Of a stretch of 32,057 nt of DNA, positions 1 to 32,057 are shown in pieces. The translations under genes and the position numbers were made by a program. Below the pieces are notes generated by a model. It was given only the letters and a program-made list of their open reading frames with translations. It had not been told where the DNA came from and did not search any database. The stretch is taken from contig JAHFNJ010000003.1 in NCBI GenBank assembly GCA_023267375.1, positions 92,579 through 124,635 on the forward strand, read 5' to 3'. This stretch comes from Candidatus Nomurabacteria bacterium. Its GTDB lineage: Bacteria; Patescibacteriota; Minisyncoccia; Phycocordibacterales; UBA9973. Position 1 is the stretch's first letter. Each line of letters opens with the position of its first letter.

Positions 1-517
1 TTTTCTTCCCTTTGTAAGTACGCGTCAACTCTGAGTCACGCTTTTTGATAAGTTCTTTTACTGTTTTAATTGGTAACGATAGATACACCACCAAATCAGG
101 CCGAGGAATGCCGAAAACTCCGTACTCCATCTTGTCGAGCCATTCCAAGAAATCTCGACGTTTCTTTGCATTTTTTATCTTCCCGCCTTGATGAATCTGG
201 TTGGCAGAAACATAACGATTGGCAATAACCACGTAACCTTTTTTAAGCCAGCCCTCGATTTCATCTTTTGATTCCCAGCGATCCGCTGCATAGAAAATCG
301 AAGCAATTTTTGGATGGAGATTTTTAAAATTGTAACGCTGTTCAGTGAGGCAATGACCGACAAATTCTCCAAAGAAGTGCTTTCCATATTCAGGAAAATC
401 CACAATCTTTACCGTTTTCCCCTCTTTTACGAGGCGCTTCCGCAAAAGCTCCACTTGGGTCGCCTTTCCAGATCCGTCGGTTCCGTCTATTACAATCAAC
501 TTCCCGCTTTTTTTCAT
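1..517 (-). CDS. tmk: Thymidylate kinase, 3' part missing (runs off window)
   Basis: This open frame is not in the ORF track because it has no stop inside the window. It reads from ATG at 517 and gives about 172 residues before the edge. The N-terminus carries a P-loop (GTDGSGKATQ, residues ~11-20), then DFPEYGKHFFG and a substrate/lid region with AADRWESK and ANRYVSANQIHQGG. This is the layout of dTMP kinases, which phosphorylate dTMP to dTDP with ATP in the cytoplasm. The DFPEYG...FFG form resembles the eukaryote-like branch more than the E. coli branch. It is the last visible gene of the glyA-to-tmk operon, 23 bases after the preceding Nudix stop. The assignment is firm; the C-terminus is not visible. 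Confidence 0.93.
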   Translation of the reverse strand, partial: MKKSGKLIVIDGTDGSGKATQVELLRKRLVKEGKTVKIVDFPEYGKHFFGEFVGHCLTEQRYNFKNLHPKIASIFYAADRWESKDEIEGWLKKGYVVIANRYVSANQIHQGGKIKNAKKRRDFLEWLDKMEYGVFGIPRPDLVVYLSLPIKTVKELIKKRDSELTRTYKGKK

Positions 518-540
518 ATATGAAATATAGCAGAAAAAAG

Positions 541-966
541 CTATTTCTCGATGTCGAAGAAGTGTTTGCCTGTTTTATAGCTTTCTATGGCCAGTTTGGA
601 AAACTCGAATATCGGTTCAGGTAAATCGTCAAGCGAGTACCACTGCCAATCACCAAGCTTTTCCGGCTCGAGTGTCCGTGGTTCACCACTCTCCCAATCG
701 GCCAAGAATACCGTACTTATAAAGTGATGTGGCGCATATTTGATGCTATTGACCACCGCCTGAAATCGAATATTTGTAATAACTACTCCGCATTCTTCGA
801 GCGTCTCTCGACGAACGGTGTCTTCCATCGATTCCCCGTATTCTATTTTTCCACCAGGAAATGTGTATTCGCCAACAGCATATGACCCTCCCCGCTTTCC
901 GAGAAGCACTTTGCCGTCTTTGAATATCATAACTCCTACACCAGGGACTGGTTTTTGATTTTCCAT
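541..966 (-). CDS. Nudix hydrolase, NUDT15/MutT-like
   Basis: The 141-residue protein contains a complete Nudix box, GKIEYGE followed by RETLEECGV (about residues 39-61), matching GX5EX7REUXEEXGU. The C-terminal half has LEPEKLGDWQWYSLDDLPEP, which I recall from NUDT15/MTH2-type Nudix enzymes that hydrolyse modified or canonical nucleoside triphosphates to monophosphates plus pyrophosphate. Length is normal for a single-domain Nudix protein. It is 3 bases after the P-loop kinase gene and just before tmk, so a dNTP pool-cleaning role is a reasonable inference. The true substrate cannot be read from sequence. Confidence 0.88.
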   Translation of the reverse strand: MENQKPVPGVGVMIFKDGKVLLGKRGGSYAVGEYTFPGGKIEYGESMEDTVRRETLEECGVVITNIRFQAVVNSIKYAPHHFISTVFLADWESGEPRTLEPEKLGDWQWYSLDDLPEPIFEFSKLAIESYKTGKHFFDIEK

Positions 967-969
967 GAA

Positions 970-1524
970 TTACCGTTTAAGATTATTACTTTCTAAAAAC
1001 GCGTCAACTTTCTTGAAAAAAGTCTCAATGTCGCCATTATTTTCTATCGTATAATCAGCAAGCTTCAAGCACTCAAACAGCCGTTGTTCATTTGGTGCGG
1101 CATTTTCTTTTCTCTCATTTTCGATAAACTCTTCCAATATTTTTGCTTCGCCCAACTTATTGCGAATCAAGCATCTCTGAAAACGCACTTCTGGTTCGGC
1201 ATCTATCGCAAGGAGAACTAGATTGTAATTCTCGCGAAGGTATTCAATAACACCCACCACCCTGATTCCCGTTATGATGAGCAAGTCATCCGGCACCTTG
1301 TCTATCAACAGTTTTACCAAAAAACCAGGCCCATTTTCTTTCACAAGATCAGAACCAAGCTTAATCAGATTTTCACGTATCGGCTCGATCCCCCGTTCTT
1401 TAGCAATATCTTTCAGTGGCTGGCTAATCTGAAATGTTGGGATAGAAAGTTTTTTAGAAATATATTCAGCCGCGGTATCTTTCCCCGAGCCAATCGTACC
1501 GATAATACCAATGATTGTTTTCAT
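970..1524 (-). CDS. P-loop nucleotide/nucleoside kinase-like protein (AAA_18 / dephospho-CoA kinase-like)
   Basis: A 184-residue P-loop NTPase. The Walker A motif GTIGSGKDT lies at residues 9-17, and a Walker B-like segment LLIITGIR lies near residue 80. The segment after it (VIEYLREN then LLAIDAEPEVRFQR) resembles archaeal UPF0200, dephospho-CoA kinase-like and phage dNMP kinase-like proteins, where an Arg-rich lid follows a strand ending in Asp/Glu. The position between two Nudix genes and near tmk suggests a small-molecule kinase acting on a nucleotide. It is separated by 1 base from the upstream Nudix gene and by 3 from the downstream one, so co-translation is likely. Exact substrate unknown. 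Confidence 0.7.
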   Translation of the reverse strand: MKTIIGIIGTIGSGKDTAAEYISKKLSIPTFQISQPLKDIAKERGIEPIRENLIKLGSDLVKENGPGFLVKLLIDKVPDDLLIITGIRVVGVIEYLRENYNLVLLAIDAEPEVRFQRCLIRNKLGEAKILEEFIENERKENAAPNEQRLFECLKLADYTIENNGDIETFFKKVDAFLESNNLKR

Positions 1525-1525
1525 A

Positions 1526-1999
1526 TTATTTACTTAGTTCCTTGAGTGCCTCTTCTGCATAAAATCGCACATTCGGCACTAAATCCATAGTAGCAAGTTC
1601 TTCCTTTGTTACCCAGCGAGTTTCGCTGCGCTCATGATCACTTAAAGATTCGGCAATTGCATCTGTGTCTGATGTGGCAAAATACACAAAGGCGATATGT
1701 TCATGGGTGTCTGAAACAGGATGCCGGCCTAAATAGCGTGGGGGGATAAGGTACTTATACCCCCGATTTTTCTCTTCTTGGTCTTTGATACCATCCGCCT
1801 CGCCGATGATTTTTATATCAAGACCCACTTCTTCTTTCACCTCACGAATAGCCGCTTCAACAGGATCTTCGTCGAGTTCGATATGTCCACCCACCGAAAG
1901 CCAAATATGGTGCTTGTCGTGCATCCGAAGAAGTACTTTGTTGTCATGGACAATAAATACTTCGACAGTAAAATCGATTTTGTCGTGAATATGGGGCAT
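1526..1999 (-). CDS. Nudix hydrolase
   Basis: A 157-residue Nudix protein with a canonical box GHIELDEDPVEAAIREVKEE (about residues 38-57), so the metal-binding glutamates are intact. An insert rich in charged residues (DGIKDQEEKNRGYKYL) follows the box, then HEHIAFVYFA and a C-terminal segment typical of Nudix folds. It starts 2 bases after the CYTH gene stop and ends 1 base before the P-loop kinase gene, so it sits in the middle of the operon. It is clearly different in sequence from the second Nudix gene at 541-966, so the two probably have different substrates. Substrate not assignable. Confidence 0.86.
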   Translation of the reverse strand: MPHIHDKIDFTVEVFIVHDNKVLLRMHDKHHIWLSVGGHIELDEDPVEAAIREVKEEVGLDIKIIGEADGIKDQEEKNRGYKYLIPPRYLGRHPVSDTHEHIAFVYFATSDTDAIAESLSDHERSETRWVTKEELATMDLVPNVRFYAEEALKELSK

Positions 2000-2001
2000 G
2001 A

Positions 2002-2568
2002 CTATTTATAAACTTCCTTAGCAATATCTGGGTGGTAGTGTTCCAGATATCGTACTGTCTTGCTTGGCAACTTTTTTATTTCAAATGAAAAACGTTTAGC
2101 GAAATCAAGTATTTTCTGGTCTGCTTCATCAATCCCCTCTTTTTTCTCAACCAACAATTCAATTTCAACCATGTCGTATCCAATATCTGTTTTATCTACA
2201 TCGATGGTAAACCCTTCTTTTTTGTATTTCCAACGATTTGTTCGTATAACGTAAATTACCTGTAGATTTTTTTCTACGACGTCTGTTAAATTTTCTTCTT
2301 TCGAAAAACCAAGTTCTTCCAAAATCTCTGGTTCAGTATCAATTTCTCTCATAACCTGAGCTGTAGCACCATGCAACTCTTTTGAAGTAGCTTTAATCTC
2401 CCAACCTCCATCTCGTGAACGCAAGCGAATTCCCTTTTTTAAATAAGTAAAATCAGGAGTATCGTAATATGTATCGGTAATATTCTTTTCTCCTAAGAAA
2501 TCTGCCCCTTCAAGCATCGCTGTAAGTTGCTCCTCTGTCGGCTGAAATTTTTTTTCTACTTCGATCAT
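2002..2568 (-). CDS. CYTH-domain triphosphate tunnel phosphatase (ThTPase / CyaB-like)
   Basis: The protein begins MIEVEKKF, the ExExK signature of CYTH (triphosphate tunnel metalloenzyme) proteins, followed by TYYDTPDFTYLKKGIRLRSR and WEIKATS, where alternating charged residues line the tunnel. The DTYYDTPD...LRSRDGGWEIK pattern is closest to thiamine-triphosphatase/inorganic triphosphatase members, as far as I recall; adenylate cyclase activity is less likely but not excluded. I chose ATG at 2568, giving 188 residues, because the ExExK motif normally sits at the extreme N-terminus; the ORF track uses TTG at 2577. It lies 23 bases after glyA in the same operon. Confidence 0.82.
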   Translation of the reverse strand: MIEVEKKFQPTEEQLTAMLEGADFLGEKNITDTYYDTPDFTYLKKGIRLRSRDGGWEIKATSKELHGATAQVMREIDTEPEILEELGFSKEENLTDVVEKNLQVIYVIRTNRWKYKKEGFTIDVDKTDIGYDMVEIELLVEKKEGIDEADQKILDFAKRFSFEIKKLPSKTVRYLEHYHPDIAKEVYK

Positions 2569-2591
2569 AATTTTCAACCGTATTTAAAATA

Positions 2592-3890
2592 CTACACAAA
2601 CTTTTCTGGGATTGGGAACTTTTCAGCAAGTGATTTTATCTCGGCTTTTATCTGTGCTTTCTTTTCAGCATTATCCTTGTTTCGAAGCGTTTCAATCAGA
2701 AGCTCAGCAACACGAGCACATTCAGCCTCCTTGAAGCCCCGAGTGGTAATAGCTGGGGTGCCGAAACGAATGCCCGATGGATCCAAAGGCTTTCGTGTAT
2801 CGTCAGCAATAGAATTCATATTGAGCGTAATACCCACTTCATCAAGCACTGTCTGTGCTTCTTTGCCAGTTACACCAAGTGATCCGAAAACGTCTGCGAG
2901 TATTAAATGGTTGTCCGTTCCCCCGCCGATCATGCGAATATTTTCACGCTTCAGCACGGCTTCCATGGCTTTCGCATTTTTTAAAATCTGCGCTGCATAT
3001 TCTTTGTACGCTGGTGTCATCGCTTCTCCAAATGCCACCGCCTTTGCAGCAATCGTATGCATATGAGGACCACCTTGAATACCCGGGAAAATACTACTGT
3101 TGATGAGAGTCGACATCAATATATCCTCACCTTTCGCGTTTTTGTATCCAAACGGATTCGGGAAATCTTCACGCAGTAAGATAAGTCCCCCGCGTGGTCC
3201 GCGAAGCGTTTTGTGCGTCGTCGAAGTGATGATATCAAATCCGTCATCAAACGGATTGCGTAACACACCTGCAGCAATGAGCCCAGCAATGTGCGCCATA
3301 TCAGCCATGGTGATAGCGCCGACTTCTTTTGCAATCTCCACAAACTTTTTGTAATCAAGTGTGCGAGAGTACGCAGAAAATCCGGCGAGAATAATCTTTG
3401 GCTTTTTTTCAATCGCCACACGACGAAGTTCTTCGTAATCAATCTCCCCTGTTTCCGTATTCTTCATCTTATAGGTAACGAAGTTATAAATTTTTGCGGG
3501 AAGAGTCATCGGATGGCCGTGAGTAAGGTGTCCGCCATGTGAAAGATCCATGCCAAGCACTGTGTCCCCTGGTTTGAGAAAAGCTGCGTAGACTGCTAAG
3601 TTCGCAGGCGCCCCCGAGTGAGGCTGCACGTTCGCAAACGTAGCGTTGAATAGCTTGCAGGCACGTTCGATGGCCAGACGTTCAACTTGGTCGGTAAATT
3701 CCTGTCCGCCATAATAACGCTTGCCGGGATAACCTTCAGAGTATTTGTTGGTCAAAATCGAGCCGTTTGCTTCAAGGACGGCATGAGAAACATAGTTTTC
3801 AGAAGGGATGAGTTCGAGCCCTTCAGATTGGCGCTTCGCTTCGCCGTTTATAGCATTTAAAATGTCTTGGTCTTGTTGTTGTAAGTACAT
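2592..3890 (-). CDS. glyA: Serine hydroxymethyltransferase
   Basis: A full-length 432-residue PLP enzyme that converts serine and tetrahydrofolate to glycine and 5,10-methylene-THF, the carbon donor for ThyA. Visible signatures are GLELIPSENYVS at the N-terminus, YPGKRYYGG, QPHSGAPANLAVY, and the PLP-lysine motif TSTTHKTLRGPRGG (Lys ~228). Length and motif order match bacterial GlyA. It is the first gene of the minus-strand operon that ends in tmk. A TANNNT -10 element sits 6 bases before the ATG, so the mRNA may be leaderless. Together with thyA and folA about 750 bases away on the other strand it completes the thymidylate-folate cycle. Confidence 0.97.
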   Translation of the reverse strand: MYLQQQDQDILNAINGEAKRQSEGLELIPSENYVSHAVLEANGSILTNKYSEGYPGKRYYGGQEFTDQVERLAIERACKLFNATFANVQPHSGAPANLAVYAAFLKPGDTVLGMDLSHGGHLTHGHPMTLPAKIYNFVTYKMKNTETGEIDYEELRRVAIEKKPKIILAGFSAYSRTLDYKKFVEIAKEVGAITMADMAHIAGLIAAGVLRNPFDDGFDIITSTTHKTLRGPRGGLILLREDFPNPFGYKNAKGEDILMSTLINSSIFPGIQGGPHMHTIAAKAVAFGEAMTPAYKEYAAQILKNAKAMEAVLKRENIRMIGGGTDNHLILADVFGSLGVTGKEAQTVLDEVGITLNMNSIADDTRKPLDPSGIRFGTPAITTRGFKEAECARVAELLIETLRNKDNAEKKAQIKAEIKSLAEKFPIPEKFV

Positions 3891-3896
3891 GCAGGC

Positions 3897-3925
3897 ATTG
3901 TACGGCGTTCAGTGCCGAAAATCAA
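3897..3925 (-). promoter_or_regulatory. Promoter of glyA operon, leaderless type
   Basis: On the minus strand TTGATT (3920-3925) is followed by 17 bases and TACAAT (3897-3902). Only 6 bases separate the -10 box from the glyA ATG, so transcription should start at or next to the start codon. Confidence 0.6.
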
Positions 3926-3931
3926 ATATGG

Positions 3932-3976
3932 CTAAAAATAAAAGCCGCCCCGTTTGGTACGGACCGGCTTTCTTTT
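3932..3976 (-). terminator. Intrinsic terminator of the 4000-4533 gene
   Basis: Outer stem AAAGCCG (3941-3947) pairs with CGGCTTT (3965-3971), with an inner CCGT/ACGG stem and a TTGGT loop. On the minus strand it is followed by TATTTTTAGCC. A T-rich run on the plus side could make it bidirectional. Confidence 0.8.
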
Positions 3977-3999
3977 AAAACTTTGTGAAAATAACCATA

Positions 4000-4533
4000 T
4001 TACTGATGAGCAGCGAGCTTGATAAAATAACCTTCTCGCTCAACCTCTCCTTTTCCATCGTCACCGACGTACTTAAATCCAAATGGCAACAATGTGCCCA
4101 GATGCCCAAGAAACTTCTCCAGAAGCTTGTATGTTTTAACCGCGACAGTTTCATCTTTGCGATCGAGGCAGATTTTTAAATCAGTGCCTCCCATATACAC
4201 ATCTGCCATCACACTGGCAAACAGATTCCTGTTGTTCTCAAATGTCTCCTGACCATTGTAAGGAACCGGCTTTTGACTGAAGAAATCAACGACAGTTTTC
4301 TTCTTTCCAACAGAAGCGATCAAGGCATTCATTTTCTGTTTGATTTGAAGATTATGCGTTTCTTCATCTATGGTTTTACGTGATGCTATCACTTTTTCGA
4401 ATTCCACTGCCATAGATCCGGTTATTTTTATGGAATCCACTAAGAGAGTTTTTGAATCTCTCATTTCATTTAAAAGCCGTTGAGTCTCACTCAGTGGCTT
4501 TCCTGTTTTTTGGGGTTGTTTTTTAGCTGACAT
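4000..4533 (-). CDS. Hypothetical protein, 177 residues
   Basis: I do not recognise this protein. The first ~15 residues are Lys/Gln-rich (MSAKKQPQKTGKP). The middle (~20-80) is charged and probably helical (LLNEMRDSKTLLVDSIKITG), and the C-terminal third has LEKFLGHLGTLLPFGFKYVG then a charged turn and REGYFIKLAAHQ, which reads like a small alpha/beta domain. There are no Cys pairs, no signal peptide and no membrane segment, so it should be cytoplasmic. It stands alone between a good promoter (TTGACA -35) and a terminator, divergent from thyA, so it is likely a real monocistronic gene. Confidence 0.75.
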   Translation of the reverse strand: MSAKKQPQKTGKPLSETQRLLNEMRDSKTLLVDSIKITGSMAVEFEKVIASRKTIDEETHNLQIKQKMNALIASVGKKKTVVDFFSQKPVPYNGQETFENNRNLFASVMADVYMGGTDLKICLDRKDETVAVKTYKLLEKFLGHLGTLLPFGFKYVGDDGKGEVEREGYFIKLAAHQ

Positions 4534-4571
4534 AACACTTTTTATTTTTGGATTAATACTGTATTTTCTTC

Positions 4572-4599
4572 ACTCTACGTTTTTTACGCAATATGTCAA
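4572..4599 (-). promoter_or_regulatory. Promoter of the 4000-4533 gene
   Basis: Minus strand: perfect -35 TTGACA (4594-4599), 16-base spacer, TAGAGT as -10 (4572-4577). The start codon lies about 38 bases downstream. Confidence 0.6.
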
Positions 4600-4623
4600 C
4601 TAGTATGCTCGCCCCTCTTTTTT

Positions 4624-4632
4624 TGATAGAAT
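4624..4632 (+). promoter_or_regulatory. Extended -10 promoter of thyA, leaderless type
   Basis: TGATAGAAT is an extended -10 element (TGn plus TAGAAT, 4627-4632). It ends exactly 6 bases before the thyA ATG at 4639. No good -35 is visible. Confidence 0.5.
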
Positions 4633-4638
4633 CGAACC

Positions 4639-5580
4639 ATGGTAGGCAAACATGTCGACGAACAATATCTTGATCTTCTTGAGCACATCAAGACACATGG
4701 CGCAACAAAAACAGACCGTACAGGTACTGGCACAAAATCAGTCTTTGGATATCAGATGCGTTTCAATCTCGCCGACGGCTTCCCTCTCCTTACCACCAAG
4801 AAGGTGCCGATTAAATCAATCATTCATGAATTGCTTTGGTTCATGCGCGGTGATACAAATCTAAAATATCTCGCTGACAACAATGTGCACATTTGGGACG
4901 AGTGGCCATACAAGGCATATTTGAAACGAAACAACATGCCGATTCCAGAGATCAACGGAGCTGAATGGACTGCTGGCATGAAAGAGTTTGTGGAGAAAAT
5001 AAAAACAGATGAGGCTTTTGCGAAAGAGTACGGAAACCTGGGTCCTATTTACGGCTACCAGTGGCGTTCGTGGCCAACACCAAATGGCGGACATATTGAC
5101 CAGCTCGCGCAAGTGATTGAGCAGATAAAAAAGACTCCTGATTCACGTCGCATGATCGTATCCGCGTGGAACGTCGCCGATATCGAAGAAATGTCCAAAG
5201 CTGGATTGCCTCCATGCCACTGCTTCTTTCAATTCTATGTCGCTGATGGAAAACTTTCCTGCCAGCTCTACCAGCGCAGTTGTGATACCTTCCTCGGTGT
5301 CCCCTTCAATATCGCTTCGTATTCTATTTTCACCATGATGATTGCTCAGATCGCCGGACTTCAACCAGGCGAATTTGTCTGGACTGGCGGCGATGTACAT
5401 CTGTACCAGAACCACTTAGAACAAGTAGATCTCCAGCTTTCTCGCCGCAATGATATTCGCCCGCTGCCAAAGATGAAAATAAATCCAGCAAAAATGAAAA
5501 TTGAAGATTTTACTATCGACGACTTCGAACTTGTCGATTACAACCCCCACGAAGGCATTAAAGCGCCAATTGCGGTATAA
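4639..5580 (+). CDS. thyA: Thymidylate synthase (ThyA type)
   Basis: A full-length 313-residue ThyA that methylates dUMP to dTMP using 5,10-methylene-THF, producing dihydrofolate. Clear motifs are [12 protein letters not shown] near the N-terminus, the catalytic cysteine in [28 protein letters not shown] (phosphate and dUMP contacts), and [10 protein letters not shown] near the C-terminus. The protein ends in APIAV, matching the usual ThyA C-terminus that closes over the active site. folA starts 3 bases after its stop, a classic thyA-folA pair. This is the folate-consuming ThyA, not the flavin-dependent ThyX, which fits the presence of a DHFR. Confidence 0.98.
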
Positions 5581-5583
5581 ACT

Positions 5584-6102
5584 ATGATCCTCTCACTCAT
5601 CGCCGCTATAGGAAAAAATAATGCACTCGGGAAGAATAATGCCCTGCTCTGGCAGATGCCAGCAGACATGAAGTACTTTCGCGAAACAACCGCCGGACAC
5701 ACCGTCATCATGGGGTGGAAGACGTTTGTCTCAATTGGCCGCCCGCTTCCCAACCGCCGCAATATCGTCATCACTCGAGATGTCGCAGGAGCTCCAACGG
5801 GGATTGAAGCAGTGAGTTCACTTGATGAAGCGCTCCAAATCGCATCCCTTGAACAAGGACGAAAATTTGAAGAGAACCAGGACGAAGTAGAAGTATTCGT
5901 TATTGGCGGCGGACTCACCTACGCCGAAGCACTGCCGAAAGCGAACAAACTCTACATCACAGAAATAGATGATTCTCCCGAAGCTGACAGTTTTTTCCCA
6001 GAAATCAAAAAAGATGAGTGGCAAGAAATATCTCGTGATCATCATGAACCAGATGAAAAAAATCCGCATCCCTATTCGTTTGTAATTTATAAGAGAATGT
6101 AA
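5584..6102 (+). CDS. folA: Dihydrofolate reductase
   Basis: A 172-residue DHFR that reduces dihydrofolate with NADPH, regenerating the THF consumed by ThyA. Motifs: MILSLIAAIGKNN at the N-terminus, LLWQMPADMKYFRE (substrate Asp/Glu region), VIMGWKTFVSIGRPLPNRRN (NADPH-binding MGxxTxxSIGRPLP) and VFVIGGGLTYAEALP. The sequence GKNNALGKNNAL near residues 10-21 looks duplicated, but the spacing to LLW is normal, so it is not an insertion. It is co-transcribed with thyA and followed at once by a terminator whose stem overlaps the last bases of the gene. Confidence 0.96.
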   Translation: MILSLIAAIGKNNALGKNNALLWQMPADMKYFRETTAGHTVIMGWKTFVSIGRPLPNRRNIVITRDVAGAPTGIEAVSSLDEALQIASLEQGRKFEENQDEVEVFVIGGGLTYAEALPKANKLYITEIDDSPEADSFFPEIKKDEWQEISRDHHEPDEKNPHPYSFVIYKRM

Positions 6103-6131
6103 AGCCCATCGCACTGCGATGGGCTTTCTTT
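6101..6131 (+). terminator. Intrinsic terminator of thyA-folA
   Basis: A perfect 12-bp stem, AAAGCCCATCGC (6101-6112) with GCGATGGGCTTT (6116-6127), loop ACT, followed by CTTTA. It begins within the folA stop codon. Confidence 0.9.
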
Positions 6132-6460
6132 AAATTTGACCACTCCACCCTACTCCAAAAGGATCATTGGGGTGTGGGGTCCAAGTAGGCAGAATTGGTT
6201 TTTTGGGTTTTTTACCGCCTGGCTGATTGGACGCACGGGTTCTTTTTTTCTTTTTTTTCATTGGGGGTATTTTTTTAGAAGGTACAACATACAAAAAGAA
6301 AAGCACCTCCGAGAGGTGCTTTTCTTTTTGTAAAATTAATTGGGATGTAATTATATAAGAAGAAAATAGCCCTCGGATGGAGAGTTCTTTACCTTCTTAT
6401 TTTTTGAAACTATGACTACCATATTTTTACTATAGAGTATCCTTGCTGCTTTTGCAAATC
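6132..6460. other. Gene-free stretch with G/T-rich low-complexity tract
   Basis: No supportable gene. Positions about 6168-6275 are unusually G- and T-rich on the plus strand, with several runs of 5-8 T. A 65-codon frame starting at TTG (6136) spans it but ends inside the next terminator hairpin and has no ribosome site, so I do not call it. The remainder holds one strong hairpin (6292-6330) and AT-rich sequence. Confidence 0.5.
6292..6330. terminator. Bidirectional intrinsic terminator
   Basis: An 18-bp perfect stem: CAAAAAGAAAAGCACCTC (6292-6309), loop CGA, complement 6313-6330. A/T tracts on both flanks allow termination in both directions. It can end minus-strand transcripts from the MazG gene and any plus-strand read-through. 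Confidence 0.85.
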
Positions 6461-6793
6461 TCAAGGATCTTCCGGTGTGCGCGTCCGTATAAAAATATCT
6501 TTACCATCAGGTGATTTCATTTTTGTATATTTACGATTTTTATTGATCTCAATTTTTCGTATGATTTCTTTCTCGAGATCGAAGCCTAAAATTTCAGACA
6601 TTCCCAGTAAAAACACCATCACATCAGCAAATTCTTCTGCTGTGCCTTTTGCATCCCCTTTTGCATGCTTGTTGTATGCTTCCGAAAGCTCCTCGTAAGC
6701 ACGACAAAATTCTACTGCAACATCGGTGGTGTTGAAACCTTTCTCAAGCTTATTGCGCATTACTTCTTCTTGTAGTTTCTTAAGATCAACCAT
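6461..6793 (-). CDS. MazG-like NTP pyrophosphohydrolase
   Basis: A 110-residue all-alpha protein with the MazG/dUTPase-like signature: YEELSEAYNKHAKGD (EExxE, around residues 33-38), then AEEFADVMVFLLGM (ExxD, around residues 53-57). These four acidic residues bind Mg2+ and hydrolyse NTPs to NMP and pyrophosphate. Single-domain MazG-like proteins of this size include dCTP pyrophosphatases and general house-cleaning enzymes. It lies next to dCMP deaminase and the thymidylate genes, so a dNTP-pool role, possibly supplying dCMP or dUMP, is plausible but inferred. It ends before the bidirectional terminator. Confidence 0.85.
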   Translation of the reverse strand: MVDLKKLQEEVMRNKLEKGFNTTDVAVEFCRAYEELSEAYNKHAKGDAKGTAEEFADVMVFLLGMSEILGFDLEKEIIRKIEINKNRKYTKMKSPDGKDIFIRTRTPEDP

Positions 6794-6838
6794 TGGTTTC
6801 TTTATTAGACATTAGTAATTAGGATTTAGAAATTTCTT

Positions 6839-7327
6839 CTACTGGTTTTCGTATTGCATCGTTTCGTCGCTCATTTGCTCAAATTTCACCCCAGCCTCTT
6901 TGAATATTTCCTTACTGCGACTTCCTGCATGATAATCTTTTGCCACGACAACACGGACAATACCGGCAGTAATAATCAGCTTTGCGCAGACGTAACACGG
7001 CGTCATGTGGCAGTAGAGTGTTGCTCCTTCGAGTGATGCACCTACACGTGTAGCTTGTACGATAGCATTTTGTTCAGCGTGTGTCGTACGAATACAGTGC
7101 TTTGTCTGTGTGCCATCCGCATGGGTGACTACATGCATCTCGTGCCCTACGTCGTCGCAATGAGGGAGACCTGGCGGAGCACCGATATAGCCGGTCGAAA
7201 GGATGCGCTTGTCGCGAGTAATAACACAGGCTGAACGCCCACGATCACAGGTAGTCCGTGTAGCTACCACGTCAGCGATTTTGAGGAAGTATTCATCCCA
7301 AGATGGTCGTTCAGGGGCTTCTTTCAT
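6839..7327 (-). CDS. dCMP deaminase (ComEB-like cytidine/deoxycytidylate deaminase)
   Basis: A 162-residue zinc deaminase. The active-site motifs are THAEQNAIV (His ligand and catalytic Glu of HAE) and TPCYVCAKLI (PCxxC zinc cysteines). An extra zinc site typical of dCMP deaminases is suggested by upstream Cys/His residues (CDRGRSACV, PHCDDVGHEMH, KHCIRTTHAE). It deaminates dCMP to dUMP, the ThyA substrate. The gene has its own -10 element 6 bases before ATG, suggesting a leaderless mRNA. The MazG-like gene follows on the same strand 45 bases later, so they may be co-transcribed. Confidence 0.93.
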   Translation of the reverse strand: MKEAPERPSWDEYFLKIADVVATRTTCDRGRSACVITRDKRILSTGYIGAPPGLPHCDDVGHEMHVVTHADGTQTKHCIRTTHAEQNAIVQATRVGASLEGATLYCHMTPCYVCAKLIITAGIVRVVVAKDYHAGSRSKEIFKEAGVKFEQMSDETMQYENQ

Positions 7328-7333
7328 AGGGTT

Positions 7334-7339
7334 AGTGTA
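7334..7339 (-). promoter_or_regulatory. -10 element of dCMP deaminase gene, leaderless type
   Basis: TACACT on the minus strand, exactly 6 bases upstream of the ATG at 7327. The -35 is weak. Confidence 0.4.
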
Positions 7340-7373
7340 GCGTATTTAAGGAAAGGTGGAAAGCTTTTTTTCT

Positions 7374-7402
7374 TTGACAGTACTCAGTAAAAATAGTATG
7401 GT
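7374..7402 (+). promoter_or_regulatory. Promoter of the 7435-7782 gene
   Basis: Perfect -35 TTGACA (7374-7379), 17-base spacer, TATGGT as -10 (7397-7402). The start codon is about 33 bases further on. Confidence 0.65.
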
Positions 7403-7423
7403 GAAGAAAAAATGTTACTAAAA

Positions 7424-7430
7424 AAGGAGG
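7424..7430 (+). promoter_or_regulatory. Strong Shine-Dalgarno site
   Basis: AAGGAGG lies 4 bases before the ATG at 7435. It is one of the few strong SD sites in the window and fixes this start. Confidence 0.75.
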
Positions 7431-7434
7431 AGAT

Positions 7435-7782
7435 ATGAGACCTGCTCATAAGCGCGTTTTTACTGATGAAGAAAACAAAGAAATATATTTCGCCTGTTAT
7501 CAATTAAGAACTGGACTAATCGTCAACGCGCCCAAATACAGTACGACAACAGGTGTACTGAACATCACCCCGCATTTATCACACGGACTTGCGATCCACA
7601 AACTGATTATGAACAGAGGCTGGAAAGAATTGTTCGAAAACAAAGAGTGGTTACAAGTATTGCTGACAGCATCTGATGTGAACGCTGTAGGCAAAGGATT
7701 CTTAAGAAACCAGCTCCGGATCATTTTGCGGTATTTCCCCACTGAGACAAAGGGGTATCTAAAAAAAGAGTTTATTCTCTAA
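7435..7782 (+). CDS. Hypothetical protein, 115 residues
   Basis: I do not recognise this family. The protein is basic and probably soluble and helical, with no signal peptide or membrane segment. Segments that may help a search are FTDEENKEIYFACYQLRTG near the N-terminus, the central THLSHGLAI-like helix region and the C-terminal RNQLRIILRYFPTETKGYL. It is the best-signalled gene here: consensus -35, a -10, a strong SD and an immediate terminator, all on the plus strand and all isolated from neighbours. This argues for a real, well-expressed monocistronic gene. A nucleic-acid-binding role would be a guess. Confidence 0.8.
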   Translation: MRPAHKRVFTDEENKEIYFACYQLRTGLIVNAPKYSTTTGVLNITPHLSHGLAIHKLIMNRGWKELFENKEWLQVLLTASDVNAVGKGFLRNQLRIILRYFPTETKGYLKKEFIL

Positions 7783-7788
7783 TAAAAG

Positions 7789-7821
7789 AAAAACAGGAGG
7801 CTTTGAGGCCTCCTGTTTTTT
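7789..7821. terminator. Intrinsic terminator (plus gene 7435-7782, possibly also cofE-like)
   Basis: CAGGAGGC (7794-7801) pairs with GCCTCCTG (7808-7815), loop TTTGAG, with flanking A5 and T6 tracts that extend the stem. It lies between two convergent genes and can serve both. Confidence 0.88.
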
Positions 7822-7830
7822 AGCAACAGA

Positions 7831-8538
7831 CTATTTCTTTTTATGAAGCGATCCAAACAGCGGTGCATAGACATCCTCCTTTGGATCAATAATAAGTTCG
7901 CGCTTATTTATCTTTTCAGTAAAAACGATTGGTGCTTGAGTTATGAGTGCCAGTGGCTGACATTCTCTCCCTTCACCCATGGTAAGCACCGCAGAGGTCG
8001 CCAAACTGTCGGCAATATCAGTCTGCGAGAAAACAAATTTTCGACCGAACAAATCAGGAGTGCCTTTATAACTTTTTATACCCTTAAACCCGGCGTAGCC
8101 CATTGCCACCCCAACAACACCTGCGCGAAGCGGGAAAAGTCGGCTATCCGTAATGAGTACTCCCAGCTTTTTTACTTTATATATTTTTTGTAATTGCTTT
8201 CGCAACACTGCCGCAGACTGAAAACTATCTTTCGGCAATAAAATCAACTTCCCTTTTGCATTTGAATCATCGATGCCAGCATTTGCCATTACCATACCGT
8301 CTTTGATAGTGAGTAGCACATATTTTGTTTGTAGCGCAAAATCACTTTCATTGCGTATTAATTTTTCTTTAGTAGAAGCGCTCGTATCACTCACTGTCCG
8401 TCCCTCAGCAAGTGCCACGATTTTTGAGGTAACAACTAAAACCGATTTCTCTGGAATCTTTTTAATATGAGCACGAATGAAATCAACTAGGTTTTCGTTC
8501 TCTTTAAATATTCGCGTTTTGAGGGGTTGTACTTTCAT
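7831..8538 (-). CDS. CofE-like protein (coenzyme F420-0:L-glutamate ligase family, COG1478)
   Basis: A 235-residue protein with family signatures: VLVVTSKIVALAEGR (~34-48), MVMANAGIDDSN, LITDSRLFPLRAGVVGVAMG and GTPDLFGRKF. In archaea and actinobacteria CofE adds gamma-linked glutamates to coenzyme F420-0 using GTP. No F420 biosynthesis or F420-dependent gene is seen here, so the real substrate may differ. Glutamylation of another cofactor such as folate is a speculation prompted only by the folate-linked genes nearby. The start at 8538 lies inside the end of the yhhQ-like gene (35-base overlap), so the two are translationally coupled. Confidence 0.85.
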   Translation of the reverse strand: MKVQPLKTRIFKENENLVDFIRAHIKKIPEKSVLVVTSKIVALAEGRTVSDTSASTKEKLIRNESDFALQTKYVLLTIKDGMVMANAGIDDSNAKGKLILLPKDSFQSAAVLRKQLQKIYKVKKLGVLITDSRLFPLRAGVVGVAMGYAGFKGIKSYKGTPDLFGRKFVFSQTDIADSLATSAVLTMGEGRECQPLALITQAPIVFTEKINKRELIIDPKEDVYAPLFGSLHKKK

Positions 8539-9169
8539 TATCCTTGTCTTTTAAGAGACGAATACCTAAATAAGAAATTGGGGTATACAAAAATCCCATT
8601 GCTACTTTAAACAGCCAGTAGGTAAGGATGATTACTATGAGCTTATGCACTGAATAGACTCCAGCAAATGCCACGAGCATAAAAATAACCGTATCTAAAA
8701 ATTGAGACCAGACGTTCGATAGGTTTGCGCGCACCCAAAAACGACTGACTTTTTGCCTCTTCTTCAAAAAGAAGAAAAAGATAACATCCTGGTATTCACC
8801 GATAATGAATGCGAGGACTGAGGCGATAGAAATACGGATAGAAACGGAATAGAGCATATCGTATGCGTCATGTGCCCAAAGTCCGGATTGCGCCCATGGA
8901 AGCACGATTGAAAGAATATTGAATATAGTAAACGCGAGGACTGCGATAAAACCAGCAATAACGAATTGTTTTGCCATTTTTTTGCCATACACCTCTCCGA
9001 TTACGTCGGTCATGAGAAACACGAATGGGAAATAAAAAATTGATACAGTAATATAACTACCGAAAAAGAATGGCATCAATTTTATGCCGAGTGTATTTGC
9101 CGCCATGAGCGATGTGATATAAATCGCGAGACAGATCAGGATTTTCTTAGAATTTTTTTCGGTAAGCAT
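8504..9169 (-). CDS. Queuosine-precursor transporter family protein (YhhQ / VUT family)
   Basis: An integral membrane protein with about six hydrophobic segments. Family landmarks include AANTLGIKLMPFF, the acidic turn FLMTDVIGEVYGKKMAK, FIIGEYQDVIFFFFLKKR and RANLSNVWSQFLDTVIFM. YhhQ-family proteins import queuosine precursors such as preQ0 in E. coli; some homologues probably have other substrates. I chose ATG at 9169 (221 residues, MLTEKNSKK) rather than the TTG at 9184 in the track, because TTG lies in a terminator stem. It overlaps the cofE-like gene by 35 bases. No tgt or que gene is in the window to support the substrate. Confidence 0.88.
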   Translation of the reverse strand: MLTEKNSKKILICLAIYITSLMAANTLGIKLMPFFFGSYITVSIFYFPFVFLMTDVIGEVYGKKMAKQFVIAGFIAVLAFTIFNILSIVLPWAQSGLWAHDAYDMLYSVSIRISIASVLAFIIGEYQDVIFFFFLKKRQKVSRFWVRANLSNVWSQFLDTVIFMLVAFAGVYSVHKLIVIILTYWLFKVAMGFLYTPISYLGIRLLKDKDNESTTPQNANI

Positions 9170-9182
9170 ACAGTTTTGAAAC

Positions 9183-9211
9183 AAAAAATGCCCCGTATGG
9201 GCACTTTTTGT
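9183..9211 (-). terminator. Intrinsic terminator of secE-nusG-rplK
   Basis: GGGCA/TGCCC stem flanked by A6 and T5 tracts that lengthen it, loop of 5. On the minus strand it follows the rplK stop and precedes yhhQ. Confidence 0.75.
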
Positions 9212-9224
9212 TCTTATATTTCAA

Positions 9225-9650
9225 CTAGCCTTTAATTTCGATTCCTGCTTGTCGAGCTGATCCAGCAACGATATTCATTGCTCCTTCGAGATCCTTCGCG
9301 TTTAAGTCAGGCATCTTGATCTTTGCAATTTCTTCAAGCTGTGCGCGGGTAATCTTTCCTACTTTTGAAGTATTTGGCTTACCAGAACCTTTTTCAACGC
9401 CAGCGGCTTTGAAAAGAAGGTTTGCGACAGGCGGAGTCTTGAGGGCAAATTCGTAGGTACGGTCTTCATATACAGTAACCGCCACGCCCACGATATTGCC
9501 AGCCTGACTCTGACTTGCGGCATTGAACTTCTGAACGAAATCGCCGATGTTAATACCAGCCTGACCAAGCGCAGGACCAAGTGGTGGCGCAGGGGTTGCC
9601 TTACCGGCAGGGATGTTTAATTTGAGTTTTTTAGTGATTTTTTTAGCCAT
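9225..9650 (-). CDS. rplK: 50S ribosomal protein L11
   Basis: A 141-residue L11, the rRNA-binding protein of the GTPase-associated centre. The N-terminal domain has [20 protein letters not shown] and [12 protein letters not shown]. The C-terminal 23S-binding domain has [26 protein letters not shown] and [19 protein letters not shown]. Length is exactly that of typical bacterial L11. It ends the secE-nusG-rplK operon, and a terminator follows directly. In most bacteria rplA follows rplK; here it does not, and yhhQ comes next instead. Confidence 0.98.
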
Positions 9651-9699
9651 AAATTTGTGTGTCAGCTTTAGAAGCGAAGCCGACAGGACTTACATTACC

Positions 9700-10245
9700 T
9701 TAGATCTTCTTTACTTGCAAGAAGTCGAGTTCGACGGGTGTCTCGCGACCAAACATAGACACAAGTACTTTTACTTTACCACGCTCCTGGTCAACCTCAG
9801 AAACTTTACCTTCAAGCTCCTTGAATGGACCATCGGCAATCAAAATCATTTCACCAATTTCGAGGTCGATATTGTGACGAGCATTGCCACCATCCATACG
9901 AGAGAAGAGTGCGTCTACTTCAGTCTGATTGAGTGGTACAGGATTGACCCCTGCCCCAACGAAGCCGGTAACGCGAGGAGTGTTGCGGACAACGTACCAT
10001 GAATCGTCAGTTACGATCATATCCACGAGTACGTACCCAGGGTAAATCTTCTCTTCAACTTCTGTACGCTTACCGCCTTTGATTTTGATTTTCTTTTCAG
10101 TCGGAACAATAACATTGAAAATTTTATCCGAAATACCCAATGAATCAATACGCTGCTTCAGATTACGTAACACGGCATTTTCATAGCCAGCGTACGTATG
10201 AATCGCATACCAATTTCGCCCGCCTTGTAGTTCTTGTTTTGCCAT
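9700..10245 (-). CDS. nusG: Transcription termination/antitermination factor NusG
   Basis: A 181-residue NusG. The NGN domain has [30 protein letters not shown], then [32 protein letters not shown]. The C-terminal KOW domain has [21 protein letters not shown] and ends with [11 protein letters not shown]. NusG binds RNA polymerase and, through KOW, Rho or ribosomal protein S10. It lies 47 bases after secE and 49 before rplK, the conserved bacterial order. Confidence 0.98.
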
Positions 10246-10292
10246 AAAATAAGTAAATGATTAATAGAAAATAGTAAAGTAAATAGAGACTA

Positions 10293-10472
10293 TTAGAGAA
10301 AGCGTACGAGAATCTTCGAAAAGATCGAATCAAAAAAACCAAGCAGATACGCAACAACGCCTGAAATGACAATGACAATGACGGTAAACATAATAGTCTG
10401 CTGGCGTGTAGGCCAGTTCACGTGCTTAAATTCAGCCCGTGTTTCCTTTAGATAGTTGGTGATTTTTGACAT
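10293..10472 (-). CDS. secE: Preprotein translocase subunit SecE
   Basis: This 59-residue gene is absent from the ORF track because of its length. It starts MSKITNYLKETRAEFKHVNW and continues PTRQQT, the amphipathic region and WPTR motif of SecE, followed by one hydrophobic segment (IMFTVIVIVISGVVAYLLG) and a short tail. It is a single-membrane-span SecE, an essential part of the SecYEG channel. It is directly upstream of nusG, the near-universal bacterial neighbour. Start ATG at 10472. An SD-like AGGAAAAG is rather far upstream, so initiation signals are weak. Confidence 0.95.
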   Translation of the reverse strand: MSKITNYLKETRAEFKHVNWPTRQQTIMFTVIVIVISGVVAYLLGFFDSIFSKILVRFL

Positions 10473-10497
10473 AAAGATATATAGCTTTTCCTAATAA

Positions 10498-10517
10498 AAA
10501 ACACCCCGGGGGTGTTT
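10498..10517 (-). other. Hairpin with U-tract at the 5' end of the secE transcript
   Basis: On the minus strand, AAACACCCCCGGGGTGTTT is a near-perfect palindrome followed by TTTATT, which has the form of an intrinsic terminator. It begins only a few bases after the predicted transcription start and precedes secE by about 25 bases. It could protect the mRNA 5' end or act as an attenuator. Confidence 0.6.
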
Positions 10518-10526
10518 GACCTTTTC

Positions 10527-10555
10527 AATATACTCTTATTCGGGCAACAAGTCAA
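10527..10555 (-). promoter_or_regulatory. Promoter of secE-nusG-rplK
   Basis: Minus strand: TTGACT (10550-10555), 17-base spacer, TATATT (10527-10532). Predicted start near 10520. Confidence 0.7.
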
Positions 10556-10675
10556 CAGCAGCTAAAAATAGGGTGTTTCACTAAATTTGACGATTTGTCT
10601 AAAATATGATACAAAAAGGTTCGTTATTTAAAATAAATATAGTGTTAAACAAAAATTAAACCCGTAATTCAGATT

Positions 10676-11137
10676 ATGAGTGAAACCCAATCCGAGGGAA
10701 CAATGACCCCCTCCAGAAAAGAAAGAGTGAGCCCTAACGGGGCTCAGACCACAAGCGACAGCAGTGCCGCTCATGAAGTAGTAGTGATGGACAAAACCAT
10801 CAAAACACCCCCTACATCAAAACTCATTGAAGGCCCCCCGTATGAAATTGTGACCTACACTGGCCAAATGTTTAAGATGATCTATAAGGAATTCTATTTC
10901 CTGAAAATAGATGAGGGTAAAATTGACGCAAAGGTAATACAAATTACCGGCTACACCCCGACAGTGACTCATCTTCCTAAAAATGAGCTCACGAGCATTG
11001 GTGTCACACCACGATTTGAAATTGTTGACCTTAAAAGTCATGAGTTTAAAATCAATGGCCTACAAAGTCATGAAGATCTGCTGAATAAATGGTCTGGCAG
11101 AATCCCAAAGATTAAGCAGGAAAAAAAGTTCAGCTAA
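10676..11137 (+). CDS. Hypothetical protein, 153 residues
   Basis: I do not recognise this protein. The first ~50 residues are rich in Ser, Thr, Pro and Gln (MSETQSEGTMTPSRKERVSP) and are probably disordered. Residues ~55-150 look like a folded alpha/beta domain containing YEIVTYTGQMFKMIYKEFYF, ITGYTPTVTHLPKNE and FEIVDLKSHEFKINGLQSHE. The tail is basic (KIKQEKKFS). No signal peptide, membrane segment or Cys is present. The gene is divergent from secE and ends at a strong terminator, so it is a stand-alone unit. The initiation context (AGATT before ATG) has no SD. Confidence 0.75.
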   Translation: MSETQSEGTMTPSRKERVSPNGAQTTSDSSAAHEVVVMDKTIKTPPTSKLIEGPPYEIVTYTGQMFKMIYKEFYFLKIDEGKIDAKVIQITGYTPTVTHLPKNELTSIGVTPRFEIVDLKSHEFKINGLQSHEDLLNKWSGRIPKIKQEKKFS

Positions 11138-11160
11138 TTTTAGCTAACTTCAACAACAAA

Positions 11161-11194
11161 AAAAACCGCCCCGACAAATCGGGGCGGCTTTTTA
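11161..11194. terminator. Intrinsic terminator
   Basis: CCGCCCCGA (11166-11174), loop CAAA, TCGGGGCGG (11179-11187), then CTTTTTA; A-rich on the other side. It lies between the convergent 10676 gene and the SIMPL gene and probably serves both. Confidence 0.92.
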
Positions 11195-11211
11195 TTTTAC
11201 ACAACAACTAG

Positions 11212-12036
11212 TTATTTTATCTCGTACGTAATACTTACATTTGAAGTAATCTTGTTCTCCCCAGTAGGAAGCGTTGGAGCAGGCGCAGCAGAGCCAACAC
11301 TATCAGCAGACATCATTGCTTTTCCGTAGTATACAGGGTATCCACCGCCATCTTCATTGAAAGAAACAATGCGGCCGAGAGAAATGCCGAGGTCTTTCTC
11401 GAGAGAAGCTGCCTTTACCTTTGCATCGGCAATCGCCTTCTGGCGCGCTTCTGCCTTTAGGCCATCTTCATCATCAATAGAAAAGTTTGGACCAGAAAGT
11501 TCTACTCCTATTTCAGAAAGACCTTGCACAATCTTTCCAGTATCATCAACATTTCTAATCTTTATAGAAATTGTTTCAGTTGCAGTATAACCAGAAATAA
11601 CTTGGTTTACTGGTGGGCATGGATAACGGAAACATTCAATCTGTGGACCAGCGGTGTATTTTGGATACACACTATTTGATTCGGTCTTAATATCTTTATC
11701 GGCGACGCCAACACTTTTCAAAAAAGCGAGCACTTTACCTTCTTTCACAGAGACAGGTTCTTGTGCTTCTTTTTGTGTTTTACCCTCAGACTGGATCGTA
11801 ACAGTTTCTGTAGCGATATCAGGAACAGCACTTACTTCTCCTGTTCCAGAAACAGTAATAGTATTCCCTGGTGTAATGCCTGCGCCAATATATTTATTAT
11901 TTTTAATCTCATTTACCGCCTTTAGGGCAATAAACACAGACAGGAGGACGAAAAGTGTCGTCAGTGTCTGCATAAAACGTTTATTCGATGCTATGGTATC
12001 CATATAATTTTGGATGGGATAGGCCATCCGATACAT
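11212..12036 (-). CDS. SIMPL-domain (DUF541/YggE-like) membrane-anchored protein
   Basis: A 274-residue protein with an N-terminal membrane anchor (FMQTLTTLFVLLSVFIALKA, ~21-40) and an extracytoplasmic SIMPL domain. The family start GNTITVSGTGEVSAVPDIA is clear, followed by VTIQSEGKTQKEAQEPVS, GYTATETISIKI, and ARQKAIADAKVKAASLEKDLG, the helix common to YggE-like proteins. A CFRYPCPP insert adds two close cysteines that may form a disulfide. Family function is poorly defined; E. coli YggE is linked to oxidative stress. A TATTAA box is 6 bases before ATG, hinting at leaderless expression. Confidence 0.88.
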   Translation of the reverse strand: MYRMAYPIQNYMDTIASNKRFMQTLTTLFVLLSVFIALKAVNEIKNNKYIGAGITPGNTITVSGTGEVSAVPDIATETVTIQSEGKTQKEAQEPVSVKEGKVLAFLKSVGVADKDIKTESNSVYPKYTAGPQIECFRYPCPPVNQVISGYTATETISIKIRNVDDTGKIVQGLSEIGVELSGPNFSIDDEDGLKAEARQKAIADAKVKAASLEKDLGISLGRIVSFNEDGGGYPVYYGKAMMSADSVGSAAPAPTLPTGENKITSNVSITYEIK

Positions 12037-12119
12037 TATTTATTAATAGAACTTACCTTATGAGACGTAGCTACTGGAAAAATCTTTCCTGCCCTCACAA
12101 ATGGGATTAGTACCAACTT

Positions 12120-12635
12120 TTATTTATACGTAATAACGATATCGTCAACTTTCCCAAGATCACCTCCCGAATCATAGGTCCCCTGTCCGGTAATAGCATA
12201 ATTTTCAAAATCAGTATTCGGTTCACCATTCACTGTCATGGTAATCGTATGCCCATCAGTTGCCGTATGTCCCATGATTGAATCTTTAGAGAAATCCTTC
12301 CCCCATATTTTGAAAAATTCTTTCAAACGAAGCTGGTCTTTAGTTACCATGCCAAAAAACTCAGCATGAATAATACCCGACGTATCATGCGTATGGAGTG
12401 CCATAGGGTCGCCTCCTGCACCCATTGGTCCATTCACACCGATATCAGTGGGGATTTCAACAGGCTTCCCATCCACAACAATAGAGAGATGTGCATGCCA
12501 GTGAAGCTCTCCTGTACGATTTATAATATCGCCCTCCGCAATTTTAGGAGATGTCGCAATAGCATAAACGCCCCAAGCCACTCCAGCAAGGACAATAATA
12601 CCGACTACCCAACTAATTATTTTTCCTGTTTTCAT
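12120..12635 (-). CDS. Exported His-rich protein, possible metal binder
   Basis: A 171-residue protein with an N-terminal membrane segment (ISWVVGIIVLAGVAWGVYAI, ~7-26) and an external domain. Two His clusters stand out: LHWHAHLSIVVDG (~44-56) and ALHTHDTSGIIHAEFFG (~79-95), followed by LKEFFKIWGKDFS. I recall similar HxHxxL...LHTHDxxGIIHxE proteins in archaea and other CPR genomes without assigned function. The repeated His spacing suggests a divalent metal site, possibly copper or zinc, which is inference. No Cys is present. It lies in line with the FKBP gene but behind a terminator. Confidence 0.75.
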   Translation of the reverse strand: MKTGKIISWVVGIIVLAGVAWGVYAIATSPKIAEGDIINRTGELHWHAHLSIVVDGKPVEIPTDIGVNGPMGAGGDPMALHTHDTSGIIHAEFFGMVTKDQLRLKEFFKIWGKDFSKDSIMGHTATDGHTITMTVNGEPNTDFENYAITGQGTYDSGGDLGKVDDIVITYK

Positions 12636-12651
12636 ACAATATATCTTTTTG

Positions 12652-12682
12652 AAAAATAGCTCAGCACAGCTGAGCTATTTTT
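12652..12682 (-). terminator. Intrinsic terminator of the FKBP gene
   Basis: A 14-bp perfect stem, AAAAATAGCTCAGC with its complement, triloop ACA (12666-12668). On the minus strand it follows the FKBP stop and is followed by a T-rich run. Confidence 0.85.
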
Positions 12683-12689
12683 CTGCATA

Positions 12690-13229
12690 TTATTTAATCC
12701 CGACAAGTTCAACTTCGAAATTCAAGTTTGCTTTTGCAGGAATTGCTGGAGGATAACCGCTCTCACCATATGCGAGCTGATACGGAATGTAGAGCTTTCG
12801 CTTCTCGCCGACTTTCATACCGACAACACCTTCATCCCAACCCTTGATCACACGACCAACACCAATCGGAAAATCTGCTGGACCGCCATGATCAGCACTC
12901 GCATCAAACTTTGTGCCGTCTTCAAACGTTCCGACATAGTTCACTGATACGGTGTCGCCTGATTTTGCAACCTGCCCATTACCTGCTTTTATAATAGTGA
13001 TCTGCAAACCATCGGCTTGCGTATATGTTTGTCCTTCTTCCATAGTTGTTGTAGGGGCACCTGTGTTGTCGGCAGGAACTACACCTTCCGCATTTTGAGT
13101 CTGCGTATCAGTATTTGTATTCGCTGGTGCTATTTTTTTAGCACCTTTGAGCACAAAGAATCCAGCGACAACTGCAATTATGATAATAATAACTGAAACT
13201 CCGATCGATTGATTTTTATTTATTGACAT
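12690..13229 (-). CDS. Membrane-anchored FKBP-type peptidyl-prolyl isomerase
   Basis: A 179-residue protein: N-terminal membrane segment (SIGVSVIIIIIAVVAGFFVL), a Thr/Asn/Gln linker, then a complete FKBP domain. FKBP landmarks are GDTVSVNYVGTFEDGTKFDA, FPIGVGRVIKGWDEGVVGMK, GEKRKLYIPYQLAYGESG and the C-terminal LNFEVELVGIK. It should catalyse proline isomerisation outside the membrane and assist folding of exported proteins. The ORF track extends it to 13325, but those 32 extra residues come from a structured inverted-repeat element; I chose ATG at 13229, just before the hydrophobic segment. A promoter at 13393-13421 gives a long, structured 5' leader. Confidence 0.92.
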   Translation of the reverse strand: MSINKNQSIGVSVIIIIIAVVAGFFVLKGAKKIAPANTNTDTQTQNAEGVVPADNTGAPTTTMEEGQTYTQADGLQITIIKAGNGQVAKSGDTVSVNYVGTFEDGTKFDASADHGGPADFPIGVGRVIKGWDEGVVGMKVGEKRKLYIPYQLAYGESGYPPAIPAKANLNFEVELVGIK

Positions 13230-13245
13230 AGAAATATCTACTATA

Positions 13246-13366
13246 GGAATTACGCAGTTAGATGCAGTTCGAGGCGTGAGTGAGGCTTGCGACCAAGCTG
13301 TAGATGACCTACTGCGCGGAAGCAAACGAACGAAACAACGAAGAAATGCGCTGACTGTGTAATTCC
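13246..13366 (-). repeat. 121-bp structured inverted-repeat element in the FKBP leader
   Basis: Ends GGAATTAC (13246-13253) and GTAATTCC (13359-13366) pair perfectly. Pairing continues past one mismatch with CAGT/ACTG and then imperfectly for several more pairs. The interior holds a 5-bp hairpin GCTTG-CGAC-CAAGC (13285-13298) and a 4-bp GTAG/CTAC hairpin (13300-13312). It lies between the predicted promoter and start codon of the FKBP gene, so it would be transcribed as leader RNA. It may be a mobile palindromic element or a regulatory RNA; no known family is recognised. Confidence 0.65.
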
Positions 13367-13392
13367 ACTAAATTAATGATGCGACATCATCG

Positions 13393-13421
13393 AGTATACA
13401 CCCTCGCCAAATATTTTCCAA
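13393..13421 (-). promoter_or_regulatory. Promoter upstream of FKBP leader
   Basis: Minus strand TTGGAA (13416-13421), 17-base spacer, TATACT (13393-13398). It sits just after the methyltransferase stop, giving a leader of about 155 bases. Confidence 0.6.
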
Positions 13422-13425
13422 TTGA

Positions 13426-14340
13426 CTATTTTGCACTCCATCGTGCAAAAATACCGCAAGGCAAGAGGCGTCCCGCACCTGATTCTTTTATAGTAAGCTC
13501 CCCCATTTCAATAGCACCAGAATGATCCCCCATCATGGCTATAAGGTTGTTTGCATACGCTGTCGGCGAGTAGCCTGAGGCGTAACCGTTTATAACCACA
13601 AATAAAGGATTATCCGAAAGCACTTGCTTACAAAGCTCAAGCAGCTCCGTAAAATGCTCTTCAATCTTCCAAAGCTCATCGTTTGGTCCATACCCAAATG
13701 CCGGCGGATCCATAATGATCGCATCATATTTATTCCCACGCTTCACCTCACGCTTCAAAAAGACGCGGGCATCATCTAAAATCCAGCGGATTGGTTTATC
13801 AGAAAGATCTGAAGCTTTGGCATTTTCTTTCCCCCATTCGATTGAGGCTTTTGAGCCATCAAGGTGTACCACTTCTGCTCCAGCTTTAGCACAGACCAAA
13901 CTGGCACCGCCAGTGTAACCAAAAAGATTTAACACTTGCACTTCGTTCCCTGCTCGCTTCTTTTCTGATTCTAGTTTTGAAACACGCGCTTTAATTTTCT
14001 GCTCCATCCATCTCCAATTTGAAAGCTGCTCGGGGAAAAGTCCTGTGTGTTTAAATGACGTCGCACGAATAACGAGCTGGAGTCCGCCAAATTCAATTTC
14101 CCATGATTTTGGCAATTCATTTTTCACTTCCCATTTTGCGCTCTTCCCTTCCCGAACAAATACAGCATCTGCATCTTCCCATTTTTCAGGTACAGATTTC
14201 TGCCAAAGTGCCTGCGGATCCGGACGCTCTAGAACCACATCGCCCCAGCGTTCAAGTTTCTCCCCGTCGCCGGAATCTATAAGCTCGTAATCAGCCGACG
14301 GTTCAGTTATTAGTGTGAGTGTTTTTAGTTCGGATGACAT
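13426..14340 (-). CDS. Class I SAM-dependent methyltransferase, RlmI/COG1092-like
   Basis: A 304-residue protein with an N-terminal region ending in FKHTGLFPEQLSNWRWMEQK, as in the RlmI/RlmK-type rRNA cytosine methyltransferase group, and a Rossmann methyltransferase domain. SAM motif I is VLNLFGYTGGASLVCAKAGA, motif II has VVHLDGSKASIEWGKENA, and motif IV is IIMDPPAFGYGP. DPPxFG in motif IV is typical of 23S rRNA m5C-type COG1092 proteins. The PUA domain seen in RlmI is not apparent. The likely target is rRNA, but the position is unknown. It follows the EEP-family gene by 7 bases. Confidence 0.8.
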   Translation of the reverse strand: MSSELKTLTLITEPSADYELIDSGDGEKLERWGDVVLERPDPQALWQKSVPEKWEDADAVFVREGKSAKWEVKNELPKSWEIEFGGLQLVIRATSFKHTGLFPEQLSNWRWMEQKIKARVSKLESEKKRAGNEVQVLNLFGYTGGASLVCAKAGAEVVHLDGSKASIEWGKENAKASDLSDKPIRWILDDARVFLKREVKRGNKYDAIIMDPPAFGYGPNDELWKIEEHFTELLELCKQVLSDNPLFVVINGYASGYSPTAYANNLIAMMGDHSGAIEMGELTIKESGAGRLLPCGIFARWSAK

Positions 14341-14347
14341 AAATTAA

Positions 14348-15109
14348 TCATGAAAATTTAAGTAATAATGGTAAATGGTCTGAAACTTGATCTTGTAAAA
14401 CTTTGAAGTCGAGCACGCCAACATTGGGAGATACCAGCACATAGTCCGCAAACTTTTCTTCACCAGTGTAAAATCCGCTTCGGGTAGAAATCGCTCCGTA
14501 TTCCGTAATAAGGTTCCTCATTCCTTCTTCCAACAGCGCAATACTCTTGCCATCAGGCTTCAAATTAAAATCCCCGCAAAGGATTTTTTTGCCTTTTTTC
14601 TTACTCAAGAAATCTTTTATGATTGTCGATTGGAGAATTCTTTCAGGGGTATCAACTTTCTTTGTCCCCTTCTGCCAGAGACCATGGAGATTCGCTATAG
14701 TCAGAATCTGGTTGCTGTATTCAATATCAACCCACTCCACATTACCTGTTACCTTCCCTCCCTCAACTGTGTTCATCGGGACTTCATCATAACAAAGAAA
14801 GCCCCCATCTGCTGTTACAGTGATGCCTTTTCTCACAAAAATCGCCTGTCCAGCACCAAAAAATATCGATTCGTGTTGAAAATGTTTACTTGGAGAAATT
14901 CTTTTATGGGAATTAAAATCAACGAGTATAGTTTTAATTTCCGAAAAAAGATTGCCCCGCGCTCGGTCACCTGGAGTGAAATCCGGAATATCGCCAAAGA
15001 GCATCTCTTGAAAACAGAAAATATCGGTGTCTTTTGCGTGCGTTTTTATGAACTCCATCAAGGGCTCGTACACGATACCGCCCCAGAGATTTAAAGTGAT
15101 TAGTTTCAT
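14348..15109 (-). CDS. Endonuclease/exonuclease/phosphatase (EEP) family protein, copy 1
   Basis: A 253-residue EEP-fold phosphoesterase. Landmarks: MKLITLNLWGG at the N-terminus (metal Asn), IFCFQEM (metal Glu), ILTIANLHGLW, ILCGDFNLKPDG (GDFN, catalytic Asp/Asn) and FADYVLVS plus VSDHLPLLLKF (SDH, catalytic Asp-His). All active-site elements are present, so it should be an active Mg2+-dependent nuclease or phosphatase. No signal peptide is seen. A second copy at 16200-16952 shares the same layout and many residues, with murB between them, indicating a local duplication. Substrate unknown. Confidence 0.85.
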   Translation of the reverse strand: MKLITLNLWGGIVYEPLMEFIKTHAKDTDIFCFQEMLFGDIPDFTPGDRARGNLFSEIKTILVDFNSHKRISPSKHFQHESIFFGAGQAIFVRKGITVTADGGFLCYDEVPMNTVEGGKVTGNVEWVDIEYSNQILTIANLHGLWQKGTKKVDTPERILQSTIIKDFLSKKKGKKILCGDFNLKPDGKSIALLEEGMRNLITEYGAISTRSGFYTGEEKFADYVLVSPNVGVLDFKVLQDQVSDHLPLLLKFS

Positions 15110-15132
15110 CCTGTTTGCGTATAGTAAATCAA

Positions 15133-16152
15133 TTAAATAATATTCACTTCTGGCGAAAGTGTGATCCCGAATTTTTCGCGAACGGAAGCAATGATGTCGT
15201 GTGCGAGCTGTTTGATTTCATCACCAGTGGCTTCGCCGTGATTCACTAGCACGAGCGCTTGGCGGGTGTGGGTTCCAGTATTGCCGATGCGTTTGCCTTT
15301 CCAACCGCATTGCTCGATAAGCCAAGCGGCTGGAATTTTAATGAGACCAGAAGGCATCATGTAATGCGGCATGTCGGGAAATTCTTTTTCAAGTTTTGAA
15401 AAGATGGCATTTTCGACTTCTGGATTCTTGAAGAAACTACCAGCATTGCCGATATCTTTTGGATCTGGCAATTTCGCGCGACGAATAGAAATGACGGCAT
15501 CACTCACGTCTTTGATTGTGGCAGTCACAATCCCCTTTTCTGCAAGCACGCGCGCCACATCGCCATAGTCAGTACGCAGTTTTGGATGTTTCAAAAGCTT
15601 TACGGTAACAGAGAAAATAAAATACTTCCCCTTCTCTTCATTTTTAAAAATACTATCGCGGTAACCGAAATTGCATTCTTCTTTAGTGAAAATTCGCATT
15701 TCACCAGTTTTAATATCGAGCGCTTCAAGTTCGACAAATGTTTCTTTGAGCTCCACGCCGTACGCACCGATATTTTGCATCGGTGCTGCGCCGACAGAAC
15801 CTGGCACCAGCGAGAGATTTTCAATTCCGCCCCAACCATGCTCTACTGCAAACACCACAAGGTCATGCCAGATTGTTCCACTCATCGCTTTCACCCAGAC
15901 ACTTTCATCATCTTCTGTAAGAATTTCGATACCGACAATTTCATTCTTGATGACCAGTCCCGGAAAATCCTGCGTCAAAAGGACGTTTGAGCCTCCCCCA
16001 AAAACCATGATCTCCGAATCAGCAATTTCGGGATTCTTCAGCACTTCCAGAAGCTCTTTTTTCGATTTCACCGTCGCAAAAAGCCGAGTCTTCGCCGGCA
16101 GATGAAACGTATTGTATGGGGTCAGAGAAACGTCTTTTTCGATTACAACCAT
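15133..16152 (-). CDS. murB: UDP-N-acetylenolpyruvoylglucosamine reductase
   Basis: A 339-residue MurB that reduces UDP-GlcNAc-enolpyruvate to UDP-MurNAc with NADPH and FAD, an early peptidoglycan step. Motifs: MVVIEKDVSLTPYNTFHLPA at the start, VFGGGSNVLL (FAD), LSLVPGSVGAAPMQNIGAYG and ELKETFVELEALD (FAD-binding), YRDSIFK, GSFFKNP, and LIEQCGWKGKRIGNTGTHTR with VNHGEATGDEI near the C-terminus. It is isolated from other mur genes and lies between two EEP paralogues. It has its own promoter (TTGAAA-16-TATATT) ending 6 bases before ATG, so its mRNA may be leaderless. Confidence 0.97.
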   Translation of the reverse strand: MVVIEKDVSLTPYNTFHLPAKTRLFATVKSKKELLEVLKNPEIADSEIMVFGGGSNVLLTQDFPGLVIKNEIVGIEILTEDDESVWVKAMSGTIWHDLVVFAVEHGWGGIENLSLVPGSVGAAPMQNIGAYGVELKETFVELEALDIKTGEMRIFTKEECNFGYRDSIFKNEEKGKYFIFSVTVKLLKHPKLRTDYGDVARVLAEKGIVTATIKDVSDAVISIRRAKLPDPKDIGNAGSFFKNPEVENAIFSKLEKEFPDMPHYMMPSGLIKIPAAWLIEQCGWKGKRIGNTGTHTRQALVLVNHGEATGDEIKQLAHDIIASVREKFGITLSPEVNII

Positions 16153-16158
16153 AAGACC

Positions 16159-16186
16159 AATATACTCTGGTAGCCGTTTTTTTCAA
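16159..16186 (-). promoter_or_regulatory. Promoter of murB, leaderless type
   Basis: TTGAAA (16181-16186), 16-base spacer, TATATT (16159-16164), then 6 bases to ATG (16152). Confidence 0.65.
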
Positions 16187-16199
16187 AATAGAGAAATAG

Positions 16200-16952
16200 C
16201 TACGATAAAGAAAATTCTAAATACATAGCATTATGGTCTGAAACTTCTTCTGGGAGTATCTTAAAATCTTTAACTTCTACCCCTTTTGTAATCAAAGCAT
16301 AATCAGCAAAGCGTTCTTCTTTTTTATAATGCGATGTCCTCGTGGAAGTAATACCATATTCTTTAACAAGATTCCGAAAGCCGAAATCTTCAACAATCTT
16401 TAAACTTTCAGTATCTGGCCTTAAATTAAAATCGCCACATAAAACCACTTCCCCCTCAAGACTTTTTAGAAATTCAACAATTTTCCTTGACTGTGCAACC
16501 CTACTTTCGGAGTCAGTCTTCCCTTTTCCATTCCATAAACCGTGGAAATTGACTATACTAACTTTTTTACTGTTTATTTCAGTAAGAACATATTGAATAT
16601 TTTTTGATGTTCCGCCTCTGCGAGCTTCCTCAATAGATTCTGTCTGGTGAACAAGTTTTTCTCCCTCTGCGATTATTTGAATGTTCTTTTTGACAAACAT
16701 TGCCAGTCCCCAGAAATCTTCAAAATGTGGATAGAAAATTCCTACATGATTTGGCAAAAGCTGAGCAACATAATCAAACAATTGATTATGTATCCCGTCA
16801 TCTTTCCATTCGACATTCGAAAATTTACCATCCGCCTGGTGGTACATTTCTTGAAAACAGAAAATGTCTATACTGTCTTGCTTGCTCTTTAAAAAATGAG
16901 TTAGCTCGGCATGAACTCTGCCACCCCAGACATTAAGTGAAATTATTTTCAT
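16200..16952 (-). CDS. Endonuclease/exonuclease/phosphatase (EEP) family protein, copy 2
   Basis: A 250-residue paralogue of the EEP protein at 14348-15109. Shared features include MKIISLNVWGG, IDIFCFQEMYHQ, VSIVNFHGLWNGKGKTDSE, VVLCGDFNLRPDTESL, FRNLVKEYGITSTRTSHY, ERFADYALIT and VSDHNAMYLEF. All catalytic elements of the fold are intact. The two copies differ across most of the middle, so the duplication is not very recent. Its -10 (TGATATAAT, extended) ends 6 bases before the ATG, the same layout as thyA. Function beyond a phosphodiesterase/phosphatase fold is unknown. Confidence 0.85.
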   Translation of the reverse strand: MKIISLNVWGGRVHAELTHFLKSKQDSIDIFCFQEMYHQADGKFSNVEWKDDGIHNQLFDYVAQLLPNHVGIFYPHFEDFWGLAMFVKKNIQIIAEGEKLVHQTESIEEARRGGTSKNIQYVLTEINSKKVSIVNFHGLWNGKGKTDSESRVAQSRKIVEFLKSLEGEVVLCGDFNLRPDTESLKIVEDFGFRNLVKEYGITSTRTSHYKKEERFADYALITKGVEVKDFKILPEEVSDHNAMYLEFSLS

Positions 16953-16958
16953 AATCGT

Positions 16959-16967
16959 ATTATATCA
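16959..16967 (-). promoter_or_regulatory. Extended -10 of EEP copy 2, leaderless type
   Basis: TGATATAAT: TGn plus a perfect TATAAT (16959-16964), ending exactly 6 bases before ATG at 16952. Confidence 0.6.
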
Positions 16968-17012
16968 AAACTATCGTCTAGCCATCAGATTTAATCTAAT
17001 CCACAGGGGTTG

Positions 17013-17042
17013 TTGACACCGACACCGGTGTCGCCATATACT
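17013..17042 (+). promoter_or_regulatory. Strong promoter with palindromic operator in the spacer
   Basis: Perfect -35 TTGACA (17013-17018), 18-base spacer, TATACT (17037-17042). The spacer contains a perfect 14-bp palindrome CGACACCGGTGTCG (17020-17033), the right size and place for a dimeric repressor. The predicted start near 17049 coincides with the base of the first stem of the candidate RNA. Confidence 0.75.
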
Positions 17043-17048
17043 GGGGGT

Positions 17049-17197
17049 ACATCAAACAACTCCAAAACTGCCGGCGGTTCGCCTCCTGTTGTTTTTGTTG
17101 TTTGGTGTAAAAATGAGAAAAGCCACCTCTAGCTAGAAAGTGGCCTTCTCTAACACAGTGGATTAAAGAACAATTGTTGATCAAACAATTGTTTTTT
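17049..17197 (+). ncRNA. Candidate ~149-nt non-coding RNA (ncRNA-A)
   Basis: Three stem-loops fill the stretch. The first is a 12-bp stem, ACATCAAACAAC (17049-17060) with GTTGTTTGGTGT (17097-17108), one G-T pair, enclosing a GGCG-GTT-CGCC hairpin. The second is GAGAA-GCCAC with GTGGC-TTCTC (17115-17150). The third is a terminator, AACAATTGTT (17169-17178) and the same sequence (17184-17193) around GATCA, then T6. The promoter is near consensus and has a palindromic operator. No ORF with a start signal lies inside. SRP, 6S, tmRNA and RNase P signatures are not seen. Confidence 0.7.
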
Positions 17198-17219
17198 AAT
17201 TATGACAACAGCGTGAGTG

Positions 17220-17378
17220 CTACATCACACCATGTACCGGACAACACGGAGGCCATGATTTTAAACCATAATCTCGTGCGTCTTTACATACTCCGTTTGG
17301 ACAAAGCACCCTGAGGCATTTCATCGGCAAGGAGCAAATTGGACATGCTTGATTGCACGTAAATTTATATACTTTCAT
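17220..17378 (-). CDS. Small Cys-rich protein, 52 residues
   Basis: This ORF is too short for the track. It reads MKVYKFTCNQACPICSLP, then KCLRVLCPNGVCKD, and ends WPPCCPVHGVM. Eight Cys (8, 12, 15, 21, 26, 31, 45, 46) and one His within 52 residues suggest one or two zinc or iron-sulfur knuckles, or disulfides. There is no hydrophobic signal. It lies downstream of nrdB and ncRNA-B on the same strand. A weak TTGCCT-16-TATAGG promoter may lie about 70 bases upstream; no SD is visible. The Cys pattern is far from random, so I think it is coding, but I know no family for it. Confidence 0.55.
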   Translation of the reverse strand: MKVYKFTCNQACPICSLPMKCLRVLCPNGVCKDARDYGLKSWPPCCPVHGVM

Positions 17379-17536
17379 ATAAGGAATATTCTGTATCGGT
17401 AATTTTAGTTAAGAGTTCGATCACTCTCCCACACGTCCCCTATATTAATTGCAAAAGGACAGGCAAACTACCCAGCTATTTGTAAATCCGATTTTCTAAA
17501 GCTTTACTGATCTATACCAGTAGGGGTAATCGGTAA

Positions 17537-17766
17537 ACAAAAAACACCAAAAATTCTCTGCACAGCGCTGGACAAGTGTTCGGAATTGATTTCTCTCTTC
17601 CTAAACTAATCCCAGTGGAAGCTGGAACATGATTATTCATCTTGTCCCAGCACCGTGCAAAACTTTCTTGGTGTTGTTACGGTTAGCTGATAATGGCTGT
17701 GCCTCCTTTTTATGTTTGGAACTTCCAATTCCAAACAGGAGAAAAACTTATTTATTTTTCAAACCT
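17537..17766 (-). ncRNA. Candidate ~230-nt structured non-coding RNA (ncRNA-B)
   Basis: On the minus strand a strong promoter (17773-17800) is followed by a 5' hairpin (GTTTGGAA/TTCCAAAC, 17714-17736, extended by CTCCT/AGGAG), then a large three-way junction. The closing stem is 23 bp: 17653-17675 pairs with 17543-17565, with 2 mismatches and a few G-U pairs. Inside are a 13-bp hairpin (17621-17651, one mismatch) and a longer interrupted hairpin (17568-17615). The closing stem runs directly into TTTTTTGTTT, so it doubles as a terminator. Frames are short and broken. It is not a family I recognise. Confidence 0.72.
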
Positions 17767-17772
17767 AAATAT

Positions 17773-17800
17773 ATTATAGCATTAGCAAGAAAGCTTTCAA
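17773..17800 (-). promoter_or_regulatory. Promoter of ncRNA-B
   Basis: TTGAAA (17795-17800), 16-base spacer ending in TGC, then perfect TATAAT (17773-17778). The TGn extension adds strength. Predicted start near 17766. Confidence 0.78.
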
Positions 17801-17808
17801 TACAAAAT

Positions 17809-17817
17809 TGTGAATAA
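17809..17817 (-). promoter_or_regulatory. Possible DnaA box after nrdB
   Basis: TTATTCACA on the minus strand matches TTWTNCACA. It lies just after the nrdB stop and upstream of the ncRNA-B promoter. A chance match is quite possible. Confidence 0.25.
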
Positions 17818-17824
17818 CTTAGAA

Positions 17825-18832
17825 TTATTGGTTCTCTTCTTTCTTTTTAGTGGTGTTATGTCCATGAGCGTCCACTTCGTAGGAGGTGTTTTGTGCCTCA
17901 AAGAAATTCACCAATTCATACACATCTGTCGCGCCAGCCATCCATTTTGCAGGATTCGTTGCATTATAGTGCTTTGGCATACCGAGCTCTTCAAGACGAC
18001 GGTCAGCGACGTATTTTACATATTGGTTCACGTAGTCAGCATTCAAGCCAAGAATACCTCGAGGGAAAAGATCCACGTTGTAGGCAACTTCAAGATCCAC
18101 GCCATCGATAACGATTTGGCGGATTTCATTCGCGAATTCTTCGGTGAGCAATTCTGGATTCTCTTCGAGAATATTGTGGATGAGGTTAATACCGAACTGG
18201 AGGTGTAGTGATTCATCGCGGAGCACCCAGTTGATCATTGAGCCGAAATTGCGGAGCTGATTGCGCTGACGGAACGAGAGTGCCACCATAAATCCTGAGT
18301 AGAACCAGACGCCTTCCATGACAATGTTTGTAGCCACCAAGTTTCGAACGAAGTCCTTCTTCCCTTCTGGAGTCTCAATATTGAGAGAATCTTCCGTCAT
18401 GCGCTTCAAATATTTATTGATGAATGCTTCCTTATTCACCATCGATGGGGTAACGATGTGTGTATTAAACACAGTCTCACGGTCAAAAGGAAATGTTTGG
18501 AGTACATATTCGAATGATACGCAGTGGTTTGCTTCTTCAAACATCTGCTTAGCGAGATAGAGGTGACATTCTGGGGATTTGAGGTATGGATACACACCAA
18601 GCGCCAACGAGCGATTCACAATAAGTTCAGCAGGATTGAAGAATGCCATCAGGAATTTCACCGCATGGCGTTCATCTTCAGTCATTTTGCGCCAGTCTTC
18701 CAAGTCTTCACCGAGAGCGATTTCGTGTGGGAACCACGTATTGCGGACTGCCTGGTTGTAAAGATCATACGCCCACTGATAGCGTATGGGATGCAAATTC
18801 ATATCTTCTGGTGAAGCTTTTCCGAGTAACAT
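17825..18832 (-). CDS. nrdB: Ribonucleotide reductase small subunit, class Ic-like (NrdB, R2)
   Basis: A 335-residue ferritin-like R2 that supplies the radical to NrdA for NDP reduction. Metal ligands by pattern are E69 (FNPAEL), E100 and H103 (FEEANH), E173 (IVMEGVW), E207 and H210 (RDESLH). Spacing matches Chlamydia trachomatis R2c with a constant offset of 20 (E89, E120, H123, E193, E227, H230). The residue at the radical-tyrosine position is Phe (F107, codon 18512-18514), as in R2c F127, and the first ligand is Glu instead of Asp. This predicts a tyrosyl-radical-independent Mn/Fe cofactor. The gene follows nrdA by 104 bases. Confidence 0.95.
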   Translation of the reverse strand: MLLGKASPEDMNLHPIRYQWAYDLYNQAVRNTWFPHEIALGEDLEDWRKMTEDERHAVKFLMAFFNPAELIVNRSLALGVYPYLKSPECHLYLAKQMFEEANHCVSFEYVLQTFPFDRETVFNTHIVTPSMVNKEAFINKYLKRMTEDSLNIETPEGKKDFVRNLVATNIVMEGVWFYSGFMVALSFRQRNQLRNFGSMINWVLRDESLHLQFGINLIHNILEENPELLTEEFANEIRQIVIDGVDLEVAYNVDLFPRGILGLNADYVNQYVKYVADRRLEELGMPKHYNATNPAKWMAGATDVYELVNFFEAQNTSYEVDAHGHNTTKKKEENQ

Positions 18833-18840
18833 AAAGTAGA

Positions 18841-18930
18841 GGGACTAGTTTCTAGGTGCTAGGGACTAGTGAAATTAAATGAAAACTTAATAAATAATGT
18901 TACTAGCAACTAGAACCTAGTTACTAGAAC
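18841..18930. repeat. CTAG-rich imperfect inverted repeat between nrdA and nrdB
   Basis: Eight CTAG tetramers occur in about 75 bases, in two groups. The left group (18841-18870, with GGGACTAGT twice) pairs imperfectly with the right group (18900-18930) around an AT-rich loop, conserving mainly the CTAG cores. It fills almost the whole nrdA-nrdB spacer and would form a hairpin in the operon mRNA. Confidence 0.6.
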
Positions 18931-18936
18931 CTGATC

Positions 18937-21522
18937 CTATTGGCATCCTTCACACAACAATGCGTCTTGAGGATCAACGGGACCATGAATTACAAATTCG
19001 GGTGCAGGTGCGGAAGCAGCAGCGACAGGTTTTGCATCAGCAACAGGAGTTGTTACTCCTTCTGAAACAAGAGAAGTCTGCTCGATCGCCGTAGCTACTT
19101 CAGCTGGTGATGGCGCTGCCTGTACCGGAGCGACCGCCTTAACTCCAAGCGCCGCAAATCCTCGCTTTCCTGTCATCTGTGATTTATTTACAGCCGTTGT
19201 TGATTGTTCAGCAGTGTGGCGTGGCTTCATGTGCAAGTAGTATGTCGTCTTCAATCCTTTCTCCCACGCACTCTGGTAAATGCGCATCACTTCATCGATG
19301 TCACGAGTATCAAGATACATATTGCGTGAGATACCTTGGTCTACCCACTTCTGTGCACGTGCAGCGACTTCAACGAATGCGTACGGAGAGATAGCAAATG
19401 ATGTCTTGAAGATTTTCTTAATGCGATCTGGAATAATATCGATTTCAGAAAGGTCACCGTGGTTGGTCAAAATCTGTTCGCGTACTTTCTCCCACAATCC
19501 TTCTTTCTTTAGCGCAGTGATCATGTTTGGATTCACTTCAAGATATTTTCCAGAAATTTTATTTCGTGAAAACATTTGTGCGAAGCGTGGGTCGATACCA
19601 GGGGAGGTTCCCGCAACGAGACCAATGTTTGCATTTGGGGCAATCGCAAGCACGGTTGCATTGCGCATCCCCTTCTTTACCTTAGCGCGAAGCGTTTCCC
19701 AATCAAGGGGTGGCGTAATTTTGACACTGCCACGAAATACGGTGAGTGCGGTGCCACGAGCATCTTCGAGTTTAGCGAGTGTATCGATTGGCACTTGTCC
19801 TTTTGACCATGCAGAACCAGGGAAATTCTCATAACTGCCGCGTTCTTGTGCGAGCTTTGCACTTTCATCGATAGACATATAGCTGATGAATTCAAAGACC
19901 TTATCAGCAAGTTCGTGCGCGCCCTGATCTTCATACGAGAAGCCCAGCTGTTCAATAGCATCAGCAAAGCCCATGAGTCCAAGTCCTACTGCGCGGTTCT
20001 TAGTATCAGCGTTTACAGCTTCAGGGATAGGCAAACGGTTGATATCTACCAAGTTGTCGAGCTGGCGAGTCGCCAAACGGACAGATTCTTCAAGCTTAAA
20101 CCAATCGATCTGGCCTGCTGAGATGTGGCGTGGGAGGTTGATAGAAACCAAGTTACAGACCGCTACGTTGTCGCGATCCTGCGGCAAGGTAACTTCAGTA
20201 CAAAGGTTTGAGCAGTGAATCGTACCAGTATTGTTGTTGAGCGCACGGACATTGATAGTGTCCTTCCAAGTGAGCCATGGGTGTGAGGTAGTTTCGAGCG
20301 ATACGAGGATATTCTTGTACTGCTGACGAGCCGGCATTTTCTTCCAGAGCTTCATCTCCCCTCTATCTGCCATTGCACAATACTCATTGTAGCGTTTTGA
20401 GAAAGCTTCACCGTATAAATCGATAAGATCAACAACCTCTTTCGGATCAAAGAGATACCAGTCATCACCATTTGAAACACGCTTCATGAATTCATCGGAA
20501 AGATATGCTGCAGTGTTTGCGGTACGTGCACGGCGATAGTCATCACCAGCATTTTGTTTCAAGTCGAGGAAGTCTTGGAAATTGTAGTGCCAGTTCTCCA
20601 TGTAGAAACAGAGTGCACCTTTTTTCTTTCCGCCACGTTGCACTGCGCGAACAGCAGAGTCGATGATGTGCATGAATGGAATTGGTCCAGACGAAACAGT
20701 GTTGTTTGATTTAAGAACAGATCCTTCCGCGCGAAGTCGAGTGACTGCAAGTCCGATACCACCTGTCGCTTTTGAAAGAAGCAATACATCTGAAACTGTT
20801 TTGCCGATGTGCTCCATCTCATCTTGAATTTCCATCAAGAAACAGTTTGAGAGACGCGGATTGTTTGTGCCAGCACCAATGTTTGTCGAACCAGCAGAAA
20901 GATATTCGAGTTTCGAAAGTTTTTCGTAGAATTTTTTCGCCCATGCAGTCGGATCAGTCTCATTGAGTGACATACCCATCGCTACGCGCATCCAAAAATA
21001 TTGCGGTGTCTCAAGTGGTGTCTGGTCAGCAGCCTTCGTGAGGTAACGATCACGCATCGTCGAAAGACCAGAGTACTTATAGAGCTCATCGCGATCAACT
21101 TTCAACGTGTTTGCGATCTCGGTAAGATCAAAAAGTGTACCCAAACGTTTATCGAGCAATCCTAACTCGATCGCATTCATCAAATAATCTTTAAAATGAT
21201 CGCGGTGAAGCTTCGCAAGCTCTTCATCTGAGTGAAAATCCCCTACTACTTTCTTGTAGATAGTCTTAAGGAGGATGCGCGTAGCGACTTTATCAAACTC
21301 AATATCGTTTTGTGCGTTCTGGAGTGCAGCGTTGATGGTCGCAATGTCCATTTCTTCTTCCGTGATGCCATCGTAGAGTGTGAGCTCTGTCTCGGAAGCA
21401 ATCTGTGTCACCTTTCCGATCGGATCGGAGAGTCCGCGACACGCGCGTTCAATAGATCTGTTGATGCGATCCGCATTGAATGGTTCCTTAGTACCGTCGC
21501 GTTTTGTGATTGAAATGTCCAT
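18937..21522 (-). CDS. nrdA: Ribonucleoside-diphosphate reductase large subunit (NrdA, class I)
   Basis: An 861-residue catalytic subunit. It begins with an ATP-cone (MDISITKRDGTKEPFNADRI to about residue 90). The barrel follows, with RLSNCFLM (redox Cys), KATGGIGLAVTRLR, HCSNLCTEVTLP (N-x-C-x-E active-site residues) and NLVSINLPRHIS. The last residues LLCEGCQ provide the mobile CxxC reductant tail after a long Ala/Pro linker. I moved the start from 21663 to ATG at 21522, because the upstream 47 residues read through the leader and the ATP-cone starts here. The gene is upstream of nrdB. A leader of about 180 bases with hairpins and a DnaA-box precedes it. Confidence 0.96.
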   Translation of the reverse strand: MDISITKRDGTKEPFNADRINRSIERACRGLSDPIGKVTQIASETELTLYDGITEEEMDIATINAALQNAQNDIEFDKVATRILLKTIYKKVVGDFHSDEELAKLHRDHFKDYLMNAIELGLLDKRLGTLFDLTEIANTLKVDRDELYKYSGLSTMRDRYLTKAADQTPLETPQYFWMRVAMGMSLNETDPTAWAKKFYEKLSKLEYLSAGSTNIGAGTNNPRLSNCFLMEIQDEMEHIGKTVSDVLLLSKATGGIGLAVTRLRAEGSVLKSNNTVSSGPIPFMHIIDSAVRAVQRGGKKKGALCFYMENWHYNFQDFLDLKQNAGDDYRRARTANTAAYLSDEFMKRVSNGDDWYLFDPKEVVDLIDLYGEAFSKRYNEYCAMADRGEMKLWKKMPARQQYKNILVSLETTSHPWLTWKDTINVRALNNNTGTIHCSNLCTEVTLPQDRDNVAVCNLVSINLPRHISAGQIDWFKLEESVRLATRQLDNLVDINRLPIPEAVNADTKNRAVGLGLMGFADAIEQLGFSYEDQGAHELADKVFEFISYMSIDESAKLAQERGSYENFPGSAWSKGQVPIDTLAKLEDARGTALTVFRGSVKITPPLDWETLRAKVKKGMRNATVLAIAPNANIGLVAGTSPGIDPRFAQMFSRNKISGKYLEVNPNMITALKKEGLWEKVREQILTNHGDLSEIDIIPDRIKKIFKTSFAISPYAFVEVAARAQKWVDQGISRNMYLDTRDIDEVMRIYQSAWEKGLKTTYYLHMKPRHTAEQSTTAVNKSQMTGKRGFAALGVKAVAPVQAAPSPAEVATAIEQTSLVSEGVTTPVADAKPVAAASAPAPEFVIHGPVDPQDALLCEGCQ

Positions 21523-21586
21523 AATTTTTTTAAAGTTTATTCTTCTAAAGTGGGTACATTTTAGCACCGGGATGCAAATTTCAAAA

Positions 21587-21595
21587 TGTGGATAA
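21587..21595 (-). promoter_or_regulatory. Consensus DnaA box in the nrdA leader
   Basis: TTATCCACA on the minus strand is a perfect consensus DnaA box, 65 bases before the nrdA start. E. coli nrdAB is known to have DnaA boxes upstream, so a link between replication initiation and dNTP supply is plausible. A single box could also be chance. Confidence 0.4.
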
Positions 21596-21624
21596 GAGAA
21601 AAAAATCCTTATTCCTGCGAGGGC

Positions 21625-21700
21625 GTAAAAATACCTCGCGCTGGCTTGCCAGAAAGCCTGCAAAAAAACACATTCATTGGCTGGCGTCTATATTGCTCGG
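21625..21700 (-). promoter_or_regulatory. Structured nrdA leader with competing hairpins
   Basis: On the minus strand the leader contains GCCAG, GGCTT, CTGGC, AAGCC and GCCAG in succession, so GGCTT/AAGCC, GCCAG/CTGGC and CTGGC/GCCAG are mutually exclusive pairings. A further stem GCGAGG/CCTCGC follows. This is the sort of layout seen in regulatory leaders, but no known riboswitch family is recognised. Confidence 0.35.
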
Positions 21701-21706
21701 GCTATT

Positions 21707-21734
21707 ATTATACTAGACTACTGCTTTTTCACAA
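21707..21734 (-). promoter_or_regulatory. Probable promoter of nrdAB
   Basis: Minus strand: TTGTGA (21729-21734), 16-base spacer, perfect TATAAT (21707-21712). Predicted leader about 180 bases. Confidence 0.6.
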
Positions 21735-21745
21735 AAGCCCCCTTT

Positions 21746-22402
21746 TTAGAGAGGAATGTACGTCGAGAGCGAGGAAATAACAGGCGTCGCACGCTCTTCA
21801 GTAATGAATTCTGGGGAAATATTCATGAGTAGAGTGAGCTGTTTTTCAATCTCGCGAAAACAATCATGTATTTGTGATGGAACATTGTCGCTTCCAACAT
21901 TTTTTCTGTCTTTATATCGTTCTTGTGCTTCTGTAATCCGTTCTTCAAGAGAAGTAATGCTGTGCGGTGCAACACGAATGTCAGCGTAGGAACAAATTTT
22001 TCGAGCAATAGCAACTGACTGACTGTTTGCGCATGCATTTTTCGCGCCAATTGCATTAATAAGTTCGAGTGTTCGAGGATGAACGTTTAATTCTTGAGCA
22101 ATTTTAGAATGTACATCGTGCTGATCAGTTCCATATCGCTGCCAAAAATCTTTTTGCACTCCTTCCCAGTAGTGAAGTCCACCAGGCTCTAAAAATTCTG
22201 GAAAGTACTCAAGTTTGAACTTCACGATGTTCCCCATGTCATGAAGTAGACATGCGGAAATAATATGCGCTTCTTCGTCTTGCGAGAGAGGTTCGCGTAA
22301 ATGATCAAGAATTATTTTTGCTACCGCTGCCACGCGCAGCATATGCAACTGCAAGTTCGGCATTATCTGGTACTGTTCGTAAATTGTCTTTATATTTTTC
22401 AT
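21746..22402 (-). CDS. HD-domain phosphohydrolase
   Basis: A 218-residue HD-superfamily protein. The first metal ligand is in LQLHMLRVAAVAKII (His ~20), the HD pair is in ACLLHDMGNIVKF (~53-54), and a later Asp is in ICSYADIRVAP. This metal-dependent fold hydrolyses phosphate esters of nucleotides, (p)ppGpp-like or other substrates. The nrdA gene follows on the same strand, which is suggestive of a nucleotide role (compare SAMHD1-like dNTPases and 5'-deoxynucleotidases) but does not prove it. The gene has no SD; upstream there is an AT-rich stretch. Confidence 0.8.
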   Translation of the reverse strand: MKNIKTIYEQYQIMPNLQLHMLRVAAVAKIILDHLREPLSQDEEAHIISACLLHDMGNIVKFKLEYFPEFLEPGGLHYWEGVQKDFWQRYGTDQHDVHSKIAQELNVHPRTLELINAIGAKNACANSQSVAIARKICSYADIRVAPHSITSLEERITEAQERYKDRKNVGSDNVPSQIHDCFREIEKQLTLLMNISPEFITEERATPVISSLSTYIPL

Positions 22403-22459
22403 TGGCCTATTTTTTTACTCAGCTGGTTGTATACGTAATTCAGTATACTCCTCACTCCT

Positions 22460-22487
22460 TTCAAATAAAAATAGCCGGGTGTATACT
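22460..22487 (+). promoter_or_regulatory. Possible promoter of the 34-residue ORF
   Basis: TTCAAA (22460-22465), 16-base spacer, TATACT (22482-22487), followed 20 bases later by the ATG at 22508. Confidence 0.4.
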
Positions 22488-22507
22488 AAAGAGAAAAACG
22501 TATCGTC

Positions 22508-22612
22508 ATGTTAACTACTGCAATTATTTTGACGATGTACCACACGTATCGTCGCCACAGTCGTTTTCGTCTCTATAGACGAAAACTAAAAAGATTACTG
22601 CAATTAAAATAA
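22508..22612 (+). CDS. Possible small basic peptide, 34 residues
   Basis: A short ORF absent from the track: MLTTAIILTMYHTYRRHSRF followed by a tail in which Arg/Lys alternate with Leu (RLYRRKLKRLLQLK). It has a short hydrophobic start and a strongly basic, amphipathic end. A plausible promoter lies upstream and the 12-bp terminator stem begins one base after the stop codon, so it forms a complete small unit. It has no SD and contains a 10-bp hairpin (22562-22585), so a small RNA is an alternative. Resembles small membrane-associating basic peptides only in general character. Confidence 0.35.
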   Translation: MLTTAIILTMYHTYRRHSRFRLYRRKLKRLLQLK

Positions 22613-22613
22613 G

Positions 22614-22640
22614 ATAATGCACCTCTCTGAGGTGCATTAT
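22614..22640. terminator. Intrinsic terminator
   Basis: ATAATGCACCTC (22614-22625), loop TCT, GAGGTGCATTAT (22629-22640): 12-bp perfect stem. It can serve the plus-strand small ORF and the minus-strand gene at 22657-23070. Confidence 0.8.
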
Positions 22641-22656
22641 TTCATTTACACTATAT

Positions 22657-23070
22657 TTAAGCAGCAAGTAATGACTCAAGCTTTTCCTCTTCTTTGGAAA
22701 GCGTGGTTAATTTCTCACGGAGCATATTCGCTTTCAATGACGTTAACCCTTCAATACTATAGAGCAAACTTGTAACAACTTCTTTTGACATATCAAGTAA
22801 TTCTGCAGGTGTTTTTTCATCTTTCCCCACAACCATCATTGATGTCGGTCCACGTTCTCTTATTTTAGTAGAAAGCATTTCAGCTTGTTTTTCCAATTCA
22901 ATAGCTTTTTCACACATACGATCGCGCAATTCAAATGCTTTATCAGTATCAAGACCTCGCAACCCAATGGCTAAAAGACCGAAAGCAACACCAGGTTCTT
23001 TCATGCGTCTCTCAATATTACTTATAATGTCTTCATAGCGCGGTTCGTGATAGCCTTCATTTGTTCCCAT
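22657..23070 (-). CDS. Hypothetical helical protein, 137 residues
   Basis: I do not recognise this family. The protein is highly charged and predicted mostly helical: YEDIISNIERRMKEPG near the N-terminus, then FELRDRMCEKAIELEKQAEM, and a C-terminal coiled-coil-like helix LREKLTTLSKEEEKLESL. A short Pro/Gly/Met segment (ERGPTSMMVVGKDEKTP) separates the two helical halves. No signal peptide or membrane segment. It is monocistronic, ending at the 12-bp terminator. The helix-loop-helix layout suggests an oligomerising or scaffold protein, which is inference only. Confidence 0.72.
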   Translation of the reverse strand: MGTNEGYHEPRYEDIISNIERRMKEPGVAFGLLAIGLRGLDTDKAFELRDRMCEKAIELEKQAEMLSTKIRERGPTSMMVVGKDEKTPAELLDMSKEVVTSLLYSIEGLTSLKANMLREKLTTLSKEEEKLESLLAA

Positions 23071-23137
23071 ATAAAAAGACTAGCGCATGGCTAGCCTGGA
23101 TGCAAGGAATATATTGCAGACAGCCGACATCAACTTT

Positions 23138-23905
23138 TTATAATCTCTCCGCCGGCACCTCGTTCAATATTTGGCGAATCAGTGCACGAGTATCAGAAAC
23201 AGTGGTAACAGGTACACATTTTGTTCCAAGCGTAAGCGCTGGAGCATCATTTCCTCCTGGAAAAAGAGTGTCGCCTATATACAAAAGCTGGTCTTTCGAA
23301 TGATCGAGGTGTTTGAGTAATCTTCGAAGTCCGTACGCTTTATTGATCCCCTTTTTTGTTACATCAATCGAAGTTGTCCCGCCAATAGTAACTGATAATT
23401 CAGGCAAGAGCTCCGATAAGTTTTTTACAATCCGCTCGCGTTTCGTGTGATCGGGATCCCATTTGGCTTTTTCTTCACAGGGAGCATGTACTCCAAGTCC
23501 AGCAAAGGTCACCTGCGAACAACGATGCTCAATAATTGGTCCATACGTTGTTGCTGGTGTTTCGTATCCACTTTTTACCAATGCCTGATCGAAAGCATTC
23601 ATAATTTCACGAGCTTCGTCTTCGGTAAAATCAATACAGTAGAGCGATCGCCAACCATTATCGTATTCATAGAGGGCTGAGCCATTTGTTGGGAGAAGGT
23701 ATAAATTTTTAAAATAAGATGTGTCGCATGAAAAATGTTTGAGAAGCTGCTGTTCAAACTGGTTCAATGTTGCTCCTGATGCAATTGCTATTTTTTTATG
23801 CCGCAGAAGAGATTCGAGAAGTGTAATTGTTTCAGGCTCAATAGGCGTAGCACTTTCCGTAAGTGTTCCATCCATATCAAAAGCAATAAGACTAAACTCG
23901 TTCAT
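23138..23905 (-). CDS. HAD-IIB hydrolase (phosphomannomutase/sugar-phosphatase-like)
   Basis: A 255-residue HAD phosphatase. Motif I is LIAFDMDGTLTES (catalytic DxDGT), motif II IAIASGAT, motif III Lys in TKKGINKAYGLRRL, and motif IV LLYIGDTLFPGGNDAPAL. The cap between motifs II and III is of the IIB type. Similar proteins include phosphomannomutase (PMM2-like), mannosyl-3-phosphoglycerate and sucrose-phosphate phosphatases, so a sugar-phosphate substrate is likely but not specified. A TATGAT -10 is 8 bases before ATG. Confidence 0.82.
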   Translation of the reverse strand: MNEFSLIAFDMDGTLTESATPIEPETITLLESLLRHKKIAIASGATLNQFEQQLLKHFSCDTSYFKNLYLLPTNGSALYEYDNGWRSLYCIDFTEDEAREIMNAFDQALVKSGYETPATTYGPIIEHRCSQVTFAGLGVHAPCEEKAKWDPDHTKRERIVKNLSELLPELSVTIGGTTSIDVTKKGINKAYGLRRLLKHLDHSKDQLLYIGDTLFPGGNDAPALTLGTKCVPVTTVSDTRALIRQILNEVPAERL

Positions 23906-24032
23906 ATAGTTCTATCATATTCCCATTCATTATAAAATCAAGGAAGCTGTGTGTATTATTGATATAGGTCTGTTATACTATACACAAGATATTTTTAAAT
24001 AAGGTCGATTAACGTAATATAGATATTACATT

Positions 24033-24245
24033 ATGATGGATGAACAAAACAAAGGGGTCTGCGGAATGGATTGCAAGTGCACACACCACAGTGTGGTGCC
24101 ACTATGCATCATTCTTGTCGCCGCGGCATTTCTTCTGCAAGAAGTAAGTGTCATCTCAACACATACGTTGGGCATCATCTGGCCAACACTCGTAATCATT
24201 GGTGCAGCCGCAAGTATGTTTGAAAATAAGTGCCACTGCTGCTAA
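24033..24245 (+). CDS. Small Cys/His membrane protein, 70 residues
   Basis: The protein starts with a Cys/His cluster (VCGMDCKCTHHSVVP), followed by two hydrophobic segments (LCIILVAAAFLLQEV and LGIIWPTLVIIGAAASMF) and ends FENKCHCC. The CxxxCxCxHH head and CHCC tail on the same side of a two-span hairpin suggest a small metal-binding membrane protein. I recall similar small CPR proteins but no named function. It is monocistronic with a strong terminator. Confidence 0.75.
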   Translation: MMDEQNKGVCGMDCKCTHHSVVPLCIILVAAAFLLQEVSVISTHTLGIIWPTLVIIGAAASMFENKCHCC

Positions 24246-24256
24246 TGACTGCTAGA

Positions 24257-24296
24257 AAAATCCCCCGACTATGTACTGTCGGGGGATTTTTTATTT
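24257..24296 (+). terminator. Intrinsic terminator of the small Cys/His membrane protein gene
   Basis: AAAATCCCCCGAC (24257-24269), loop TATGTACT, GTCGGGGGATTTT (24278-24290), followed by TTATTTT. Thirteen perfect base pairs. Confidence 0.92.
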
Positions 24297-24421
24297 TATG
24301 AAAAGTATCTGCCCATCAGATCGCCCAGCAAAAGAAATGATATAGAAACCATTCGGCAATAAGGGTTGTGTACCAACAGGCCCTTGATACACGAGCTGTC
24401 CAAGTATTGTACAGACATTCA
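24291..24421 (-). pseudogene. Out-of-frame remnant of a T9SS C-terminal sorting domain
   Basis: Below the stop of the 24422-25741 gene, the minus strand keeps coding in another frame: it reads VCTILGQLVYQGPVG, then LLPNGFYIISFAGRSDG, and ends QILFIK with TAA at 24291-24293. This is the end of a type A T9SS sorting domain (L-G-x-x-V-Y ... L-x-N-G-x-Y ... K at the very end). The PNP segment that usually starts such domains is missing, so a frameshift plus an internal deletion probably destroyed the tail. The frame can be traced up to about 24460, overlapping the upstream gene. Confidence 0.7.
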
Positions 24422-25741
24422 TCACTCCACTTTGCTCTTTGATAGTAACTGCACGTATTGGCGAGTATGAAAATGGCCATCATAATCCACCTGTTTCAAG
24501 CGATAGTAGCTCACTCCGCGAAGTGGGGCATCATCGATCGCTTTATACGAAACAACTCCGGTTGTTGTACCACTCCCCTTCACCCGTATTTGCTCAGTGA
24601 ATACTTGGGCATCACTACTCCGCTCAACACAGAAGTAACCGTTGTTTATTTCAGAAGCGGTACTCCAATGTAAACGAACAACATCACGAGACGCTTCATA
24701 CTGTGCACTAAAATCAAGCAGTTCAACCGGTAACCCGCAACCAGTATTATTGGCATAGGCAAATGGCCAGTAATAATAGTAGTCACTACATGCTGTATTC
24801 TCCCAAGCAAAGCAAATGCAAACAGTTGTATTGCAGGTTACTGTAAAATACGGGTTCGTTAGGATATTCGTACAACCAATAATAGTGCCAGTATTATCAC
24901 AGAGTGTGGCTGTTGCCCAGGCGACATTCCCCGAAGGACAATTACTACTAATCACCACCTGTACGCCAATCGATGTTGTATTCCCCGTGTTAATAGTCAT
25001 ACATCCCTGCAATACTTTATTTGTATCTTCTGCGGTGACAGGAAATGCATGCTGTGGGCAATATGTAATCACATCAGCTACTGTTGGCACATACGAGAAT
25101 ATGCACCCAGTAAAAGGATTTGCACAGGTTGATTGTGGCGCTGGATTGCTCGGTGTTGACGGAATCGTGGTCGACACCCAAATAAAATACGAAGCGCTTT
25201 GTCCGCAAATACCACCAGGTGTATACAGTACTTGCACCCAATAGGTATTTCCGACAATCAAATTTGAAAGCACATGTTCGGTACGAATGAGACCATTAGC
25301 TTTCGACTGACAGGAAAGAATGTCGCATGAAGCGCCACTACACGGAGGTGTTTTCCAAACAGCCGACGAAAGATAGCATCCACCACTATTTTGAAAAATA
25401 GTAACGGTCAAACTAGCAGCAGTCGCAACAAATCGATACCACACACTTGCGGTGGAATTTGTTGACGTAAGACAATCAGGAATTTCAAAAGCCAAAATGG
25501 TCCCATCACAGGTAGTACCAGATTTCGGCGCTGCGCCAACAACAAGAGTATCGGCAGTAGTACAATTGTCATTTGGTGCTGTTGAACAGCCTTGTGTGGT
25601 ATTGCCACCCTGAGACCTCTTCTCTTTCATAAAAAGAGAAAGATCAATGCGCATCGTATCGGTATATTGCCCGAACGACGCTACGCTGCCAAGCAATAAT
25701 GCAAAGACAGTACTCATGCGAAAGTTCGGTATTTTTTTCAT
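24422..25741 (-). CDS. Secreted Bacteroidota-style (T9SS cargo-like) protein, C-terminus frameshifted
   Basis: A 439-residue secreted protein with a signal peptide (MSTVFALLLGSVASFGQ). The middle is rich in Cys, Asn, Thr and Gly, with APNDNCTTADTLVVG and SVWYRFVAT, a pattern common in Bacteroidota surface proteins. The C-terminal ~90 residues (LPVELLDFSAQYEASRDVVR, then LHWSTASEINNGYFCVERSS and YYRLKQVDYDG) are the module that directly precedes T9SS sorting tails. It ends abruptly at a TGA while the true tail continues in another frame. A CPR cell lacks T9SS and an outer membrane, so this is best read as a transferred, decaying gene. Confidence 0.8.
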   Translation of the reverse strand: MKKIPNFRMSTVFALLLGSVASFGQYTDTMRIDLSLFMKEKRSQGGNTTQGCSTAPNDNCTTADTLVVGAAPKSGTTCDGTILAFEIPDCLTSTNSTASVWYRFVATAASLTVTIFQNSGGCYLSSAVWKTPPCSGASCDILSCQSKANGLIRTEHVLSNLIVGNTYWVQVLYTPGGICGQSASYFIWVSTTIPSTPSNPAPQSTCANPFTGCIFSYVPTVADVITYCPQHAFPVTAEDTNKVLQGCMTINTGNTTSIGVQVVISSNCPSGNVAWATATLCDNTGTIIGCTNILTNPYFTVTCNTTVCICFAWENTACSDYYYYWPFAYANNTGCGLPVELLDFSAQYEASRDVVRLHWSTASEINNGYFCVERSSDAQVFTEQIRVKGSGTTTGVVSYKAIDDAPLRGVSYYRLKQVDYDGHFHTRQYVQLLSKSKVE

Positions 25742-25787
25742 TTTAGTAGGATTTAGTTTTTATTGAACAATTTTATATATATTGTAC

Positions 25788-25833
25788 AAAAAGAAAATCA
25801 CCTCTGCCAATTAACAGAGGTGATTTTCTTTTT
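25788..25833 (-). terminator. Intrinsic terminator of pyrB
   Basis: A 19-bp perfect stem (25788-25806 with 25815-25833), loop CCAATTAA, with A/T tracts at both ends. It ends pyrB transcription on the minus strand. Confidence 0.92.
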
Positions 25834-25837
25834 CGAT

Positions 25838-26743
25838 TTATTTTTTAAGAATCGAAGCGAGGAGCGCCATGCGGACAAAGAGTCCATACTTCGCTTGCTT
25901 GAAGTAAAGCGCTTTTGGTGATGCATCAACTTCGGGAAGAATTTCATCAACGCGCGGCAATGGATGCATAATGATTGATTTCTTTTTCATAGTATCTACC
26001 AACCGCATATCAATCTGATATACACCTTTCAATTTTTTATACTCGGCTTCATTTGCAAAACGTTCTTTCTGAATACGCGTCTGATAGAGGACATCAACAA
26101 GTGGAGCAACTTTTGCTAAATCAGCTGTCTCTTCATACGAAACAGCGTGCTTGTCTAAATACTCTTTAATATCATTCCCCACTTTTAGTTCCTTTGGCGA
26201 AACAAAAAATATTTTTACGTTTTTATATTTACCGAGCAAATATGAAAGCGAACGGATAGTGCGGCCATTTTTAAGATCACCAACAAAGGCAATGGTGATG
26301 CCGTCGATTTTTCCGATTTCTTTTTTGATCGTATAGAGATCAAGGAGTGCCTGCGTTGGGTGCTGCCCGGGACCATCTCCCGCACTAACTACGGGCACAG
26401 TTGCGACAGCAGCTGCACGTCTTGATGCACCCTCTTGATGGTGACGCATGACAATCACATCCACGTAGCCAGAGACAATGCGAATAGAATCTTCGAGTGT
26501 CTCCCCTTTTTGCGCGGAAGAAAATTCTTCAGCATTTTCTGTAGTAATCACCTGCCCACCGAGATGCAGCATGGCTGATTCAAATGAGAATCGAGTGCGC
26601 GTTGATGGTTCATAGAAAAGCGAAGCCATGATTTTACCCTTAAGCGGTGAGCCAGGTTTTTTAGCAAGCTTGTCTGCTAAAGCGAATAGCTTGGCTATTG
26701 TTTTCGTATCAAATTGTTGCGATTCAATGATGTGGTGTAGCAT
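25838..26743 (-). CDS. pyrB: Aspartate carbamoyltransferase catalytic subunit
   Basis: A 301-residue ATCase catalytic chain joining carbamoyl phosphate and aspartate, the committed step of pyrimidine synthesis. Motifs: FYEPSTRTRFSFESA (carbamoyl-phosphate STRTR), SAQKGETLEDSIR, MRHHQEGA, GDGPGQHPTQALLDLYT, VGDLKNGRTIRSL and MHPLPRVDEI. No pyrI or other pyr genes are nearby. CPR bacteria often lack complete de novo pyrimidine synthesis, so a lone pyrB may belong to a scattered pathway. It has a -10 element 8 bases before ATG and a strong terminator. Confidence 0.97.
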   Translation of the reverse strand: MLHHIIESQQFDTKTIAKLFALADKLAKKPGSPLKGKIMASLFYEPSTRTRFSFESAMLHLGGQVITTENAEEFSSAQKGETLEDSIRIVSGYVDVIVMRHHQEGASRRAAAVATVPVVSAGDGPGQHPTQALLDLYTIKKEIGKIDGITIAFVGDLKNGRTIRSLSYLLGKYKNVKIFFVSPKELKVGNDIKEYLDKHAVSYEETADLAKVAPLVDVLYQTRIQKERFANEAEYKKLKGVYQIDMRLVDTMKKKSIIMHPLPRVDEILPEVDASPKALYFKQAKYGLFVRMALLASILKK

Positions 26744-26751
26744 TACGGGAT

Positions 26752-26757
26752 AGTATA
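26752..26757 (-). promoter_or_regulatory. -10 element of pyrB
   Basis: TATACT on the minus strand, 8 bases before the pyrB ATG, implying a leader of 0-2 bases. Confidence 0.45.
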
Positions 26758-26825
26758 CTCCAGCCGCCTGACAATGAAAAGCTACACCTTATTGGACATA
26801 AAGAGCTACCCTGAGACAAAAAGGT

Positions 26826-27449
26826 CTACGAATTCTGCAGTGCAGCAGTCACCACCAATCGTTTATTGTGCGTCCGCAACTCTTGGATCCAAGTGCCAGC
26901 ACACGTAATCAATCGCACTTGTGGCGATCCGGAGTCGGTAAACACATCATTTGTCGGCGCATTGTAATCATAGGTATCTGCTTCGGTAACAATAAAATGA
27001 AGTTCGCTGCCTCCGGACATTTCTATATATATGTTATCTCCCACGTGAAGATCGTTAAGGTTGCTGAAAACTGCCGGTAATGAAAGACCGTTATCGACAT
27101 GCCCCGCAATTACCGCACTACCATTTTCTCCTGGAGCTACGCCGTACTTGTACCAACCAACATCGGTAAAATTAGTTGGGGTCGACATATTTCCTTTTCG
27201 CGTAATACCAACCGCTTGAATGAGTGCGTCAACATGTATTGAAGGAATTCGTAAACGAACTGGAACCTCATCCCCCACTTTCTTTTCTTGGTATGAGCTA
27301 TTTGAAACATCAACAACCTTCAACCCAGGAGGAAGCGGCACTTCAGCTTCAGGGGCATAGAAAACTGCATGCACCGCAACGTATAAAAACCCAGCGAGAG
27401 CCATGACGGTTAAAATTCCTATGAGGTATGAAGTGCTTTTATTTTTCAT
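26826..27449 (-). CDS. Class F sortase, copy 1
   Basis: A 207-residue transpeptidase with an N-terminal membrane anchor (YLIGILTVMALAGFLYVAVH) and a sortase domain. Catalytic residues: His in AVIAGHVDNG, Cys in VRLITCAGTW, Arg in HNKRLVVTAA. NFTDVGWYKYGVAPGENGSA is typical of class F/actinobacterial-like sortases and is shared with the second sortase at 28174-28860. Sortases cut LPXTG-type signals and attach the protein to peptidoglycan. The LPTTG protein next door is the obvious substrate candidate. TACATT lies 6 bases before ATG, so expression may be leaderless. Confidence 0.92.
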   Translation of the reverse strand: MKNKSTSYLIGILTVMALAGFLYVAVHAVFYAPEAEVPLPPGLKVVDVSNSSYQEKKVGDEVPVRLRIPSIHVDALIQAVGITRKGNMSTPTNFTDVGWYKYGVAPGENGSAVIAGHVDNGLSLPAVFSNLNDLHVGDNIYIEMSGGSELHFIVTEADTYDYNAPTNDVFTDSGSPQVRLITCAGTWIQELRTHNKRLVVTAALQNS

Positions 27450-27455
27450 AGAATG

Positions 27456-27461
27456 AATGTA
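27456..27461 (-). promoter_or_regulatory. -10 element of sortase 1, leaderless type
   Basis: TACATT on the minus strand, exactly 6 bases before the ATG at 27449. Confidence 0.35.
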
Positions 27462-27493
27462 TTAAAAGACTTAGGCAAACTCTTGGGTAGACT

Positions 27494-27522
27494 AAAGACG
27501 GACGCTCGTCACGTCCGTCTTT
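27494..27522 (-). terminator. Intrinsic terminator of the LPTTG protein gene
   Basis: AAAGACGGACG (27494-27504), loop CTCGTCA, CGTCCGTCTTT (27512-27522). The T-tract after the minus-strand stem is short. Confidence 0.7.
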
Positions 27523-27529
27523 ATCTTTT

Positions 27530-28027
27530 CTATTTCGCTACAGCAGTTCTACGAGAGAAGTAGATTCCGCCAGCAATCACGATTGCTCCCAAAGAGATGA
27601 GGAGAGCAGCATTTCGCGCGGCATCACCTCCAGCACCAGTTGTTGGCAATCCAGGAGTTCCACTTGGAGGAGTCGATGCAGGCACTCCCCACGAAACAAC
27701 CGTTGTACCATTACATGGCTGACCAGATTCGGAACTATATCCGTAAATCGAGGAACAACCTTGAAGGTATGCAATAGCTACAGAGCCACCACTACACGGA
27801 GCACCATTGGTATCACTGTAACCTAAGGCACTATTACAACCAGGAAGATAGGGCATGGTCGCAGTTGAAGTACCGTTACATGGACTACCTGTTGTTGCGC
27901 TGTACCCTAAGGCTGACCCACAACCATCAGGGAAGGTTGCCGCTTGCGCAGTGGTAACCCCCACAACAGCCATGGCAACCACAAGAACAAGAAACAGTGC
28001 GAACGCAGAAACATATTTAGTAATCAT
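27530..28027 (-). CDS. LPXTG-type surface protein with three Cys-paired repeats
   Basis: A 165-residue exported protein. A signal peptide (LFLVLVVAMAVVGVTTAQAA) is followed by three repeats of about 28 residues containing GCxSxxGYSxxxGxPCxG. The Cys pairs are C36/C50, C64/C78 and C91/C105, each 14 apart. A Pro/Ser/Gly linker leads to LPTTG (127-131), a hydrophobic span and SRR, a complete sortase signal. It is flanked by two sortases and lies near a VKOR gene that could form its disulfides. I recall GYSxxTGxPC-type repeats in other CPR surface proteins; their function is unknown. Confidence 0.9.
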   Translation of the reverse strand: MITKYVSAFALFLVLVVAMAVVGVTTAQAATFPDGCGSALGYSATTGSPCNGTSTATMPYLPGCNSALGYSDTNGAPCSGGSVAIAYLQGCSSIYGYSSESGQPCNGTTVVSWGVPASTPPSGTPGLPTTGAGGDAARNAALLISLGAIVIAGGIYFSRRTAVAK

Positions 28028-28173
28028 AGTGTTGTTTAAATAAGCTAATAATACATAAGACGACCTTACGGTATTAGTGACGAACCCTTATCAAGAACGT
28101 GACGCTTAAAATAAACTATGAAACAAAAATAAAATTTTGCAAGATTACCTTTTTTCTACCACATCAACACCTC

Positions 28174-28860
28174 TTATCCTTCACTTTCTCCTTTGAGTAC
28201 GGCTGTTACAACTCTTCGTCGTTCGTGGGTACGCTTAGCGATAAGCCATTTTCCTTCACAGGTAATAATGCGCAATTCAGGTGGGCCATCTTTAGTAAAA
28301 ATTTCTTCGGTCGAAGCATCGCGATCATACAATTTGCTTTCCTTCATTACAAATTCAAGTTTACGACCGTCGTCGCCAACCACAAAAATAGAATCGCCCA
28401 CAGACAATTTTGCAAGATTTTTAAAGACACCATCAATAGTAGAGCCGTTATTTAAATGCCCATCGAGTACCGCATTCCCTACTTCACCTGGCATCGATCC
28501 ATATTTATACCAGCCAACATCGGTAAAATTCTTCGGTACATCCATCAATCCTTTTTCTGTAATACCAACATCGGTAACTTTCGCATCAACTCCCAACGAC
28601 GGGATGATCACACGCGCAGGATGAACAGGAGTCGGCGGAGTTGTTGTAGAAGGATCTTCAGCAACCGTTGTGTCGATATTTGGCAGTAGTAAAGTCTCTT
28701 CGCTAGCAAGTGGTATCACCTCAGGTGCAACCGATGCACTCGCAAGTGTTACGAGAGTTGATTGCGAGACTGTATTTTCTTTAACAAGAAAAGTTTTTAC
28801 ACTAAAAATACTACCGATTCCAATAATAAAAATACTAAGGTACAAATATAGTTTATGCAT
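28174..28860 (-). CDS. Class F sortase, copy 2
   Basis: A 228-residue second sortase. N-terminal anchor LYLYLSIFIIGIGSIFSV, a variable Ser/Thr/Pro linker to about residue 85, then a sortase domain sharing NFTDVGWYKYGSMPGEVGNA with copy 1. Catalytic residues: His in VLDGHLNNG, Cys in LRIITCEGKW, Arg in ERRRVVTAVL. Compared with copy 1 the catalytic His is in DGHLNNG rather than AGHVDNG, so specificity may differ. The track extends it to 28899; I chose ATG at 28860, just before the hydrophobic segment. It lies upstream of the LPTTG substrate gene on the same strand. Confidence 0.9.
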   Translation of the reverse strand: MHKLYLYLSIFIIGIGSIFSVKTFLVKENTVSQSTLVTLASASVAPEVIPLASEETLLLPNIDTTVAEDPSTTTPPTPVHPARVIIPSLGVDAKVTDVGITEKGLMDVPKNFTDVGWYKYGSMPGEVGNAVLDGHLNNGSTIDGVFKNLAKLSVGDSIFVVGDDGRKLEFVMKESKLYDRDASTEEIFTKDGPPELRIITCEGKWLIAKRTHERRRVVTAVLKGESEG

Positions 28861-28934
28861 ACAGCATCTATCTATATCAGAGTGGTGACGGCAGTGCAAG
28901 GGGTATATAAAAAGAGTCTTTATTTATAAGGTTA

Positions 28935-29025
28935 CTGGGAATCTCCCCTTACTGGGGCAGTACACCTTTTGCATTTTCTCGGAGCACAGCTCCTCGTAAA
29001 TATGCAAAAGCTTTTCGATTCCCAG
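28935..29025. repeat. Cloverleaf-like structured element next to tRNA-His
   Basis: Outer stem CTGGGAATC (28935-28943) with GATTCCCAG (29017-29025), 9 bp perfect. Inside are CCCC-TTACT-GGGG (28945-28957) and CTTTTGCAT/ATGCAAAAG (28966-28974 with 29002-29010), which holds a further GGAGC-ACA-GCTCC hairpin (28981-28993). The right arm contains TTCGATTCCCAG, identical to the T-arm of the neighbouring tRNA-His but on the opposite strand. Confidence 0.65.
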
Positions 29026-29030
29026 ACACA

Positions 29031-29046
29031 AGTGAAGCAGTTCACT
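29031..29046. repeat. Short hairpin AGTGAA/TTCACT
   Basis: AGTGAA (29031-29036), loop GCAG, TTCACT (29041-29046), with AGAC/GTCT at the outer ends. It lies between the cloverleaf-like element and the tRNA-His terminator. Confidence 0.5.
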
Positions 29047-29056
29047 CGCTTAGTCT

Positions 29057-29100
29057 CCCAATAGAAAAAGTCCGGACAAAGCCGGACTTTTTCTATTGGG
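29057..29100 (-). terminator. Intrinsic terminator of tRNA-His
   Basis: A 19-bp perfect stem (29057-29075 with 29082-29100), loop ACAAAG, containing A5/T5 tracts. The outer end of the stem overlaps the last two bases next to the tRNA 3' terminus. Confidence 0.88.
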
Positions 29101-29171
29101 GGCCTACTGGGAATCGAACCCAGATCGAAGGTTCCACAAACCTCAGTGTTAACCGTTACACCATAAGCCCC
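29099..29171 (-). tRNA. tRNA-His (GTG)
   Basis: A full cloverleaf on the minus strand: acceptor GGGCTTA/TAGGCCC, D-arm GTGT/ACAC, anticodon stem GAGGT/ACCTT with loop TTGTGGA (anticodon GTG), T-arm CTGGG-TTCGATT-CCCAG. The extra 5' G opposite discriminator C is the tRNA-His hallmark. CCA is not encoded (CAA follows). Confidence 0.95.
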
Positions 29172-29211
29172 ATACATTCAATCAGTAATCACCACTTCGT
29201 AATTACAAATT

Positions 29212-29289
29212 GGGCTTCCCGTCACGACGGGAGCCCCTCTGTTATAGCAGATTTTCTTTATATTTTCCAGCTTGCCCGCCTCTGGCGGG
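29212..29289. repeat. Two intergenic hairpins between tRNA-His and VKOR gene
   Basis: First hairpin 29212-29236: GGGC-T-TCCCGT, loop CACG, ACGGGA-GCCC, 10 bp with one bulge. Second hairpin 29275-29289: CCCGCC-TCT-GGCGGG. The second form is common between CPR genes in my recollection. Neither is followed by a convincing U-tract on the minus strand. Confidence 0.5.
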
Positions 29290-29293
29290 TTTA

Positions 29294-29752
29294 TCAGAGA
29301 ATAAATGGCCCTAAAACAAAATGAGTAGAGAAAAAAGTAATGAGGAAAATAATCGTTGAAATCGTCGCTGAGAGCAAACACCAGGTACAAATCTGTTTCA
29401 GAATAAAAAGCTGCACCGAAACAAGATAGAGCGAGAAGAGAAATGCTCCTGTCGCGACAACGAGTGACGAAAGGAAAAATGCTGGGTGTGTGAGATTGGG
29501 AGAAAAAACAAGAAATGCATGAAAGAGTGTTGTTGCGAGGTAGTAATAAATACCCAACAACTCAACGGGGATACCGACGAATCGAGAATAGTCACTATGA
29601 ATGACTGCTTCGCAGTTTGAACGAAGCGGACAGACGAGTGGCTTACTTTTTTTCTTGTGCCGATGAATATAGAGCGCAAGAGAAAACCCGACAGCCCCTA
29701 AGAGTGCCGTCGACAGATCCCAAGAAGCCAATGAGAAAAAATTATCCACCAT
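29294..29752 (-). CDS. Vitamin K epoxide reductase (VKOR) family protein
   Basis: A 152-residue membrane protein with four hydrophobic segments. The first Cys pair lies in a loop (CPLRSNCEAVIHSDYSRFVG), which has the CxxxxxC plus Ser of VKOR, and the active-site CxxC is in ILKQICTWCLLSA. VKOR proteins reoxidise a DsbA-like partner using quinone, driving disulfide formation outside the cytoplasm. No fused thioredoxin domain is present. It overlaps the pterin dehydratase gene by 11 bases and lies about 1.3 kb from the Cys-paired LPTTG protein, a likely disulfide client. Confidence 0.92.
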   Translation of the reverse strand: MVDNFFSLASWDLSTALLGAVGFSLALYIHRHKKKSKPLVCPLRSNCEAVIHSDYSRFVGIPVELLGIYYYLATTLFHAFLVFSPNLTHPAFFLSSLVVATGAFLFSLYLVSVQLFILKQICTWCLLSATISTIIFLITFFSTHFVLGPFIL

Positions 29753-30083
29753 AGAGCATATCTATTTTGGATGCCATAATAAAATCATTCTCTGAGAGTC
29801 CCCCGATTGCATGTGTCCATAGTTCAAAAGTCACCTTATTATAAAAAATATGGATATCAGGATGATGCCCTTCCTCTTCAGCGACATCCGCAACACGATC
29901 AACAAATGCCATTGTCTGGACAAAATCTTTAAACTTGAACTCGCGATAAATTTTTTTTGCATCAGGCGACAGTGCCCAGTGGTGCACTTCATCGAGGTAG
30001 TCTTGCAGCTGCTGCCCCGCGAGCGGTGGTGTGCTTTTTTTCTCGCACGGTATACATTTTTTCTTCGGTAGATCCATGGACAT
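29742..30083 (-). CDS. Pterin-4a-carbinolamine dehydratase
   Basis: A 113-residue PCD/PhhB family protein that dehydrates 4a-hydroxytetrahydrobiopterin. Active-site motif EEEGHHPDIHIFYNKVTFEL with the conserved His residues, then WTHAIGGLSENDFIMASKID. The N-terminus adds a CIPCEKK cysteine pair often seen in bacterial members. No aromatic amino acid hydroxylase is seen here, so it may act in pterin recycling, a moonlighting role, or in folate chemistry related to thyA/folA; these are inferences. Two possible ATGs (30083, 30077) differ by two residues. It overlaps the VKOR gene by 11 bases. Confidence 0.93.
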   Translation of the reverse strand: MSMDLPKKKCIPCEKKSTPPLAGQQLQDYLDEVHHWALSPDAKKIYREFKFKDFVQTMAFVDRVADVAEEEGHHPDIHIFYNKVTFELWTHAIGGLSENDFIMASKIDMLYGG

Positions 30084-30127
30084 ATAATTAGTTTATCATA
30101 TCCCTAGTACCGATACCTACATACAAT

Positions 30128-30157
30128 AAAAGGGGTTGATTTAATCAACCCCTTTTT
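30128..30157 (-). terminator. Intrinsic terminator of the 30178-30855 gene
   Basis: AAAAGGGGTTGA, loop TTTAA, TCAACCCCTTTT and a T5 tract on the plus side, A4 on the other. It follows the stop on the minus strand and precedes the pterin dehydratase gene. Confidence 0.85.
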
Positions 30158-30177
30158 CTCCATTAAAAACTTTCCTC

Positions 30178-30855
30178 TTACAGAAACGTATCGCCGATAT
30201 GTTTCCAGCTTTCAAGCTTTGGAATTTCTGTCTCTTTAGTATGTACGCCGTGTAAATCAAAAAGATATGATGGAATAATATCTTTCGTCCCCAACACCTC
30301 TTTAAGAGTATCGTCGATGAATGCGATTTTTTCACCCTCAAAATTTTGTATGAATGTTGCCTTGGGAACACTCCAAAATCCGCGACCTTCTTCATAATCC
30401 CAGGCGCAATGTAGTTCTTGAATACATTTGGGGATATGTCGATGATACACAGTTCTAAGAGCACTATGCCCAATTTTTTGCCTTGCTGTCGCAATATGCA
30501 GATTGTACTTCTTGGCCAGCTCGGGAGCCACTTTTGGCATATCTTCTATTATGGGCATACGTTCATTCCATATATCAGATGCATGGAAATTTTTACCTAT
30601 ATCCAGATAGACTTCATCAAAAGTAAGGTTGGGATTTCCGGTATGAAGCTGAATAACTTCGTGCAACAGATCAAAGTTAATGTTGTCTGCTAGACGTAAG
30701 TTTATTTTATACCTTTCGTTAAGGTACAGTAACACGTATGGTTTTTCATCAACCATGACACCATCATGATCGAGGAACATATTTTTCTTTTTCATAGCTT
30801 CTATGATTTTTAGTAATAACTCGAATTTGTCGGAACAATACCACTTACAAGGCAT
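30178..30855 (-). CDS. HAD-like hydrolase (possibly nucleotidase-like)
   Basis: A 225-residue protein (ATG 30855; the track uses TTG 30864; ATG 30795 is also possible). HAD motif I is MFLDHDGVMVDE (DxDGV form), an ATARQK motif II-like segment follows about residue 120, and motif IV is IAFIDDTLKEV near residue 175. The spacing resembles 5'(3')-deoxyribonucleotidase-like and phosphatase-like HAD proteins. No cap signature is clear enough to name the substrate. It is divergent from tRNA-Leu and ends at a strong terminator. Confidence 0.7.
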   Translation of the reverse strand: MPCKWYCSDKFELLLKIIEAMKKKNMFLDHDGVMVDEKPYVLLYLNERYKINLRLADNINFDLLHEVIQLHTGNPNLTFDEVYLDIGKNFHASDIWNERMPIIEDMPKVAPELAKKYNLHIATARQKIGHSALRTVYHRHIPKCIQELHCAWDYEEGRGFWSVPKATFIQNFEGEKIAFIDDTLKEVLGTKDIIPSYLFDLHGVHTKETEIPKLESWKHIGDTFL

Positions 30856-30878
30856 TTTGGTCAATCAACCAGAATGAC

Positions 30879-30907
30879 TGGAAATTATTGGTGAAATGTA
30901 TTACAAT
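30879..30907 (+). promoter_or_regulatory. Probable promoter of tRNA-Leu
   Basis: TGGAAA (30879-30884), 17-base spacer, TACAAT (30902-30907), 20 bases before the tRNA. Confidence 0.45.
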
Positions 30908-30927
30908 CCGGGGGTTATCAAATATAT

Positions 30928-31011
30928 GCGCAGGTGGCGAAACTGGTAGACGCACTACCTTGAGGTGGTAGCGGGAGCAATCCTATGGGAGTTCAAATCT
31001 CCCCCTGCGCA
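30928..31011 (+). tRNA. tRNA-Leu (GAG)
   Basis: Acceptor GCGCAGG/CCTGCGC, anticodon stem CTACC/GGTAG with loop TTGAGGT (anticodon GAG), a long class II variable arm and T-arm GGGAG-TTCAAAT-CTCCC, discriminator A. CCA is not encoded. Confidence 0.95.
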
Positions 31012-31019
31012 CAAAAAAC

Positions 31020-31047
31020 AAAAAAGGTACCTGCGTACCTTTTTTGT
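31020..31047 (+). terminator. Intrinsic terminator of tRNA-Leu
   Basis: AAAAAAGGTAC, loop CTGC, GTACCTTTTTT. Directly after the tRNA. Confidence 0.9.
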
Positions 31048-31060
31048 TTACTTGGGCGAG

Positions 31061-31155
31061 CCGCAATGATGCCGCTTTGCGGCCATGAGGCGGGGTCGCG
31101 AGTACTTAGTCCGCGCAGAGTGTACTCACTTGAGCAGACTTAGTAACTCGTGACC
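31061..31155. repeat. Pair of structured inverted-repeat elements before rplS terminator
   Basis: First hairpin 31061-31093: CCGC [6-base internal loop] GCCGC-TTT-GCGGC [loop] GCGG. Second element 31094-31155: arms 31094-31111 and 31137-31155 pair along most of their length (GGTC...CGAGT...AGTC with GACT...ACTCG...GACC) around a 25-base loop containing AGTG-TACT-CACT. TCGTGACC then recurs 20 bases after the right arm. The stretch is G+C-richer than its surroundings. Confidence 0.6.
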
Positions 31156-31193
31156 ACAGAAAATATTCGTGACCAAATCAACCGAACGCACAT

Positions 31194-31227
31194 AAACAAA
31201 AAACTCCCTCTCGGGAGTTTTTTGTTT
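31194..31227 (-). terminator. Intrinsic terminator of rplS
   Basis: AAACAAAAAACTCCC (31194-31208), loop TCTC, GGGAGTTTTTTGTTT (31213-31227). Fifteen base pairs; follows the rplS stop on the minus strand. Confidence 0.9.
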
Positions 31228-31243
31228 CTTGTCTTATTGTAAG

Positions 31244-31639
31244 TTAGGCTGTTGCCTCTTCAGTAACCTCAGCTTCATCAGCATACACTTTCGCTGATTT
31301 CATTTTCTTAGAGATTTCCTTCACCGCCTTTTCACGGATATAGTAGAGCTTTGAGCGACGAGTACGGTTACTCTTTACCACTTCAATCTTATCGATGTTT
31401 GGTGAGTAGAGTGGGAAAATACGTTCAACACCAACGCCATTTGAAACCTTGCGTACAGTGAATGTCGCACCGATCTCTTTGCCATGCTTACGAGCAAGTA
31501 CGAGACCTTCAAACGCCTGGAGACGAGTTTTGCCCTTTTCGATAATTTTTGACCAAACGCGAACCGTGTCGCCAGAAGCAAAACCGAGCTTCTTGCGCTC
31601 GTCTGTACTGACTGATGTTAGTTTTATTGCAGTTGCCAT
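31244..31639 (-). CDS. rplS: 50S ribosomal protein L19
   Basis: A 131-residue L19 located at the 30S-50S interface. Motifs: [52 protein letters not shown], then [20 protein letters not shown] and LYYIRE. The C-terminus is longer than E. coli L19 with an acidic end ([12 protein letters not shown]), a common CPR feature. No trmD or rpsP is next to it, unlike in many bacteria. A TATGCT -10 box is 14 bases upstream of ATG. A terminator ends the gene. Confidence 0.97.
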
Positions 31640-31669
31640 AGTGGCACTACTCTAGCATACATTTTTCCC

Positions 31670-32057
31670 CTACGCAACAGTTAGGGCATTCTGAAAGTCT
31701 TCAGGAAAAGGAGCCTCGAAAGTGTGGGTCTTGCCGTCAGGGAGGCTAATGGTAAGGGTTTGGGCATGCAAGGCAAGGCGGTTAAAACCAAGCGCCAGTG
31801 GCCGATTTGGAGCATAAATCGGATCACCGATGATAGGGTGGTTGATATATTTCATGTGAACGCGGAGCTGGTGTGTTCGGCCGGTTTTAGGCATCAATTT
31901 TACATAGGTATACGTTCCCTCTTCGGTACTGCCATTTTTTCGGCTCTCCTCCCATTTATCTTCAGGTATACGCTTCATGACTTCAAAATCAGTCCATGCC
32001 TCACGAATAGTCCCACGCGCGCCCTTCCCGGTCGTCCACATACGAATATCACCAGCA
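31670..32057 (-). CDS. RluA/RluD-type pseudouridine synthase, N-terminus outside window
   Basis: The frame is open to the window end, so the start is beyond 32057 and the ATG at 32041 in the track is internal. The visible 129 residues are the C-terminal part of an RluA-family synthase: VKLMPKTGRTHQLRVHMKYI (the GRTHQLRVHM signature), NHPIIGDPIYAP, and FNRLALHAQTLTISLPDG near the end. The catalytic HRLD motif lies upstream, outside the window. It isomerises uridine in rRNA or tRNA. The next gene, rplS, lies downstream on the same strand in operon-like order. Confidence 0.93.
   Translation of the reverse strand, partial: AGDIRMWTTGKGARGTIREAWTDFEVMKRIPEDKWEESRKNGSTEEGTYTYVKLMPKTGRTHQLRVHMKYINHPIIGDPIYAPNRPLALGFNRLALHAQTLTISLPDGKTHTFEAPFPEDFQNALTVA

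Follow-up and report, generated by a model that had tools for sequence, protein, structure and literature searches.

The question raised by this locus is whether a strong-looking promoter in an otherwise nearly gene-free gap drives a regulated small RNA of its own, as proposed in a first-pass annotation. All positions refer to the window, namely the whole stretch of 32,057 nucleotides that was analysed, from a genome of 847,608 bases in 14 contigs. The candidate RNA unit is situated in a gap of 872 bases, bounded by an endonuclease/exonuclease/phosphatase gene (16200–16952, minus strand) and nrdB (17825–18832, minus strand). The sole credited candidate coding sequence in this gap is a 52-aa cysteine-rich ORF (CNQACPICSLPMKCLRVLCPNGVC..., 17220–17378, minus strand), which is convergent with the unit, located downstream of a conserved minus-strand RNA, and would share its terminator region with the unit. 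This ORF showed no NCBIfam match and no relative among plasmids or viral contigs.

Concerning the wider neighbourhood, murB is flanked by two paralogous endonuclease/exonuclease/phosphatase genes on the minus strand (14348–15109 and 16200–16952). The family is sporadic in CPR bacteria, and further members occurred in contigs with the labels Chlamydiae, Legionellaceae, and Alphaproteobacteria; in named genomes, the relatives of the neighbouring nuclease gene belonged mostly to Parcubacteria/Paceibacteria-type CPR bacteria, in agreement with the CPR context assumed in the first-pass annotation. The other tested window genes did not adjoin its homologues, the sole exception being L025, a weak homologue accompanied by a partial methyltransferase match.

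The claimed plus-strand sigma-70-type promoter TTGACA-18-TATACT (17013–17042) proved exact, with TTGACA at 17013–17018, TATACT at 17037–17042, and 11 of 12 consensus positions matched. The pattern TTGACA-16..19-TATAMT occurred once in the window, where 0.04 matches were expected, and TTGACA-16..18-TATAMT yielded ten sites in the 0.85-Mb genome versus one for the reversed control pattern. Among the other nine sites, several coincide with or adjoin genuine units, including rRNA, the tmRNA gene, and genes with short leaders, so that matches of this kind probably act as true promoters in this genome. The promoter of the unit ranks among the strongest-looking of the genome, and its activity is predicted from its sequence; judging from its position, the transcription start is expected at about 17049, 7 nt past the -10 hexamer.

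The perfect 14-bp palindrome CGACACCGGTGTCG reported in the promoter spacer was also found exactly as described (17020–17033), and it represents a candidate operator. Its half-site is additionally repeated directly ahead of the palindrome (GACACC GACACC GGTGTC). A 14-bp palindrome is by itself unremarkable, since the window contains three perfect ones versus about two expected; the chance of one falling wholly within an 18-nt promoter spacer is about 4e-4. The genome-wide search for the palindrome, suggested in the first-pass annotation, returned one exact copy and no second, and the three further sites with two mismatches, versus one for the control pattern, correspond to the chance level. 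Likewise, a regulon in the form of multiple promoter copies of CGACACCGGTGTCG was sought genome-wide and not found. Because the palindrome is single-copy and its near copies occur at the chance level, regulation by an operator is plausible at most. A match to GACACCGGTGTCGCCATA in viral contigs was isolated and without wider similarity, and was therefore rejected as a sign of viral relatives. The same genome holds another near-consensus promoter with an inverted repeat (L086, G000:C4:12849–12878), whose 8-bp arms, ATAGCATA TTTC TATGCTAT, extend from the spacer into the -10.

Folding of the whole unit on the plus strand from about 17049 yielded three hairpins with -56.2 kcal/mol (z -7.3, 0 of 200 shuffles). 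Hairpin 1 (17048–17109, plus strand) consists of a 13-bp closing stem (17048–17060 with 17097–17109, including one G-U) and an interrupted inner stem with a GUUCGC tip. The stem that had been placed at the predicted start is thus real, but it has 13 bp instead of 12, and the start coincides with base 1 or 2 of it. Hairpin 1 alone gave z -5.6 on the plus strand and -2.9 on the minus strand, and this higher stability points to plus as the transcribed strand. Among the three predicted hairpins, hairpin 1 is the one clearly RNA-like domain of the unit.

The other two hairpins require a different interpretation. Hairpin 2 (17115–17150) has a GCCAC...GTGGC core that is followed on the minus strand by TTTTCTCATTTTT, and the terminator scan lists it as minus-strand terminator-like; hairpins resembling it occur at the ends of genes in other genomes. 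Hairpin 2 probably terminates the minus-strand unit containing the 52-aa ORF. Therefore, of the three-stem RNA proposed earlier, the three hairpins do fold, but hairpin 2 fits an opposite-strand terminator better than an RNA domain. Hairpin 3 (17161–17201, plus strand, z -5.9) is a candidate A-T-rich intrinsic terminator with T6 at 17192–17197, placed in its 3' arm. This terminator had been called perfect; the hairpin and T6 are present, but its pairs are nearly all A-T with only two G-C pairs, and hence it is absent from the list of the terminator scan, which requires at least three G-C pairs. Hairpins 2 and 3 are most simply read as a convergent terminator region, in which hairpin 2 serves the minus strand and hairpin 3 the plus strand.

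Coding potential within the unit is small. It holds a 7-codon ATG ORF at 17113 with a weak GGTG upstream, and a 40-codon TTG ORF begins at 17010, upstream of the predicted start point, so that the earlier statement that no start codon with context lies inside is a fair one. The statement that the RNA matches no known family was borne out as well: no covariance score among the Rfam 15 families (6S, SRP RNA, RsaE, and others) reached the gathering level, the chance matches lying far below with E up to 5, and the best score was 24.6 bits for mir-4659 versus a gathering value of 92. A housekeeping or otherwise known RNA was rejected on these grounds, and the tmRNA of the genome is located elsewhere. 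A mobile or repeated element was likewise rejected, as the unit is single copy in its own genome and neither it nor the whole 872-base gap has a relative in phages or plasmids. A riboswitch, leader, or attenuator role is unlikely, since the genes that come next lie on the minus strand and no convincing plus-strand gene follows.

Based on this evidence, we consider that the unit most probably encodes a non-coding RNA of about 150 nt that is transcribed independently and restricted to its lineage, a reading to which we assign a probability of roughly 0.55 and in which transcription is predicted from the sequence. At the sequence level, the promoter, the stable 5' hairpin, the terminator-like hairpin 3, and the lack of an ORF make an independent plus-strand non-coding unit well supported, which upholds this half of the regulated small RNA first proposed; regulation by an operator, the other half, does not go beyond plausibility. 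In the proposed mechanism, RNA polymerase would begin at about 17049 from the near-consensus promoter, the transcript would carry a stable 5' hairpin cap, and termination would occur at the A-T-rich hairpin 3 (17192–17197). Judging from its position, the palindrome is probably bound by a dimeric DNA-binding protein that would thereby occlude the promoter. The RNA would most likely act in trans, through pairing or protein binding. Its 3' end would converge with that of the transcript carrying the 52-aa ORF on the minus strand, which probably terminates at hairpin 2 on the opposite strand. A more specific version, in which the unit encodes a trans-acting small RNA that occurs in this CPR (Paceibacteria-type) lineage alone, is switched by a dedicated repressor at CGACACCGGTGTCG, and shares one intergenic island with a second conserved new RNA family, is tentative and rather doubtful.

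Relatives of the unit were sought at several taxonomic levels. BLAST of the unit against 99 related genomes found no relative, and BLAST of the whole 872-base gap against 147 same-family genomes gave matches only outside the unit. The covariance search proposed in the first-pass annotation recovered nothing besides its source locus in the 147 family genomes with an E-value below 0.01; the model is in effect a single-sequence one and thus insensitive, so that distant relatives may escape it. Extended to 397 genomes of the order, it found no homologue and returned four weak matches (G086, G075, G388, and G511). The two best, G075 after rpoD and G086 after an ORF, are unrelated terminators at gene ends, and those in G388 and G511 are weak or partial. 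A search of viral contigs with the hairpin-2 pattern gave no match. As neither BLAST nor the covariance model found a homologue, there is no sign of selection on the RNA of the unit.

The best-surviving rival explanation, which we nevertheless regard as unlikely, is that hairpins 2 and 3 are merely convergent terminators, of the minus-strand unit with the 52-aa ORF and of the plus strand, respectively; only hairpin 1 would then be plus-specific, and the transcript might be a by-product without a regulatory role. That convergent units could account for these two hairpins as their back-to-back terminators counts against the preferred reading, as do the scarcity of G-C pairs in hairpin 3 and the lack of further operator copies. 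Besides the minus-strand score of hairpin 2, the 52-aa ORF stops at 17220, directly before the hairpins, and the gene-end position of the two best structural matches of the unit model is in line with this rival. What it leaves unexplained is the near-consensus plus-strand promoter, the palindrome in its spacer, and the 13-bp stem at the predicted start.

Another explanation, to which we give little credence, holds that the promoter–palindrome region mainly regulates the divergent endonuclease/exonuclease/phosphatase gene (16200–16952, minus strand) and that the plus-strand RNA is incidental. This gene is divergent to the unit, with TATAAT directly upstream of its start codon and an extended -10 (TGATATAAT) about 60 bp from the promoter–palindrome region. 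However, the palindrome lies exactly between the plus-strand -35 and -10, away from the minus-strand promoter. Least probable of all is premature termination of most transcripts at the inner hairpin of stem 1 (17072–17091) followed by TTTTTGTT, giving an RNA of about 48 nt with the outer stem as a competing antiterminator: the scan lists 17072–17091 as plus-strand terminator-like and this hairpin forms first in growing-chain folds, but the inner stem is weak and mismatched, and nothing lies downstream for regulation.

Returning to the independent small RNA, possible targets were considered. Antisense action on neighbouring gene starts or on the adjacent RNA was rejected, as no convincing duplex was found; the NusG start region reached z -3.4 among 20 crude, unconstrained tests. 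A reading of the CCUCC in hairpin 1 as an anti-Shine-Dalgarno sequence stays speculation, because an evident Shine-Dalgarno motif is missing from the displayed bases of nearly all of the 19 inspected gene starts.

The same gap contains, on the minus strand at 17536–17748, a conserved structured RNA of about 210 nt, present in four genomes of three families. BLAST of the gap aligned this segment with G177 at 84% over about 230 nt, and a model built from the window and G177 sequences recovered the RNA also in G094 and G386, which belong to other families (relatives at L052:1500-1706, minus; L070:1466-1665, plus; and L071:1466-1679, plus). The alignment of the four sequences retains 54 pairs in 94% of cells, whereas sliding the pair partners reduced pairing to about 45%; ten pairs show changes on both sides, a result matched by 0 of 500 shuffles. 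As the structure was derived from the same alignment on which it was tested and the sequences are only four, this covariation is good but not final evidence. Its parts are a 5' domain, the invariant GGCACAGC, a rod that is long and branched, and a T-run at the end; the copy in the window also has a promoter of its own (TTGAAA-16-TATAAT, 17800–17773). Complementarity between the invariant 5' GGCACAGC and GCTGTGC, which lies in the 3' strand of the rod, might allow GGCACAGC to compete with GCACGGTGC for this partner in a switch-like manner.

This adjacent RNA has a very patchy distribution, with 1 of 70 genomes in the G386 family and 1 of 3 in the G094 family; in the class-level sample it was found only in its own genome, and it has no Rfam family match. 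Its neighbours differ among genomes except for a related ORF of about 50 aa after the RNA in G177 and G094 (L052:1139-1300, minus; L070:1761-1904, plus), which shares ICRPFITLRNGK..L.AS.VG..AFCF.VD, with a match of 72% over 32 aa, and for which no relative was found near the RNA in the window or in G386. The adjacent RNA is likely a new, sporadically distributed structured RNA family. Elsewhere in the window, the region 31010–31240, following tRNA-Leu (30928–31012) and its terminator, folds strongly (-96 kcal/mol and z -8.3 on the minus strand). A terminator-like GGGAG/CTCCC hairpin marks the distal end of this region, which has no Rfam match and is possibly another RNA gene.

The open-access literature that we searched yielded general surveys of structured RNAs, but no work on small regulatory RNAs of CPR bacteria. 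A self-contained small RNA candidate whose operator can be tested would be of use provided that it is expressed; at present it is an orphan prediction. The conserved minus-strand RNA is a stronger lead to a new RNA family in reduced genomes than the orphan unit.

Compared with known systems, the unit shares with free-standing intergenic bacterial small RNAs its own sigma-70 promoter, a 5' stem-loop, a putative intrinsic terminator, an intergenic location, the lack of an ORF, and a length within 50–200 nt. It differs from them in having no Rfam family, no conserved seed, and a terminator poor in G-C pairs, and in being known from sequence alone. The palindrome in the sigma-70 spacer resembles promoters repressed by a dimeric regulator between -35 and -10, as in TetR-/MerR-type placement, although here the genome contains no further copy of the site. 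For activation of the MerR type, a spacer of 19–20 bp is normally required; therefore, the 18-bp spacer with near-consensus hexamers suits repression better. Finally, the two A/T-flanked hairpins, each with a T-run on one strand, are similar to back-to-back terminators between convergent genes, to which the unit adds a near-consensus promoter and a third, promoter-proximal hairpin.
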